NCBI GenBank assembly: GCA_021787595.1
Contig: JAJYLQ010000008.1
Coordinates: 1 to 64,000 of the forward strand
Direction of reading: 5' to 3'
Length of the DNA stretch: 64,000 nucleotides
Source: Chloroflexota bacterium
GTDB lineage: Bacteria > Chloroflexota > Anaerolineae > Anaerolineales > Villigracilaceae
The translations under genes and the position numbers were made by a program. Positions 1-64,000 of the stretch are shown here, piece by piece. The stretch's first letter is position 1; each line of letters opens with the position of its first letter. The notes below the pieces were generated by a model. That model searched no databases and was not told where the DNA came from. It saw only the letters and a program-made list of their open reading frames with translations.

Positions 1-2
1 CC

Positions 3-200
3 TCCCAAAAAGCCGGCATCCGAAAACGCGTGAGCTGCCACACCCTTCGTCACTCCTTCGCGACCCACCTGCTTCAAAGCGGCTATGACATACGCACCGT
101 CCAGGAACTTCTCGGCCACAAAGATGTTCGCACCACCATGGTCTATACCCACGTCCTCCAGCGCGGCGGACTCGCCGTCAAATCCCCCCTTGATAACTGA
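3..200 (+). CDS. Tyrosine recombinase, integron integrase (IntI)-type, C-terminal fragment (5' truncated by window edge)
   Basis: Frame 3 reads ...[74 protein letters not shown] and TTMxYTHVLxRGGxxVxSPLD match the IntI C-terminus. Confidence 0.85.
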
Positions 201-245
201 TTACTGCCTCACTGCCTACTGCCCACCGCCTACTGCTCACTGACT

Positions 246-896
246 TCACGCCTTAATAATCCCTTTCCGAATCGCATACCTCACCAGCTCCGCACGCGAA
301 TGCAGATTCAACTTTCGCATGATATTCTCGCGGTGACGTTCCACCGTCTTCGGGCTGATGACCAGTGACCTGGCAATCTCCTCGTTGCTCGCGCCTTCGG
401 CCAGAAACGTCAACACCTCGCGTTCGCGATCGGTCAGGCCGTCGAGGTTCGATTTTTCATCCGCGGGATGTTCCTGCGCGAGAAAATCCTTCACCAATAA
501 TTTTGCCAGCGATGGATACAAATAAACTTCGCCGGTCGCCGCGGCGCGGATGGCGGTCAGCAATTCTTCGGGCGCGGCGCGCTTGGGCACATAACCCGAG
601 GCGCCTGCTTCGAGCATCTTGAAAAAATATTCCTCGTCTTCGTGGATCGTCAATGCGACAACGGAAACCTTCGGGAATCGTTTTTTGATCTCGCGCGTCG
701 CGTCGATGCCGGAAAGATCGGGCAGGCCGATGTCCATCAGAATCACGTCGGGATTCACGCTCGACGCGGCTTCGATTGCTTCCGCGGCGGTGCTGGCCTC
801 GCCGACGATTTCCACATCGCTTTCGGAGCCGAGCAGCATTCGCAGCCCCGAACGCACCACCGCGTGATCATCCACCAGTAACAGGCGTGTTGCCAT
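246..896 (-). CDS. NarL/FixJ-family response regulator (REC + LuxR HTH)
   Basis: RLLLVDDHAVVRSGLRMLL, DVILMDIGLP, LTDREREVLTFLAEGASNEEIARSLVISPKTVERHRENIMRKL. Confidence 0.95.
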   Translation of the reverse strand: MATRLLLVDDHAVVRSGLRMLLGSESDVEIVGEASTAAEAIEAASSVNPDVILMDIGLPDLSGIDATREIKKRFPKVSVVALTIHEDEEYFFKMLEAGASGYVPKRAAPEELLTAIRAAATGEVYLYPSLAKLLVKDFLAQEHPADEKSNLDGLTDREREVLTFLAEGASNEEIARSLVISPKTVERHRENIMRKLNLHSRAELVRYAIRKGIIKA

Positions 897-2367
897 CTTG
901 AGCCTCGCTTTCGTGATGATACGGAATGAACGCTTCGATCAACGTTCCCTGGCCGGGCCGCGTTTGGAACGAAACCTTTCCGCCCAATAACGCCGCGCGT
1001 TCCTGCATTCCAGCCAGCCCAAGCGACGGGCGGGTGGACGATTGCTGAATCTTGATGCGGTCGAGATCGAAGCCGCGGCCGTCATCGCGCACGTTGACGC
1101 GCATTCCCTTCTCTTCGAAGTCCAACTCGATGTTGACGTTCTTCGCTTCGGCATGTTTGATGACGTTGTTCAGCGCCTCCTGGATGATTCGGAACGTGGC
1201 GATCTTTGCGGCTTCTTCGATGGGTTCCTCATATCCCGAAATCTCCACGTGGACTTTGAGCGGATACCGTTCTTCGACCTTTCCCGCGTACCAGCGCAGC
1301 GCGGCTGAAAGGCCCAGATCATCGAGATGCGAGGGACGCAGATCCGTCATCAGGCGCTGGAGCTCTTTAAGGGAATCCGCTGCCAGCGTTTGGAGTTCGC
1401 GCAGGGTATCGGCCGCCCGCTCCGGGTCGCGTGTGATGCGCGCTTCGAGTCCGCGCAAGCCCATGCCGATCGCGGTCAAAGACTGGCCGGTCTCGTCGTG
1501 CAGATCGCGCGCGATGCGCTGCCGTTCGGATTCCTGCGCGGCCACCACGCGTCGGAAGAGTTCGCCGCGCATCGTTTCCCGCTGCTGGGACTCCTTGAGT
1601 TGTTCGGCTTGCAGCGCCGCGATCTTTTGTTCGGTCTCCACCTGGAAGGCGCGCAGGAAACGGATCACAAAAATGGAGGCGATCACCGCAAGAATGGCGC
1701 GAAATAGCTGGACCGGGAAACCAAAGATTTGCAGGAAAAGATTCTCGTTGACGAAGCTGGAAGGCGGCAGGACGCTGGCGTTGGCGAACAGTTGGCCGGC
1801 GATCCCGTACCACGCAAACGTCACCGCGGCCCATAACGCATCCTGCCCGAATCGCACCAGGCCGACGCGCCGGAAGGCGCGCTGCTGCGCGACCAGGCCA
1901 ATCGCCGCGAGGATGCTGGCCGGGATGGCGAGCGAATAACGCGTCCAGGCATTCGCCGCGCTGAAGATGTCGGGTGGCAGGTACGCGGCTTTGATGTTGA
2001 TCAGGCCGAATACCCAGACTGCCACGAGTCCGAGCGGAACCATCAGGCTGATGCGCTGTGCCACTTCATCCTTGGCGAGCAGGTACGTGCCGAACGCGGC
2101 CAGCGACAGGAATGAGAAAGCCAGCGTGGAAAGTTGAAAAACATATAATGCCATCGAGCCGCTGTGTCCCGCCATTTGGTTAATGAATGCGAACATCTCC
2201 GACCATTCGTGCGCGGCGTGGATAAGCCCGAACCCCGCCAGCGGACGCAGGGCTTTACGCACGCGTTCGTCGGATGACCGGCCTCCTTCCATGATCACCA
2301 GCAAGCCCATGCTGAAGAAAGCCAGTCCGTAGAAGAAGTAAATGATGACGATGCTTACGATTGGCAC
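868..2367 (-). CDS. Membrane sensor histidine kinase (HisKA_3/NarX-like), partner of the adjacent regulator
   Basis: N-terminal hydrophobic segments; ERQRIARDLHDETGQSLTAI H-box; VRDDGRGFD and LGLAGMQERAALLGG; overlaps the downstream regulator. Confidence 0.93.
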   Translation of the reverse strand: MPIVSIVIIYFFYGLAFFSMGLLVIMEGGRSSDERVRKALRPLAGFGLIHAAHEWSEMFAFINQMAGHSGSMALYVFQLSTLAFSFLSLAAFGTYLLAKDEVAQRISLMVPLGLVAVWVFGLINIKAAYLPPDIFSAANAWTRYSLAIPASILAAIGLVAQQRAFRRVGLVRFGQDALWAAVTFAWYGIAGQLFANASVLPPSSFVNENLFLQIFGFPVQLFRAILAVIASIFVIRFLRAFQVETEQKIAALQAEQLKESQQRETMRGELFRRVVAAQESERQRIARDLHDETGQSLTAIGMGLRGLEARITRDPERAADTLRELQTLAADSLKELQRLMTDLRPSHLDDLGLSAALRWYAGKVEERYPLKVHVEISGYEEPIEEAAKIATFRIIQEALNNVIKHAEAKNVNIELDFEEKGMRVNVRDDGRGFDLDRIKIQQSSTRPSLGLAGMQERAALLGGKVSFQTRPGQGTLIEAFIPYHHESEAQDGNTPVTGG

Positions 2368-2410
2368 CGCCGCCCTGATCCTTTCTTTTGCTGCCGCTTA
2401 ACCTGAAGCT

Positions 2411-3310
2411 CTACTCGCCCAATCTCAATTTTGTCCCGCACACGCGGCAGAAGCGATCGTGGGTGTGGGCGCGTGCTCCGCATTGATGACAATAAATATC
2501 GCTCGCGGCCTCCCTGCTTTCCGCTTTGGCATGGCGCCTGCGGTCGCCGGGTTTTCTGCCGCGGTTCGACTGCCAGAAATAGATCAGCCCGCCCGCGATC
2601 AGCACGATGCCGACTCCGCCGAGGAAATACGGCAGATAATTGCTCAGCATCACGCGGCCTTCGGTATTCGGCCCCAGCGGCTGGGACGGCTTGACGGTCT
2701 GCTGTGTGGATAAAGCATCCGAAGTCTTGACGTAGTTGACTTTAAGCGTGAATTGCCGGCTTGCGGTCAGCGGGCCGAAATCCTTCGTCAGATAACTTGT
2801 CCCGTCCGAGCCTTGCGAGGAAGCCATGAGCGGATCGGTGGTGATGGTCGTCGTATCCACCGGGATGCGGATGTCCATGCTGAAATCGCTCGCTGCATAG
2901 TTTCCCGGCCATACATACGTGAATTGCCGCGCGTTTCCGTCTTTCGCAATCGGTTCGTAATATTCGATGTGATACGTTGACTGCGTGGATACTTTGACGG
3001 ATACGATCTGCCAATCGCCGCTGGGGGTTGGTCCGGCATAATCCGCGTTGAGCAGATTGCCGTTCGCGCTTTGCGATGCGACCGCCATCAAATTCGCGTC
3101 TTTTGGAATCGGGAAGTCAACCGTCACGGGCAGCGCGGTGGGCGCAGGCAGTTGAAAATCGCAAATGACCAGCATGCTGGGCTGGTCGTATTCGGGCCAC
3201 AATTGCACCTGGAGTTTTGACAGGGTGAGGGCAGGTTGGGTCTGAGCGTTTGCCGGGAATGGGAACGCAAACATCCCAAGGAAAAATAAAACGGCCAGCC
3301 ACTTTCGCAT
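2411..3310 (-). CDS. Secreted/membrane protein with C-terminal zinc ribbon
   Basis: Start chosen at MRKWLAVLFFLGMFAFPF signal-like segment; TM near C-terminus; CHQCGARAHTHDRFCRVCGTKL. Confidence 0.75.
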   Translation of the reverse strand: MRKWLAVLFFLGMFAFPFPANAQTQPALTLSKLQVQLWPEYDQPSMLVICDFQLPAPTALPVTVDFPIPKDANLMAVASQSANGNLLNADYAGPTPSGDWQIVSVKVSTQSTYHIEYYEPIAKDGNARQFTYVWPGNYAASDFSMDIRIPVDTTTITTDPLMASSQGSDGTSYLTKDFGPLTASRQFTLKVNYVKTSDALSTQQTVKPSQPLGPNTEGRVMLSNYLPYFLGGVGIVLIAGGLIYFWQSNRGRKPGDRRRHAKAESREAASDIYCHQCGARAHTHDRFCRVCGTKLRLGE

Positions 3311-3397
3311 GGACACCTCCAATGGAGTTTCCTGAATCTTACCATGCAAGCGGAGGCCGAGACACTCCTAAAACGCACGAAGCCCGCGAGAAGAATG

Positions 3398-4438
3398 TCA
3401 CCTGTTCGGTCTGGTTTGTCCTTCGGCGAGAGCCTGAACCAACTGCCAGCACGCTTCGTTGACCGGCGTTGGGATGTGATGCTGTTTCCCCGCGCGCGTG
3501 ACCGCGCCGCAAATCGCGTCGATCTCGGTCGGCGCGCCGCGCGTCACATCCTGCAGCATGGACGAATGGTTGGCCGCCGTTTTGCGCGCCACATCTTCCA
3601 CCGCAGCAACCGGATCGCTGAACGGCAGTTCGACTTTTTCCGCGGACGCGACGGCCGCGGCTTCTTCGGCCAACGCGCGCATCAAGACACGCGCCGCGGG
3701 ACGTTTGAGCAATTCACCGTTTGGCACGCGCAACAACGCAGTCAACGGATTGATGGCCGCGTTGATGACGAGTTTGCCCCACACAAGCGACCGCGCATCT
3801 TCGACGATTTCCACATTGAACTTTGCCAGCCTTAGCGCTTCTTCCACCGGACCCAAAGCGGGATGCGCTTCGATGGAGACGATTCCTTCGCCCCCGGCTT
3901 TGACCAGCCCCGGCCCAAGCAGCGTTGCGCCGGTCGTTGTTGTTCCCAATGCGACGCGCGAAATTTTTTTTGGCATGTCACCCTGAGTGGCGCGAGGCGC
4001 CACGAAGGGTCTCAAAATAACATTCCATTGACTGTTTTCTGAGATTCTTCGTGGCGCCGAAGCGCCACTCAGAATGACATGTTCATTTAAAGATTTTTCA
4101 AGAATCCCTTTGTTGCCGATTCCGTTTTGGAGTGTGATCGCGAGTCCATCCCCGGCGAGACATTCTGCGAGCTGACGCGCGGCGCGTTCCGTCTGCCATG
4201 ATTTCACCAGCACGATGGCATACTTTGCGCCTCGGCATTCGGTAGGATCATCTGTCGCGTAGACTGCATAATTCTGCTCGAAGCCGTCCGCTCCCACCAG
4301 CCGCGCGCCACCCTGGCACAAAGCATCTATTCCGTCTTTCCATGTGCCGAGCATCGTGACGCGCTGGCCGCTGGCAGTCAGGCGCGCCGCGAAAAGCGTC
4401 GCCAGCGCGCCCGTGCCAACGATGAGAATGTCAGTCAT
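3398..4438 (-). CDS. panE: 2-dehydropantoate 2-reductase (ketopantoate reductase) carrying an in-frame repeat-derived insertion
   Basis: ILIVGTGALATLFAARL, LQNGIGNKGILE, GTTTTGATLLGPG, KLVINAAINPLTALL; next to panB. Confidence 0.9.
   Translation of the reverse strand: MTDILIVGTGALATLFAARLTASGQRVTMLGTWKDGIDALCQGGARLVGADGFEQNYAVYATDDPTECRGAKYAIVLVKSWQTERAARQLAECLAGDGLAITLQNGIGNKGILEKSLNEHVILSGASAPRRISENSQWNVILRPFVAPRATQGDMPKKISRVALGTTTTGATLLGPGLVKAGGEGIVSIEAHPALGPVEEALRLAKFNVEIVEDARSLVWGKLVINAAINPLTALLRVPNGELLKRPAARVLMRALAEEAAAVASAEKVELPFSDPVAAVEDVARKTAANHSSMLQDVTRGAPTEIDAICGAVTRAGKQHHIPTPVNEACWQLVQALAEGQTRPNR
3976..4079. repeat. TGTCAnnCTGAG...CTCAGAATGACA palindromic repeat inside panE
   Basis: TGTCACCCTGAGTGGCGCGAGGCGCCACGAAG...CTTCGTGGCGCCGAAGCGCCACTCAGAATGACA; ends match intergenic copies at 4446, 20249, 23035 and 32024. 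Confidence 0.85.
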
Positions 4439-4445
4439 ATTTCAA

Positions 4446-4557
4446 TGTCATTCTGAGGAGCGAAGCGACGAAGAATCTCGACATGCTTCGACAACCGACA
4501 AAGAACGACGCTCTTCGCTGCGCTCACATCGTCCCGATGTCCTTCGGGAGAGTGACA
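4446..4557. repeat. TGTCATTCTGAG-family repeat between panE and panB
   Basis: TGTCATTCTGAGGAGCGAAGCGACGAAGAATCTC...GGGAGAGTGACA. Confidence 0.8.
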
Positions 4558-5457
4558 TTAATAGATTTCCTTTTGCAATGCCTGCCACTCTTTCTCATCC
4601 ATCTCGACGGAATGTCCCAGCGCGGGGAACGCGCGGCTTTGCACATCGGAGATATATTCGCTGAAAGCGCGCTGCATCTCGGCGTGGAAGTCCGCATATT
4701 TCTTGACGAACTTCGGCGTGAAGCGGTCGAACAATCCGAGCAGGTCATGCGTGACGAGAACTTGCCCGTCACAGCCGACGCCGGCGCCAATGCCGATGGT
4801 TGGTATGGAGAGTTTCTTCGAAATCAATTGTGCCAAACGCGCCGGAACCGATTCGAGCACGATGCTGAAACAACCGGCTTCTTCGAGCAGGAGCGCATCT
4901 TCGACCAATCGCTTCGCGGCGGACGCGGTCTTGCCCTGCGGACGGAATCCGCCGAGCTGGTTGACCGATTGCGGCGTGAGGCCGAGATGTCCCATGACGG
5001 GAATCCCCGCGCCGACGATGGCGCGTACGGCTTCGACGCGTTCGCGTCCGCCTTCGAGCTTGACCGCGTCCATGCCGGCTTCCTGCAAGAATCGTCCGGC
5101 GTTGCGAACCGCTTCCTCGGTCGAGGCTTGATACGACATGAACGGCATGTCGCCGATCAGCAGCGCGAACTTCGCGCCGCGCGAAACGGCTTTGCTGTGA
5201 TGGATCATATCGTCCATCGTGACCGGCAGCGTGGTCTGGTATCCAAGTACGACCATCCCAAGCGAATCGCCGACGAGGATCGAATCGATACCGGCCTGAT
5301 CCTCTGCCAGCGCGGTGGGATAGTCATACGCGGTCAGCATGGTGATCGGTTCGCCGCGTTCCTTCTTTTGACGAAACGCGGCCGTCGTCACCTTCTTGCG
5401 TTGAGGCATAGCTGTGCTGACAGCGGCGGCAGTTAAAACGGGAGCGATAGTAGACAT
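4558..5457 (-). CDS. panB: 3-methyl-2-oxobutanoate hydroxymethyltransferase
   Basis: ITMLTAYDYPTALAEDQAGIDSILVGDSLGMVVLGYQTTLPVTMDDMIHHSKAVSRG, GHLGLTPQSVNQLGGFRPQGK. Confidence 0.97.
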   Translation of the reverse strand: MSTIAPVLTAAAVSTAMPQRKKVTTAAFRQKKERGEPITMLTAYDYPTALAEDQAGIDSILVGDSLGMVVLGYQTTLPVTMDDMIHHSKAVSRGAKFALLIGDMPFMSYQASTEEAVRNAGRFLQEAGMDAVKLEGGRERVEAVRAIVGAGIPVMGHLGLTPQSVNQLGGFRPQGKTASAAKRLVEDALLLEEAGCFSIVLESVPARLAQLISKKLSIPTIGIGAGVGCDGQVLVTHDLLGLFDRFTPKFVKKYADFHAEMQRAFSEYISDVQSRAFPALGHSVEMDEKEWQALQKEIY

Positions 5458-5619
5458 GGTACCCTCCAGAAATGGTAGAGTCCGCTGGCGTCTTCCCCTG
5501 ATTGCGCCTGCGTTTTACGGATAAGATTCGCCGTCGCATTCCTTTCGATATACGCGGCCGTGCTTATTATTCCACAAAACTGTTTTTTCGCCTATAATAA
5601 AATTGTAAGAAATCATGAT

Positions 5620-5650
5620 GTCATTGCGAGTGGCGACAAGGAGAATGACA
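5620..5650. repeat. Short (31 bp) TGTCATTGCGAG...AATGACA element, likely a deletion derivative
   Basis: TGTCATTGCGAGTGGCGACAAGGAGAATGACA keeps both family ends. Confidence 0.6.
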
Positions 5651-5868
5651 TGCGGCGGATCACCGGCTTTTTGATCGGGATTGTGGTTGGGGCGTTGGTT
5701 GGTTCGACAGTGGCGCTTTTGCTCGCGCCCGAAACAGGCGAGAAACTGCGCGGTGAGATTCGCGCCCGCGGCGATGGCCTGGTCGCCGATGTTCGTCAAG
5801 CGGCGGAAGCGCGGCGGATTGAATTGACCAATCGCCTGGAATCGTTGAAAGCCTCGCACACGGACTAA
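5650..5868 (+). CDS. YtxH-domain small membrane protein
   Basis: MRRITGFLIGIVVGALVGSTVALLLAPETGEKLRGEIRARG. Confidence 0.8.
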   Translation: MRRITGFLIGIVVGALVGSTVALLLAPETGEKLRGEIRARGDGLVADVRQAAEARRIELTNRLESLKASHTD

Positions 5869-5872
5869 AGCA

Positions 5873-5920
5873 AAACGCAAGAGGCAAAACGCAAGAGGCA
5901 AAACGCAAGAGGCAAAACGC
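5873..5920. repeat. 14-bp tandem repeat (AAAACGCAAGAGGC), ~3.5 copies
   Basis: Consecutive AAAACGCAAGAGGC units followed by AAAACGCAAATC. Confidence 0.9.
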
Positions 5921-5923
5921 AAA

Positions 5924-7099
5924 TCAACTTTTGCGTTTTACGTTTTGATAGAAGTTTTCGACTTGCTTCATTATGCGCGTGAACTCTGCGCGCATTTGGA
6001 TGATCTCATGATTCAAGCCTGCGGCTTGCTCCCGCAGGTTTTTGTTTTCCAACGCTTCCAGAATTGCGTTTGCCAAACTTTGTGGATTGGTTGCATCAAT
6101 GAGTAACCCGTTTTTGCCGTTCATGATCCATTCGCGAATCGAATCCAAATCTCCGGCAACGGGGAAACATCCGCAGGCCATGCCCTCGAGCAGGGAATTC
6201 GGCGTGCCGTCGTGAACGCTTGGCGAAACGAGAATTTGCGCGCCGCGGAGGACGTCTGCCATTTGCGGATGGGGAAGCGGCGGCAGGAGTTCAACTGCGT
6301 GACCGATATTCAACTGTCGAATCCATTTCACGGCTTGCGATTCGCCAGCCATCGAAGCGCAGACGAATTTTGCGCTTGGATGTTTTTGCAGGACGATTGG
6401 AATGGCCTGAAAGAAGACATCGTTGCGGACATAATTGCGGAAGCCGCGCGGATTGATGATGACCGGTTCCTCCGCCGGCTTCGACGGCGGATAAAAAACA
6501 TCTGTCTTGATTCCGCCGTTGCCCGGCGCAGCCAGGGTTGGACGCGATGGATCGAAGCCCCATTGTTTGCCGAGCCGAATATCGCGCTGGCAATCGGCGT
6601 GCAAACCGTCGGCGACTTTCATCGTCCAACGCGTGTAATGTCCCATCAGCGAATTGGATGCCGCGTGGAGTGTGAAGTCATTTCCCCAAACCGAGACGAT
6701 CAACGGCGCGCCGCCGTACGCGTCTGCGGCCAACATGCCCTCGTACGGGATCCGCATGGCGTGGACGAGATCAGGCTGGACGCGCTCGATGAAACCGCGC
6801 AATCGCTGGGAGGCGCGGCGAATCGTCAGCGGGCCGAGAAAATGTCGGATGGCCGCGCGTAAACCTAAAATCCGGGATGAAGCGGAATGACCAGCGGCAG
6901 AAACGCGTTTTGTCCCGCTGAAAGCCACGGGCGTGATTTCAAGTTCATTAAGTGGAAAGTCCACCGAACAATGAAACGTGGATGCGAGATAAACCTCATC
7001 GCGGATGGTAGGCTCTTGTCCTCCCACGCGTTCAGCAAAATATCGAATCCAGTTTTGTGCGGTGGGCGAACGTCCGTCGGCTACGAAAAGCAATCGCAT
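5924..7099 (-). CDS. Glycosyltransferase family 4
   Basis: FVCASMAGES, LLPPLPHPQMADVLRGAQILVSPSVHDGTPNSLLEGMACGCFPVAGDLDSIREWI. Confidence 0.9.
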   Translation of the reverse strand: MRLLFVADGRSPTAQNWIRYFAERVGGQEPTIRDEVYLASTFHCSVDFPLNELEITPVAFSGTKRVSAAGHSASSRILGLRAAIRHFLGPLTIRRASQRLRGFIERVQPDLVHAMRIPYEGMLAADAYGGAPLIVSVWGNDFTLHAASNSLMGHYTRWTMKVADGLHADCQRDIRLGKQWGFDPSRPTLAAPGNGGIKTDVFYPPSKPAEEPVIINPRGFRNYVRNDVFFQAIPIVLQKHPSAKFVCASMAGESQAVKWIRQLNIGHAVELLPPLPHPQMADVLRGAQILVSPSVHDGTPNSLLEGMACGCFPVAGDLDSIREWIMNGKNGLLIDATNPQSLANAILEALENKNLREQAAGLNHEIIQMRAEFTRIMKQVENFYQNVKRKS

Positions 7100-7245
7100 A
7101 GTTGAGAGTGCCTAAAGTTGAGAGCGTCGAGTGACTAAAGCCGGCCCACTTCGCACTTGGGACTTTGCACTTTAGCCACTTACTCAATATACCAGAAGTT
7201 GCCCGTCGGAGTAAGCCGTAGTATCATTGAACCGCCGGGAGTTGT

Positions 7246-7656
7246 ATGGAAAAATCAAGCGTGTTGGTCGTCGAAGATAACATTGATAATTATGAGTTGG
7301 TGCGCTTCCTGCTGGAGCGCGCCGGTCATCACGCGTTGTGGGCGCGCAGCGGGCGCGAGGGCATTGACATGGCGAAGGCAAATCGCCCTGACTTGATCAT
7401 CATGGATCTTTCACTGCCTGAAATGGATGGCTGGACGGCGACGGAACGAATCAAATCGGACCCGGAAACGGGACACATTCCCATCGTGGCGCTCACCGCG
7501 CATACGCTGCCGGGCGACCGCAAGCGCGCCCTCGATGTGGGGTGCGACGGTTATCTTTCGAAGCCCATCAACATTTCCCTTTTCGAGGAAACTGTCGCAG
7601 AAATTCTGGCAGGGAAACAAGGCAGGCAAAAATCAACAGGCGGCCCGCGATTGTAA
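7246..7656 (+). CDS. Single-domain response regulator (CheY-like)
   Basis: [66 protein letters not shown]. Confidence 0.93.
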
Positions 7657-7696
7657 TACGCGGCCTGCCCAATCTTCATTAAAAAGGAAACCGAAC

Positions 7697-9004
7697 ATGA
7701 AACAAATTTGTGTGGTCGGCGTGGGATACGTGGGCCTGGTGACCGGCGCATGTTTCGCCGATCTTGGCAACAAGGTCATCGCGCTGGATGTCAACGAAAA
7801 GCGCATCGAGAATCTCAACAAAGGCATCATGCCGATTTACGAACCGGGACTCGATGAACTCGTCAAGCGCAACGTCAAAGCTGGACGTTTGTCATTCACG
7901 ACTTCCTATGCCGAAGCTTTGAAGGGGACGGAATTTGCGTTCATCGCGGTGGGGACTCCATCGGGCGTCAACGGCGAAGCGGATTTGCAATACGTGGCAT
8001 CCGCGGCAATGTCCATTGCGGAGAACATGCAGGAATCGCTCATCATCATCAACAAGTCCACGGTTCCGATCGGGACCGGGGACTGGGTCGCGGATATCGT
8101 GAAGGATGCCCAGCCGAAAGAGATTCCGTTTTCGGTCGTCTCCTGCCCGGAGTTTTTGCGCGAAGGTTCGGCCATTAGCGACTTCACGAGTCCACACCGC
8201 ACAGTGATCGGCTCCCTGCATCATGAGGCGGCGGAGAAAGTCGCACAATTGCATCTGCCTTTGCGCGCGCCGATCGTCATCACCGATTTGCGGACGGCGG
8301 AAATGATCAAATATGCGTCGAATGCGTTCCTTGCCACGAAGATTTCTTTCATGAACGAACTGGCTGACTTGTGCGAAAAAGTCGGCGCGGACATAAAGGA
8401 AGTCGCGGCGGGTATGGGCTATGACGCGCGCATCGGGCGTCACTTCCTCGACGCGGGACTCGGCTGGGGCGGCTCGTGCTTCCCGAAGGATGTCAAGGCG
8501 CTGGCGTACATGGCAAAGGAGAAGGGACTCGATCCGCGCATTCTCGATTCGGTCACGAATGTAAATTATGATCGCCGGACGGATGCGGTCAAACGCATCG
8601 GCGAAATGATCGGCGGGCTGGAGGGCAGGACGATTGGATTGTTCGGCCTGGCCTTCAAGCCCAACACCGACGACATGCGCGAAGCGCCATCCATTGACAT
8701 CGTCGCACATTTAACGGAAGCCGGCGCAAAGGTCCGCGCCTACGACCCGGTGGCGATGGATGTTGCGCGTCCGATCCTGCCTGCCATCGAAATGTTCGAC
8801 GATCCATACGAGATGGCGAAAGATTGCGATGGCGTGATGGTGGTCACTGAATGGAACGAGTTCAAGCAGCTCGATCTCGACCAGCTCAAATCCCTGCTCA
8901 AGAAGCCGGTTGTCTTCGATGGCCGCAACATCTATGATCCTCATCTGATGAAGGAAAAGGGTTTTGTGTATCAAGCCATCGGGCGCGCGGCGAATAATCA
9001 TTAA
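7697..9004 (+). CDS. UDP-glucose 6-dehydrogenase
   Basis: [60 protein letters not shown]; start ATG at 7697. Confidence 0.95.
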
Positions 9005-9009
9005 TTCTG

Positions 9010-9043
9010 ATAAGCGCGCAGGGACACATCCCTGCGCGCTTAT
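9010..9043 (+). terminator. Hairpin (likely terminator) after UDP-glucose dehydrogenase
   Basis: ATAAGCGCGCAGGG ACACAT CCCTGCGCGCTTAT perfect stem; downstream T-run is weak. Confidence 0.55.
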
Positions 9044-9064
9044 ATTATTGATTCGGCACCTGTC

Positions 9065-10762
9065 ATGATCTTGTTGCTTGCTGTTACATCCTTCGGTATT
9101 TTGTTGTCATTATTGTATGGATGGATGCTGGAATTTGCTGCCGTCAAATTCTTAAAGTTAAACGAAGACCATGATCTTTATTTTTCCATCACGATTCTCT
9201 CAGGTTTGGCGCTGCTCTCCGGTTTATTGGGAATATGGTCGTTTTATCACGGAATCGGCACACGAGCAGTAGTATTCTTTTTATTGCTGGCTTTGTTGTC
9301 GCTTATCGTGACATGGAAATATGTCTTCGTTCGATTGGAAATCCTTGCCCAACAACTTAAATCCTTGAGCGTTTTGTCATGGCTCTTCTTTGTTGCAAGT
9401 ACAATCTTTGCGCTTTATATTGCCGCGGCTTCATCCCCAACTTATGATACGGGTCTGTATCACGCGCAAGCTATCCGTTGGATAGAAAATTTCCGCGTCG
9501 TCCCCGGCTTGGCGAATTTACATATCAGGTTTGGTTTCAACTCGAATATATTTTTGCTGGCCGCATTTTGGGGACTCGCTGGTTTTGGATGGCATTTGTA
9601 TCAAGTCTCTGGTCTAATCATTTTTCTTTGCATGATACTATATGGCCTATACTTGGCGGAAAAGCTTCGCAAGGGTTTGACATTCGGTGGAATAGCAGCA
9701 TTGGGGTTCTTCATTTGGCTTCTTTTTAATGGACGCGTCATTTCATGGTTGGCTTCACCCGCCACTGACCTGCCCGCCGCTCTAATTACCTGGCTCATTT
9801 TTCTTCTGGCATTTGAGAAGGTTGAAGCGGGCAATAAGCAACTGGATTTGCATTTAATAGCTATAGTTATTCTGTGTCTTTTTGATGTAACGATCAAACT
9901 TTCTTCGCTTCCCATTCTTTTAATCCCCATATATTTTCTTTGGGAAGCTCGTGCCTCATTTTCTTTGAAGAATGCGATTGCGCTTGTCATACTATCGTCG
10001 GCTGTATTTCTTTCCTGGGTTGCCAGAAATGTCGTGTTGACTGGCTATCTTTTATTCCCATTCGCACAGCTTGATATTTTCCGATTTGACTGGAAGGTTC
10101 CGCCTGAATCAGTAAAACAGATCACAGAGATTATTACAAGCTGGGCCCGTATTCCATACCTGGATTTCAACCTGGTTTTATTCATGCCGCTCGGACAATG
10201 GCTACCGATATGGTATCAGGCACTATCGGCAAACGATTCCTTTTTGCTTGTCGGAATACTGGTTGGAATTATTCCGCTGATAATTTTGATTGCCGTTGAT
10301 AAAGAAACAGCCAGAAAAGTTCGGAGTTACACGCCAGTTTATGCGGTCAGCATAGTTGGCGCAGTTTTCTGGTTTGCTCAATCGCCGTCGCCGCGATTCG
10401 GATATGGATTTTTGGTTCCTTTACTCTTATTTCTTTACACTCCTTTCATTGCCTTGCTTTTGGAATTGGTAAAATACTCGCGAGGATGGTTTGCCTTGAT
10501 CGCCCAATCTCTTTTGACTATCCTCGTTCTGATCGCCGTCATACGGATTCCGTTGAAATCCTGGGAACATTATATGAATCTCGTTACACCATATCCGCAA
10601 GTTGTTACCAGGACTGTTAACCTGGGAAGTCAAACTTTGTTCATTCCTGTGTCTGGCGATCAATGCTGGTATGATGCATTCCCTTGCACACCTTCAGAAA
10701 TTTCCGGCTTGGCGATGCGTGAATCAAGTTTGCAAGACGGTTTTTATATTTCACAGAAATAA
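9065..10762 (+). CDS. Polytopic membrane protein, probable GT39/PMT-like glycosyltransferase
   Basis: Many TM segments; SPTYDTGLYHAQAIRWIENFRVVPGLANLHIRFGFNSN motif. Confidence 0.65.
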   Translation: MILLLAVTSFGILLSLLYGWMLEFAAVKFLKLNEDHDLYFSITILSGLALLSGLLGIWSFYHGIGTRAVVFFLLLALLSLIVTWKYVFVRLEILAQQLKSLSVLSWLFFVASTIFALYIAAASSPTYDTGLYHAQAIRWIENFRVVPGLANLHIRFGFNSNIFLLAAFWGLAGFGWHLYQVSGLIIFLCMILYGLYLAEKLRKGLTFGGIAALGFFIWLLFNGRVISWLASPATDLPAALITWLIFLLAFEKVEAGNKQLDLHLIAIVILCLFDVTIKLSSLPILLIPIYFLWEARASFSLKNAIALVILSSAVFLSWVARNVVLTGYLLFPFAQLDIFRFDWKVPPESVKQITEIITSWARIPYLDFNLVLFMPLGQWLPIWYQALSANDSFLLVGILVGIIPLIILIAVDKETARKVRSYTPVYAVSIVGAVFWFAQSPSPRFGYGFLVPLLLFLYTPFIALLLELVKYSRGWFALIAQSLLTILVLIAVIRIPLKSWEHYMNLVTPYPQVVTRTVNLGSQTLFIPVSGDQCWYDAFPCTPSEISGLAMRESSLQDGFYISQK

Positions 10763-10763
10763 A

Positions 10764-11654
10764 ATGCCCAATCCTCCTGTCTGTAGCTACGAAGGCTCCG
10801 ATTATCAATCCTCCTTTTGGGATAAAGGCGGACGCGAGTACGAGGATTGCGTCGAGGCCATCGCGCTCAAACGCATGCTTCCCAAAAGCGGGCATCTCTT
10901 GCTGGAGCTCGGCGCGGGCGCGGGGCGCAACACGCCGCGTTATCTCGGCTTTGAGCGGATTGTCCTGCTCGATTATTCGCGCACGCAGTTGGAACAGGCG
11001 CAGGCGCGGCTCGGCAAAGCGGATAAATATATTTATGTCGCGGCGGATGTTTATCGCCTGCCGTTTATTGACGGATTGTTCGATGCAGCCACGATGATCC
11101 GCACTTTGCATCACATGGCGGACGCGCCGAAAGCGTTGGGACAAGTAAAGAATGTGCTCCAACCCGGCGGGACATTTATTTTGGAATTTGCCAACAAGCT
11201 GAATCTCAAGTCTATTTTGCGTTACTGGCTGAGAGGGCAGACGTGGAGTCCATTTACGCTGGAGCCGGTTGAATTCGCCGAACTCAATTTTGATTTTCAT
11301 CCGAAGGCTGTGTTTGGATGGCTGAAAGATTTGGGCTTTACGATTGAAAAAAAATTGGCCGTTTCACATTTTCGCGTAGGCTTGTTCAAAAAAATTATCC
11401 CCACTTCGATATTGGTTTTCTTTGATTCGATCTTTCAATGGACAGGTGCGTGGTGGCAGTTGACACCGAGTGTGTTTGTTCGCTGTAGGGGCGGATGGCC
11501 ATCCGCCCCTACACGTACAGGAGGATTTTTCAAATGTCCCGAATGCGGACACGCGCCGTTGGAAGATAAAATGGATTATCTTGAATGTTCAAGCTGCAAA
11601 CGCAAGTGGGGAGTCAAAGATGGGATTTATGATTTCAGGGAACCAATGAGATAA
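10764..11654 (+). CDS. Class I SAM-dependent methyltransferase with C-terminal zinc ribbon
   Basis: LLELGAGAGRNTPRYL, DAATMIRTLHHM, LQPGGTFILEFANK; C-terminal CPECG...CSSCKRKW; start ATG at 10764. Confidence 0.85.
   Translation: MPNPPVCSYEGSDYQSSFWDKGGREYEDCVEAIALKRMLPKSGHLLLELGAGAGRNTPRYLGFERIVLLDYSRTQLEQAQARLGKADKYIYVAADVYRLPFIDGLFDAATMIRTLHHMADAPKALGQVKNVLQPGGTFILEFANKLNLKSILRYWLRGQTWSPFTLEPVEFAELNFDFHPKAVFGWLKDLGFTIEKKLAVSHFRVGLFKKIIPTSILVFFDSIFQWTGAWWQLTPSVFVRCRGGWPSAPTRTGGFFKCPECGHAPLEDKMDYLECSSCKRKWGVKDGIYDFREPMR
11484..11513. repeat. Perfect 30-bp palindrome inside the methyltransferase gene
   Basis: TGTAGGGGCGGATGGCCATCCGCCCCTACA; read in frame as CRGGWPSAPT; GTAGGGGC ends recur at 21970 and 51812. 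Confidence 0.9.
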
Positions 11655-11657
11655 TTG

Positions 11658-12392
11658 TTATTGTTTTTCGATCACCCAAAAATGCGACAACCCAAAAATC
11701 TTCAGCGGTGTTTTTTCTAAAAACTGTAATATGCCGCGCAGGACTTTCCCAAACGCGCCGAAGCGGGCAATGATGTTATCGTATGCCCCAAAGATGATTG
11801 TGCGTTCTATGAACTTAACAGGCAAACCATCGAATAATTTTTCCAAATCGCGGCTCGAATAGACACGCACATGCGGAGCAAGTTTATCGCGCCAGACGCG
11901 CGGCAGATAATTCACAAAAAGTTTGTTGCCGAAATAATATTTGCCTTTCCAATACATGCCGTGTGTTTCGAATAGATAACCGCGGTTCGGGCAGAACAAA
12001 ACGATTCGTCCGCCGGGCCTTAGGACGCGGATCATCTCGCAGATGGCAGCGCGGTCGCTCTGGACGTGTTCGATTACCTCGTGACTCAGGATCAGGTCAA
12101 TCGTCCCGGAAGGAAGCGGGACAAATTCACCAGCCGCGTTGAAGATGCGCGGGGAATTTGTCCCGGCTTCGGACGCGCGTTCAAAGTCGAATTCCAATCC
12201 GAAAATTTTTCCGCCAAACGGCGCGAGATGTTCAACGTACATTCCCACGCCGCATCCATTTTCAAGGATGTTGCCTTGGATGCGTTCGCTCGCGGCGCGG
12301 ACGATCATTTCGAGTCGGCGCTGCTGGCCTGCGCGCCAAACGTAGGACGGTTCGCCGCGCAGCGCGGCTTTCTGCATATCCCGATTTGTCAT
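11658..12392 (-). CDS. Class I SAM-dependent methyltransferase
   Basis: NILENGCGVGMYVEHLAPFGGKIFGLEFD, DLILSHEVIEHVQSD, RVLRPGGRIVLFCPNRG. Confidence 0.88.
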   Translation of the reverse strand: MTNRDMQKAALRGEPSYVWRAGQQRRLEMIVRAASERIQGNILENGCGVGMYVEHLAPFGGKIFGLEFDFERASEAGTNSPRIFNAAGEFVPLPSGTIDLILSHEVIEHVQSDRAAICEMIRVLRPGGRIVLFCPNRGYLFETHGMYWKGKYYFGNKLFVNYLPRVWRDKLAPHVRVYSSRDLEKLFDGLPVKFIERTIIFGAYDNIIARFGAFGKVLRGILQFLEKTPLKIFGLSHFWVIEKQ

Positions 12393-12644
12393 GCGGGCAA
12401 TTATAATCTTGCCAAGTTTACGACCCTATGCTAGAATCACCGCCGCAAGGAACGGCAATATCGAAGGCATCGAGAAGTGGGCAACCCCCACTTTTCTGCT
12501 TGTATAAGGAAACATTTATCAGGATCAATCCACAGGTTTCGCAGACATCGTACTCGAAGAGCATTACGCCGATTTTTTTCAACCTGTGAAATCTGCGCCA
12601 TCTGCGGATAAAGTGAATTAAGGAATATCACGGAGCAAGGTAGG

Positions 12645-14513
12645 ATGACCACAAAAAACGAGTTCGCTCTGGCTTTCAATGAAGTGCTGGAAGAAAAACA
12701 ATTGTCGAAGGATATCATCCTTGGCGCGATTGAGTCCGCCATGGTTTCCGCCTATCGGCGGGCGGTCAATGCCTCGACGGCCCAGCACGTGGAAGCGAAG
12801 GTGGATCCCGAAACCGGAAAAGTAACCATCTTTGCCGAAAAAGAAGTCGTCGAAGATGTTCAGGAAGACAAGACCGAAGTGCTGCTCGAAGAAGCGCGCA
12901 AGGTGAATCCCGAGGCGCAATTGGGCGACATGGTGATCGTCGAATCAACGCCCGCGGACTTTGGGCGCGTCGCTGCGCAAACGGCCCGGCAGGTCATCCA
13001 GCAGCGAATCCGCGAAGCGGAACGCTTTGCCCAGATGGATTACTTCGCGCGTCAAACCGGTGAAATCGTTTCAGGTTTGGTGCAGGCAACCAACTCGCAA
13101 ACCACCACGGTCGGTTTGGATATGAAGGCCGAAGGAATTTTGCCCGGCAACCAAAAAATCCCGTCTGAGCGTTTCAAACTTCACGACCGCATCCGGGCCG
13201 TGGTGCTGGAAGTCAAAGACGGTTCGCGCGGCCCACAGATTATTCTTTCGCGCGCACATCGCAACTTTCTGCGGCGTTTGCTGGAAAACGAAGTTCCCGA
13301 AATTTATCACGGCATTGTCGAGATCCGCGCCATCGCGCGCGAACCCGGTGCGCGCGCCAAAGTCGCGGTTTCTGCGACGCAGGCTGGCGTTGACCCGGTC
13401 GGCGCGTGCGTGGGCGTCAAAGGCGTTCGCATCCAGGCCATCGTCAAGGAATTGCATGACGAGAAGATTGACATCATTCAGTGGGATGCGGATCCGATCG
13501 TTTACATTTCCAAAGCCATCAGCCCGGCGCGTGTCAGCGGCGTGTACTTGAACGAATCCGAAGGCAATCGCACCGCGACCGTCGTGGTGATGGAAGACCA
13601 GCTCAGCCTCGCCATCGGGCGCGATGGTCAAAATGCGCGCCTTGCCGCAAAACTCACCAGTTGGCGCATTGACATCAAATCAGTGGTGGAAGCCGCGGGC
13701 GATGCGCTTGCCAAACTCCAAAAGGATTCTGAACTCGCTGCCGCGCTGCCTGCGGCGGTCGAGATGATGCCGCAGATCGAAGAGATTCTCGCGAAGAAAG
13801 CGGAGAATCGCCCCGTCACCCCGGAAGAATATACAGCGCTTGGACAATTTGTGGATCGCGTCGAACGCCGCACAACGGAGATCAAGGAAGAGGCGGCTCG
13901 CGCGGACGAAGAACGGGTCGCCGCGGCCCGGGCCGAAGTGCCGCCTGCTGCGTTTACCATGCCGCTCGAACAGATGGAGCTTAAGGAACACGTGTTCAAT
14001 ATTCTGGTCGAGGCCGGGTTTGAAACCGTCGGCGATTTGCTTATGTCGCTGAAGACGGACTCCAACAGAGTATTGGGTTTGCCTGGCATTGGCCCGAAAG
14101 CCATGCAGAACATCGAAGAACAAGTGGCAGTGTTGAAATTCCCGGAGGTTCCGGCAGAAGCAGCCCCGGTTGCTGCGGAAGAGACACCAGCCAAAGCTGC
14201 AGAGGCCGGGCCGGTCGCTGTCCCGGCGGAAGAAGCGCCGGTTCCGCAAAAGCCGGCCAAAGTCCAGAAAGAGGCGGAGGAGAAAGTCGAGGACGAGAAT
14301 GCCAAGGATGGCGTCTCGCTGGATGAGTTGTTCAAGATGAAGCCGGAAATCTTCCAGTCCGCTCCTGCCGGCGATGAAGAGGAAGACAAAAAGAAGAAAG
14401 GTAAGAAGCAGAAAAAGAAAGGCGTCGAGTTGGTGCTCGACGAGGAACTTGGCGAGGTCGTTGGCCGCAAGAAACACAAACGCGGCGAGGACGATTTTGG
14501 AATTGAAGAGTAG
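12645..14513 (+). CDS. nusA: Transcription termination/antitermination protein NusA
   Basis: IQQRIREAERFAQMDYFARQTGEIVSG; GACVGVKGVRIQAIVKELHDEKIDIIQWDADP; QLSLAIGRDGQNARLAAKLTSWRIDIK; followed by rnpM/infB. Confidence 0.97.
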   Translation: MTTKNEFALAFNEVLEEKQLSKDIILGAIESAMVSAYRRAVNASTAQHVEAKVDPETGKVTIFAEKEVVEDVQEDKTEVLLEEARKVNPEAQLGDMVIVESTPADFGRVAAQTARQVIQQRIREAERFAQMDYFARQTGEIVSGLVQATNSQTTTVGLDMKAEGILPGNQKIPSERFKLHDRIRAVVLEVKDGSRGPQIILSRAHRNFLRRLLENEVPEIYHGIVEIRAIAREPGARAKVAVSATQAGVDPVGACVGVKGVRIQAIVKELHDEKIDIIQWDADPIVYISKAISPARVSGVYLNESEGNRTATVVVMEDQLSLAIGRDGQNARLAAKLTSWRIDIKSVVEAAGDALAKLQKDSELAAALPAAVEMMPQIEEILAKKAENRPVTPEEYTALGQFVDRVERRTTEIKEEAARADEERVAAARAEVPPAAFTMPLEQMELKEHVFNILVEAGFETVGDLLMSLKTDSNRVLGLPGIGPKAMQNIEEQVAVLKFPEVPAEAAPVAAEETPAKAAEAGPVAVPAEEAPVPQKPAKVQKEAEEKVEDENAKDGVSLDELFKMKPEIFQSAPAGDEEEDKKKKGKKQKKKGVELVLDEELGEVVGRKKHKRGEDDFGIEE

Positions 14514-14520
14514 TTGATTG

Positions 14521-14598
14521 CCCTCACCCCCTTCTCCTTTCCCAACCCTTCGACTTCGCTCAGGGCAAGTTTTGGGAGAGGGGTGCAGAGGTGAGGGG
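14521..14598. repeat. CCCTCACC/CCCAACCCTTCGACTTCGCTCAGGGCAAG palindromic repeat, copy A
   Basis: Core CCCAACCCTTCGACTTCGCTCAGGGCAAGTTTTGGGAGAGG recurs inverted at ~45050 inside mevalonate kinase. Confidence 0.85.
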
Positions 14599-14608
14599 AT
14601 AAACAAAG

Positions 14609-14917
14609 GTGTCGAAGAAACCTGTTCAACGCGTGAAGCACATTCCCCAACGAACCTGTGTGGGATGCCACACCGTGATGGCGAAACGCCAACTGGTGCG
14701 CGTCGTCCGCACGGCGGATGGGGTGGTGGTTGACCCGACGGGCAAACTTGCCGGACGCGGCGCGTATTTGCATGACCGCCGTTCCTGCTGGGAAGCTGGA
14801 TTGAAAGGCGCTTTATCTCATGCCCTCAAAGTTCAGTTGACCGCGGGCGACCGCGAACGCTTACAGGACTTTATGAACACGCTCCCCGAAGTGGAGCCTG
14901 GCGAACCGGCTATGTAA
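14609..14917 (+). CDS. rnpM: YlxR/RnpM family protein
   Basis: PQRTCVGCHTVMAKRQLVRVVR, DPTGKLAGRGAYLHDRRSCWE; between nusA and infB. Confidence 0.9.
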   Translation: MSKKPVQRVKHIPQRTCVGCHTVMAKRQLVRVVRTADGVVVDPTGKLAGRGAYLHDRRSCWEAGLKGALSHALKVQLTAGDRERLQDFMNTLPEVEPGEPAM

Positions 14918-15003
14918 TCATTTGATTGTTCATAGGCCATCGTCAGGGTGAATCGGCAGGCGGAAGGCTGCTGATTCGATAATTTGGAATTCGGAGGTGG
15001 CCC

Positions 15004-16773
15004 ATGAACAAGAATATTGAACTTCCTGCCAGCATTGTCATTCGCGACCTGGCGCAAAAAGTCGAGAAAAGCCCCATTGAGATCATTAAGAAATTGATGT
15101 CGAATGGTGTGATGGCCAGCATCAATCAATCCGTGGATTTCGATACCGCGGCGATTGTGGTGGCCGAATATGGATTCGATGCCGTTCCCGAAGCAAAGGA
15201 AGAAGTCAGGAAAGAGGAAGTCGGCGAAGTTCCGCTCTGGCGGCGCTTGATCGCCGATGAGGACGCGTCGAAGCTGATGGTTCGTCCGCCGGTCGTGACC
15301 ATCCTCGGTCACGTGGACCACGGAAAGACTTCCCTGCTCGATGCGATCCGCCAGACGGATGTGGCTGCGGGCGAAGCGGGCGGCATTACGCAGCATATCG
15401 GCGCTTATCAGGTCGAGATGAAAGGGCGCACGATCACCTTTCTCGATACCCCCGGTCACGCCGCGTTCACCGCGATGCGCGCCCGCGGCGCGCAGGGCGC
15501 GGACATTGTCATCCTGGTCGTCGCCGCGGACGATGGCGTGATGCCGCAAACGCGTGAAGCGATTGCCCATGCCAAGGCGGCGCGCGTTCCGATCATCGTG
15601 GCATTGAACAAGATTGACAAACCCAACTCGAATCCCGAACGCGTAAAACAACAATTGGCTGAACTCGAACTTGTCCCCGACGATTGGGGCGGCAATACGA
15701 TGGTCGTCCCCGTTTCCGCCAAACAAAAGCAGGGAATTGACGATTTGCTCGAAGGCATTTTGCTCGTGGCCGACAGCATGGACATTCGTGCGAATCCATC
15801 CGGCAAGGTCATGGGAACGGTCATCGAAGCTGAAGTGGACAGATCCAAAGGCACGATCGCCACGCTTCTCATCCAGAATGGAACGCTCGAAGCCGGCGAT
15901 ATTGTGGTGGCTGGAAAATCCTATGGCCGCATGAAAGCCATTACCGATTACAAAGGCAAGCCGGTCAAGAAGGCCGCGCCGTCCACACCGGTTTCCGTCA
16001 TGGGATTGAACGATGTCCCCGCCGCAGGCGACGTGTTCCAGGTTGTCGCTTCGGAACGGGACGCGCGGGCCATTGTTGATGAACGTGTGAATGCGGAGAA
16101 GTCGCAGGTTCAGGCGCGGAAGAAAGTCTCGCTCGAAGATTTGTTCGCCAGCATTCAATCCGGTGAGACCAGGGAACTGCAGTTGATCGTCAAAGCCGAT
16201 GTGCAGGGTTCGCTCGAACCGATCCTGCTCGAACTGGAAAAACTCGGCAGAGGTGAAATTGGCATCAACATCCTTTATGCTGAAACCGGCAACATCGGCG
16301 AGAACGATGTGATGCTGGCTGCCGCGTCGAAGGCGATTGTGGTCGGCTTCAATGTGCAGGCGGATGTTTCAGCGCGCAGATTGGCGGATGCCGATGGCGT
16401 TTCGATCCGCCTCTATGACATCATCTATCGCATGACGGAGGATATCGAAAAAGCGCTCAAAGGCATGCTCGAGCCGGAGATCGTCGAAAAAGTGACCGGG
16501 CGGGCCACCGTACTGGCCGTGTTCTCCGCCTCCAAACTGGGACGTGTGGCGGGCTGCCGCGTCACCGAAGGCGAACTGCGCCGCAACGCGAAAGTGCGTT
16601 TGTTTCGCGGCACTGACCTCGTCTATGAAGGAGAGATGGCTTCGCTCCGCCACGAGAAGGAGGACGTGCGCGAAATCCGCACCGGCTTCGAGTGCGGCGT
16701 TGGCTTCAAGAACTTCAACGACATTCGGGCCGGCGACTTGTTGATCTGTTACGTTTTGGAAAAGAACGGGTGA
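15004..16773 (+). CDS. infB: Translation initiation factor IF-2
   Basis: RPPVVTILGHVDHGKTSLLDAIR, GGITQHIGAYQV, FLDTPGHAAFTAMRARGAQGADIVILVVAADDGVMPQT. Confidence 0.98.
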   Translation: MNKNIELPASIVIRDLAQKVEKSPIEIIKKLMSNGVMASINQSVDFDTAAIVVAEYGFDAVPEAKEEVRKEEVGEVPLWRRLIADEDASKLMVRPPVVTILGHVDHGKTSLLDAIRQTDVAAGEAGGITQHIGAYQVEMKGRTITFLDTPGHAAFTAMRARGAQGADIVILVVAADDGVMPQTREAIAHAKAARVPIIVALNKIDKPNSNPERVKQQLAELELVPDDWGGNTMVVPVSAKQKQGIDDLLEGILLVADSMDIRANPSGKVMGTVIEAEVDRSKGTIATLLIQNGTLEAGDIVVAGKSYGRMKAITDYKGKPVKKAAPSTPVSVMGLNDVPAAGDVFQVVASERDARAIVDERVNAEKSQVQARKKVSLEDLFASIQSGETRELQLIVKADVQGSLEPILLELEKLGRGEIGINILYAETGNIGENDVMLAAASKAIVVGFNVQADVSARRLADADGVSIRLYDIIYRMTEDIEKALKGMLEPEIVEKVTGRATVLAVFSASKLGRVAGCRVTEGELRRNAKVRLFRGTDLVYEGEMASLRHEKEDVREIRTGFECGVGFKNFNDIRAGDLLICYVLEKNG

Positions 16774-16843
16774 CAATTTTGCATCTGCATAAAAAGCATA
16801 TAACTCTTGATCATGCTCTTTGCTTTTTATGATGGAATAGGAT

Positions 16844-17212
16844 ATGCCATCAGGACTTCGCCTTCAACGCATTGCGGACCGCATCCGCCGGGAACTTTCG
16901 GACATGCTTGTCCGTGAAATCAGTGATCCGCGCTTGAAACAAATTTACATTACCGATGTCAAAGTAGATAAGGAATTGGCATACGCAGATATTTTCGTTT
17001 CAGCCGTGGAAGGGACAACCCGCTCGAAAGAAGTTCTAAATGGATTAGAATCAGCCGGCAGCTTCATCCGTCGGACTTTGGCCGGGCGCGTGGACCTGCG
17101 GGTTTTTCCACGCCTGCGCTTTCACTGGGACCCCACGCCGGAGAATGCGGATCGCATCGAGCAGGTCCTGGCTGAGTTGCGTCAAAAACAAAAATCCGTC
17201 GAAAAGCCGTAA
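16844..17212 (+). CDS. rbfA: Ribosome-binding factor A
   Basis: RIADRIRRELSDMLVREISDPRLKQIYITDVKVDKELAYADIFVS; follows infB. Confidence 0.95.
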   Translation: MPSGLRLQRIADRIRRELSDMLVREISDPRLKQIYITDVKVDKELAYADIFVSAVEGTTRSKEVLNGLESAGSFIRRTLAGRVDLRVFPRLRFHWDPTPENADRIEQVLAELRQKQKSVEKP

Positions 17213-17265
17213 CTTTACGGCGGCTATTTCGTCTGAATAAGGAATAGAGGGCACTCAGATATTTT

Positions 17266-18294
17266 ATGAATGAATCACTTCATCAAGCGATCCAAACCCG
17301 GCTGAACGAGGCCAGGAACGTGCTCGTGGCTTCGCATATTCGGCCCGACGGCGACGCGGTCGGCGCGCTTCTCGGATTTGGATTGGCGCTTCAACAAGCA
17401 GGCAAGAAAGTGCAGATGGTTTTAGCGGACGGCGTTCCTTCCTCCTTTGGACATCTGGAAGGCGCCAGCCAGGTCAAGACCAAAATTGATGGGGCCTTCG
17501 ACACGTTCGTGACCCTGGACTGCGCGGACTTTAAACGCACCGGCAGACCGTTCGAATCCGCCGGACAACCCGATATCAACATTGACCATCACATCACCAA
17601 CGAAAAATTTGGAAGGCTGAATCTGGTCGAAGATGAAGAAGTGGCAACATCTGCCATCCTCACCAATCATCTCCCGGCCTGGGGCTACCCGATCACGAAG
17701 TCCGTTGCCGCCGCGCTGTTGACCGGCATCCTCACCGACACATTGGGTTTCCGCACATCCAACGTAACACCGGAGTCGCTGCGTCAGGCCGCGGCGCTCA
17801 TGGAAACCGGCGTGGACATGCCCGAACTGTACATGCGCGGACTCGTCCGCCGTTCCTACGAGGCGGCGCGCTACTGGGGCGGAGGTCTATCAAATTTGCA
17901 AAGGAAGGGCGATCTCGTTTGGAGTACGTTAACATTGGAAGATCGCAGGATCGCGGGTTATTCCGGCAATGATGATGCAGATTTGATCAACATCATTTCC
18001 GCGATTGACAACTTCAAGATCGGTTTGATTTTCGTCGAACAAAATGATCACCGCGTCAAAGTTTCATGGCGGGCATTGGAGCCGGGCATTGATGTCTCGC
18101 CGATTGCCGTGCAATTCGGCGGCGGCGGTCATGCCGCTGCGGCGGGCGCAGATGTGGATGGCTCGCTGAACGAAGTTACTGAGAAAGTTTTGACCGTTAC
18201 TCATCAAATCCTTAAAAACCAGGTCTATAATGCAAATCCAATCTCTCAGAGGAAAATACGTCGAGGAGACGCAGGAGGAAAACAAAATGGATAG
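17266..18294 (+). CDS. DHH-family phosphoesterase (NrnA-like)
   Basis: VASHIRPDGDAVGALLGFGLAL, NIDHHITNEKFGRLNLV, FGGGGHAAAAGADVDG. Confidence 0.92.
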   Translation: MNESLHQAIQTRLNEARNVLVASHIRPDGDAVGALLGFGLALQQAGKKVQMVLADGVPSSFGHLEGASQVKTKIDGAFDTFVTLDCADFKRTGRPFESAGQPDINIDHHITNEKFGRLNLVEDEEVATSAILTNHLPAWGYPITKSVAAALLTGILTDTLGFRTSNVTPESLRQAAALMETGVDMPELYMRGLVRRSYEAARYWGGGLSNLQRKGDLVWSTLTLEDRRIAGYSGNDDADLINIISAIDNFKIGLIFVEQNDHRVKVSWRALEPGIDVSPIAVQFGGGGHAAAAGADVDGSLNEVTEKVLTVTHQILKNQVYNANPISQRKIRRGDAGGKQNG

Positions 18295-19204
18295 TCAGGA
18301 TGTAAAGAACGCCATCTCTGGTGTTCTGGTGGTTGACAAGCCGGTCGGGATGACATCCCATGATGTGGTGCAGGCGATTCGCAATGGAACAGGTTTGCGC
18401 CGGGCAGGACATACGGGAACGCTCGACCCGCGCGCTTCGGGCGTGCTGGTGGTCCTCGTTGGCCCGGCAGTCCGCTTGAGCGAATTCGTTTCAGCCTCCG
18501 ACAAACGTTATCAGGCGATCATCCGGCTTGGATCCACGACCGACACGTTCGATGCGGATGGAAAGTTTACTCGATCTGGCGAGCCGGTGGACGTCACCGA
18601 AGATCAATTTGAAAAAGTCTTGAAGACGTTCATCGGTGAGATCGAGCAGACGCCGCCGCCCTATTCCGCCGTCAAGGTGCAGGGACGCAAAGCCTATGAG
18701 ATGGCGCGCCAGGGCGAGGAAGTGGAACTGCTTCCGCGCAAGATAACGGTGCATCATCTCGAAGTGCTCGAGTGGGCGCCGCCCGAAGTGGTGATTGACG
18801 TGCATTGCTCGTCCGGGACGTATGTGCGCTCGCTGGCGAATGATCTCGGCAACACGCTCGGATGCGGCGCGTATCTCGTCGGTCTGCGCCGCACCAAGAG
18901 CGGACGCTTCTCTTTGCGCGATGCCACGCCGCTGCGAAAATTGCAGGAAGCTTTTCATGCCGGCAACTGGTATCAATATCTGATCCCGGCCGCGGAAGCG
19001 TTGGCAGAGTGGCCGGCGATCGAGCTCAGCCCGGACGAGGTCGAAGATGTGCGCCACGGACACCGCGTCAAAGCCGCGGCGGATGCCCAGCCCGGACTGG
19101 TGCGCGGCGTCAGTACGCAGGGCGAGCTGGTCGCGTTGATGGACCTGGTCACCGGCGAAACCGGCGAACCGGAGTGGCAGCCGAAGAAAGTATTCTTCTC
19201 GTAA
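18287..19204 (+). CDS. truB: tRNA pseudouridine(55) synthase
   Basis: GVLVVDKPVGMTSHDVVQAIR, RRAGHTGTLDPRASGVLVV, CSSGTYVRSLANDLG; overlaps the DHH gene end. Confidence 0.96.
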   Translation: MDSQDVKNAISGVLVVDKPVGMTSHDVVQAIRNGTGLRRAGHTGTLDPRASGVLVVLVGPAVRLSEFVSASDKRYQAIIRLGSTTDTFDADGKFTRSGEPVDVTEDQFEKVLKTFIGEIEQTPPPYSAVKVQGRKAYEMARQGEEVELLPRKITVHHLEVLEWAPPEVVIDVHCSSGTYVRSLANDLGNTLGCGAYLVGLRRTKSGRFSLRDATPLRKLQEAFHAGNWYQYLIPAAEALAEWPAIELSPDEVEDVRHGHRVKAAADAQPGLVRGVSTQGELVALMDLVTGETGEPEWQPKKVFFS

Positions 19205-19272
19205 ATAGAATCTGATCGCGAAGAACGCAAAGGCACGAAGAAGAGACCTTTGCGTTTCTTCGTGCGCCTTTT

Positions 19273-20211
19273 GTGTTTAGGATGATCCACGCTCATTCCC
19301 TGGATGAACTCCATCTTGAAAATGGCTGGCTGGCGGTGGGCGTCTTCGATGGCGTCCATCGCGGCCACCAGCAGATCCTCAAAAAATTGACCGCAGGCGC
19401 GCGTGAAGCCCATGCGCCCGCCGTCGTGTTGACGTTCTGGCCGCACCCGGCCACGGTTCTGGGACGCGGCGAAGTCAAATGCCTCACCGCGCCTGATGAA
19501 CGTGCTGAACTGCTCGGCTCATACGGCGTGGATTTTGTTGTGACGCACCCGTTCGATTTATCCGTCGCGAATTTATCGGCACGCGAATTTGTGACCCGGT
19601 TGAAACAGCATCTCGGCGTAAGACATTTGTTGATGGGCTACGACTTTGCGCTTGGCAAGGGCCGCGAGGGCAACGCAGCGCGCCTCGCGGAACTCGGACG
19701 CGAACTGGATTACACTACCGACGTGATCGAAGCCGTCAGCGACGAAAGCGGCGTGATCTCGTCAACCGAAATCCGCAAATTGGTTTCGCTGGGCGATGTG
19801 GCGGATGCCGCCAAACTGCTTGGGCATCCATACGCGCTGCACGGCCCTGTCATTCACGGCGACGGGCGCGGACGCAAGATCAATTTCCCGACAGCCAATC
19901 TGAATTATCCTGAAGAAAAACTGATCCCATCCAACGGGATTTATGTCTGCCGGGCGCGGGTGAAAGGCTCGAGGTACGCGGCCGCCGTCAATATCGGAGT
20001 CCGGCCCACGTTCGAGAATGAGGCGAAGAAGCCGATGGTGGAGGCGTATCTGCTCGACTTCGATCAGGACATCTATGGCGAAGATGTCCGGCTGGAATTC
20101 GTCGCGCGCTTGCGGGATGAATTGAAATTCGAATCTGTAGACGCGCTGGTCGAGCAGATGCAGCGCGATGTGGAAAAGACGCGCGAAGTTTTATCGAAGT
20201 CCGATGTTTAG
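19273..20211 (+). CDS. ribF: Bifunctional riboflavin kinase/FAD synthetase (GTG start at 19273 or ATG at 19282)
   Basis: VGVFDGVHRGHQQIL, PGRGRKINFPTANL-like HGDGRGRKINFPTANL, GVRPTFEN. Confidence 0.95.
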   Translation: MFRMIHAHSLDELHLENGWLAVGVFDGVHRGHQQILKKLTAGAREAHAPAVVLTFWPHPATVLGRGEVKCLTAPDERAELLGSYGVDFVVTHPFDLSVANLSAREFVTRLKQHLGVRHLLMGYDFALGKGREGNAARLAELGRELDYTTDVIEAVSDESGVISSTEIRKLVSLGDVADAAKLLGHPYALHGPVIHGDGRGRKINFPTANLNYPEEKLIPSNGIYVCRARVKGSRYAAAVNIGVRPTFENEAKKPMVEAYLLDFDQDIYGEDVRLEFVARLRDELKFESVDALVEQMQRDVEKTREVLSKSDV

Positions 20212-20212
20212 A

Positions 20213-20238
20213 GGGCGGCCAATGGGCCGCCTTTATTT
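20213..20238 (+). terminator. Intrinsic terminator after ribF
   Basis: GGCGGCC AAT GGGCCGCC followed by TTTATTT. Confidence 0.75.
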
Positions 20239-20248
20239 GACGTAGGCA

Positions 20249-20379
20249 TGTCATTCTGAGCGACCGGAGGGAGCGAAGAATCTCGCTTTTTCAGTTGGTT
20301 TTCCATTTAAAAAACTCTGAGATTGCTTCGTGGCGCCGGGTTTCGATACGTGGCGCCAAAGGCGCCACTCGCAATGACA
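20249..20379. repeat. TGTCATTCTGAG/TGTCATTGCGAG-family repeat
   Basis: TGTCATTCTGAGCGACCGGAGGGAGCGAAGAATCTC...GTGGCGCCAAAGGCGCCACTCGCAATGACA. Confidence 0.85.
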
Positions 20380-20505
20380 TATCCGGTTGTGCGAAGTTTG
20401 AATACTTTGTCTATAAATGGATTCGCGGCATTCGTTCATTCGTGAAATTAGCGTTAAATCTTTTCCCCGCAGGTTATAATCCGCCCGACTGCCAGAGGAG
20501 ACCCC

Positions 20506-21966
20506 ATGCCTGACCGACAAATCTATTTGTTATCGCCAAGAGAACTCAGCCCGGAAACGATCGCGGTTGCATTTGCGAAAACATCGCGCTCGCCCGAATC
20601 GTTTCGCGAGATCGCCGCCGGGCTGACCGAGGAAAAGTCCGCGCAGTTCCACGAGAAGTGGGTGGTGGGATACGGCCACGCGTCGGTGGCGGAACACGCG
20701 GTGCTTCACATTGCGTTTGAAAATGTCTCGCGGCTTGCCATCGAAAGCATCGAGTCGAACCGGCTCGCGTCATACACCGAGAAGTCCACGCGCTATCAAA
20801 AATGGGGAACGGACAATTTCTTCGTTCCAACTGAATTGGGTAATCATCCTTTGCGCGATGAATTTATCGAGACGTGCCGCCTCCTTTTCCGGACTTATAA
20901 CGATTCGCTGAATCCCGTGCGGACTCTTATCCTGAAGCGCGTCCAGCGCCGCGAGAACGAATCCGACGAAGCCATGGATCGCCGCCTGCGCTCGCAATAT
21001 GTGGATGTCTGCCGCTTCCTGCTGCCTGCCGCGTCATTGGCAAACGTCGGCATGACGGCCAATGCGCGCGTGCTGGAAAATGTGATTCGCAAGATGCTTT
21101 CGCATGAATTGGCTGAAGTGCGTGAGATCGGCGAACAAGTCAAAGCGGTTGCGAAGAGCGAAATCCCGACGCTGGTGAAATACGCGGATGTAGTGCCTTA
21201 TCTGGTGGAAACGAATAAAGAACTTGACGGATATGTAAATCGCAAAACGAAAAACGAAAATCGGGAATCGGGGATCGGGAATCGTAAATCGGAAATCGGA
21301 AATCGAAAATTAAATGACTTTTGTGTTCTTGTTGATTACGATAAAGATGGCGAAACGAAAGTGCTTGCCGCGACTTTGTATCGTTTCGGTGAAATGACAT
21401 ATGCCGACGCGCTAAATCATGTCAAATCGTTGAATGAATCTCAACGCGTTCAATTAGCCGATACTTTGCTCGGACGATTGGAAGAACATGATATCCCGTT
21501 GCGCGAATTGGAATATGCGACCTACGCATTCGATCTGGTCATGGATCAGGGCGCGTATGCTGAATTCAAACGTCACCGCATGATGACGCAGACGCCGCAG
21601 ATGCTGACGACGCGGCTTGGGTACGCGGTGCCGCGTCTGATAACGGAGGCCGGCTTCGGGTCCGAGTATGAGGCGGCGATGAAAGCCGCGGCGGAGATGT
21701 GCGAAAAGTTGGATGAGTTCGATCCGCGCGTCGCGCAATATGTCGTCCCCAACGGATATTACCGCCGTGTGCTGGCCCAATTCAATTTGCGTGAGGCGTA
21801 TCATTTCTGCCAGCTGCGCGGCGCATCCAACGCGCATTTTTCGATCCGCAAGATCGCGCATCGGATTCATGATGAGCTTGCCCGCGTCCATCCGGCACTG
21901 ACGAAGTTTATGCACCTGCCCGATGAAACATGGCAGGAGGTGGAAGAAAAATATTTTGTGGATTGA
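20506..21966 (+). CDS. ThyX-like protein (FAD-dependent thymidylate synthase family) with two ThyX-like halves
   Basis: First half VVGYGHASVAEHAVLHIAFENVSRLAIESIE; second half FKRHRMMTQTPQMLTTRLGYAVP...NLREAYHFCQLRGASNAHFSIRKIAHRIHDEL. Confidence 0.85.
   Translation: MPDRQIYLLSPRELSPETIAVAFAKTSRSPESFREIAAGLTEEKSAQFHEKWVVGYGHASVAEHAVLHIAFENVSRLAIESIESNRLASYTEKSTRYQKWGTDNFFVPTELGNHPLRDEFIETCRLLFRTYNDSLNPVRTLILKRVQRRENESDEAMDRRLRSQYVDVCRFLLPAASLANVGMTANARVLENVIRKMLSHELAEVREIGEQVKAVAKSEIPTLVKYADVVPYLVETNKELDGYVNRKTKNENRESGIGNRKSEIGNRKLNDFCVLVDYDKDGETKVLAATLYRFGEMTYADALNHVKSLNESQRVQLADTLLGRLEEHDIPLRELEYATYAFDLVMDQGAYAEFKRHRMMTQTPQMLTTRLGYAVPRLITEAGFGSEYEAAMKAAAEMCEKLDEFDPRVAQYVVPNGYYRRVLAQFNLREAYHFCQLRGASNAHFSIRKIAHRIHDELARVHPALTKFMHLPDETWQEVEEKYFVD
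21239..21312. repeat. Short-unit low-complexity repeat ((G)GAAATCG/GGGAATCG type) inside the ThyX-like gene
   Basis: AATCGGGAATCGGGGATCGGGAATCGTAAATCGGAAATCGGAAATCG; encodes NRKTKNENRESGIGNRKSEIGNRK. Confidence 0.85.
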
Positions 21967-21969
21967 TTC

Positions 21970-22031
21970 GTAGGGGCATAGCGGGACGGAAAATGATTTT
22001 GATCGTCGCGCAGCCTGCTATGCCCCTACAC
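21970..22031. repeat. GTAGGGGCATAGC...GCTATGCCCCTAC inverted-repeat element between convergent genes
   Basis: Terminal inverted repeat read directly; related ends at 11485 and 51812. Confidence 0.75.
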
Positions 22032-22033
22032 GT

Positions 22034-23014
22034 TCATTCTTCTTCTTTCTTTTCGATCCCAAAAATCTTATCCATTCTTTCCAATACTTCCGGCGTCAGC
22101 TTCGGCGCAACTTCAGCGGCCTTCATGTTCTCATGGACTTGTTCGATGCGGCTCGCGCCCGTGATGACCGTACTGACAAATGGATTCTTCAAGCACCACG
22201 CAATGGCCATCTGCGAAAGCTTGCACTTCAATTCCTTCGTAATCGGTTCGAGCGCTTTGACCTTGGCAATATTATCCGGGTCGGTCAATTGCTTCTTCAC
22301 CCACTCGTAACCTTTGAGCGTGGCGCGGCTGTTTTCAGGGATACCCCGGCTGTATTTGCCGGTCAGCAAACCCGAAGCAAGCGGACTCCACGTTGTCGAG
22401 CCGTAACCATAATCCTTGTAAAACCGCGCATAATCACCTTCGAAGCGATGGCGCCTGAACAGGTTGTATTGCGGCTGTTCGACGACCGGTTTATGCAAAT
22501 GATGCCTTTCCGCAATTTCAATCGCCTGCACAATTTCGGACGCGGCCCATTCGGAGGTTCCCCAATACATTGCCTTGCCCCATTCGATGATGTTGTGCAT
22601 GGCCCAAACTGTTTCTTCGATGGGTGTGGTTGGATCGGGACGATGACAATAAAGAATATCCACGTAATCCAGCCGGAGTCGTTCGAGCGAACCGTTAATG
22701 GCTTCGATCAGCCGCTTGCGATTCAGCGTGCTGCGTTCGTTGACGCTTTCATTTATTCCCCAATAGACTTTGGTCGAGACAAGATAACTGCCGCGCCGCC
22801 AGGCGAGCTTCTTCAGCGCCGCTCCCATCACTTCTTCCGATTTGCCGCCGGCGTACGCTTCGGCGTTGTCGAAGAAGTTGACGCCCGCGTCGTGCGCGGC
22901 GGACATCATTTCCACTGCCGCTTTTACGTTCACCTGATTGCCGAATGTGATCCACGAGCCGAATGAAAGTTCGCTGACGCGGATTCCCGTGCGGCCAAGA
23001 TGACGATATTCCAT
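22034..23014 (-). CDS. Aldo/keto reductase (potassium channel beta-subunit-like subfamily)
   Basis: [70 protein letters not shown]. Confidence 0.93.
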
Positions 23015-23034
23015 GTTACCTCCAAGGATTGATA

Positions 23035-23158
23035 TGTCATTGCGAAGCGGCAAAGCCGCTGTGGCAATCTCATGTAACAATCAGTTGCCTGTTTGAGAAG
23101 ATTGCTTCGTGGCGCCTTTGGCGCCACTACTCAACCACCAGCGCCACTCGCAATGACA
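23035..23158. repeat. TGTCATTGCGA-family palindromic repeat
   Basis: TGTCATTGCGAAGCGGC...GTGGCGCCTTTGGCGCCAC...CTCGCAATGACA. Confidence 0.85.
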
Positions 23159-23180
23159 GATGAACAATTATAATCATCTT

Positions 23181-24125
23181 ATGCGATATGCTTTGATTCT
23201 ATTGTGTTTGCTGGCGGCGGCTTGCGCGCCGCAGGCTGCAAAAGACACGACGCTGCCGGATGCCGCGACTCTTCGACCCTATCAAACAACGATACCCAGC
23301 GCGACCGCCTCCACACCGGACGGGCTGGTGGTTTCTGTCCAGACGCCTTTAGTTACGCCGACGCCGTTCGCGTACACGATTGCATCCGGCGACACGCTGG
23401 GTCAGATCGCGGAAAAATTCCATGTGTCCCTTGACGCGCTGATGGCGGCCAATCCCACCATTGACCCGAATTCGATGACGGTCGGACATACGATTTTGAT
23501 TCCGGGTAATCCAGCCAACTCGAGCGGCCAGGGGACTCCGACTCCAGTTCCATTTCCTGTTCGGCAAATCGCATGTCATCCAACAGCGGACGGCGGGATG
23601 TGGTGCTCCATTCTTGTTCATAATGATTCATCGAACTTTATTGAAAATGTGACCGCGCAAGTTACGCTGCTGGATTCGAACGGCAAGCCCATTGCCAGCC
23701 AAACCGCGCTGATGCCGCTGGACATTCTCGCGCCGAACACATCCATGCCGCTGACGACTTTCTTCGCGCCGGATGTTCCATCAGATGCGAAGCCGCGGGC
23801 GCAAATTTTGTCGGCCAATCAGGTGGCTCCAAACGATCCGCGTTATCTGCCTGCGACAATTCAAAATTCATTGGTGCAGGTGGATTGGTCCGGACTCGAC
23901 GCGCAAGTCAGCGGGAAAGTTGCGCTGCCTGCAAATGTCAGTCCCGCGATTCTGGTTTGGGTGGCGGCGACGGCTTATGATGCGAGCGGAAATGTTATCG
24001 GCGTGCGGAGATGGGAATCGAAAGCAGGCATCCAACCGGGAGGAAGTTTGCCTTTCGATTTTATGATCTCGAGCGCTGGCGGGACGATCACGCGTGTGGA
24101 TTTGGCAGTGGAAGCGAGACCGTGA
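23181..24125 (+). CDS. LysM-domain lipoprotein
   Basis: LILLCLLAAACAPQ lipobox; YTIASGDTLGQIAEKFHVSLDALMAANPTIDPNSMTVGHTILIP. Confidence 0.85.
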   Translation: MRYALILLCLLAAACAPQAAKDTTLPDAATLRPYQTTIPSATASTPDGLVVSVQTPLVTPTPFAYTIASGDTLGQIAEKFHVSLDALMAANPTIDPNSMTVGHTILIPGNPANSSGQGTPTPVPFPVRQIACHPTADGGMWCSILVHNDSSNFIENVTAQVTLLDSNGKPIASQTALMPLDILAPNTSMPLTTFFAPDVPSDAKPRAQILSANQVAPNDPRYLPATIQNSLVQVDWSGLDAQVSGKVALPANVSPAILVWVAATAYDASGNVIGVRRWESKAGIQPGGSLPFDFMISSAGGTITRVDLAVEARP

Positions 24126-24266
24126 GAGGGAAGAAGTAAGGAGAAAGAAGTGAGAAGATTCACGTCGTTGCGAGCGCTTCGTTGCGAGCGCTGGTCGAGT
24201 TGCCCTGACTGGCAAAGCCGTGTCGAAGGGCTTATCGAGACCAAGCGAAGCAACGACGTATAAAAA

Positions 24267-24578
24267 TTATTTCTTTGTCTGCTTTCCGTCTTCCTTGCGA
24301 TTGGTAACGCTCGCCATAAATCCGACAACCAGAACGCCAACGATCAATAGCAGAGCCAGACAGGTAAAGCCCAACATCAATGTCAATGAAAGCGGCGGAG
24401 CGGATGGCGTTTCTGTCGGAGCGGGCGCAGGTGGGATGGGTGTCGGCGTGGCGGCTTGAACCGAATTGAACGGGCGCACGCCCGGAGTCCGCGCGGTGAG
24501 GCGGAATGCAAAAGCTGCTGGAACGGGCAGAAGAATCGAAGTCAAAAGAGCAATGAGCGCAATTTGTTTTATCCGCAT
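24267..24578 (-). CDS. Small hypothetical membrane protein
   Basis: Start chosen at MRIKQIALIALLTSILL; Pro/Thr linker then TM segment. Confidence 0.5.
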   Translation of the reverse strand: MRIKQIALIALLTSILLPVPAAFAFRLTARTPGVRPFNSVQAATPTPIPPAPAPTETPSAPPLSLTLMLGFTCLALLLIVGVLVVGFMASVTNRKEDGKQTKK

Positions 24579-24696
24579 GTTTCCTCGTGACAGTTCCCAA
24601 TTATAGACGAAGGTTCGGCGCGCAGTGAATTTGCATTTTGACGGGTTTGGCTGTATGCTTGTTGTGAGATAAGTCGAACGTTGAGGGAAAGTCCCG

Positions 24697-25512
24697 ATGA
24701 TGAAATTCGTCAGACTGATTCCTTTGCTGGTCACTCCGATGATTCTGCTGGCTTCATGCGGCCCAGTGCCAACTCCTTCGCCTGCTCCCGCCACACAGTC
24801 TCCTGCAACAGAAGCGCCTACAACTGTCAGCACTCCGACCCTCCCGCCAACGACAGCGCCGATCGTCGTCACGCCCACTTTCGCTGCGCCGCTCACACCA
24901 TCCGGGCCGACCGCGGCGAGTACGCTTTCGGTCGCCGATCAACTGTCACAGATTGACGCCATCCTGAAGCAATCCATCGGCGCGAGCATCGCGTACAACA
25001 AACCCGAAACCATGAAGCTCGACGAAACGACCACGATCCAACTTTTGCTCAACCCATCGGTTTCGCCGGAGGCTTTGGGCACGCAGGTGACCGCCAGCGG
25101 GCAGGTTACGACAGCCAGCATCCAGATCACGCCGCGCATGAAGGCGCTTTTGATCTCCGATGACCGCAATGCGTTCGCGATCCAGCCCCTGCACGATAAC
25201 CCCGAACAACTCGTCAGCGGCACGGAGACGACGCAATGGACCTGGCGTGTGACGGCGCGCAAGAGCGGCACGCAAAGGCTGACGCTGACGCTGTATCGGC
25301 TGGTGCAATATCAGGGCGAGGATTACTGGCGCGAGATCGAATCGTATCAGGCGAACATTGACGTGCAGGTGACGCTGGCGCAGCGCCTCAGCTCTCTGGA
25401 CTGGAAGTGGATCGCTGGTATTCTGGTGACCGCCCTGCTCATCCCGGCTTTCTGGCGCTGGATGGATTATCGAAAGAAGAATGCGAGGAGAGCAGGTACT
25501 AGAAAGAGGTAA
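24697..25512 (+). CDS. Hypothetical lipoprotein with Thr/Pro-rich linker and C-terminal TM
   Basis: IPLLVTPMILLASCGPVPTPSPAP lipobox; WIAGILVTALLIPAFWRWMDY TM. Confidence 0.7.
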   Translation: MMKFVRLIPLLVTPMILLASCGPVPTPSPAPATQSPATEAPTTVSTPTLPPTTAPIVVTPTFAAPLTPSGPTAASTLSVADQLSQIDAILKQSIGASIAYNKPETMKLDETTTIQLLLNPSVSPEALGTQVTASGQVTTASIQITPRMKALLISDDRNAFAIQPLHDNPEQLVSGTETTQWTWRVTARKSGTQRLTLTLYRLVQYQGEDYWREIESYQANIDVQVTLAQRLSSLDWKWIAGILVTALLIPAFWRWMDYRKKNARRAGTRKR

Positions 25513-25810
25513 AAAGCAACGAGTGATAAATTATTGAAAGAACGCAACGCACTCACAAAGCCGCTGAATTTCTCTTTGCAACTTCGTCGGCCAACTCACT
25601 TCTCTCTACCCTCTGCCTCATGGTTTTCGCAAAGTCGCTTGACGGGAATTGAAGTCTGTGGCGTAGCAGGAGCAAATAAGGGCGGGAACAGCGAATTTTC
25701 GCTTTCTGCACGAAACCAAAGCCTGCAAATCCGGACCTTGCGAAAGCCATGCCCTCTGCCTTTTCCATGCTTGACATGCCTTTGCCTTGCCCGTATAATC
25801 CCCGTCGCCT

Positions 25811-25882
25811 TCCTCGCTAGCTCAACGGCAGAGCGGGCGGCTGTTAACCGCTAGGTTCGAGGTTCAAATCCTCGGCGAGGAG
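25811..25882 (+). tRNA. tRNA-Asn (anticodon GTT)
   Basis: TCCTCGC...GCGAGGA acceptor stem, GCGG CTGTTAA CCGC anticodon arm, GGTTCAAATC T loop; no encoded CCA. Confidence 0.93.
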
Positions 25883-25893
25883 CTTTTGGGCAA

Positions 25894-25933
25894 AAAAATT
25901 TCGTCCTTACTCAGGTGTAAGGACGAAATTTTT
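25894..25933. terminator. Strong hairpin terminator (potentially bidirectional) after tRNA-Asn
   Basis: AAAAATTTCGTCCTTAC TCAGGT GTAAGGACGAAATTTTT. Confidence 0.85.
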
Positions 25934-26728
25934 GTTTATAGCTGGGAAAGCTGCTGAATTTGAATTAATGATTTTCGCTGCATGTATGTTGGCGCCACGA
26001 AGCAATCTCCTGTTTTCACTCCTGGCGGGCGCGGATGTACACGGAAAAAGCCTTTGAGAATCCGCGCTTTCCGCGTCCAAAGTAGAAAGAGTTGTACATT
26101 GGGTAATCGATATCCAAAACTGCAGATATCCCGCTTGGTACAAAGGATCAGGTTTTCTCAATTTTCTTTGACCTTTGCCGCTCTACAGATTTTAAGTCTT
26201 AAGGGCCTGTAAAAGGATAAGCTCCCTCAGCCATCATAGAACGATGTTGTTGCGAAGCTTTGGCGGCTGCTGGCTGGGAGAACGCGACGGCGTAGGCGTC
26301 TAGGACGCGGCTTGCTCCATCACGTAGGCTTGCATCGTTGCGTGGACGATGGCATCCCATCGCAACTTGTTGTGAGATTTCGGGCTGGAAGACGGCTTGA
26401 TCGGGCGGGCGGAAGAAGTAGATGACGCGCGTGCGGAAATCGTCGAGACACCATGCGAGGCGCTCATGCACAGGTAATACACGCCAACCGCAAGGACAAC
26501 CAGCACAGGTACGGCAAGAATACTGGTAAGGCGTTTGGACTGGAAAAGATTATAAAACAAAAAGATTTTGGAAATTGAGCGCGTACAGTAGAAATGGATT
26601 GGCGCAATAACGAGAATTTGTTGAAGCAATTTAAGGTATAAGATAGAAAGCAGGTTCGGCGCGCACAGCACCTGAGTTCACTAATGTGATTGCAGGGATG
26701 GGATTCGTTGCATTCACTGTGAGGAGTG

Positions 26729-27394
26729 ATGGAAATTATTTTGCCTGTGCTGCTATTTGGCTCGGCGATCCTTGATTGGATCGCGACTTTCAAAGAATGG
26801 AGAAGGGCGGAGATATTTGCCAAACCGTCAGTCATGATCTTCTTGTTCCTGGGGCTTTACGCAGAAACAAGGCTTCATGGCGCTTTGCTCTGGTTCGGCA
26901 TTGGGATTCTTTTTTCGTTGATCGGCGACGTATTGCTGCTTTCGCCGGATCGTTTGTTCCTGCCGGGACTGGTCGCCTTTCTGCTGGCGCACATTGCTTA
27001 CATCGTCGGGTTTAATAACGAAGTCGTTGTTTTTGGTGCGTGGGATGTTTTCCTCGTTGCGATGATTCTTTTAGCTGCCTTTCGGATTTTGCAGCGATTG
27101 ATTCTTGCTCTGCAATCGAAGGGAATGAATAGACTGATTCTGCCCGTTGAGGTATATGGTTTGACCATCAGCACGATGTTGTTCTTCGCCATGCGGACGA
27201 TCGCGAATTCGAACTGGCAGGCGGGTGAGGCAGGCTTGGTCAGCATCGGCGCGTTTCTGTTTTATATTTCAGATATTATTCTGGCTTGGAATCGGTTTGT
27301 ATCCCCGATTAAGAATGGGCGGTTGTTGAATATCATTGCCTACCATCTTGGGCAGATCGCGCTAATCATTGGTATGGCAATGCACTTCGGATAA
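26729..27394 (+). CDS. YhhN family membrane protein (lysoplasmalogenase-like)
   Basis: KPSVMIFLFLGLY, GILFSLIGDVLLLSPDRLFLPGLVAFLLAHIAYI. Confidence 0.8.
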   Translation: MEIILPVLLFGSAILDWIATFKEWRRAEIFAKPSVMIFLFLGLYAETRLHGALLWFGIGILFSLIGDVLLLSPDRLFLPGLVAFLLAHIAYIVGFNNEVVVFGAWDVFLVAMILLAAFRILQRLILALQSKGMNRLILPVEVYGLTISTMLFFAMRTIANSNWQAGEAGLVSIGAFLFYISDIILAWNRFVSPIKNGRLLNIIAYHLGQIALIIGMAMHFG

Positions 27395-27463
27395 ATGGAG
27401 ATGGGCGCAATGACGGGAATGGGTTGAAGAGGGTGGGATATAAAATTGACAAACGAAAATAGA

Positions 27464-28303
27464 TTACATATGGCTCACCCATTCCTTTACAAGAGCAGGA
27501 AGTCTTTCAACGACCTCATGGCCAAATAAGACCTCATCAATCAAACCCATATGCAATAAGTCAACAATTCGGCAAAGATACGATTTTCCTTGAGTCCACC
27601 AAGTATCATGTGCATCAATAATCAGATAGTGTTGAATCTTGATACCTTCATGTTCCTTCAATTCTTCAAGTTCCAGTCCATCTAAAAGTGTTTCGTAAAT
27701 TCCATCTGCAACACGACTTCCAAAAGTGGTTGTGTAATAGTATTCCTTAATTTCCCAAATCGCTATGGGATTCACACTGCTTGGGAATACCCCGTCCACA
27801 CGGCGAGCTAAAGTGCGAACAGGTAAATTATTTTTGGTAATGGTTGTCAATTGATGAGGGCCATAATCGCATGGCCAACCTTTTGAATTTGCTTCAATTA
27901 ACATGTTTACCAATCCTGTTAAGTAAGCAGGCGCTTTCTTCTTGCCTTTCTGCTTATTCACAGGAATTGGGCATGATGGCTTAAGTCTGGAAAGATGATC
28001 GCGAAAAACCTGCTTCGCTTTTCTTCCATCCATCAATCGCGGCTCAACATAATTATTCAAGATGTCGGCGCGGTAAACAAAATATTCTTCTAAAAGCAAG
28101 CCCATTTTCTGAGAGCTCACTACTTGAATTCGCAATTGGTCGTAATCAATTTCAAGTTCACCAAGTTTGAGTTTTATTTCATCCACTGATGGAATTTTTA
28201 TTTGATTTGTCCCTTTTGCTGTATAACCGACCTCTTGACTAATCAGGCGAACACTTGCCCAAAATGTCTTTGGCAGATTCAAGAATTTATCATTTGCTTT
28301 CAC
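27464..28303 (-). CDS. Putative type II restriction endonuclease
   Basis: VDGVFPSSVNPIAIWEIKEYYYTTTFGSRVADGIYE (PD-(D/E)xK-like D...ExK); in operon with XRE protein and divergent DNA methylase. Confidence 0.7.
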   Translation of the reverse strand: MKANDKFLNLPKTFWASVRLISQEVGYTAKGTNQIKIPSVDEIKLKLGELEIDYDQLRIQVVSSQKMGLLLEEYFVYRADILNNYVEPRLMDGRKAKQVFRDHLSRLKPSCPIPVNKQKGKKKAPAYLTGLVNMLIEANSKGWPCDYGPHQLTTITKNNLPVRTLARRVDGVFPSSVNPIAIWEIKEYYYTTTFGSRVADGIYETLLDGLELEELKEHEGIKIQHYLIIDAHDTWWTQGKSYLCRIVDLLHMGLIDEVLFGHEVVERLPALVKEWVSHM

Positions 28304-28544
28304 CTAAGCTATCCTCCAGTTCTCTTATGAATTCTTGCAAAGGAATACCAATCGCTTGGCAAACTTGGCGCAATTCCAAAATATCAAGTTGGCGATCTCC
28401 AGATTCATATTTGCTGATGAAGGATTGAGGAACGCCCAACTTTTCAGCCAACTCAATTTGCCGAATTCCTTTATCTTGGCGAATCCTTTTCAGCAATTCT
28501 TGGAATTTTTCGCGTTGTACGTTTTTGTTCTTTTTTTTCATCAC
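28290..28544 (-). CDS. XRE-family HTH protein, putative R-M controller
   Basis: LLKRIRQDKGIRQIELAEKLGVPQSFISKYESGDRQLDILELRQVCQAIG; overlaps the endonuclease gene by 14 bp. Confidence 0.85.
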   Translation of the reverse strand: MMKKKNKNVQREKFQELLKRIRQDKGIRQIELAEKLGVPQSFISKYESGDRQLDILELRQVCQAIGIPLQEFIRELEDSLGESK

Positions 28545-28558
28545 CTATTCCATTGACA

Positions 28559-28579
28559 AATATCCCAAAACAGGATATT
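28559..28579. promoter_or_regulatory. Candidate controller-protein operator between C/R and M genes
   Basis: AATATCC CAAAACA GGATATT perfect 7-bp arms, just upstream of TATAAT at 28591-28596 and the methylase ATG at 28605. Confidence 0.5.
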
Positions 28580-28604
28580 ATTTTGCTTGGTATAATGACA
28601 CATT

Positions 28605-29510
28605 ATGAAAGTCCTACAAGATACGGCACAACTTTATTTGTTTCAAACTCAATCAAACAAAACGCGTCTGGTTGAACCCTTCAACGCTTCACTTCTAAAA
28701 TGGATTGGGAGCAAACAACGCGTTGCACATGAAATTATTTCCTACTTTCCTGTCGAATTCGGTACATACTTTGAACCTTTCCTGGGCAGCGGTGGCATCC
28801 TTGGAACACTTCGACCCAAAGTTGCGGCTGCATCAGATTCTTTTGCACCGTTGATCGAAATTTGGCAAACACTAAAGCATTCTCCCCAAAAACTAAAAGA
28901 TTGGTACCGGGAGCGGTGGGAGAAAATGAAAAATGGCGATAAGGTTAAAGTTTACGAGCAAATAAAAGCATCCTATAACAAAAAACCGAATGGCGCAGAT
29001 TTGCTTTTTCTAACACGTTCCTGTTATGGCGGAGTTGTTCGATTTCGTAAAGCTGACGGCTATATGTCTACACCTTGCGGAATCCATGCTCCTATCTCGC
29101 CAGAAAGTTTCAATCGACGCGTTGACGAATGGCATAAACGAATTGTGGGAACAACTTTCTTTCAACTTGAATTCGAAGAAGCCATGAGTATGGCAAAACC
29201 TGGCGATTTAGTCTATTGTGACCCACCTTACAGTTACAGTCAAGCCATTTTATATGGCGCGCAAGCGTTCAGTTTAGAACACCTTCTATATGTAATCGAA
29301 AAATGTAAATCCAGGGGAGTATATGTTGCATTGAGTATTGACGGAACAAAACGTTCAGGGAATATGATCTGTGATTTGCCAATTCCTGACGGCCTCTTTG
29401 AGCATGAAATAATGATTGATATTGGTCACTCGATGCTCAAACGTTTTCAAATGAATGGAAAGACACTCGAAGGCGAAAGGGTAACAGATCGGCTTTTGCT
29501 TACTTATTAG
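28605..29510 (+). CDS. D12-class DNA adenine N6-methyltransferase
   Basis: LKWIGSKQRVAHEIISYFP, YFEPFLGSGGILGTL (FxGxG), GDLVYCDPPYSYSQ (DPPY). Confidence 0.95.
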   Translation: MKVLQDTAQLYLFQTQSNKTRLVEPFNASLLKWIGSKQRVAHEIISYFPVEFGTYFEPFLGSGGILGTLRPKVAAASDSFAPLIEIWQTLKHSPQKLKDWYRERWEKMKNGDKVKVYEQIKASYNKKPNGADLLFLTRSCYGGVVRFRKADGYMSTPCGIHAPISPESFNRRVDEWHKRIVGTTFFQLEFEEAMSMAKPGDLVYCDPPYSYSQAILYGAQAFSLEHLLYVIEKCKSRGVYVALSIDGTKRSGNMICDLPIPDGLFEHEIMIDIGHSMLKRFQMNGKTLEGERVTDRLLLTY

Positions 29511-29576
29511 TCGGTAATAAAATTCAGAATCAAAACAGGCGATTACTGAAAGGTAGTCGCCTGTTTGCGTTTTGCG

Positions 29577-29693
29577 CTGGTCGAGTGGCGGCGGGATTTC
29601 GTATGTTCTGGTCTCGATACGAGCGAGAAAAGCACTCGCTCTACTCGACCAGCGACTCTCTACCGCCGCCTTATCGAGACCACATTTTATTCT
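29577..29693. repeat. TGGTCGAGTGGCGGCGGGATTTCG...TATCGAGACCA repeat, copy 1
   Basis: Near-identical ends at 30012-30093; inverted complementary ends TGGTCGA/TCGAGACCA. Confidence 0.75.
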
Positions 29694-29731
29694 TTCACTT
29701 CACCATCAATCACATTGCCTGGCACAAGTGT

Positions 29732-29950
29732 TCATGCTTCAATCAAAGCCTTCTCCACTTCAGCGGGTAAATGCAAAAGCATAAAGTGGCTGATGTGATA
29801 AAGGTAATCTTCGCCGCTTTCATCCATCACGCGAATCAAGTCATCCTCCTCCGCGCGCGGATCTGGAATGACTTCATAAACCTTTCTCGTGATTAAGGAT
29901 GCTTCGTAGTCTGTGTTGTCAATGCAAAGGGCAAATTGTCTTTCACTCAT
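29732..29950 (-). CDS. Small conserved-looking hypothetical protein
   Basis: 72 aa acidic ORF MSERQFALCIDNTDYEASLITRKVYEVIPDPRAEEDDLIRVMDESGEDYLYHISHFMLL. Confidence 0.65.
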   Translation of the reverse strand: MSERQFALCIDNTDYEASLITRKVYEVIPDPRAEEDDLIRVMDESGEDYLYHISHFMLLHLPAEVEKALIEA

Positions 29951-30011
29951 AAGTTGATATAGGCATTATATAACAAAACAGGCAACCGCTTTTCAATGGT
30001 CGCCTGTTGCG

Positions 30012-30093
30012 TTTTGCGTTGGTCGAGTGGCGGCGGGATTTCGATACGCCGCTTCGCGGCTACTCAATCACCGCCGCCGTATCGAGACCACGT
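30012..30093. repeat. TGGTCGAGTGGCGGCGGGATTTCGATACG...TATCGAGACCA repeat, copy 2
   Basis: Matches 29577-29693 at both ends with a shorter interior. Confidence 0.75.
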
Positions 30094-30099
30094 TTTGCT

Positions 30100-32001
30100 T
30101 TATTCTTTCACTTCACCATCAATCACATCGCCGTCACTTGGCGGAGTGGACGGTCCGCCCCCTTGCGCCTGTCCCTGTCCCTGTCCCTGCGGCTGACCCT
30201 GGGCATAAAGCTGCTGGCTCAACGCGTGGAAGGCATTCTGAGCGTCGTCCGTGGCTTTCTTGATGCGGTTCAAGTCATCGCTTTGCGCGGCCTGCTTGAG
30301 GTCGTTGATCTTGGCTTCGATGTTCGAGCGATCATCGGATTTGACCTTATCGCCCAGCTCGCGCAGAGTCTTCTCGAGTTGATACGCCATGTTATCTGCG
30401 TTGTTCTTCGCTTCGATCAACTCACGGTGCTTCTTGTCTTCGGCTTCGTGCTGACGGCCTTCCTGCACCATGCGATCAATATCGTTCTTGTTCAAGTTCG
30501 TCGAAGCCGTGATGGTCACCTTCTGTTCCTTGCCGGTGGCTTTATCTTTGGCGGTCACATGCAGAATGCCGTTGGCATCAATATCGAACGTCACCTCAAC
30601 TTGCGGGATGCCGCGCGGCGCAGGCGGAATTCCATCCAATCGGAATCGCCCCAGCGACATATTATCGCCAGCCATCGGTCGTTCGCCCTGCAGGACGTGG
30701 ATGTCCACCGCGGTTTGATTATCCGCGGCGGTGGAATATGCCTCGGTCTTGCGGATCGGAATCGTCGTGTTGCGTTCGATCATCTTGGTCATCACGCCGC
30801 CCAACGTCTCGACGCCGAGCGAAAGCGGAGTCACATCCAGCAGCAAAATGTCCTTGACTTCGCCGCCGAGCACGCCGCCCTGGATGGCCGCGCCGACCGC
30901 GACCACTTCATCGGGATTGACTCCCTTGTTCGGCTCTTTGCCGCTCGTCAGCTTGCGAACCAGATCCTGCGCCATCGGCATGCGCGTCGAACCACCGACC
31001 AAAACCACCTCGTCCAGATCAGACGGCTTCATGTTGGCATCCGCCAGCGCGGCCTCAAAAGGTTTGCGGCAGCGATTGAGCAAATCTTCGGTCATCTGCT
31101 CGAACTTGGCGCGGCTCAACTTCAATTGCATGTGCTTCGGCCCGGATGCGTCCGCGGTGATGTATGGCAGATTGATCTCGGTTTCCATCACGGACGATAA
31201 TTCGATCTTGGCCTTTTCCGCGGCCTCGCGCAGACGCTGTAATGCCTGGCGATCATTGCGCAGGTCAATGCCCTGCTCGCGCTTGAATTCATCCGCGGCC
31301 CAGTTGACAATGCGTTGATCCCAGTCATCGCCGCCGAGATGTGTGTCGCCGTTCGTGGCTTTGACTTCGATCACGCCTTCGCCCACTTCCAGCACCGACA
31401 CATCGAACGTGCCGCCGCCCAGGTCGAAGACGAGAATCTTTTCGTTCTTCTTTTTATCGAGTCCGTAAGCGAGCGCGGACGCCGTCGGTTCATTGATGAT
31501 ACGCATCACTTCGAGACCCGCGATCTTGCCTGCATCTTTCGTAGCCTGACGCTGGCTGTCGTTAAAGTACGCGGGAACTGTGATGACGGCTTGCGTGACG
31601 GGTCCGCCGAGATACGCTTCGGCATCCGCTTTGAGTTTCGCCAGGATCATGGCGCTGATTTCCTGCGGGCTGTATTCGCGGCCCGTGACCGGGATTTTCA
31701 CCTTTACATCGTCCGCCGTTCCCTGGACCACTTCAAACGGAACCATCTTGCGTTCCACTTCGGTCTCTTCATAATGACGGCCCATGAAACGCTTGATGGA
31801 ATAGATCGTGTTCTCTGAATTTACAACAGCCTGCCGCTTCGCAGTCTGGCCGACGAGGCGTTCGCCATTTTTATTGAACGCCACGACGGACGGGCATAAA
31901 CGCCCGCCTTCCGCAGTCGAGATGACAGTCGGCGTGCCGCCTTCCATGACGGCTACAACGCTGTTGGTCGTCCCCAGGTCAATGCCAATGATTTTTCCCA
32001 T
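30100..32001 (-). CDS. dnaK: Molecular chaperone DnaK (Hsp70)
   Basis: [76 protein letters not shown]. Confidence 0.98.
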
Positions 32002-32023
32002 AGCTCACACTCCTCGTGTTCAC

Positions 32024-32143
32024 ATATCATTGCGAGGAAAGAAATGACGAAGCAATCTCGTGTTTGATGCTTGCTGAGATTGCCACACTGAGAGAACACA
32101 GTGCTTCGTCGTGACGCTTTCAGCGCCACTCCTCGCAATGACA
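32024..32143. repeat. TGTCATTGCGAG-family repeat upstream of dnaK
   Basis: ATCATTGCGAGG...GAAGCAATCTCG...CAGCGCCACTCCTCGCAATGACA. Confidence 0.75.
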
Positions 32144-32322
32144 TTCGAAATTTTGCATAGCATACACGAGGGATGCAAGAAAAACGTTAACGGTATGTAG
32201 AAAAAATATCAGCCCCAGCCCCCTCTGTCCTTCGGACACCTTTCCCAAATACGATGATTCACATTTTGAATCTGTATACAAAATTTTGATTGTCGTATTT
32301 GGGGGAGGCTGGGTGGGGGCTA

Positions 32323-33069
32323 TTATGGTTCACTCACTTTCACCCAATCGAATGCGGCGGTGAAAGGAACGCTTTGAAACGATGACGCAGAGATTCCAAT
32401 CTTGCCTTGCTGCAGGCCATACTTCTGCTCATCCCATTGCCGCATTTGAACCCCATTGATGAACGGCGTCAGCACATTGCCCTGGCAGAGCAAACCGATT
32501 TCATTCGTCCCACTTTGGATTTTGGATGAACTGCTTTTGAAAACCGGCATATAACGCGCCACACCTTGAGTCAGCCAGTGACCAAATAATATTGTATACG
32601 TCTGATCGGCATAAATGTTGAATTCATACCAGCCGTTCCTTTCACTATAACGGCAAACGATGCCTACCGCGCCGTCATTTCCCGCGCGGACTTCGACCTT
32701 TGCATCCACGCGGACATCGGCGTAGTCCGGGCCGCCGTATAACGCGTACGCCCATTGATTCGACGCCGGCAGATCAAAGACGAGAGCGCCCGCTTCCACG
32801 CTCGGACCCGGAAACGGGTTCCCGTTATCAACTTGCATAAACGCCCAATAAGGCAGACTCCCGTTAAACTCTTCGGTGAAGTCGCGCGGCGCGGGCGCGA
32901 GAGTCGCTGTCGGCGCGGGAGTTGGCGGAACAACGCTCGGAGTAAGCGAAGGCTCAGTTGTCGGCGTGACGTTTGAAGTCGGGGTCAGTTGCGGAGGCAA
33001 CGCGGTCGTGGATGAACAGGCCGCGACGACCAACATCAAAAAAAAGAGCGCAAAACTTTTTCGAATCAT
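32323..33069 (-). CDS. Hypothetical lipoprotein, beta-sandwich/concanavalin-like extracellular domain
   Basis: LMLVVAACSST lipobox; Thr/Pro linker; GNDGAVGIVCRYSERNGWYEFNIYADQTYTI. Confidence 0.7.
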   Translation of the reverse strand: MIRKSFALFFLMLVVAACSSTTALPPQLTPTSNVTPTTEPSLTPSVVPPTPAPTATLAPAPRDFTEEFNGSLPYWAFMQVDNGNPFPGPSVEAGALVFDLPASNQWAYALYGGPDYADVRVDAKVEVRAGNDGAVGIVCRYSERNGWYEFNIYADQTYTILFGHWLTQGVARYMPVFKSSSSKIQSGTNEIGLLCQGNVLTPFINGVQMRQWDEQKYGLQQGKIGISASSFQSVPFTAAFDWVKVSEP

Positions 33070-33119
33070 AATGCCTCAATGATAACAAAAACGTACGACC
33101 ATGAGATCGTACGTTCGAG

Positions 33120-33497
33120 TGGAGATGGCGGGAATCGAACCCGCGTCCGAAAGAATCGACCCTCGGAAATCTACGAGCGTAGCCTGCCGAAGTGAGTCAC
33201 CGCAGGGATCTCGGCGGGCAGGTAACCCTGCGGCCATCCGCTGATCTTGGGCGCATGTAGCGGAGTCATGCGCGGCACTCTGCCTTTGTCTCGCCCAATC
33301 CGTCACCGGGCGGAGATCGGGGACGGCGGACGTGGCGCCCTCAGGCGCCAGCTGTCATGCGGATCGTTTATGCAGCGAGGGGCATAGCAGCATAGGAAGT
33401 GCGGTTGGCACTTAAAGTTTTGCGCTGATTTTACGAGTTCGGCGCCGCTCGGCTCGCATTCCGGGACCAGCCTCTCCCGTCGAAGCCTGTCATCCCC
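33120..33497 (-). ncRNA. ssrA: Transfer-messenger RNA
   Basis: Reverse strand starts GGGGATGACAGGCTTCGACGGGAGAGG and ends GACGCGGGTTCGATTCCCGCCATCTCCA; tag frame at 33409..33368 reads ANRTSYAAMPLAA*. Confidence 0.95.
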
Positions 33498-33655
33498 AAA
33501 AGGTGGGAGACTTTCCCCGCAGAGCCGGGGACTTTCCCGTTGCGATTTGCATTATAGCACCGGTGTGTTAGAAAATTGTTATAGCAGTACAATTCAGTCG
33601 TACAGCTTGCCCGAACATTGTCTTTATGCTAGACTTCAAATGGATGTGAGGACAC

Positions 33656-34819
33656 ATGCCCGAAAGAATCCTGATCATTGATGATGACGTTGACACCCTG
33701 CGGCTGGTGGGACTCTTGTTGCAAAAACAGGGTTATTCGATCAGCGCGGCGACAAACGGCGAACAGGGGCTGGCAAAAGCGTTGACCGAAAAGCCGGATA
33801 TTATCCTGCTTGATGTAATGATGCCCGATATGGACGGTTACGAAGTTGCGCGCCGACTCCGCAAAAATCCAACCACGAAATCAACGCCGGTATTGATGTT
33901 CACCGCGAAAGGCCAGTTGGATGACAAGGTCACCGGCTTCGAGGCCGGCGCGGACGATTATTTGACCAAGCCAACCCATCCGGCGGAATTGCAAGCGCAT
34001 ATCCGCGCCCTGTTGACGCGCGTCGGCGCAAGGAATGTGGAAGAGATGGAAACCGCGCAGCATGAGCATCACGGACGGGTCATCGGCGTACTGTCTGCGC
34101 GCGGCGGCCTGGGCGTCTCGACGTTTGCGTCCAACCTGGCGGGTGCGCTCTTCACCCGGACGCAGTCGGATGTCATCCTCGCTGAATTGACCCCCGGTCA
34201 GGGCACGCTCGGAATGGATCTGGGAGCGCCGCAGCAAAAAGGCTTGAATGAACTTCTCAGCGGCACGCCGGCGGAGATCACGCGTGAAAAGGTAAATTCG
34301 CTCCTTGTCCCGCATAACTCGGGCTTGAAACTATTGCTGGCATCCGAAAACCCGCGCGACATTCAGCTAAGCAATCAAACCAGTCATTATGAGATTCTGG
34401 TGGCCCGCCTGGCGACGCTGGCGCGCTTCATCGTTCTCGATCTCGGTTCAGGCCTGCCGCCCTTCGTGCAGAAAATCCTTCCGTTGTGCGCGGATCGAAT
34501 CATCATTGTGGAGGGATTGCCGAACACCATTGCCCATACCAAAATGCTGATGGATGAGATAACCAACCTGGGGATTGACCAGCTGGGCATCAGCGTGATT
34601 CTGAACAACCGCATCCGCTCAGAAACGCAGATGCCGTGGACCGAAGTTCAAAAGAGTCTTGAACACTCGATCACCACCACGCTGACGCCCGCGCCTGAAA
34701 TGTTCATGGCTGCCACGCGCTTGCACATGCCGGCCATCTTCTCACAGCCTACGAATGTTACTTCCCAGCAAATCCTGAAAATTGCCGATCAGATCCTCGA
34801 GCGGGAAAAAGTTAAATGA
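33656..34819 (+). CDS. Response-regulator receiver fused to CpaE/TadZ-like MinD/ParA-type ATPase domain
   Basis: ILIIDDDVDTLRLVGLLL, DIILLDVMMPDMDGYE; VIGVLSARGGLGVSTFASNLAGAL with atypical Walker A lacking lysine. Confidence 0.85.
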   Translation: MPERILIIDDDVDTLRLVGLLLQKQGYSISAATNGEQGLAKALTEKPDIILLDVMMPDMDGYEVARRLRKNPTTKSTPVLMFTAKGQLDDKVTGFEAGADDYLTKPTHPAELQAHIRALLTRVGARNVEEMETAQHEHHGRVIGVLSARGGLGVSTFASNLAGALFTRTQSDVILAELTPGQGTLGMDLGAPQQKGLNELLSGTPAEITREKVNSLLVPHNSGLKLLLASENPRDIQLSNQTSHYEILVARLATLARFIVLDLGSGLPPFVQKILPLCADRIIIVEGLPNTIAHTKMLMDEITNLGIDQLGISVILNNRIRSETQMPWTEVQKSLEHSITTTLTPAPEMFMAATRLHMPAIFSQPTNVTSQQILKIADQILEREKVK

Positions 34820-35592
34820 CATCTTTTCCGGCATCGGTCAGGGACGGGATCGGGTTTGCTGCCGAATTGTTTAGCAAAGCAGGGCGCGCCGTTGTCCTGA
34901 CCGGGGCGGGGATTTCCACGCCGTCGGGCATTCCCGATTTCCGTTCCGAAGGAACCGGTTTATGGTCCCGCGAAGAACCGATGGAAGTCGCTTCGCTGAA
35001 TACCTTCCGCACGAATCCCGAAAAATTCTACGCGTGGTTCCGCCCGCTGGCGAATCAAATCTTCGGCGCGAAGCCGAATCGGGCGCACCTGGCATTGGCC
35101 GAACTCGAAGGCAGCGGACGCATCCGCACGATTGCCACACAAAATATTGATCTTCTCCATCAAAAAGCCGGATCGAAAAATGTGATCGAATTGCACGGTT
35201 CGTTGGCGACTCTCTCGTGTACCCAGTGTTTTCAACAAGTGGGGTCATTTTCTTATCTCGAACCGTTCGTTGAAAAGGGTGAAATTCCCCATTGCCCCCA
35301 TTGCGGCGCGGTGCTCAAGCCGGACGTGATCCTGTTCGGCGAGCAGCTTCCGCAAAGAGCCTGGTTCGATGCGCAGCGCGCCAGCCGTGACTGCGACTTG
35401 ATGATGGTCGCCGGGTCTTCGCTCGAAGTGCTGCCGGTCGCCGGCCTGCCAATGCAGGCGCTGGATCGCGGCGCGCATTTGATCATCGTCAACAATTCAC
35501 CCACGTATCTCGACGTGCGCGCCGATGCCGTTGTGCAGGGCGATGTGGCCGATATTATTCCCGCAATTGCAGAGCAGGTAGAAAATGGCTGA
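34816..35592 (+). CDS. NAD-dependent protein deacylase, Sir2 family
   Basis: VLTGAGISTPSGIPDFRS, TQNIDLLHQKAGSKNVIELHGSL, CTQC...CPHCG, GSSLEVLPVAGLP. Confidence 0.97.
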   Translation: MTSFPASVRDGIGFAAELFSKAGRAVVLTGAGISTPSGIPDFRSEGTGLWSREEPMEVASLNTFRTNPEKFYAWFRPLANQIFGAKPNRAHLALAELEGSGRIRTIATQNIDLLHQKAGSKNVIELHGSLATLSCTQCFQQVGSFSYLEPFVEKGEIPHCPHCGAVLKPDVILFGEQLPQRAWFDAQRASRDCDLMMVAGSSLEVLPVAGLPMQALDRGAHLIIVNNSPTYLDVRADAVVQGDVADIIPAIAEQVENG

Positions 35593-36790
35593 AATCAAAA
35601 CGGAGCGCCTGGATGGATATCGCCGCCTGATCGAGATTGCCCGCGATCTCGCTTCCACCCTCGACCTGGATATTCTGCTCGAACGAATCGTGCGCGCCGC
35701 GGCTGAAGTCAGCGGCTCGGAAGCGGCTTCGATTCTCCTTTACGACAATCTCACACAGCAATTGTATTTCCAGGTGGCGACCAATCTCGACGAACCCACC
35801 ACGCGCGGCCTGGTTGTTCCGTTGGAGGGAAGCATTGCCGGCTGGATTGTCGTCAATCGCAAATCCGTGCGGATCGTCAATGCGCGGGAGGATCCGCGCT
35901 TCTTTGGCGCCGTGGATCAGTTGACCGGCCGCCCGACCCAATCGCTGCTGGGCGTGCCGTTGATTACCAAGAATAAAGTGGTCGGCGTGCTGGAGGCGTT
36001 GAACAAGGAACGCGGCAAATTCACGGAAGGCGACGAATCGATGCTGTCGGTTCTCGGCGCGCAGGCGGCGGTGGCCATCGAGAACGCGCGCTTGTTCCAG
36101 CAATCCGACCTGATCTCGGAATTCGTGCACGAACTCCGCACACCGCTGGCATCGTTGAGCACGGCAACCTACCTTTTGCTGCGGCCGGAAATGTCGCGCG
36201 AGCAGCAGGAACAGATCATCCACAACATTCACGGTGAAACGCTGAGGCTCAATTCGCTGGCATCCTCCTTTCTCGATCTGGCGCGCCTCGAATCGGGACG
36301 CGTGCAATTCCACAAGACCAACTTCAACGTTGCGGATTTGCTCTTCGAGTGCAAGGACATCATGAACTCGAAGGCCGAGGAGGAAAATATCCAGATCCAC
36401 ATCGAATCACCGGAAGGATCGCCCGCTTTCGAGGCCGACCGCGACAAGTTCAAGCAGGTCATCCTGAATCTGCTCAGCAATGCGATCAAGTATAATCATC
36501 CAAACGGCACTGTCCTGTTGAAGGCGGAGGCCAGGGAAACTGAATTCTGCATTTCCGTTCAGGATAGCGGCATGGGCATACCGGAAGATGCCATGCCCCA
36601 CCTGTTCGAAAAATTCTATCGCGTGCGCGAGACGGAAGGCAAAACCATCGGCACCGGCCTTGGACTCTCCATCTGCAAGCAGATCGTGCAGGGACACGGC
36701 GGCCGCATGGAAGTCAAGAGCAGGCTCGGCGCAGGAACATCGTTCTGCGTATTCCTGCCGAGGTCCGGGAAGACCATACCGAGACCATGA
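35585..36790 (+). CDS. GAF-domain sensor histidine kinase (soluble)
   Basis: GAF-like N-terminus; SEFVHELRTPLASLSTATYLLL; NLLSNAIKYNHPNG; DSGMGIPEDAMPHLFEKFYRV; GTGLGLSICKQIVQGHGG. Confidence 0.93.
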   Translation: MAEIKTERLDGYRRLIEIARDLASTLDLDILLERIVRAAAEVSGSEAASILLYDNLTQQLYFQVATNLDEPTTRGLVVPLEGSIAGWIVVNRKSVRIVNAREDPRFFGAVDQLTGRPTQSLLGVPLITKNKVVGVLEALNKERGKFTEGDESMLSVLGAQAAVAIENARLFQQSDLISEFVHELRTPLASLSTATYLLLRPEMSREQQEQIIHNIHGETLRLNSLASSFLDLARLESGRVQFHKTNFNVADLLFECKDIMNSKAEEENIQIHIESPEGSPAFEADRDKFKQVILNLLSNAIKYNHPNGTVLLKAEARETEFCISVQDSGMGIPEDAMPHLFEKFYRVRETEGKTIGTGLGLSICKQIVQGHGGRMEVKSRLGAGTSFCVFLPRSGKTIPRP

Positions 36791-37365
36791 GGCAAAATTC
36801 CCGCATCACGGCGGGAGTTGTCTTGCTTGACAGGAACCATCTGGAAATACCAAACGGGTTTATCGTGAAGGAGCCGTGGATCACTATGACAGGAATCGTG
36901 GTCCGGGGCTATCGTGTCGCATCGGGGCCGTCGGAGGATTACCCGTACGGCGCATTGGACAGGCAGAGGCCCATCTTCAAGGCGCGCGGATTCGATTTGA
37001 GCGATTACTTCAACGGCACGCTGAATATAGATATTCGTCCGGCAACGTTCAAGTTGATGAAGCCTGAACACACGTTTTACAATGTCGAATGGACGGACTT
37101 GCACCCGCCGGAGCATTTTTCGTTCTCACGCTGCAAAGTGATTTTCAAGGATGTTGAGTATGACGGCTGGATTTATTATCCGCATCCGGAGACGAAGATC
37201 CGGAACTTCCAGAACCCGTCGTTGTTGGAAGTGATTGCGAAGCCAATTCCGGGGATCAAGTATGGGGATAAAGCGGAAGTGCTGGTGAATTCGAACGAGA
37301 TGGCAGTTGAAAAAAATCCTGAAACCCCGGGACACGAAGGAACACAAAGAAAAAAACCTTGGTAG
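36787..37365 (+). CDS. Hypothetical protein, possibly RibK/DUF120-like fold (alternative start ATG 36886)
   Basis: ATGA overlap with upstream kinase; GIVVRGYRVASGPSEDYPYG...DYFNGTLNIDIRPATFKL resembles the GTLN motif of CTP-dependent riboflavin kinases. Confidence 0.6.
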   Translation: MRQNSRITAGVVLLDRNHLEIPNGFIVKEPWITMTGIVVRGYRVASGPSEDYPYGALDRQRPIFKARGFDLSDYFNGTLNIDIRPATFKLMKPEHTFYNVEWTDLHPPEHFSFSRCKVIFKDVEYDGWIYYPHPETKIRNFQNPSLLEVIAKPIPGIKYGDKAEVLVNSNEMAVEKNPETPGHEGTQRKKPW

Positions 37366-37629
37366 TGCTCAAACCAAAGCGATGAAATTTAACGCGAAGT
37401 TCACGAATACCTTCCGAGCATGAGGTTGGCGGATGCTGCGAATACATTCGGGCGTCTGCTGCAAAAGGCCTGTTTTCCACGAAGGGCACGAGGTCCACGA
37501 AGATTTTTTGTTTTGCATTATGCTGCTGTTTTGCGGGATATTTCTCTCATGGCGCTTTCATTTTCGCAGGGCCATTTTATCTTGACACTGATTTTTTACA
37601 GGGGTAAACTCACGGCGCAAATCGAAACC

Positions 37630-37785
37630 TCGTTAGGCCAGGCGGCTGCATGGTAAACAGGCCATTGTCCTGAAACGTCGAAAGACGCCAAAGGGTATAC
37701 CAGGTAAAGTCGGATTAAGGCTTTGCTCGATATGGCTGGGACGTACGACGCCCTACGACATGAAGCGCTAAAGCTAAACCAGGAG
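37630..37785 (+). promoter_or_regulatory. M-box (ykoK leader) Mg2+ riboswitch upstream of mgtA
   Basis: CTCGTTAGG...GTCGAAAGACGCCAAAGGGT...GATATGGCTGGGA...CGCCCTACGACATGAAGCGCTAAAGCTAA matches the M-box conserved blocks (Rfam family RF00380 from memory). Confidence 0.88.
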
Positions 37786-37815
37786 GTGGTTGTTCTTCCT
37801 TGCGTATGTTGACCT

Positions 37816-37848
37816 GCCTCCTGTGAAATAACGGGAGGCTTTCTTTTT
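37816..37848 (+). terminator. Intrinsic terminator of the M-box expression platform
   Basis: GCCTCC TGTGAAATAACG GGAGGC then TTTCTTTTT; upstream CAGGAGG (37780-37786) can pair with CCTCCTG as antiterminator. Confidence 0.8.
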
Positions 37849-37879
37849 GACTCTGCGCTGGCTGTGCCAAATTCAAAGC

Positions 37880-37975
37880 GCAGATGGAAAGGAGCGACCG
37901 CATGGACTCAGATAGTAAGCGTACGATGTTGCATTGGCGAAATGCTGTGACGCTCCTTCGATCCGTATCTGCAAT
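37880..37975 (+). promoter_or_regulatory. Second structured leader element between the two terminators
   Basis: CAGAT..GGA..AAGGAGCG pairs with CGCTCCTT..TCC..ATCTG, with inner hairpin GCATT GGCGA AATGC. Confidence 0.5.
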
Positions 37976-37988
37976 CTTTCCCATTTGA
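37902..37988 (+). CDS. Possible leader peptide ORF (28 aa, MDSDSKRTMLHWRNAVTLLRSVSAIFPI)
   Basis: ATG preceded by AAGGAGCGACCGC; its SD lies in the stem described above. Confidence 0.35.
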   Translation: MDSDSKRTMLHWRNAVTLLRSVSAIFPI

Positions 37989-38027
37989 TTATCAGCGCAA
38001 TGGGGAAAACAACAGGATGTGACGAGC

Positions 38028-38063
38028 GCCGCCTTTTTGCCTGAGCGAAGGCGGCTTTTGTTT
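38028..38063 (+). terminator. Second intrinsic terminator in the mgtA leader
   Basis: GCCGCCTT TTTGCCTGAGCG AAGGCGGC followed by TTTTGTTT. Confidence 0.75.
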
Positions 38064-38334
38064 GCCTTCGCATCCCGAACTTGTTGGAGGTCGCAATGAC
38101 ATTTATGGTGAAAGCGCTGAGCCGCTTATCAATTTGCTCACAGGAAAAATTTATCACCCGGTATGAAATCCCGGTCATGCAGACTGTCTATTTTTTCAAC
38201 CAGGCAGTTCTTCGCACTACGCATGTGGCGCGCGATCAAGTGCCCTTACGCAGTCACCTTCAGATTCCTTTTATTGGCAAATCCCGAATTCCCGGGAGTC
38301 GTGATCCGAATATTCAAAAAATCTGGAGGTACGA

Positions 38335-40968
38335 ATGGGATTCTTCGCAACGATTATTAACACACCGCAGCGCTGGATAGGCCCGGCGCGCGGCAGCGGG
38401 ATCCAGGTCTCGAAAACATTGGTGGAAAGCGCCCGGATGGATTCGTCCGCGGTGCTCGAGAAACTGCACACGACTCAGAACGGTTTGCCGGTTGAGGAGG
38501 CCGAAGCCCGCCTCGAACAATATGGCTTCAACGAGGTCGCCAAGGAAAAACATCAGACGTTTTTGATGCGCCTGGTGGATAACATCAAGAATCCGCTGGT
38601 GATTCTGCTTTCGGTGTTGGGCGTTGTCTCCTATTTGACGGCGGATATTCCGGGGACGATCATCATCTTCATCATGGTGCTGCTTGGGATCGTCCTGCGC
38701 TTCATTCAGGAAAGCCGCGCGGACTCGGCCGCGGAAAAACTCAAAGCCATGGTCAGCACCACCGCGACGGTGATACGCGAAGGCCAGCGCAAGGAGATTC
38801 CCCTGCGGGAACTGGTTCCCGGCGATGTGGTGCGTTTGTCCGCGGGCGACATGGTTCCGGCGGATGTGCGCCTGCTTTCGGCGAAGGACTTGTTCCTTAA
38901 CCAGGCGGCGCTGACAGGCGAGGCCATGCCGGTCGAGAAGATTCCGGCTCCAGTCGAGGATGAGGCGCAGAATCCGCTCGAGATGCAGAGTCTGTGCTTC
39001 CTCGGTTCCAACATCGAAAGCGGGACCGGCACGGCGGTCGTTGTCCAAACCGGAAGCGAGACGTATTTTGGCTCGCTGGCCGGCAGCATCGCCGGGCAGC
39101 GCCAGGTGACCAGTTTCGACAAAGGCGTCAACGGCTTCACGTGGCTGATGATCGGATTCATGGTGGTCATGGTCCCGCTGGTTTTCATCTTTAACGTCGT
39201 AAGCAAGGGGAATTGGATCGAGGCCTTTTTGTTCGCGCTGGCCGTTGCGGTCGGATTGACGCCGGAGATGCTGCCGATGATCGTCACAGTCAACCTTTCA
39301 AAGGGCGCCATTTCGATGTCGAAGAAGAAGGTGATCGTCAAGCGCCTGAACGCCATCCAGAACTTCGGCGCGATGGATGTGCTTTGCACCGACAAGACCG
39401 GCACGATCACGCAGGGCAAAATTGTTCTCGAGAAGCACATGGATGTGAAGGGCAACCCGAGCGAGCGCGTGCTTCACTACGGTTACATGAACAGTTACTA
39501 TCAAACCGGCTTGAAGAATTTGATGGATGAAGCCATTCTGAATCACGTCAACCTGAACGCCGATCTGCAAGTGGATGAACTGTACCGCAAGATTGACGAA
39601 CTGCCTTTCGACTTTCAGCGCAGGCGCATGTCGGTCATCGTGGAAGACAATAAGGGCCGGCACATTTTGATCTGCAAGGGCGCGGTCGAGGAGATCATGC
39701 ATCTTTCGACGCACGTGGAAGTCAACGGCGAAGTGCTGGAAGTCACAGCCGAACACGATGAGCATCGCAAACAGCGCGTCCGGCAATTGAATTCCGAGGG
39801 CTTCCGGGTCATCGCGGTTGCCTATCGCACATTTCCCGGCGACAACGATGAACCGCACTACACGATCAGCGATGAATCGAACCTGACGCTGCTGGGCTAC
39901 ATGGCGTTCCTCGATCCGCCGAAGGATACCGCTTCGGAGGCGCTGGCCCAATTGAGCGCGCACAATGTCGCGGTCAAGATCCTGACCGGCGACAACGACA
40001 TCGTCACCGCCAGCATTTGCAGGCAGGTCGGCATTTCAGTGGACAACATGCTGTTGGGCACGCCCATCGAGGGCATGACCGATGAGCAGTTGGACGCGGT
40101 CGTCGAAACGGCGACGGTCTTTGCCAAGCTCTCGCCCGCGCACAAGGAACGCATCATCCATTCGCTGCATCGCAAAGGTCACGTGGTCGGCTTCATGGGC
40201 GACGGTATCAACGACGCGCCCGCCCTCAAGTCCGCGGACGTGGGCATCTCGGTGGACAGCGCGGTGGACATTGCAAAAGAATCGTCCGACATCATCCTGC
40301 TCGAGAACAGCCTGCTCGTTTTGGAGGAAGGTGTTCTGGAAGGCCGCAGGGTGTTCGGCAACATCATCAAATACATCAGGATGGCGGCTTCGTCCAACTT
40401 CGGCAACATGTTCAGCGTGCTGGGCGCCAGCCTGTTCCTGCCGTTCCTGCCGATGCAGCCGATCCAGGTTTTGACCAACAACCTGCTGTATGATTTCTCG
40501 CAAACGTCCATCCCGACCGATGACGTGGACGCCGACTGGCTGGCGCGGCCGCGCAAATGGGAGATCGGCGCGCTGCGGCGCTTCATCCTTTACATCGGCC
40601 CGATCAGCTCGATCTTCGACTACCTGACGTTCTTCATCATGCTGTACGTTTTCCGCACCTGGAACAACCCGACGCTGTTCCAGACCGGCTGGTTCATCGA
40701 GTCCTTGTTCACGCAGACGCTGATCATCCACGTCATCCGCACGAACAAGATTCCGTTCATCCAGAGCCGGGCGAGCCGCTCGTTGCTGTTGACGTCGCTT
40801 GTGATCGTTTTGGTCGGCGCGTATCTGACGATTTCCCCGCTCGCCTCCACGCTTGGATTTGTGGCTTTGCCGCCGCTCTATTGGCCTTTGCTCTTCGGGA
40901 TGCTTCTCTGCTACATCGTCCTGACGCAGATCGTGAAGATGTGGTTCGTGCGAAGGTTTGCGGATTAG
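38335..40968 (+). CDS. mgtA: Magnesium-translocating P-type ATPase
   Basis: DKTGTITQGKI, ALTGEAMPVEK, MGDGINDAPALKSADVGISVDSAVDIAKESSDIILLE; MgtA-like C-terminal TMs; downstream of M-box. Confidence 0.95.
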   Translation: MGFFATIINTPQRWIGPARGSGIQVSKTLVESARMDSSAVLEKLHTTQNGLPVEEAEARLEQYGFNEVAKEKHQTFLMRLVDNIKNPLVILLSVLGVVSYLTADIPGTIIIFIMVLLGIVLRFIQESRADSAAEKLKAMVSTTATVIREGQRKEIPLRELVPGDVVRLSAGDMVPADVRLLSAKDLFLNQAALTGEAMPVEKIPAPVEDEAQNPLEMQSLCFLGSNIESGTGTAVVVQTGSETYFGSLAGSIAGQRQVTSFDKGVNGFTWLMIGFMVVMVPLVFIFNVVSKGNWIEAFLFALAVAVGLTPEMLPMIVTVNLSKGAISMSKKKVIVKRLNAIQNFGAMDVLCTDKTGTITQGKIVLEKHMDVKGNPSERVLHYGYMNSYYQTGLKNLMDEAILNHVNLNADLQVDELYRKIDELPFDFQRRRMSVIVEDNKGRHILICKGAVEEIMHLSTHVEVNGEVLEVTAEHDEHRKQRVRQLNSEGFRVIAVAYRTFPGDNDEPHYTISDESNLTLLGYMAFLDPPKDTASEALAQLSAHNVAVKILTGDNDIVTASICRQVGISVDNMLLGTPIEGMTDEQLDAVVETATVFAKLSPAHKERIIHSLHRKGHVVGFMGDGINDAPALKSADVGISVDSAVDIAKESSDIILLENSLLVLEEGVLEGRRVFGNIIKYIRMAASSNFGNMFSVLGASLFLPFLPMQPIQVLTNNLLYDFSQTSIPTDDVDADWLARPRKWEIGALRRFILYIGPISSIFDYLTFFIMLYVFRTWNNPTLFQTGWFIESLFTQTLIIHVIRTNKIPFIQSRASRSLLLTSLVIVLVGAYLTISPLASTLGFVALPPLYWPLLFGMLLCYIVLTQIVKMWFVRRFAD

Positions 40969-40974
40969 GCGGCT

Positions 40975-41010
40975 AAGTTGACAGTCACTTTGCGAAGTGA
41001 TCGTCAACTT
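40975..41010 (+). other. Long hairpin immediately after mgtA
   Basis: AAGTTGAC-TCACTT TGCG AAGTGA-GTCAACTT. Confidence 0.6.
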
Positions 41011-41020
41011 TTAGGAATGG

Positions 41021-41052
41021 CCTCCGGGAAAAATCCCGGAGGTTTGCTTTTT
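41021..41052 (+). terminator. Intrinsic terminator after mgtA
   Basis: CCTCCGGG AAAAAT CCCGGAGG then TTTGCTTTTT. Confidence 0.85.
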
Positions 41053-41314
41053 AACGCGCCGTATCAGTTTCAGAAATTGCTGACAATTTCTGAGGTTCAG
41101 GAGGGGGTAGATAAAAATAGGCTGAGAAACCCAAATTCATTTACTGATAACATCCTCGATTCCATGCTACACTATTCCCGGAAATGCTCTGCCGCTTACA
41201 AAAGGTATTCCTGAACTTGCGTGATGTTTTCGTTCAAGTCATCTGCGCGAAGTGTGCGCAAACGCGACAAATCCATGATATGGATCAAGAGACACTAAAG
41301 GAGATTTTTTGATT

Positions 41315-42256
41315 ATGCACGCCACTCATCATAAACAGGGAGCCAGACATTGGCTTTGGACGCTCTCTGTGCCATTGCTGCTGCTGTTCAATGCTTGCGG
41401 ACCTGCGAATGCCAACGCCACTCCCACGCTGAGCGTTGAGGATATCTTCACGCTGGCGGCCCAAACACTTTCCGCCCAGCAGGCCACGCAATTGGCTCTC
41501 ACTCCGCCAACGAGCACGCCTCTCCCGCCAACTCCATTGCCCACGCTGCCGCCGCCTTCTCCCGTCGCGACATTTCCTTCCTTTACCACCCCAACGCTGG
41601 GAAGTGTTGGAGGCGCCTGCGACAGCGCAATCTATGTTGCGGACGTCACCATTCCCGATGGCACGACCCTGACTCCGGGACAGCAATTCCAGAAGACGTG
41701 GAAGCTCCTGAACAATGGTTCCTGCACCTGGAGTTCCAGCTACAGCCTCGCGTTTTCCAGCGGCGATCTCATGGGAGGCACAACGAGCGCCGTGACGGTT
41801 CCGGTGCCGCCGGGCAACCAGACCAACATGTCGGTCACTCTCACCGCGCCGTCCACCAACGGCACATACACGGGCACATGGCGAATGCAGAATGCTTCTG
41901 GTCAGCCTTTTGGCAACTTCATCACTGTGGTCATCAAGGTTGTTGCCGGCAGCACGGTGACCGCAGGCCCCAGTCCTACATCCGCGCCGGGCATGGTCAC
42001 GATCTCAGGTACGTTAAATGTTTCTCAATTTACCATCAATTTTTCAAGCGCCAGCAGCACACCCGTTGTCACCTACAATGGAAACAACTACTCCTTTACT
42101 GTGCCTATAGGTTGGTCAGGCAACATTTACCCATCCAAAGGAAAGTGGACCTTTAGCCCTCCGAACCAATACTTTTCGAATGTGACTTCGAGTCAGACTC
42201 AAAACTTTACAGCGATTACTGACACTCAAACTCCTACTTCTACTCCTACACCCTAA
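41315..42256 (+). CDS. Lipoprotein with Thr/Pro linker and NBR1-type Ig-like domain
   Basis: LFNACGPA lipobox; VADVTIPDGTTLTPGQQFQKTWKLLNNGSCTWSSSYSLAFSSGD...VPVPPGNQTNMSVTLTAPSTNGTYTGTWRMQNASGQPFG. Confidence 0.85.
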   Translation: MHATHHKQGARHWLWTLSVPLLLLFNACGPANANATPTLSVEDIFTLAAQTLSAQQATQLALTPPTSTPLPPTPLPTLPPPSPVATFPSFTTPTLGSVGGACDSAIYVADVTIPDGTTLTPGQQFQKTWKLLNNGSCTWSSSYSLAFSSGDLMGGTTSAVTVPVPPGNQTNMSVTLTAPSTNGTYTGTWRMQNASGQPFGNFITVVIKVVAGSTVTAGPSPTSAPGMVTISGTLNVSQFTINFSSASSTPVVTYNGNNYSFTVPIGWSGNIYPSKGKWTFSPPNQYFSNVTSSQTQNFTAITDTQTPTSTPTP

Positions 42257-42259
42257 CAT

Positions 42260-42428
42260 TACAGCGCAAAGTTAGAGCATTGAGGGTTCTGCTCATGGCT
42301 TTTCTACCGTTTTCGCCCTCATCCCCAACCCTTCCCCCGAATGGGGAAGGGAGTCTCCTCTCCCTTTGGGAGAGGGAAAGGGTGAGGGAGAATTGGCAGG
42401 GAACGATTGCTCGACCTTGCGCTGTAAT
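42260..42428. mobile_element. MITE-like element, copy 1 (~170 bp, TIR ATTACAGCGCAA)
   Basis: ATTACAGCGCAAAGTTAGAG...CGACCTTGCGCTGTAAT; near-identical inverted copy at 46269-46439; no coding capacity. Confidence 0.85.
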
Positions 42429-42468
42429 ACTAAAGTGCGTATGCAAATTCAAAGCCATTCATGGAACG

Positions 42469-42505
42469 AACCTGGCTCAACAGAGGATGTTGAGCCAGGT
42501 TTTTG
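42469..42505 (+). terminator. Intrinsic terminator, separated from the 41315 gene by the MITE-like element
   Basis: AACCTGGCTCAAC AGAGGAT GTTGAGCCAGGTT TTTG. Confidence 0.75.
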
Positions 42506-42610
42506 CTGCCAGGAAGCAGGCCGGGGGTGCGCAACAATAACTTACTCCGCCACGCATCACTTCGTCTTGACCACTATCGTTTTTTTGCAACCCTTTGGCC
42601 GCCCGGTTAT

Positions 42611-43774
42611 TCATCTCCAAATGCTGCTATATGGATGTTCGCCGACGATCAGTTTGTTTTCCGCGAATCGCTGCGGACGGTAGATCGAAAGGTCCATAGC
42701 CTTTGATTTTCCATCCAGGATCAACTCGGACATGCAAAGCCCGACCGCGGGCGCGGTTTTGAATCCGGTGCCGCTGTGGCCGCAGTCGAGGTAAAAGCCG
42801 TCCGGGCCGGCCGCGCCCAGCATCGGATGTTGATCCGGCGTGATGCCGTCATAGCCGCCATGAGCGGAGTGCAGAGCGCCGTTTTCCATGATCGGAATCC
42901 GCTGACAAATCCGGTCAATGCCGCGTTCGACGAATCCTTTCTTGGCGTGATCGGTGTCGCTGTCCGGCGATTCGCCCAGCGGATTCCCATCTTCGAGACC
43001 GACCAGGGTCAAATTGCCTTCGGGACGAAAATACATTTCGTGGGCGAAATCAATCACAGTTGGATGACTCGGTCCAATCTGAGGCGGGCGGGCCACGAAC
43101 ATCGTGTCGTGACGCCAGGTGTCGTACGGCAAATTAAGTCCGGCCAGCTCGTCGAGCCTGCCCGCCCACGCGCCCGCCGCGTTGACCACGACCGGTGCGA
43201 AAAAATCGCCCTGCGTGGTTTGCACGCCTTTGATTTTGCTGTCACCCATGATCCCTGTCACCGCGCAATCCTGGATGAGGTGCGCGCCTTTTTCCTTCGC
43301 CGCGTTGACGAAAGCATTGGCCGTGTCGCTCGGCATGGCATACCCGGACTCCGGTTCGTACGCGGCGAATTCAATGTCATCGGTGAAGAACGACGGCGCG
43401 AGACGCTTCACATCGCCGGCCTGGATGAGCATGACAGGAACGCCGATCTGCTGGTTCATGGCTACATTGTCCTTCAGCTTTCCGACATCGTCATGCGCCA
43501 CAAGTTGAATGAAGCCGGTCCGGGTAAAACCTGCATCCCCGCCGACCGTTTCCTTCCAGTTGCGGAAATACCGGAACGAAATCCACGCCAGTTCCGAATC
43601 CTGTTTTACGTCATAGTGCATTCGGACGAGTCCGCTCGAGCGGCCGGTTGCCCCCGATGCGATGAATTTCTTTTCTAGCACGGTTACTTCCGCGCCGCGC
43701 TTCGCAAGATGGAATGCCAGGCTCGCTCCCTGCACTCCCGCGCCGATGATGATGACATCTGCTGTGTTCGACAT
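42611..43774 (-). CDS. FAD-dependent oxidoreductase (DAO family; sarcosine oxidase beta/glycine oxidase-like)
   Basis: ADVIIIGAGVQGASLAFHLAKRGAEVTVLEKKFIASGATGRSSGLVRMHYD; VVNAAGAWAG; GFYLDCGHSGTGFKTAPAVG. Confidence 0.93.
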   Translation of the reverse strand: MSNTADVIIIGAGVQGASLAFHLAKRGAEVTVLEKKFIASGATGRSSGLVRMHYDVKQDSELAWISFRYFRNWKETVGGDAGFTRTGFIQLVAHDDVGKLKDNVAMNQQIGVPVMLIQAGDVKRLAPSFFTDDIEFAAYEPESGYAMPSDTANAFVNAAKEKGAHLIQDCAVTGIMGDSKIKGVQTTQGDFFAPVVVNAAGAWAGRLDELAGLNLPYDTWRHDTMFVARPPQIGPSHPTVIDFAHEMYFRPEGNLTLVGLEDGNPLGESPDSDTDHAKKGFVERGIDRICQRIPIMENGALHSAHGGYDGITPDQHPMLGAAGPDGFYLDCGHSGTGFKTAPAVGLCMSELILDGKSKAMDLSIYRPQRFAENKLIVGEHPYSSIWR

Positions 43775-43881
43775 ACTTCACTCCACGTTCGTGAGGATGA
43801 CGCGCTTCGCGCACGCGTCTTTCAAGGACTCCGAAACGGACTCCGCCAAACCAGGTTCGACCCGTGCGATCATGTTTCCGC

Positions 43882-44346
43882 TTATTCGTGCGTCTCTATC
43901 CTTTTGATAAGCCATTTGCCGTCGGGCTGGCGGACCCACTCAACCGTGAAAGTTCCACTCGACGCACCGCTTTGATTGTTTGCAAGAAGCGTATATTGCT
44001 GTTGAAATGTCCCGGTAAGAGTTACGGTATCTCCGTTTACTTGAGCGGATGTCACCTTCGTTTGATATTGATCAACCCGCACAACACCGTTGAACGATTT
44101 CAGAAACGTGCGGATCGCATCGGGACCCTGGGCCTGGAGCTGTCCATTATCATACGCAGCCCCATCGGGTAGATAAAACGATGCAATGGTCTGATAATCC
44201 ATTTTTTGGACGGCCAGACTATATTGACTCATCATCGCCCGCGCCTCGGATGCAAGGTCCGGCGTGGGAGAAGCCGTGGGGGTGACGGGAGAGGCGCAAG
44301 CGGAAAGAGCGATGGATGCAAAAAAGAGAACGATATGGATTTTCAT
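43882..44346 (-). CDS. Lipoprotein with SnoaL/NTF2-like domain
   Basis: ASIALSACASP lipobox; MMSQYSLAVQKMDYQTIASFYLPDGAAY...VEWVRQPDGKWLIKRIETHE. Confidence 0.75.
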   Translation of the reverse strand: MKIHIVLFFASIALSACASPVTPTASPTPDLASEARAMMSQYSLAVQKMDYQTIASFYLPDGAAYDNGQLQAQGPDAIRTFLKSFNGVVRVDQYQTKVTSAQVNGDTVTLTGTFQQQYTLLANNQSGASSGTFTVEWVRQPDGKWLIKRIETHE

Positions 44347-44362
44347 CGTGTTCCTCCGAAAG

Positions 44363-45346
44363 TTAATGAATTTGTGTAATGATAACTCTTTTCGCTCCAG
44401 AACTTATACAGGCATCAGCAGCGATACCTGCTTTGACGGCATTGACCAGCGCGATCATATTGCCGCCGCGCCCGCCGCCGGACATCTTGGCGCCCAGCGC
44501 GCCGGCGCTGCGCGCCGCGTCAACCAGGCGATCCAATTCCGGTGATGAGACGGTCATCCCCTTCAGTAATTCGTGATTTTGATTCATCAATTTGCCAATC
44601 AATTCCCATTCTCCGTTCTCTATTCTCCTTCTTGCCTCTTTTGCGATCCCGCCGATCTCATCGAACGCCTTTTCCCATTTTTCTTTGTCCGCCTCCCATA
44701 GTTTGCGGACATCGCCGACAGCTTCCCTGGTCGGCGCGGAGATTCCGGTGTCGGCGATCATAATTGTAAATGGTTTGCCGACTTTGAAGATTTCAATGGG
44801 CTGACCTTTGACAAAGAAAACAGGCCTGGCATAAGTGATAACAGTGTTGTCAATGCCGGAGGGCGTGCCGTGGTGAAGTTTTTCGATCTCGAATGCCATC
44901 GAACTTATTTGTTCGTCTGATAACGGGTTGTGGAGGAACGAAGAGAGAGCGCGTATCAATGCGACAGACACCGCCGCGCCGGAGCCGAGCCCGGATGCAA
45001 CGGGAATGGTGGACGAAATTTTTATTTCAACCCCCTCCCCCCTATCTCCTCTCCCAAAACTTGCCCTGAGCGAAGTCGAAGGGTTGGGAGAGGGGCACAG
45101 GGGGGAGGAGACAGGGTGAGGGAAAAACTCACGAATGATGGCGGCCAGCGGATGGTCGGAGGGGAGCGAATTCAGTTCGGCGTGAAGGTCAATATCCGGG
45201 GCGTTGATCCAAATCCCTGCGCGGGATGAGTCTGAGACTTCGGCATCCGCATGAACTTGTGCCACAGGGACAGCCAGCGCGGGCCGTCCGTAAACAACAG
45301 CGTGTTCGCCAAAGAGGATGATCTTGCCGGGCGCGGAGGCTTTCAC
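44363..45346 (-). CDS. mvk: Mevalonate kinase (GTG start), with repeat-derived in-frame insertion
   Basis: VKASAPGKIILFGEHAVVYGRPALAVPV; IPVASGLGSGAAVSVALIRAL; HGTPSGIDNTVITY; LGAKMSGGGRGGNMIAL. Confidence 0.93.
   Translation of the reverse strand: MKASAPGKIILFGEHAVVYGRPALAVPVAQVHADAEVSDSSRAGIWINAPDIDLHAELNSLPSDHPLAAIIREFFPHPVSSPLCPSPNPSTSLRASFGRGDRGEGVEIKISSTIPVASGLGSGAAVSVALIRALSSFLHNPLSDEQISSMAFEIEKLHHGTPSGIDNTVITYARPVFFVKGQPIEIFKVGKPFTIMIADTGISAPTREAVGDVRKLWEADKEKWEKAFDEIGGIAKEARRRIENGEWELIGKLMNQNHELLKGMTVSSPELDRLVDAARSAGALGAKMSGGGRGGNMIALVNAVKAGIAADACISSGAKRVIITQIH
45030..45119. repeat. CCCAACCCTTCGACTTCGCTCAGGGCAAG palindromic repeat, copy B, inside mevalonate kinase
   Basis: Inverted copy of the core at 14540-14580; encodes SSPLCPSPNPSTSLRASFGRGDRGEG in frame. 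Confidence 0.88.
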
Positions 45347-46224
45347 GACGAAGGAGGAGAAAGATAAAAGACAGCCAGCACGGCAATCGCCCAAAGGAAC
45401 AAGGAGACCTGGAAGGGGCGGTCCGTGAGAAGAATCTCTTCGGGCTCGCCTCCGCTTTTTTCGACTTCGATCAGATAAAGATAACGGAAGATGGCGTACA
45501 TCACGAAGGGAATGGTCAGCATCATGCTGTGATTGGCGGGAACATTCGGGGCGGAGAACGTGTAAAGCGAGTATGCCACGATGGTGGTTCCCGATACAAT
45601 CATGATGTATTGATCGAGCAATGGAATGGTGTAGCCTTCGAGCACCTTGCGGTGCGAACCGGCATCGTCCGAGAGCAGGGCGAGCTCAGCGCGGCGTTTG
45701 CCGAAGCCCAGATAAAGCGCGAGCAGAGTCATCACCACGTACAGCCACGGCGAGAATCGCTGGACATCGATCAAGGAGACACCCCCTTCCACGCGCAGCA
45801 CAAAGCCAGCCGCGAGAACGAGCACATCGAGGATCGGAATGTGCTTGAGCCAGCGCGAGTAGGCGAGGTTGAGAAGGAAATAGGCTGCCAGAACCAGGTC
45901 GAATTCCGGGTCCATCAGAAAGCCTAAAATCAGCGTGACGGCGACCAGTGCGACCCCGGCGATCCATGCGGCGTGGACCGAAAGCTGGCCCGACGGGAGC
46001 GGACGATTCTTCTTTGCCGGATGCTGGCGGTCAGCCTCGATGTCAACGATGTCGTTGAAGATGTATACACTGCTCGAGACCAGGCAGAAGAGGAAGAAGC
46101 CTGCCAGCGTATGCAGGAAAGCCGAGACATGGAATAACTGCTTATCGAAAACCAGTGCGGCAAAGATAAAGATGTTCTTCGACCACTGGCGCGGGCGCAT
46201 GGTTTTTAACAGGGCCGTAAGCAT
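45343..46224 (-). CDS. UbiA-family prenyltransferase, decaprenyl-phosphate phosphoribosyltransferase-like
   Basis: LLKTMRPRQWSKNIFIFAALVFDKQL; SSSVYIFNDIVDIEADRQHPAKKNRPLPSG; stop overlaps the mevalonate kinase GTG by 4 bp. Confidence 0.88.
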   Translation of the reverse strand: MLTALLKTMRPRQWSKNIFIFAALVFDKQLFHVSAFLHTLAGFFLFCLVSSSVYIFNDIVDIEADRQHPAKKNRPLPSGQLSVHAAWIAGVALVAVTLILGFLMDPEFDLVLAAYFLLNLAYSRWLKHIPILDVLVLAAGFVLRVEGGVSLIDVQRFSPWLYVVMTLLALYLGFGKRRAELALLSDDAGSHRKVLEGYTIPLLDQYIMIVSGTTIVAYSLYTFSAPNVPANHSMMLTIPFVMYAIFRYLYLIEVEKSGGEPEEILLTDRPFQVSLFLWAIAVLAVFYLSPPSS

Positions 46225-46268
46225 GGGGCTATGATAATCCAAATTTGCTTTTCTTTTATATTTTTAGT

Positions 46269-46439
46269 ATTACAGCGCAAGGTCGAACAATCGTTCCCTG
46301 CCAATTCTCCCTCACCCTTTCCCTCTCCCGAAGGGAGAGGAGACTCCCTTCCCCATTCGGGGGAAGGGTTGGGGATGAGGGCGAAAACGGTAGGAAAGCC
46401 ATGAGCAGAACCCTCAAAACTCTAACTTTGCGCTGTAAT
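46269..46439. mobile_element. MITE-like element, copy 2 (inverted relative to copy 1)
   Basis: ATTACAGCGCAAGGTCGA...CTCTAACTTTGCGCTGTAAT; aligns to the reverse complement of 42260-42428. Confidence 0.85.
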
Positions 46440-46594
46440 ATTAGGCTCTCCCGTTTTTGCCGGGCAACATCCGCGGAATGCGGCGGACTTTCCGCAGACC
46501 TCACAGATCATGCAGAAAAATCTGTGAAATCTGTGGATAAGTTTCGGGTTCATTGGGAATTGCCGTGATGGACCAGCATATTTGGCGGCATGAT

Positions 46595-46621
46595 GTAGGT
46601 CAAATTGGCAATTTGACCTAC
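46595..46621. repeat. Palindrome GTAGGTCAAATTG G CAATTTGACCTAC
   Basis: Two perfect 13-bp arms around one base. Confidence 0.9.
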
Positions 46622-46863
46622 GGCTGGCAGCGCACCACGGCAAGTCCCAGAGAGCCAAGTTTCGGTCCCTCCCGTTAAGCACTGAAGAGCCTATTTTTAT
46701 TTATGATAGAACCCGGGCTGGAGATGCTTTACGCCCCCTTGCGACCGCCAAACGATCGCCGAATTTGAATTTGTTCCGCAGCGAAATGGGCAAAAACAAC
46801 CCCAGGCTTCTTCCTGTGTGCCGGAAACCGCAGAGGTTTACACCCGTTTCTATTTGTGGGCCT

Positions 46864-48414
46864 TCAACCGCGAAAATGGGAATTCGATGCGTCGAGATTA
46901 CTGAGCAATTCCTCTTTCAACGGGGAGGCGACAGCCGGTTCGCTCTGGTATAGATCGTTCATTTCCTCCAAATCGTCATCCAGATTGTACATTTCATAAG
47001 CATCGCTAAAACCATTTCCATAGCCCATGTAATGTATCAATTTATAAGGTCCCTTCCGCATCGCAATCGTTGCCATCTTTAGCGGTGCCGATGCAGGATT
47101 TAATTTGGCCTCCACGGAAAAAGTGCTTCGCTGCGGATCGGTCTCTCCTCCCAGGCCGGGCAACAACCTGCCCTCGCTCCATGCCGGGATGGGCAGGCCC
47201 GCCAAGTGAAGTAACGTGGGCAGAACGTCAACGCTGTTGGTTGGATCGAAGATATCCACGCGGGACTGCTGGCCGGGCGCTGCGATAATCAAAGGAATAT
47301 GCAGGATTGGATCGTACATCAGCGGAGTGTCGTGTCCGTCTTCGCCTCTCTCGAACATCTCGCCATGATCCGCTGTAAGGACAATAACGCTTTTGTCGAG
47401 AATCCCCGCCTGTTCAAAGGCGTCCAATAGACGGCCAAATTCGAAATCGATATTTGCAATGTAACCATCGTATACGACGCGCCTGGCATCCAAATCGGAT
47501 TGCGGCTTTCTGTTGTCGCTCAACGGATGGATGGGCTTCGCAACTGCCTGGTACCCGTCTGCATTGAATTTTGAGAGGAAATTCCTGTTGGGCCGATACG
47601 GCGCATGAGGCGGCCACATGTGAATATAAGCAAAGGAGGGCGTACTCAGCTTCTTTATTGTTGCGATGACTCCGTTAAAGACATCCTCGAGGCGATAGTA
47701 GATTGGATAATTTACCGAATGCGGCAGGCCCTTGGGATATTGTTTATGGTATGCGCTTTCCATCTTTGTGGCCTGATCGAGATAGAAGAGCCTCTCGGGC
47801 GTTCCGAATACCAGAGAGGCGGGCGCGCTGTCAACCTTGAATAGAAAATCATCGAAGGAACGATATCCGGCCCCGATATCATTTTGGAACCATTGACCGA
47901 AGATTGCCTGCGCGAGGCTGAATGATCCCGGAGCGAGGCGGATATCGATATCCGAGTTGAATTGATTGACTATAAAATTGGCCCAGATGTTCTGCGCAAA
48001 GGCGACGCGCTTATATTGATTCCCCATCGCCCTGAAGATGTTATCGCCTGCCAGCTTACGCGTCACCAGCCCGGCTTCGTTGATGGCGCGGTGCGTCCAC
48101 GGATATAAGCCGGTAAGCAACGACGTTGTGCCCGGGGTCGTAAAATTGCCTGCCGAATAATGCGAATGATAGACAGTTGCCCTCTCTGCAAAGCGGGTGA
48201 AGTTGGGAGTTGTGGCGCGGGGATAACCGTAGACGGATAAATTCCTGGCGCTCATCGCGTCGAACAGGATGATAAAGATATTTTCCGGGACCCCGCTTTT
48301 TCCCTGCCGGAAGCTTCGCTGGTTGACCAATCTCGAAACAAGTGGGAAGAAAGCCAGGCCGGCCGGTACGAGGGCGGATAACTTCAAGAAATCGCGTCTG
48401 CTAAAAGCTGGCAT
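46864..48414 (-). CDS. Sulfatase-superfamily protein with Tat-like signal
   Basis: SRRDFLKLSALVPAGLAFF; NIFIILFDAMSARNLSVYGYPRATTPNFTRFAERATVYHSHYSAGNFTTPGTTSLLTGLYP; VIVLTADHGEMFERGEDGH. Confidence 0.92.
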   Translation of the reverse strand: MPAFSRRDFLKLSALVPAGLAFFPLVSRLVNQRSFRQGKSGVPENIFIILFDAMSARNLSVYGYPRATTPNFTRFAERATVYHSHYSAGNFTTPGTTSLLTGLYPWTHRAINEAGLVTRKLAGDNIFRAMGNQYKRVAFAQNIWANFIVNQFNSDIDIRLAPGSFSLAQAIFGQWFQNDIGAGYRSFDDFLFKVDSAPASLVFGTPERLFYLDQATKMESAYHKQYPKGLPHSVNYPIYYRLEDVFNGVIATIKKLSTPSFAYIHMWPPHAPYRPNRNFLSKFNADGYQAVAKPIHPLSDNRKPQSDLDARRVVYDGYIANIDFEFGRLLDAFEQAGILDKSVIVLTADHGEMFERGEDGHDTPLMYDPILHIPLIIAAPGQQSRVDIFDPTNSVDVLPTLLHLAGLPIPAWSEGRLLPGLGGETDPQRSTFSVEAKLNPASAPLKMATIAMRKGPYKLIHYMGYGNGFSDAYEMYNLDDDLEEMNDLYQSEPAVASPLKEELLSNLDASNSHFRG

Positions 48415-48424
48415 TCAATATCTC

Positions 48425-48958
48425 CTAAAAGATGTTTCGGATGATCACTATCACCAGCGAAATAATACCTATCGGAAAAAAGATATATGAAAAAATGGTG
48501 GCACGGTCAGCGAGGATTTCAAATGCCTTTCGCAAAATCGGGATGCGCCCCGCCAGGAAGGCGAAAAAAATAATGAGGATTGCAACAACAGGGAAGCTGT
48601 GAACCAGGGCGCCGGGATAACCCTGCAGCCCGCCGACTGTCAGGGCCACATAAATCGTATATCCAAGACCAGCGATTACCAATGCCGATGCCATGGAAAC
48701 GAACAGGTCGGCAAACCAGCGTTTCGGCAAGACAATCGTCAGCGCCACAGGAATGCAAAGAACCAGCAGGCTTTCCAGAAGATTCGTAGCCATGCTATAA
48801 GCGAACACGGTCGCTATGTCCCCCAGATTTAAGAAAAACAACCAACTGGGCAGTTTCCAATAAAACCAAATGATCGTCCAATCGAAGACGATCAGGGTAA
48901 TTATTCCATAGACTGCCAGGATTTGCTTGAAGGGGGGAATGCGATTTCTAATTGACAT
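48425..48958 (-). CDS. Hypothetical membrane protein
   Basis: Multiple hydrophobic segments; same strand, 10 bp downstream of nothing intervening before the sulfatase gene. Confidence 0.7.
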   Translation of the reverse strand: MSIRNRIPPFKQILAVYGIITLIVFDWTIIWFYWKLPSWLFFLNLGDIATVFAYSMATNLLESLLVLCIPVALTIVLPKRWFADLFVSMASALVIAGLGYTIYVALTVGGLQGYPGALVHSFPVVAILIIFFAFLAGRIPILRKAFEILADRATIFSYIFFPIGIISLVIVIIRNIF

Positions 48959-49065
48959 AATTACGTGCAGGGGATTCCATGACTTCTCTATAAAACCTGC
49001 CGCTCGATATTATCATAGCGATAAAGCACTGTCAAACAACCCCGAATCTCGAATACAATATCCTT

Positions 49066-49887
49066 ATGCCCAGGACCCGTCTTGACGTGCTGCTCCTCGA
49101 ACGCGGGCTGGCCGAATCGCGCGCCAAAGCGCAGGCTTTGATCATGGCCGGGCAGGTCCGCGTGAACGGTCAGACCGCGCTCAAAGCGGCAGCTGCGGTC
49201 GAGCCTGACGCGACGCTGACGGTTGATTCGGGCCCGCGCTTCGTCTCACGCGGCGGCGAAAAGTTGGACGCGGCTCTCGAAACATTTGGCATAAATGTAA
49301 ATGGTCTGGTCTGTGCGGATGTGGGCGCCTCGACCGGCGGCTTCACCGATTGTCTGCTCCAGCGCGGCGCGGCCAAAATTTATGCAATTGACGTGGGCAA
49401 GGGCATCCTGCACTGGAAACTTCGCAACGACCCGCGCGTCGTTGTCATGGAAGAGACCAACGCGCGCTTTGTCGAATCTCTCCCGGAGCCGGTTTCACTC
49501 GTGACGATTGACGCGTCGTTTATATCTTTGAAAATAATTCTTCCTGTGGTAAAGAAGTGGTTCTTTCCTCTTTCTTCTTTCGCAAATGAAGGAAAGATGA
49601 AAGAAGAAAGAAGTGATGTAGTCGCATTGGTCAAACCCCAATTCGAAGCCGGGAGAAAAGATGTCTCGCGCGGCGACGGCGTGATCCGCGACTCGAACAT
49701 TCACAAACAAGTTCTGCTGGATGTGTTGAGCTTCGCACAAGTTCAGGGATTTGGCATCCGCGGATTGATCCGGAGTCCGCTTCTCGGTCCGAAAGGGAAC
49801 GCGGAGTTCCTGGCGCGGCTGGACAATGCCCTGGATGAAAACCTGAATCTAAATGAGTTGGTTGACCAGGTCCTGCCGGCACCATGA
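49066..49887 (+). CDS. tlyA: TlyA family rRNA (cytidine-2'-O)-methyltransferase/hemolysin-like
   Basis: RLDVLLLERGLAESRAKAQALIMAGQVRVNG; FVSRGGEKLDAALETF; ADVGASTGGFTDCLLQRGA; VALVKPQFEAGR. Confidence 0.95.
   Translation: MPRTRLDVLLLERGLAESRAKAQALIMAGQVRVNGQTALKAAAAVEPDATLTVDSGPRFVSRGGEKLDAALETFGINVNGLVCADVGASTGGFTDCLLQRGAAKIYAIDVGKGILHWKLRNDPRVVVMEETNARFVESLPEPVSLVTIDASFISLKIILPVVKKWFFPLSSFANEGKMKEERSDVVALVKPQFEAGRKDVSRGDGVIRDSNIHKQVLLDVLSFAQVQGFGIRGLIRSPLLGPKGNAEFLARLDNALDENLNLNELVDQVLPAP
49553..49614. repeat. Imperfect palindrome/low-complexity insertion inside tlyA
   Basis: CTTTCCTCTTTCTTCTTTC GCAAAT GAAGGAAAGATGAAAGAAGAAAG; encodes FFPLSSFANEGKMKEERSD before VALVKPQFEAG. Confidence 0.65.
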
Positions 49888-49998
49888 TGGACCCAGAAAT
49901 CGCAAGGGAACCGAAAAGAGTTCTCGTATTCTTTATGTCCTCATGATTGAAAATCAGTTATACTCCCGCACGCCCTGAAAAACTCAGGACCTTCGGCA

Positions 49999-51801
49999 AT
50001 GACCTCGCACATCCGCAACTTTTGTATCATCGCACACGTTGACCACGGTAAATCCACACTGGCTGACCGTTTATTGCATTTAACGGGAACCGTTCCCGAC
50101 CGCGATACAACCGAACAGATTTTGGATTCGATGGATCTCGAACGCGAAAAAGGCGTCACCATCAAAGCCTCCGCCGTGCGGATGAATTACACGGCCAAAG
50201 GTGGGGAGGCGTACGAACTCAATTTGATTGATACGCCCGGTCACGTGGACTTCGGCTACGAGGTCAGCCGCGCGCTCAAAGCGTGCGAAGGCGCGGTGCT
50301 GGTCGTGGACGCCACGCAGGGCATCGAAGCGCAGACGCTCGCCAATCTTTACCAGGCGCTCGATGCCGACCTTGCCATCATTCCCGTCATCAACAAAATT
50401 GATCTGCCTTCGGCGCGCCCGGACGAAGTGGCGGAAGATATCGCGTCCCTGCTCGGCGTGAAAGCCGATGAAGTGATCCGCATTTCAGCCAAGGACGGAT
50501 TGAATGTGGATCAAGTGCTTGAATCCATTGTCCGGCGCGTGCCGCCGCCGAAGGATGATTCCGCTTCGCGTCTGCGCGCGCTGATTTTTGATTCGCATTA
50601 CGATTCGTATAAAGGTGTCATTGCATACATCCGCGTCTTCGAAGGTTCGATCAAGCCGACCGACACGCTTCACACGTTTGCCACCCGGGCGGACATGAAA
50701 CCGGTCGAGATCGGGATCTTCGCGCCGGACATGAAGCCGGTTCAAAATTTGACCGCGGGTGAAGTTGGATATATCGCCACCGGCCTCAAGACCGTCCATG
50801 ACTGCCGCGTTGGCGATACAATCACACTCGCCTCGGCTCCGGCCCCGGACCCGCTGCCGGGGTACCGCCACCCCAAGCCGATGGTCTTCGCTGGAATTTA
50901 TCCCGTCGAAGCGGACGATTATCCCGAGCTGCGCGAGTCGCTCGATAAACTCCAGCTCAATGATGCCTCGCTGACATTCGACCCCGAAACGTCGCAGGCG
51001 CTCGGCTTTGGATTCCGCGCCGGGTTTCTCGGCTTGTTCCACATGGAGATCGTGCAGGAACGCATCGAGCGCGAATACCTGCTCGATGTTTTATTCACCG
51101 CGCCGTCGGTGGAATATGAAGTGCTGATGATCAACGATGAAATCATCACGGTCGATTCGCCAGCCGAATTGCCGGATGACGAGTCAAAGATTGCCGAAAT
51201 CCGCGAGCCGTGGATGACCATCGAGATCATCACGCCGACCGAATATTACGGTCCGATCATGGATTTGGTCACCAAACGCCGCGGCATCTACAAGAGCCAG
51301 GAATATCCCGCGCCGCACCGCGTCCAGCTTGATTTCGAGATTCCGCTTTCCGAGATCATCGTGGATTTCTTCGATGAATTGAAATCGCGCACGAAAGGTT
51401 ATGCCTCGCTCGATTATCAATTCCTCGAATATCGTCCCGACGAATTGCAGAAGCTGGAAATCCTCGTCAATGGCGAACCCGTTGACGCTCTCGCGGCCAT
51501 CGTCCACAAGAAGGACGCGTACCACAAGGGCCAGCGGATGATCACGAAGCTGAAGGAAATCATCCCGCGCCAGTTGTTCGATGTCGCCATCCAGGCCTCG
51601 GCGGGCGGACGCGTGATCAGCCGCGCCAACGTCAAAGCCACGCGCAAAGACGTTCTGGCGAAATGCTACGGCGGCGACATCACGCGCAAAAAGAAATTGC
51701 TGGAAAAACAAAAACGCGGCAAGAAACGCCTCAAGATGGTTGGCAACGTGGAAATTCCACAGGAGGCGTTCATGGCTGTGCTGAAACTGGAAGAGGAATG
51801 A
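49999..51801 (+). CDS. lepA: Elongation factor 4
   Basis: [66 protein letters not shown]-terminal [33 protein letters not shown]. Confidence 0.98.
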
Positions 51802-51811
51802 TTTATTTATG

Positions 51812-51872
51812 GTAGGGGCACAGCGAACCATAAGAGGTTTTGGCGATGGATCGTTTTGCTGTGCCCCCAACG
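51812..51872. repeat. GTAGGGGCACAGC...GCTGTGCCCCCAAC element
   Basis: Inverted terminal match; same family ends as 11484 and 21970. Confidence 0.65.
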
Positions 51873-51879
51873 GAGAAAT

Positions 51880-52866
51880 ATGAAAGATATCAAACATTGG
51901 CTTCCCGGCGCGATCATCAGCATCCTTGCCGTTGCCGCCATTCTTTATTTCGTTGATCTAAGACGACTCGTCGAAGCCATCCGCAGCGCGAATTATTGGC
52001 TGCTGGCAGTTTCAGTGGTCATGGGGATCATCTGGCTGCTGATTCGCACAGTTACCTGGCGCACCATTTTGCAGGAAAAGGCCTCGTTGAAAGATACGTT
52101 TCTCGTGTTGTGCGAAGGATATTTCTTGAACAATGTCCTGCCATTTCGCCTTGGAGAGATTGGCCGGGCCTTTTTGCTGGGACGCAGAGCCAACCTCCAT
52201 TTCATGGAAGTCCTGCCGACCATCATCCTCGAGCGTTCATTCGACCTGGCGTTCTCCGCTGCCATTTTGTTGAGCGCGCTTCCGTTTGTCATCAATTCGT
52301 CCGGCGCAGAAGGCATTTCGATCGTCGTTGGAATGGTGGTTGGGCTTGGGGTGCTGGCTTTGTATATCCTGGCCCGCAACCGTGATTGGGCGATCCGACA
52401 GCTGCATCGTTTGCCCTGGGTGGAAAAAGCCGGCGCGCATTTTCTTCCTCCATTCTTCGATGGCCTTTCCATTTTGACGGATGGATGGCGTTTCTTGCGG
52501 ACCCTGGGTCTTATGACCTTCAACTGGGCATGGGCCGTCGTTCAGTTTTATATCACCCTCCGGGCATTTTTCCCTTCCGCGCGATTGCCGTGGGCGCTCT
52601 TTGGACTTGGAGCGGCCGCGTTCGGCGGCGCTGTCCCCTCGGCACCCGGCGCGGTCGGAACGTATGAGGCCGCTTTGGGCGGAGCGTTGACCCTCGTTAC
52701 ATCGGATGAAGCGCGCTCGGTCGCGGTCGCGATCACGGCACACCTGCTGAACTATATCCTGATGGCGATCCTCGGTATTTACGCCCTTTCCACAGAGGGC
52801 GAGACACTGTCCGGGATCTATCACAAGCTTATTGATTTCCGGGCGAGGAACGAAACGACGGAATGA
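51880..52866 (+). CDS. Lysylphosphatidylglycerol synthase TM-region/flippase-like membrane protein (UPF0104)
   Basis: YFLNNVLPFRLGEIGRAFLLGRRANLHFMEVLPTIILERSFDL; AFGGAVPSAPGAVGTYEAALGGAL. Confidence 0.9.
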   Translation: MKDIKHWLPGAIISILAVAAILYFVDLRRLVEAIRSANYWLLAVSVVMGIIWLLIRTVTWRTILQEKASLKDTFLVLCEGYFLNNVLPFRLGEIGRAFLLGRRANLHFMEVLPTIILERSFDLAFSAAILLSALPFVINSSGAEGISIVVGMVVGLGVLALYILARNRDWAIRQLHRLPWVEKAGAHFLPPFFDGLSILTDGWRFLRTLGLMTFNWAWAVVQFYITLRAFFPSARLPWALFGLGAAAFGGAVPSAPGAVGTYEAALGGALTLVTSDEARSVAVAITAHLLNYILMAILGIYALSTEGETLSGIYHKLIDFRARNETTE

Positions 52867-53534
52867 TCCCGCTTTACGATACCCTGCATTCGCGCAGGTT
52901 TCCGATTGTAAATTGGCTGCTGATCGCGCTGAACTTTATCGTCTTCTTCTACGAAATCAGCTTGAGTTCCTCTGCGCTCAACAAATTGACCTTTGTCTGG
53001 GGGCTGGTCCCGCGGCAGTTGATGGAACATCCGCAAGCCGCATGGATAACAATTTTTACTTCCATGTTTTTACATGGCGGCTGGTTCCACATCCTCAGCA
53101 ACATGTGGGTGCTCTTCATCTTCGGCGATAACATCGAAGACCGGATGGGGCACGCGCGTTATCTGTTTTTTTATTTGCTGAGCGGCGTGGCGGCCGGGCT
53201 GCTTGAGTCCTATGTGCTGCCAGCCAGCAATGTGCCAATGATCGGAGCCAGCGGCGCGATTGCCGGTGTGCTGGGCGCTTACCTGATTTTGTTTCCGCAG
53301 GCGCGTATTGCCAGCATCGTGCCGATCATCTTTATCTTCACGATCATCGAAATCCCGGCTGTGATATTCCTGTTGTTCTGGTTCGTGCTGCAATTATTTT
53401 CCGGTTGGACGGCGCTGGCCGGCGCGGCGGGCAGCAGCGGAGTCGCGTGGTGGGCGCACGTGGGCGGATTCATATTCGGGATGCTGGCCGTCAGACTTTT
53501 TGCTCAACGCCGCACACTTTATTATCAGCAATAA
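52863..53534 (+). CDS. Rhomboid family intramembrane serine protease
   Basis: FLHGGWFHILSNMWVLFIFGDNIEDRMGH; MIGASGAIAGVLGAYL (GxSG); AWWAHVGGFIFGML. Confidence 0.95.
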   Translation: MIPLYDTLHSRRFPIVNWLLIALNFIVFFYEISLSSSALNKLTFVWGLVPRQLMEHPQAAWITIFTSMFLHGGWFHILSNMWVLFIFGDNIEDRMGHARYLFFYLLSGVAAGLLESYVLPASNVPMIGASGAIAGVLGAYLILFPQARIASIVPIIFIFTIIEIPAVIFLLFWFVLQLFSGWTALAGAAGSSGVAWWAHVGGFIFGMLAVRLFAQRRTLYYQQ

Positions 53535-53554
53535 AATGTAACAAAGGAGTTCGC

Positions 53555-54580
53555 ATGGCCCGAAATGTTCTTGTCACGGGGGGCGCTGGATTTATCGGAT
53601 CGAATTATGTGAATCGCCTGTTGAAGCGCGGCGAGAATGTGACCATCTACGACAATTTTTCCCGCGCAGGCGCAAAGCGCAATCTCGAATGGCTGCAGTC
53701 GGTTCACGGCGGGAAATCATTTAACGTGATCGTTGCGGATGTGCGCGACGCGGACAAAATAACGGAAGCCGCCCGCGGGTCCGATGTGATCGTTCATCTC
53801 GCGGGACAGGTGGCGGTCACCACGTCGGTGACCGATCCACGCTCCGACTTTGAATCCAACGCGTTCGGAACGTTCAACGTTTTGGAAGCCGCGCGCGCCT
53901 CGGGACGCAATCCCATTTTCATTTATGCTTCGACAAATAAAGTCTATGGCGGAATGGATGATGTGAAGATCATCGAAGAGCCGACGCGCTGGCGTTACGC
54001 GGATTTGGTGAACGGCTGTCCCGAAACCCAGCCGCTCGATTTTCATTCGCCGTATGGATGTTCAAAGGGCGCGGGTGATCAGTACAGTCGAGACTATGCG
54101 AGAATTTATGGATTGCGGTCTGTAGTCTTTCGTCAATCCTGCATTTACGGACCGCGCCAGTTTGGGATCGAAGACCAGGGCTGGGTGGCCTGGTTTGTCA
54201 TCGCCGCCGCGGCCGGACGCCCGATCACAATTTATGGCGATGGCAAACAGGTGCGCGATGTGTTGCATGTGGATGATTTATTGAATGCTTACGATGCGGC
54301 AATTGAGAAAATTGATGCTGCCGCCGGAAAAGTCTTCAACGTCGGCGGCGGCCCACAGAATGTACTATCGGTGTGGGCGGAGTTCGGGCCGATGCTCGAA
54401 AAATTATTGGGAAAGAAAATCCCTGTCGGGCGCGGCAACTGGCGCCCCGGCGACCAGCGCGTCTTTTATGCCGATGTCAGCAAAGCCAGACGCGAGCTGG
54501 GCTGGAGTCCGAAGATTGGAGTGGAGGAGGGAGTCCGAATGCTGTTTGAATGGGTGAAAGAAAATCAGAATTTGTTTTAG
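53555..54580 (+). CDS. NAD-dependent epimerase, CDP-paratose 2-epimerase-like
   Basis: RNVLVTGGAGFIGSNYVNRLLKRGENVTIYDNFSRAGAKRNLEWL; FIYASTNKVYG; PYGCSKGAGDQYSRDYARIYGL; ATG at 53555. Confidence 0.9.
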   Translation: MARNVLVTGGAGFIGSNYVNRLLKRGENVTIYDNFSRAGAKRNLEWLQSVHGGKSFNVIVADVRDADKITEAARGSDVIVHLAGQVAVTTSVTDPRSDFESNAFGTFNVLEAARASGRNPIFIYASTNKVYGGMDDVKIIEEPTRWRYADLVNGCPETQPLDFHSPYGCSKGAGDQYSRDYARIYGLRSVVFRQSCIYGPRQFGIEDQGWVAWFVIAAAAGRPITIYGDGKQVRDVLHVDDLLNAYDAAIEKIDAAAGKVFNVGGGPQNVLSVWAEFGPMLEKLLGKKIPVGRGNWRPGDQRVFYADVSKARRELGWSPKIGVEEGVRMLFEWVKENQNLF

Positions 54581-54608
54581 GTTGAATAGAATCTATGCTT
54601 GATTGACT

Positions 54609-56537
54609 ATGAACTTCTTCGCGTCGTTTATTCCACTGCTTGTCTTTTTGCTCTTATGGGGAATCTTTTACGAATCACAGAGTGAATGGCGTATCTCCTT
54701 CCTGGCGGCTGCAGTAACCTGGACAATTTTACTTGTCGCCACTACAGAACTCTTGAGCCTGTTTAAAGCAATTTCATTTTGGCCGTTGCTTGGGGCTTGG
54801 GGTCTATATCTGCTTGTCGCATCCCTTGTATGGGCCAGGGTCGTTGGAAATCCCAAAAACTTAATCAAAGGCATCACGATCAGGCTATCGGAAATATCGC
54901 GCTTTGAAATTTTTCTTCTGAGCGGAATTGCTTTTATCGCGGGCATTATAGGCCTGATTGCCTGGAAGGCACCACCCAACACCTGGGATTCGATGACCTA
55001 TCACATGGCACGCATTATGCACTGGATTCAGGATGGGAGTGTGGCCTACTATCCTACATCAATCATTCGGCAACTATACATGAACCCAGGCAGTGAGTTT
55101 ATCATTCTGCATTTCCAAATCCTAAGCAATGGAGATCGCCTTGCTAATTTTGTCCAATGGTTCAGTATGGTTGGCAGCGCCATTGGCGTTTCCCTAATTG
55201 CCAGGGAGCTTGGCGCGAATCGTCGGGGTCAGATATTCAGCGCTGTTGTCAGCATGACAATCCCGATGGGGATTCTTCAGGGTTCGAGCACACAGAATGA
55301 TTATGTTGTCTCGTTTTGGTTGGTCTGCTTTGCCTACTGGGCATTCGTCTTAAAAAGAGAAGGAGGCGTTTGGAATTCACTCGCCACAGGGGCGTGTCTC
55401 GGCCTCGCTGTTTTGACCAAATCAACGACCTATGTTTATGCATTTCCTTTCTTGGTATGGATGAGTTTTTCGATCCTAAAAACATATCGCGGTGAAGGTG
55501 TCAAGCTCCTGGCATTTGTTGCTTTGTTCGTTTTATTGATCAACCTTGGCGCTTATCTTCGCAACTATGACCTGTTTGGCAATCCGTTGGGCGTACGGCA
55601 GGAAATCTCCCCGGGAATTTATACAATCTCAGATCAATATTCAAATGATATCTTTTCAATCCCCGAATTGTCATCGAATGTCGTTCGAAACATCGCTGTT
55701 CACTTTGGTACTCCATTCGACAATGCAAATCGCATCCTTAACACGGCTGTCAACCAATTCCACAAAATAATAGGTATTTCTTCCAGTGACCCACGAACAA
55801 CCTGGTCTGGAATGACATTTTCCATACAGAGAATGTCATTGTACGAGGGTAACGCCGGCGATCCCCTCGATATTTTGCTGATGATGATCGCTCTTGTTCT
55901 TGTGCCGTTTCAGCCTGAATTTAGAAGGAAAACGGCCTCATATTTGCTTTCCCTACTGGTTGCCTTTTTACTCTACAGTCTTGTGCTAAGATGGCATCCT
56001 TGGGAAAGTCGCTGGCAGCTGCCGCTATTCATCTTGTGGTCCCCCATGATCGGAACATTAATCTCTGAATTTCGAAAGGAAACAACCAGGGTCGCCATCA
56101 TATCACTGCTGCTTTTTGGGGCGCTACCGTGGGTGTTTTTCAATCAAACACGCCCTTTCTTTGGCCCTCAAAATATTTTTAGAATCGATCGGGATCAGCA
56201 ATATTTTTCAAGTCAGCCATCAATCGAAATGTCCTACCCCAGAACAGTGTACCAATTGACAAATTATCGATGCGACCATATCGGCCTATATCTAAGCGAG
56301 AATGACTGGGAGTACCCTTTTTGGGCATTATTGCGACAGGAAATCGGGAACAACGTGCTTATCGAAGATGTCAACGTCAATAATGTTTCAGCTGTAAAAT
56401 ATGGCAGCTTCCCTGAATTCGTTCCGTGTGCAATCTTGGTTGTTTCTAACAAGTCAGTAAGTAATCTTCAAGTTGAACATGTTCAGTATAACGAAGCTTG
56501 GTCGTCAAAAGATGTTTCCATTCTTTTGCCCAAATGA
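54609..56537 (+). CDS. Polytopic membrane glycosyltransferase (GT39/PMT-like)
   Basis: APPNTWDSMTYHMARIMHWIQDGSVAYYPTSIIRQLYMNPGSEF; multiple TM segments. Confidence 0.75.
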   Translation: MNFFASFIPLLVFLLLWGIFYESQSEWRISFLAAAVTWTILLVATTELLSLFKAISFWPLLGAWGLYLLVASLVWARVVGNPKNLIKGITIRLSEISRFEIFLLSGIAFIAGIIGLIAWKAPPNTWDSMTYHMARIMHWIQDGSVAYYPTSIIRQLYMNPGSEFIILHFQILSNGDRLANFVQWFSMVGSAIGVSLIARELGANRRGQIFSAVVSMTIPMGILQGSSTQNDYVVSFWLVCFAYWAFVLKREGGVWNSLATGACLGLAVLTKSTTYVYAFPFLVWMSFSILKTYRGEGVKLLAFVALFVLLINLGAYLRNYDLFGNPLGVRQEISPGIYTISDQYSNDIFSIPELSSNVVRNIAVHFGTPFDNANRILNTAVNQFHKIIGISSSDPRTTWSGMTFSIQRMSLYEGNAGDPLDILLMMIALVLVPFQPEFRRKTASYLLSLLVAFLLYSLVLRWHPWESRWQLPLFILWSPMIGTLISEFRKETTRVAIISLLLFGALPWVFFNQTRPFFGPQNIFRIDRDQQYFSSQPSIEMSYPRTVYQLTNYRCDHIGLYLSENDWEYPFWALLRQEIGNNVLIEDVNVNNVSAVKYGSFPEFVPCAILVVSNKSVSNLQVEHVQYNEAWSSKDVSILLPK

Positions 56538-56673
56538 GTCTGCTGTGAAAGCTTGACAGGTCGTTTATTGCCCACACCTCGCAGATTGATGTACGCAAGA
56601 AGCAAAATTGAGCAATGGAGTTGCGTGCGTTGGGGAACAAAATCATGAAATTCCGTTACAGACTGCTGAAATA

Positions 56674-57951
56674 TCATACCGCCAGGTTTTCCTTGCTGTC
56701 ATCTGTCCTGACACACGACAATGCTGTTGATATCACCAGTATGACCAATAATGCAGGGAGGTTGTTTTGTATGATGGGCGGCTTGTTCTCGTAAGAATAT
56801 AAAGTTGAGGAATAGGCAATCGAAAGGATAAAAGCGGACATCATAATAAGGATGCTGTTTTTCCCTTCTTTGAGGGGAAGAATATTGGGCACAGAGAAAA
56901 TAATGCACGCAGGAAAAAAGGACAATTTGTAGTCAAAGCTAATTGTGGGAAGTATATAAGCTCCGATTGCGCATGTCAAAAAAACATAGGCATCAAAGCC
57001 CTTCGAGTTCTTTCTATATGCCTGCCAGAGAACTATGATAAAGCAAAGAACAAAAACCGTTACGAACAGCGACTGAAGTATCCAGCTATGAGCAAGTAAT
57101 ATTGATACCATGCGCCTGTCGAGAAACGGATAAGTGAGCGATCTGGTCGTCAGGAAAAACAATGTGAAGGATTGGGTGGAGAGATTAAAGGGTACGCCGC
57201 CGATACTAGCGCTATTTGAATTTAGTGAATTCATTGTACTCAGGATTGGGCTTGTTCCTAAAATAAACAAAGCGAGGATATTGAAGAGCCCCAGTCCAAT
57301 GAGCCGCTTGATATTTTGTTTCCAGCTGTGCCAATCTTCCACCAGCACAAGGGCAAAAATGGCGGGAAAGAGCTTCAATTGCACTGAAATGGAGAACAAC
57401 AAGTATGCGAGCCATCTGTATTTTGGCCGGCGGTGAAACAGATAAATGGAAGCCAGGCAAAACATCATGGCGATGGTGTTCCACTGGCCCCGCTCCAGCT
57501 CAAATTGGAAGCCGTATGAGATAATCCCGGAGATAAAGATCAACAGAGTGAAAGCATCTATTTCCCTTGAATTATTAATCAGCCGGGGCAGCGCCAAAGT
57601 ACTTAAGATATAACAGCCCAGAGTGACGAATGTGATGACCTCGTAACCGACTTTGCTGCTCAGATATGCGAACGGGGAAAAAAAGAAGAGCGTGAATGGG
57701 GGATAAAGGGTTGGCAGGGCTTTACCGGTATAAACCCAATAAGTGGCTAAAGATGCAATGACCCTGAAATCGTGGCCTATCGGAGTAATAACAGGAAGAT
57801 ATTGGCGGAACTGCATCGTCAGGGAGGGGTCAAAAAAAATAGGACGCATGAAGAAGAGGATAAAAGTAATGAAAAAGCCGAGAGACACCCAGATCATGAT
57901 GGGCAAGCTCAAAAGCCAATTGCTCGCTCTCCGCCAAAAAATATTGATCAT
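56674..57951 (-). CDS. Membrane protein, GT87/DUF2029-like glycosyltransferase
   Basis: GYGFQFELERGQWNTIAMMFCLASIYLFHRRPKYRWLAYLLFSISVQLKLFPAIFALVLVEDWHSWKQ. Confidence 0.75.
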   Translation of the reverse strand: MINIFWRRASNWLLSLPIMIWVSLGFFITFILFFMRPIFFDPSLTMQFRQYLPVITPIGHDFRVIASLATYWVYTGKALPTLYPPFTLFFFSPFAYLSSKVGYEVITFVTLGCYILSTLALPRLINNSREIDAFTLLIFISGIISYGFQFELERGQWNTIAMMFCLASIYLFHRRPKYRWLAYLLFSISVQLKLFPAIFALVLVEDWHSWKQNIKRLIGLGLFNILALFILGTSPILSTMNSLNSNSASIGGVPFNLSTQSFTLFFLTTRSLTYPFLDRRMVSILLAHSWILQSLFVTVFVLCFIIVLWQAYRKNSKGFDAYVFLTCAIGAYILPTISFDYKLSFFPACIIFSVPNILPLKEGKNSILIMMSAFILSIAYSSTLYSYENKPPIIQNNLPALLVILVISTALSCVRTDDSKENLAV

Positions 57952-58106
57952 TTCTGCTGGTCTTTTCCTTCCTTGGTCGTGATCGTAAAGGGCCTTTGCA
58001 CGTTCAAAATATTTCCGCGACCGCTTCCCATTGGGGGATTATACAGGATAGCGGCCCGGAATTGCACGTTTGCTTCTTCACCTGTGCGTTATAATCTCCC
58101 CGCTTT

Positions 58107-59264
58107 ATGAAAATCCTTACTGTCTTGACTTATTACCGGCCCCACACATCCGGTCTGACGATTTATGCCGAACGGCTGGCCCGCGCTTTCATTCAGCGCG
58201 GACATCAGGTCACGGTGATGACCACGCAATACGACAAGTCCTTGCCGCGCGAAGAAATGATGGATGGCGTGAAAGTCCTGCGCGTGCCGGTGGCGTTTCG
58301 TTTGAGCAAAGGCGTCATCGCGCCGACGTTTGGCTGGGTCGCGACCAGGCTGGTTGCGGAACACGATGTGGTCCAGATGCACCTCCCGCAGTTCGACGCG
58401 CCCGGCGTGGCTTTTCGCGGACGGCTCTTCGGCAGGCCCGCCATCCTGACATATCACTGCGACATCAAACTTCCGCCCGGGTTGTTCAATCGCCTCGTCA
58501 ATCTCGTCGTCCAGTGGCAGAACAACATGGCGGCTGTGTTGTCGAATCAGATCGTGACGTACACCCAGGATTACGCCGATCATTCCGCTTATCTCTCGCG
58601 CTATAAATTCAAACTGCGGACGATCCTTCCGCCCGTTGAATTGCCCGCTGCGAACCGGGCCGCGACCCGGGAGTTTGCAGAGGCGCATCTTTCCGGACGT
58701 AAGCCGGCCATCGGTATGGCGGCCCGCTTCGCCGCTGAAAAGGGAGTCGAGGTCCTGCTCGACGCGCTGCCCTTCATCTTGGAGAAATATCCGAACGCGC
58801 TGGTTCTGTTCGCGGGCACCTATCAAGATGTGATGGGCGAGCAGGCTTACTTTGATCGTCTGATGCCGCGTATTCGTGAATATGAGGCTCAAGGTCATTG
58901 GAAATTCCTCGGTAATCTCGATCCGACTCGAATGGCCGCGTTCTATCCCAATCTCGATGTGCTGGTCGTGCCATCCTTGAATTCGACCGAAGCGTTCGGA
59001 CTTGTACAAATCGAAGCCATGATGAATGGCGTGCCGTGTGTTGCATCGGCATTGCCCGGTGTGCGAATGCCCGTCCAGATGCACGGCATGGGACGCGTGG
59101 CACAGATCGGCGATTCGAAAAGCCTGGCCGAATCGATTCTGGAAATTTTAGATGACCCGAAAAAATTCTGCGGCGACCCGGCGGCGATTGCAAAACAATA
59201 TGACCCCGATACCGTCGCAGAAGAATATGAAAAATTGTTCGAGAGTTTGATGGGGAAGAAATGA
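58107..59264 (+). CDS. Glycosyltransferase family 4
   Basis: YYRPHTSGLTIYAERLARAFIQRGHQVTVMTTQ; VLVVPSLNSTEAFGLVQIEAMMNGVPCVASALPGVR. Confidence 0.94.
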   Translation: MKILTVLTYYRPHTSGLTIYAERLARAFIQRGHQVTVMTTQYDKSLPREEMMDGVKVLRVPVAFRLSKGVIAPTFGWVATRLVAEHDVVQMHLPQFDAPGVAFRGRLFGRPAILTYHCDIKLPPGLFNRLVNLVVQWQNNMAAVLSNQIVTYTQDYADHSAYLSRYKFKLRTILPPVELPAANRAATREFAEAHLSGRKPAIGMAARFAAEKGVEVLLDALPFILEKYPNALVLFAGTYQDVMGEQAYFDRLMPRIREYEAQGHWKFLGNLDPTRMAAFYPNLDVLVVPSLNSTEAFGLVQIEAMMNGVPCVASALPGVRMPVQMHGMGRVAQIGDSKSLAESILEILDDPKKFCGDPAAIAKQYDPDTVAEEYEKLFESLMGKK

Positions 59265-60094
59265 GCGATCTCAAAACGCAAAACGTAAAACGTAAATCGA
59301 ACATCGAATATCGAACGTCGAATGTCGAACATCGGGCATCGAAAGATTTTCTTTTTTTTCAATTACGCGACCTGCCTTATTTCCGCGCGTTCCTGCGCGC
59401 GGTCGAATCGACGTATTATCAGGATTTGCCTCTGCCCGCGCCGGTCTATGACGTGGGCTGCGGTGACGGACATTTTGCCTCGCTGACGTTCGGGCAGAAG
59501 ATTGATGTCGGCCTCGATCCGTGGCACGGACCGATTCACGAAGCCAAAACTCACGGCGCGTATAGATCATTGGTCGAAGCCGACGGCGCGCGCTCGCCAT
59601 TTCCGTCGAATTATTTTGCGAGCGGATTCAGCAACTCGGTGCTGGAACACATTCCGCATATCGACGCGGTGTTGGCCGAGACCGCCCGCGTTTTAAAGAA
59701 AGGCGCGCCGTTTTATTTCTGTGTGCCGAACACGCGTTATCTTTCCGAGCTTTCGATCTCACGTGTGCTTGGAAAAAATTACACGGAATGGTTTCGCAAA
59801 ATCTCGCGCGTCTCCCATGCCGATGAGCCAGACGTCTGGAAAAAACGTTTGGAGAACGCGGGCTTTGAACTTGTGCGCTGGTGGCATTATTTTTCGCCTG
59901 CCTCGATGCGCGTGTTAGAATGGGGACACTATTTTGGTGTCCCATCGGTGGTTGCGCGCGTGCTCACGGGCCGCTGGATCATCGCACCGACGAAATGGAA
60001 TCTGTGGCTGACCGAACGCTTTGTAAAAAAGTACGCGTCGCCGCAGCCCATCGAGAACGGAACCTTTACTTTTTATATTGCGAGAAAACGGTAA
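59261..60094 (+). CDS. SAM-dependent methyltransferase with repeat-derived N-terminus
   Basis: PAPVYDVGCGDGHFASLTF; FSNSVLEHIPHIDAVLAETARVLKKGAPFYFCVPN; ATGA overlap with upstream glycosyltransferase. Confidence 0.88.
   Translation: MSDLKTQNVKRKSNIEYRTSNVEHRASKDFLFFQLRDLPYFRAFLRAVESTYYQDLPLPAPVYDVGCGDGHFASLTFGQKIDVGLDPWHGPIHEAKTHGAYRSLVEADGARSPFPSNYFASGFSNSVLEHIPHIDAVLAETARVLKKGAPFYFCVPNTRYLSELSISRVLGKNYTEWFRKISRVSHADEPDVWKKRLENAGFELVRWWHYFSPASMRVLEWGHYFGVPSVVARVLTGRWIIAPTKWNLWLTERFVKKYASPQPIENGTFTFYIARKR
59272..59343. repeat. Short-unit repeat (AACGTAAAACG / ATCGAACATCGAAT) at the methyltransferase 5' end
   Basis: AAAACGCAAAACGTAAAACGTAAATCGAACATCGAATATCGAACGTCGAATGTCGAACATCGGGCATCG. Confidence 0.85.
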
Positions 60095-60147
60095 ACGATA
60101 TTCGATAATTCGAACATCGAGTATCGAATAACGAATTTCGGATCCCC

Positions 60148-60861
60148 ATGTCCTTCGACGAAAAATATTTTTCCACACACACTTATCAAAACATTTCCTT
60201 TGCCAGGTTCAGCCAGTATTGGTGGTCGAATCGATTCTTTGCGATGCTGGCGCGCCGCTATGGACGGCGCGGTTCGCGTCTGCTCGAGATCGGTTCGGGG
60301 CTTGGACACCTCGTCGGCCAGTTGGAGGATGACTTCGACACCTTCGGGCTGGATTTGAATCATTGGGCGGTCGCCCGCTCGAAGTCCGAGACGAAGCGGA
60401 CTCAATTGCAGACAGCCAGCGCGCAGGAGCTTCCGTTTGGTGATTCGACTTTTGGCGTGGTCCTCATCAAACACATCGTCGAACACCTGCCGGACCCGGC
60501 GCGGGCGATCCGCGAAATCAGCCGCGTCCTCGAACCAAACGGAATCCTGATCCTCGCCACACCGAATCTGGATTCACTTCTCAAGCCTTTGAAGGGCGAT
60601 CAATGGATTGGTTATCTCGACCCGACTCACATTTCGCTCAAGCGGCCGGATGAATGGCTTGATTTGATTCGAAGCGCGAACTTCAGCCCGCTTAAAATAT
60701 TTGCGGATGGATTTTGGAACGTGCCTTACATTCCGCGAATCCCAAATGCGATTCAAAAATTGTTGTTTGGTTCGCTTGGCGGTTTCCAGGCGACAACTGG
60801 TTTTGTTTTTTTGCCTGTGCGTTGGGGCGAGAGTATTATCGTGATTGCAAAGAAACAGTAA
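60148..60861 (+). CDS. Class I SAM-dependent methyltransferase
   Basis: SRLLEIGSGLGHLVGQLEDDFDTFGLDL; FGVVLIKHIVEHLPDPARAIREISRVLEPNGILILATPN. Confidence 0.92.
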   Translation: MSFDEKYFSTHTYQNISFARFSQYWWSNRFFAMLARRYGRRGSRLLEIGSGLGHLVGQLEDDFDTFGLDLNHWAVARSKSETKRTQLQTASAQELPFGDSTFGVVLIKHIVEHLPDPARAIREISRVLEPNGILILATPNLDSLLKPLKGDQWIGYLDPTHISLKRPDEWLDLIRSANFSPLKIFADGFWNVPYIPRIPNAIQKLLFGSLGGFQATTGFVFLPVRWGESIIVIAKKQ

Positions 60862-60924
60862 TCAGTGGACAGTGTTCAGTAATCAGTGTTCAGTAATCAG
60901 TAATCAGTGATCAGTGTGCAGTGA
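60856..60924. repeat. Short-unit direct repeat (CAGTAATCAGTGTT type)
   Basis: CAGTAATCAGTGGACAGTGTTCAGTAATCAGTGTTCAGTAATCAGTAATCAGTGATCAGTGTGCAGTG. Confidence 0.9.
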
Positions 60925-60929
60925 GGAGT

Positions 60930-63077
60930 ATGAGCGACGAAAATCGTAACTTAGACGAGCCGAGCGTGCTCGATTATGTAAAATCAAAACTTTTCTTTTG
61001 GCGCGGACAAAGCGTCGAAATTCCCACGCAGCTTGCAGAGGAAAAGGCCGGGCCGGAGCCGCAGCCACAACCGGTCGAGGAACCTTCGCCATCCCAACCG
61101 TTTCCGTGGATTTCACTCATCGCGCTGGGAATCGCGCTTTTCGCCCAGCGCCTGTTCGAACCGCCGGTTTCTTCGGCAATACCCGGCATCACTTTTTATA
61201 TTGCCGCATTGGGATTGTTACTGATCGCAGTTTTGCGCGGCGAGTGGACACTGGCCCCGCTGGTGGAGTCAACGGCAAACAGCGATCCGATGACGTTTCG
61301 CCGCAGCGCGTTTTTGATTTCCTTGCCGCTGGCGATAATTTCGTTTTTTCTGTTCAGCGGAAATTTATTCAACCTATTCAACCTGACGACCTGGCTGGTT
61401 GCAACCGGATTATTCGTTTGGTCGTTGTGGATTCTTGATCCAAACAAACCATCGCTGCGGCAGCGCACTCGCAATTTTCTTGCGCGCAAAAACTGGCAAA
61501 TCAACCTCAGCCGCTGGGCATTACTTCTGATTGCCGCGGCAATTGTTGTTTTCTTCTTCCGCGTTTATCACATCCAGCAGACGCCATCCGAGCCGTTCAG
61601 CGATCACGCCGAAAAGATCCTCGACATCTACGATATTCTTCACGGACAGCCGCATATTTTCTTTCCGCGCAATACAGGCCGCGAGGCCATTGGCATGTAT
61701 TGGATCGTGTTGATCGGTTGGATTTTCAATACCGGCCTTTCATTTCTCACGACCAAGATCGCGACCATCTCGATGGGACTGGTCACCCTGCCTTACATTT
61801 ATTTGCTTGGCAAAGAGATTGCGAACAAGCGCGTCGGCCTGCTGGCTTTTTTCCTCGCCGGGATCGCATACTGGCCGAACGTCATCTCGCGCATCGGATT
61901 GCGCTTTCCGCTTTATCCACTGTTCGTCGCGCCGATGATGCTTTATCTGATTCGCGGTCTTCGCACCGGCGACCGCAATCAATTCATCCTCGCGGGAATT
62001 TTTCTTGGCCTCGGACTGAACGGTTATACTCCATATCGCATTGTGCCGTTCCTCGTCATCGCGGCGATGATTTTGTTCGCGCTGCATATTCGATCCAAAA
62101 CGTCGACGCGTGACGCGCTGGTCTGGCTGGCAGTTGTCGGGCTTGTTTCGTTCTTCATCTTTTTGCCGCTGATGCGTTACGCCACCGAAAATCCCGGCAC
62201 ATTTTCGTATCGCGCTTTTTCGCGGCTCGGAGAAGGGCAAGCCATTCCCGGCCCGGTGCTGAGTGTTTTCTTCTCGAACGTATGGAATGCGTTCAAGATG
62301 TTCAACTGGGACAACGGCAACATCTGGGTCAATTCGCTGCCGCATCGTCCCGCGCTGGATATTGTTTCGGGCGCGCTGTTCTTGATTGGGATCGTGTTGC
62401 TGGTTGCGCGTTACATTCAAAAACGCAACTGGCTGGACTTGTTCCTTTTGCTCTCGATCCCGATCCTTTTGCTGCCCTCGATTCTTTCGCTCGGTTTCCC
62501 GGATGAGAATCCGGCTCTGAACCGCGCCAGCGGCGCGTTCGTGCCGGTGTTCATCGTCGCAGCGATGGCGCTCGATGGTTTCATCTCCGCTTTCGGGTCC
62601 GAAAAGAGGCGGGTGGTTTTGGCATCGCTGGTGACCGGCTTCCTGTTGATCTGGTCGTCTTCGCAAAACTTCGATATCGTCTTCCATCAATTCGATGCGA
62701 ACTACCGCCTCGGCGCGTGGAACTCGTCGGAAATGGGCGCCGTCATCAGGGAGTTCGGCCTGGTCTACGGCGAGACGAACACGGTTTGGATCGTGCCGTT
62801 CCCGTATTGGGTGGACACGCGCCTGCCCGGAGTTTGGGCCGGGATCCCGAACCGCGACTTTGCCATGCCGTCCGACCAACTGGCAGGCACGGCGCAAATC
62901 GCGGGACCGAAGTTGTTCATCGTGAAAGCGAGCCTGAGCAACCCGGAAGCAAATGATCAAAAGAGTCTTGATACGCTGAAGCAGTTGTATCCGCAAGGGA
63001 CGCTGAGCTTGCACAAATCGTCTGTGCCCGATCATGATTTTTGGATTTATTTTGTGCCTGCGCCAACTACGCCATAG
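60930..63077 (+). CDS. Polytopic membrane glycosyltransferase (GT39/ArnT-like)
   Basis: VYHIQQTPSEPFSDHAEKILDIYDILHGQPHIFFPRNTGREAIGMYW; multiple TM segments. Confidence 0.85.
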   Translation: MSDENRNLDEPSVLDYVKSKLFFWRGQSVEIPTQLAEEKAGPEPQPQPVEEPSPSQPFPWISLIALGIALFAQRLFEPPVSSAIPGITFYIAALGLLLIAVLRGEWTLAPLVESTANSDPMTFRRSAFLISLPLAIISFFLFSGNLFNLFNLTTWLVATGLFVWSLWILDPNKPSLRQRTRNFLARKNWQINLSRWALLLIAAAIVVFFFRVYHIQQTPSEPFSDHAEKILDIYDILHGQPHIFFPRNTGREAIGMYWIVLIGWIFNTGLSFLTTKIATISMGLVTLPYIYLLGKEIANKRVGLLAFFLAGIAYWPNVISRIGLRFPLYPLFVAPMMLYLIRGLRTGDRNQFILAGIFLGLGLNGYTPYRIVPFLVIAAMILFALHIRSKTSTRDALVWLAVVGLVSFFIFLPLMRYATENPGTFSYRAFSRLGEGQAIPGPVLSVFFSNVWNAFKMFNWDNGNIWVNSLPHRPALDIVSGALFLIGIVLLVARYIQKRNWLDLFLLLSIPILLLPSILSLGFPDENPALNRASGAFVPVFIVAAMALDGFISAFGSEKRRVVLASLVTGFLLIWSSSQNFDIVFHQFDANYRLGAWNSSEMGAVIREFGLVYGETNTVWIVPFPYWVDTRLPGVWAGIPNRDFAMPSDQLAGTAQIAGPKLFIVKASLSNPEANDQKSLDTLKQLYPQGTLSLHKSSVPDHDFWIYFVPAPTTP

Positions 63078-63251
63078 AAAACTTTGCTCGAGGCGGTGTC
63101 GCATGGCGCCATGGATGAGCCATGTCCCGCCGCCGAGGACACTCAAAGAACGAAGTGCAGGCGGCGGCTCAAGCAACGATTAGCTTAAATTCGTGGACGG
63201 AAAAGTATACTTAGCGCGGATTAAGTTTTTCATGATAAATTGTTATCCGCT

Positions 63252-64000
63252 ATGACGAACGAAAAACACGCCTGGGTTTATGACCTGCTCCTGATCCTTG
63301 TACTGGCCATCGGGACTTATCTACGCGTCATCGGTTTGAACTGGGACGATAACCAGCATCTGCATCCCGACGAACGATTCATGACGATGGTGGAAAGCGC
63401 GCTGCAAGTCAGGAAGTGCGCGGCCCCGAACACTACTTTGCAGAATTGTCCCCCCGATCAAGTGCAATGGCTTGGACTGGGCGATTATTTCAACACAGCC
63501 ACCTCGACGCTCAACCCGGAGAATCAAGGTTACGCGTTTTTCGTTTATGGCGATTTGCCGACGATCGTGGTGCGCTACCTGGCCGAGTGGACCGGGCAGG
63601 TTGGCTACGATCAGGTATACCTGATCGGACGGCAAGTCTCCGCGCTCGCGGACCTGCTGACGATCTTATTGCTCTACATCATCGTGGCGCGTTTGTATAA
63701 CCGCCGCGTGGCTTTGCTCTCCGCGGCGTTCTCCGCGCTGGCCGTCCTGCAGATTCAGCAATCGCATTTCTTTACGGTGGATACGTTTGGCATCATGTTT
63801 ATGTACCTGGCAATTTATTTTGCGGTGGAAATCCTCATCCGCCAGGAACCCACCTTCGACGCTCGCTATTTAATGGACGAAGGCCGGGCATCGAACGCCG
63901 AATCCCGGATCGCGAAGTACGTTTCACGCCTTGTCAGGGATCCCTTCTTTCTCCTGAGCCTCGGCTTCGGCGTTTCGCTGGGGGTGGCAACAGCCTCCAA
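63252..64000 (+). CDS. Membrane glycosyltransferase, N-terminal part (runs off window)
   Basis: LAIGTYLRVIGLNWDDNQHLHPDERFMTMVESALQ; open to window end. Confidence 0.8.
   Translation, partial: MTNEKHAWVYDLLLILVLAIGTYLRVIGLNWDDNQHLHPDERFMTMVESALQVRKCAAPNTTLQNCPPDQVQWLGLGDYFNTATSTLNPENQGYAFFVYGDLPTIVVRYLAEWTGQVGYDQVYLIGRQVSALADLLTILLLYIIVARLYNRRVALLSAAFSALAVLQIQQSHFFTVDTFGIMFMYLAIYFAVEILIRQEPTFDARYLMDEGRASNAESRIAKYVSRLVRDPFFLLSLGFGVSLGVATAS

Follow-up and report, generated by a model that had tools for sequence, protein, structure and literature searches.

In-frame palindromic repeats of unrelated families at one panE codon and in other housekeeping genes of Anaerolineales (Chloroflexota)

Introduction

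Palindromic repeats that are read as part of a protein were first described from Rickettsia, in which Rickettsia palindromic elements (RPEs) lie in frame in many metabolic genes (Ogata et al. 2000, 2002, reviewed in PMC10969869). Scattered REPs within open reading frames (ORFs) of several species were added later, often as inverted dimers coding for 20 to 30 residues, with one precedent in recB, where two Xanthomonas species carry unlike REPs at nearly one position (PMC3733652). GTAG repeats are recorded for Chloroflexi as well, with no case of this kind there in the sections consulted (PMC3733652). Coding palindromes as such are thus already known, and here they are described from core enzymes of an unrelated, environmental lineage. 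Relative to the literature searched, what appears to be new is the lineage together with how many unrelated families were found at one codon, how they are nested, and how many housekeeping loops carry them.

The window, i.e., the whole stretch of DNA analyzed, comprises 64,000 nucleotides of a Chloroflexota genome labeled G000; its closest congener is labeled G005 (also L057).

A palindromic element in frame in panE

The panE gene (2-dehydropantoate 2-reductase; positions 3398 to 4438, reverse strand) is an intact ORF of 346 amino acids, as supported by the reading frame, profiles, and predicted structure, and carries a 104-bp palindromic element with the ends TGTCAyyCTGAG...CTCAGrrTGACA at 3976 to 4079. 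An earlier note made from the sequence alone had placed the repeat at exactly these coordinates; it starts with TGTCACCCTGAG and stops with CTCAGAATGACA, the panE ORF is open throughout, and the translated stretch quoted in the note (VILSGASAPRRISENSQWNVILRPFVAPRATQGD) was right. The copy is built of two half-elements in inverted orientation, and each of these forms its own hairpin. The first, recognized from the sequence itself, lies at 3976 to 4013 (TGTCACCCTGAGTGGCGCGAGGCGCCACGAAGGGTCTC) and the second, inverted relative to it and identified from sequence and fold, at 4041 to 4079 (GAGATTCTTCGTGGCGCCGAAGCGCCACTCAGAATGACA). Read along the panE coding strand, the first half-element is ATTCT-GA-GTGGCGC-TTCG-GCGCCAC-GA-AGAAT, with a tandem G-A mismatch in its stem, and a very stable hairpin (−92.4 kcal/mol for 204 nt) was predicted. 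Alignment with G005 showed flanks that were 88 to 93% identical and exactly codons 120 to 159 missing (40 residues), so that panE is longer by 120 nt and not by 104. The additional segment, approximately placed in the alignment at 3962 to 4081 (reverse strand), is made up of the element and 16 nt outside it that keep the frame and may be left over from an earlier insert.

A relative of the element with one perfect TGTCATTCTGAG end at 4446 occupies the intergenic region between panE and panB at 4440 to 4558, and panB, an adjoining pantothenate gene identified by profile matches, follows at 4558 to 5457 (reverse strand). Further intergenic copies lie at 20239 to 20381, 23033 to 23138, and 32102 to 32144, in agreement with the intergenic copies that had been claimed for the window. 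These last three form a sister subfamily, whose ends are TGTCATTGCGAG and whose inner motif is changed correspondingly (GAAGCAATCTC versus GAAGAATCTC).

The protein scored 226.6 bits against the NCBIfam model apbA_panE (cutoff, 141), and Pfam agreed on 2-dehydropantoate 2-reductase; the family profile, both domains, and the fold of PanE/ApbA were all found. AlphaFold returned a mean pLDDT of 86, with values of ≥90 at 246 of the 346 residues and values below 50 solely at the insert (residues 122 to 156) and the last residues. The model thereby predicts a disordered loop on an otherwise normal PanE fold, between a helix (109 to 125) and a strand (162 to 167). Foldseek searches found PanE structures, the best being 3hwr (TM score of 0.94 by target length). 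Simple counting between the window and its congener gave a pN/pS of ∼0.11 to 0.13 away from the insert site, with a local spike of amino acid change just before the insert, and residues invariant across the PanE alignment were retained. Other PanE-like genes in the genome are distant paralogues (25 to 31% identity). The dispersed repeat is thus in frame within a protein-coding and apparently functional panE, as the earlier note had it; of the two findings named there as speaking against this, relatives carrying the residues in the absence of the repeat and a pseudogene, neither was seen: homologues do not have the residues where the repeat is missing, and the gene is under purifying selection. 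These features suggest that the insert is translated and enzyme function retained.

The TGTCA family in its own genome

The 12-base end TGTCANNCTGAG was counted 60 + 52 = 112 times in the 4.08-Mb genome versus 2 + 1 = 3 for a reversed-pattern control. With the whole 104-bp sequence as the query, 31 places were matched in ∼300 kb of own-genome DNA, most of which had been fetched around known TGTCA copies, versus 0 for shuffled queries. When the ends in the window and in 60 fetched regions were grouped, 35 paired elements resulted; their lengths, 46 to 278 bp, showed no preference for multiples of three. The panE copy was the only one of these 35 in a conserved gene; a half-element was also located in a DNA glycosylase gene, and the family is otherwise almost entirely intergenic. 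Other TGTCA ends within ORFs were mostly attributable to spurious ORFs or chance 12-mers, and a Pfam domain was found in only one of the four such ORFs tested, the glycosylase. At least one of the six frames was open in 33 of the 35 elements; hence, open read-through is not rare.

The arrangement of two REP-like halves in inverted orientation within one long hairpin, alongside halves that occur singly at other places, resembles the REPIN/RAYT system (PMC3116915). However, none of the six Y1_Tnp-like genes in the genome had a TGTCA copy within 1.5 kb, and no mobilizing enzyme could be linked to the elements among these six. The Y1-transposase-like protein L208 (own genome, C41 near 25767 to 25952) contains long in-frame repeats (VGADLRVCPDGS..GGHIGPPQPIPPQ...), apparently of another coding-repeat family. 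MITEs (PMC10969869, PMC5896051) share with the TGTCA elements a short, non-autonomous structure, terminal inverted repeats, and occasional in-frame fusion. In contrast to MITEs, target site duplications were not evident in the 35 paired copies (two at 2 nt, where 2.2 were expected, and none at 3 to 9 nt). Intragenic GTAG/CGTC REPs offer the likeness of REPs in ORFs and the recB precedent (PMC3733652). The element in the window differs in that it ends in TGTCAyyCTGAG; the tetranucleotide GTAG/CGTC was absent from the palindrome ends of the 35 copies, all of which end in TGTCAyyCTGAG, the end by which they were selected. A separate GTAGGGGC palindrome does exist in the window, apart from the TGTCA elements. 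A further difference from these REPs is the recurrence described below, which extends over many genomes and several genes and brings at least three families to a single codon.

Unrelated repeats at the same codon of panE in relatives

PanE sequences from public genomes of Anaerolineales/Chloroflexota, most of them metagenome-assembled genomes (MAGs) and only partially sampled at the family level, were compared across the insert site. The segment from QNGxGN to the GA of GxTTxGA is exactly 28 residues long in 67 of 78 rows and 52 to 65 residues long in the other 11, compared with 68 in the window. In-frame inserts of 24 to 40 residues were present at the same codon in 12 of 80 Anaerolineales PanE proteins, all of them multiples of three and free of stop codons. 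In insert bearers, the insert is preceded by L[DN] and followed by SRV (or TRV), whereas the insert-free rows shown have LG; all twelve bearers carry Asp/Asn where Gly stands in those rows. On a PanE tree built with the insert columns removed, insert presence needs seven state changes, at least five of them forced by starred branches, and the candidate topology placing all insert bearers in one clade was rejected (p-AU, 1.03e−5).

At least three unrelated repeat families were identified at this codon, namely the TGTCA family, the CCACAGAG/CTCTGTGG palindromes, and the GACTCCAACGTC hairpins. In the family-level search, CCACAGAG...CTCTGTGG-type palindromes were found in PanE of seven genomes (two congeners and five others), two other hairpins were found at the site in G011, and the window had the TGTCA element. 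The CACAGAG repeat CCACRGAGNNCRCNGAG is abundant in some of these relatives, with 125 occurrences in G059, 57 to 73 in three more genomes of the genus of G059, 21 to 35 in two congeners, 7 in G033, and only 3 in G000 (controls, 0 throughout), and the G011 insert had 40 matches in the G011 genome. The right arm of the CACAGAG repeat was read, in the cases seen, as SVxSVAK-like residues, while one alternative frame of its common form ends in TAA, as is evident from the sequence itself. Within genes of G059, the family was located in those for a GT4 glycosyltransferase, MurE, and Elp3 and in a degenerate PanE copy. The CACAGAG family of the sister genera is a better analogue of the RPEs than is the TGTCA family.

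Several inserts bear signs of turnover. The G011 insert begins with DNQVLTAKN, resembling DQPVLTTER of the CACAGAG insert of a relative, before running into new hairpins, as if an earlier palindrome had largely given way to a second one; it looks as if the left arm of a CACAGAG insert had been kept. For panE of the window, a CACAGAG remnant is weakly hinted at by the additional 16 nt and by the flank TGCCAAAAAAAATTTCGCG, compared with TGGCTAAGAAAAAGTCGCG of G004, in which case the TGTCA element would have been the later arrival. Divergence between the window and its congener rose to 0.44 and 0.36 in the 45-nt intervals preceding and following the insert, respectively, versus 0.02 to 0.18 in the other 16 intervals. 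In addition, L060 and L066, each amid insert-free neighbors, share REILSR[FY]LD and related inserts. Short-tract recombination that spread or removed the insert would best account for both the divergence spikes and the sharing by L060 and L066. The divergent flank is the right one in G005 and the left one in G000, and since either partner's flank could be foreign, the direction of exchange in the lineage of the window is ambiguous.

In-frame palindromes in other housekeeping genes

CACAGAG palindromes also lie in frame in genes of G059 for MurE, Elp3, and the GT4 glycosyltransferase (families assigned by NCBIfam), the palindromes occupying a linker in MurE and a loop in Elp3. Compared with solved homologues, MurE had 30 rather than 6 residues between aligned domains, and a gap was also shown for Elp3. 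Across ten genomes of the genus of G059, the MurE segment varied from 37 to 63 residues and contained at least two palindrome types. The corresponding Elp3 segment measured 39 to 64 residues in the 27 genomes of the family from which it was extracted, and in 21 of these 27 its DNA formed an unusually stable hairpin (z ≤ −2 against mononucleotide shuffles). Insert classes in Elp3, assigned by eye from the printed sequences, were the CACAGAG, CCCTCACCCC-CTCTCCC...GGGAGAG, CCCCCCTTT, CCTAACCCCC, and GGACTCC types. In the genome of the window itself, the 64-residue loop segment of Elp3 (L313, C43:41368 to 43065) is a composite of about three palindromes, again in frame.

Dispersal of these sequences was assessed in sampled DNA. 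The CTCTCCC type had 12 further matches in G000, and the MurE insert of G088 had 4 in its own genome. Samples of 60 to 80 kb yielded nothing for the Elp3 inserts of G066, G050, G098, G040, G093, and G021, and larger samples pointed faintly to dispersal for G050 and G040, with none found for G021. HhH-GPD DNA glycosylases (L192:1563 to 2459, reverse strand, and L251) carry half-elements at the same loop in two genera, and those of G000 and G011 differ in sequence.

These genes share with RPE-bearing genes the in-frame placement of palindromes in unrelated housekeeping genes, the addition of a hydrophilic, fold-compatible stretch, and the presence of several families per genome, and the panE insert has one of the features that mark RPEs, a palindrome in frame within an otherwise conserved ORF. 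They differ in the host phylum (Chloroflexota), which is unrelated, and in the alternation of unrelated families, with nesting, at the same codon of orthologues. A further difference is that the TGTCA family is mostly intergenic; the comparison with RPEs was by description. The Rickettsia-like behavior raised in the earlier note proved widespread in the bacterial family (panE, murE, elp3, GT4, mevalonate kinase, and DNA glycosylase), yet it does not extend to the TGTCA family in general, with 1 of 35 paired copies inside a conserved gene. Because the defining features of RPEs, GTAG REPs, and classical MITEs were found only in part, the TGTCA element is assigned to none of these groups.

Origin of the inserts

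The reading that we hold with considerable confidence is that a non-autonomous palindromic repeat occupies a permissive, exposed loop of PanE, where it probably entered or replaced an older insert, and that alleles were partly exchanged by recombination. It builds on direct observations of repeat identity, frame, absence from relatives, several families at the codon, purifying selection, and the predicted fold. The insert would be a member of the dispersed TGTCA family of its own genome, in a REPIN-like layout, placed in the putative exposed loop that connects the helix following QNGxGN with the strand preceding GxTTxGA, and would be translated as ∼35 extra, probably disordered residues on an enzyme that stays functional. 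This loop may have held unrelated palindromes in turn within Anaerolineales. The lineage probably carried a CACAGAG-type insert before the TGTCA element entered or replaced it, leaving the 16 nt, and alleles may have moved or been lost between species, partly via short tracts. The elements are presumed to be copied to new places by an enzyme; insertions that kill a needed gene would be lost, while those in frame in exposed loops would survive. A loop that has already become longer and disordered would take up further insertions more easily, and nesting and recurrence could follow with no targeting. The loops of MurE, Elp3, GT4, mevalonate kinase, and DNA glycosylase may have been subject to the same process. 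Overall, selfish palindromic elements that are tolerated in exposed loops, insert into older inserts, and are partly spread by short-tract recombination offer the most likely explanation. An unlikely extension is that such codons act as landing pads, with a targeted process (structure-directed transposition or repeat-repeat recombination) swapping resident palindromes in frame throughout the family; if so, the loop sequence would evolve via repeat turnover and not by point mutation.

A single ancient insertion that was inherited vertically and precisely lost many times, with sequence differences reflecting drift of one repeat, would explain the L[DN] and SRV/TRV flanks common to all bearers, as against LG in insert-free rows, and the apparent orthology of the six g17-group inserts of the CACAGAG type. 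We nevertheless regard it as improbable: the site holds three unrelated inserts, every one of which corresponds to repeats that are numerous in the respective genome, the single clade was rejected by the tree, and L060 and L066, isolated among insert-free neighbors, have one allele, suggesting transfer and not retention. It is just as improbable that the recurrence reflects a selected function of the insert (mRNA-hairpin regulation, oligomerization, or a partner-binding loop) and not tolerance. The use of the same codon, the stability of the predicted hairpin, and a pS in the g17 inserts below that of their flanks (0.30 versus 0.55) are compatible with such a function, but the low pS fits youth or exchange with resident repeats as well, and pN in these inserts exceeds that of the flanks (0.18 versus 0.115). 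Moreover, repeat family, length (24 to 40 amino acids), and composition vary freely, most relatives have no insert, and the loop is predicted to be disordered.

Decay of panE, with the frame open by chance, could be suspected from a large insertion in a core enzyme and from the spike of amino acid change just before it. The low pN/pS elsewhere, the retained invariant residues, the adjoining panB, the confidently predicted PanE fold, the unbroken frame of all 12 inserts, and the finding that the other PanE-like genes are distant paralogues make a pseudogene very unlikely. An assembly or binning artefact in a MAG is least credible of all. Repeats are a classic cause of misassembly, but the inserts come from independent MAGs and different sites, stand in frame at the same codon with the frame kept every time, and occur in four genes of G059, a single-contig genome. 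The finding of unrelated repeats at exactly this codon, and of others in loops of further essential enzymes, indicates that protein loops here repeatedly absorb repetitive DNA. Recurrence at one codon is equivalent to a set of insertion experiments done by nature on a single loop, and it can now be tested whether such repeats are tolerated, targeted to loops, or raw material for new protein segments. It is also a warning that loop insertions in MAG-derived proteins can be repeat DNA.

Further palindromes within the window

Comparison with other DNA of the same genome, mostly taken from around TGTCA copies, identified nine dispersed-repeat regions in the window, of which those in panE and mevalonate kinase were the only cases in verified genes. 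The mevalonate kinase gene (GHMP family; 44366 to 45394, reverse strand) has a 79-bp CTCTCCC...GGGAGAG palindrome with a nested CCCTGAGCGAAGTCGAAGGG in frame at 45033 to 45111, and the protein has 55 residues between aligned parts versus 25 in 4hac. A relative of this palindrome is intergenic at 14521 to 14599 after nusA; the region from 14535 to 14576 lies just past the end of nusA, with ORFs solely on the opposite strand.

A hairpin at 49569 to 49611, in frame in tlyA (FtsJ/S4 methyltransferase; 49066 to 49884, forward strand), is a probable further case, as solved homologues are ∼13 residues shorter there. Methyltransferase genes supplied weaker ones. A perfect GTAGGGGC...GCCCCTAC palindrome at 11484 to 11513, in frame in a methyltransferase ORF (10602 to 11651, forward strand), sits in a linker that leads into a Cys-rich (zinc-ribbon-like) tail and is a possible case; a longer relative is intergenic at 21970 to 22029. 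The CGGGACAAATTC...GAATTTGTCCCG hairpin at 12117 to 12165, inside a methyltransferase gene (11661 to 12392, reverse strand), was left uncounted, as no second copy was present in the sampled DNA. Separately, 42251 to 42451 and 46263 to 46533 contain a pair of inverted repeats of ∼183 bp that are 97% complementary and separated by 3.8 kb; 14 places resembling them were present in sampled own-genome DNA, and they are possibly the ends of a larger mobile element.
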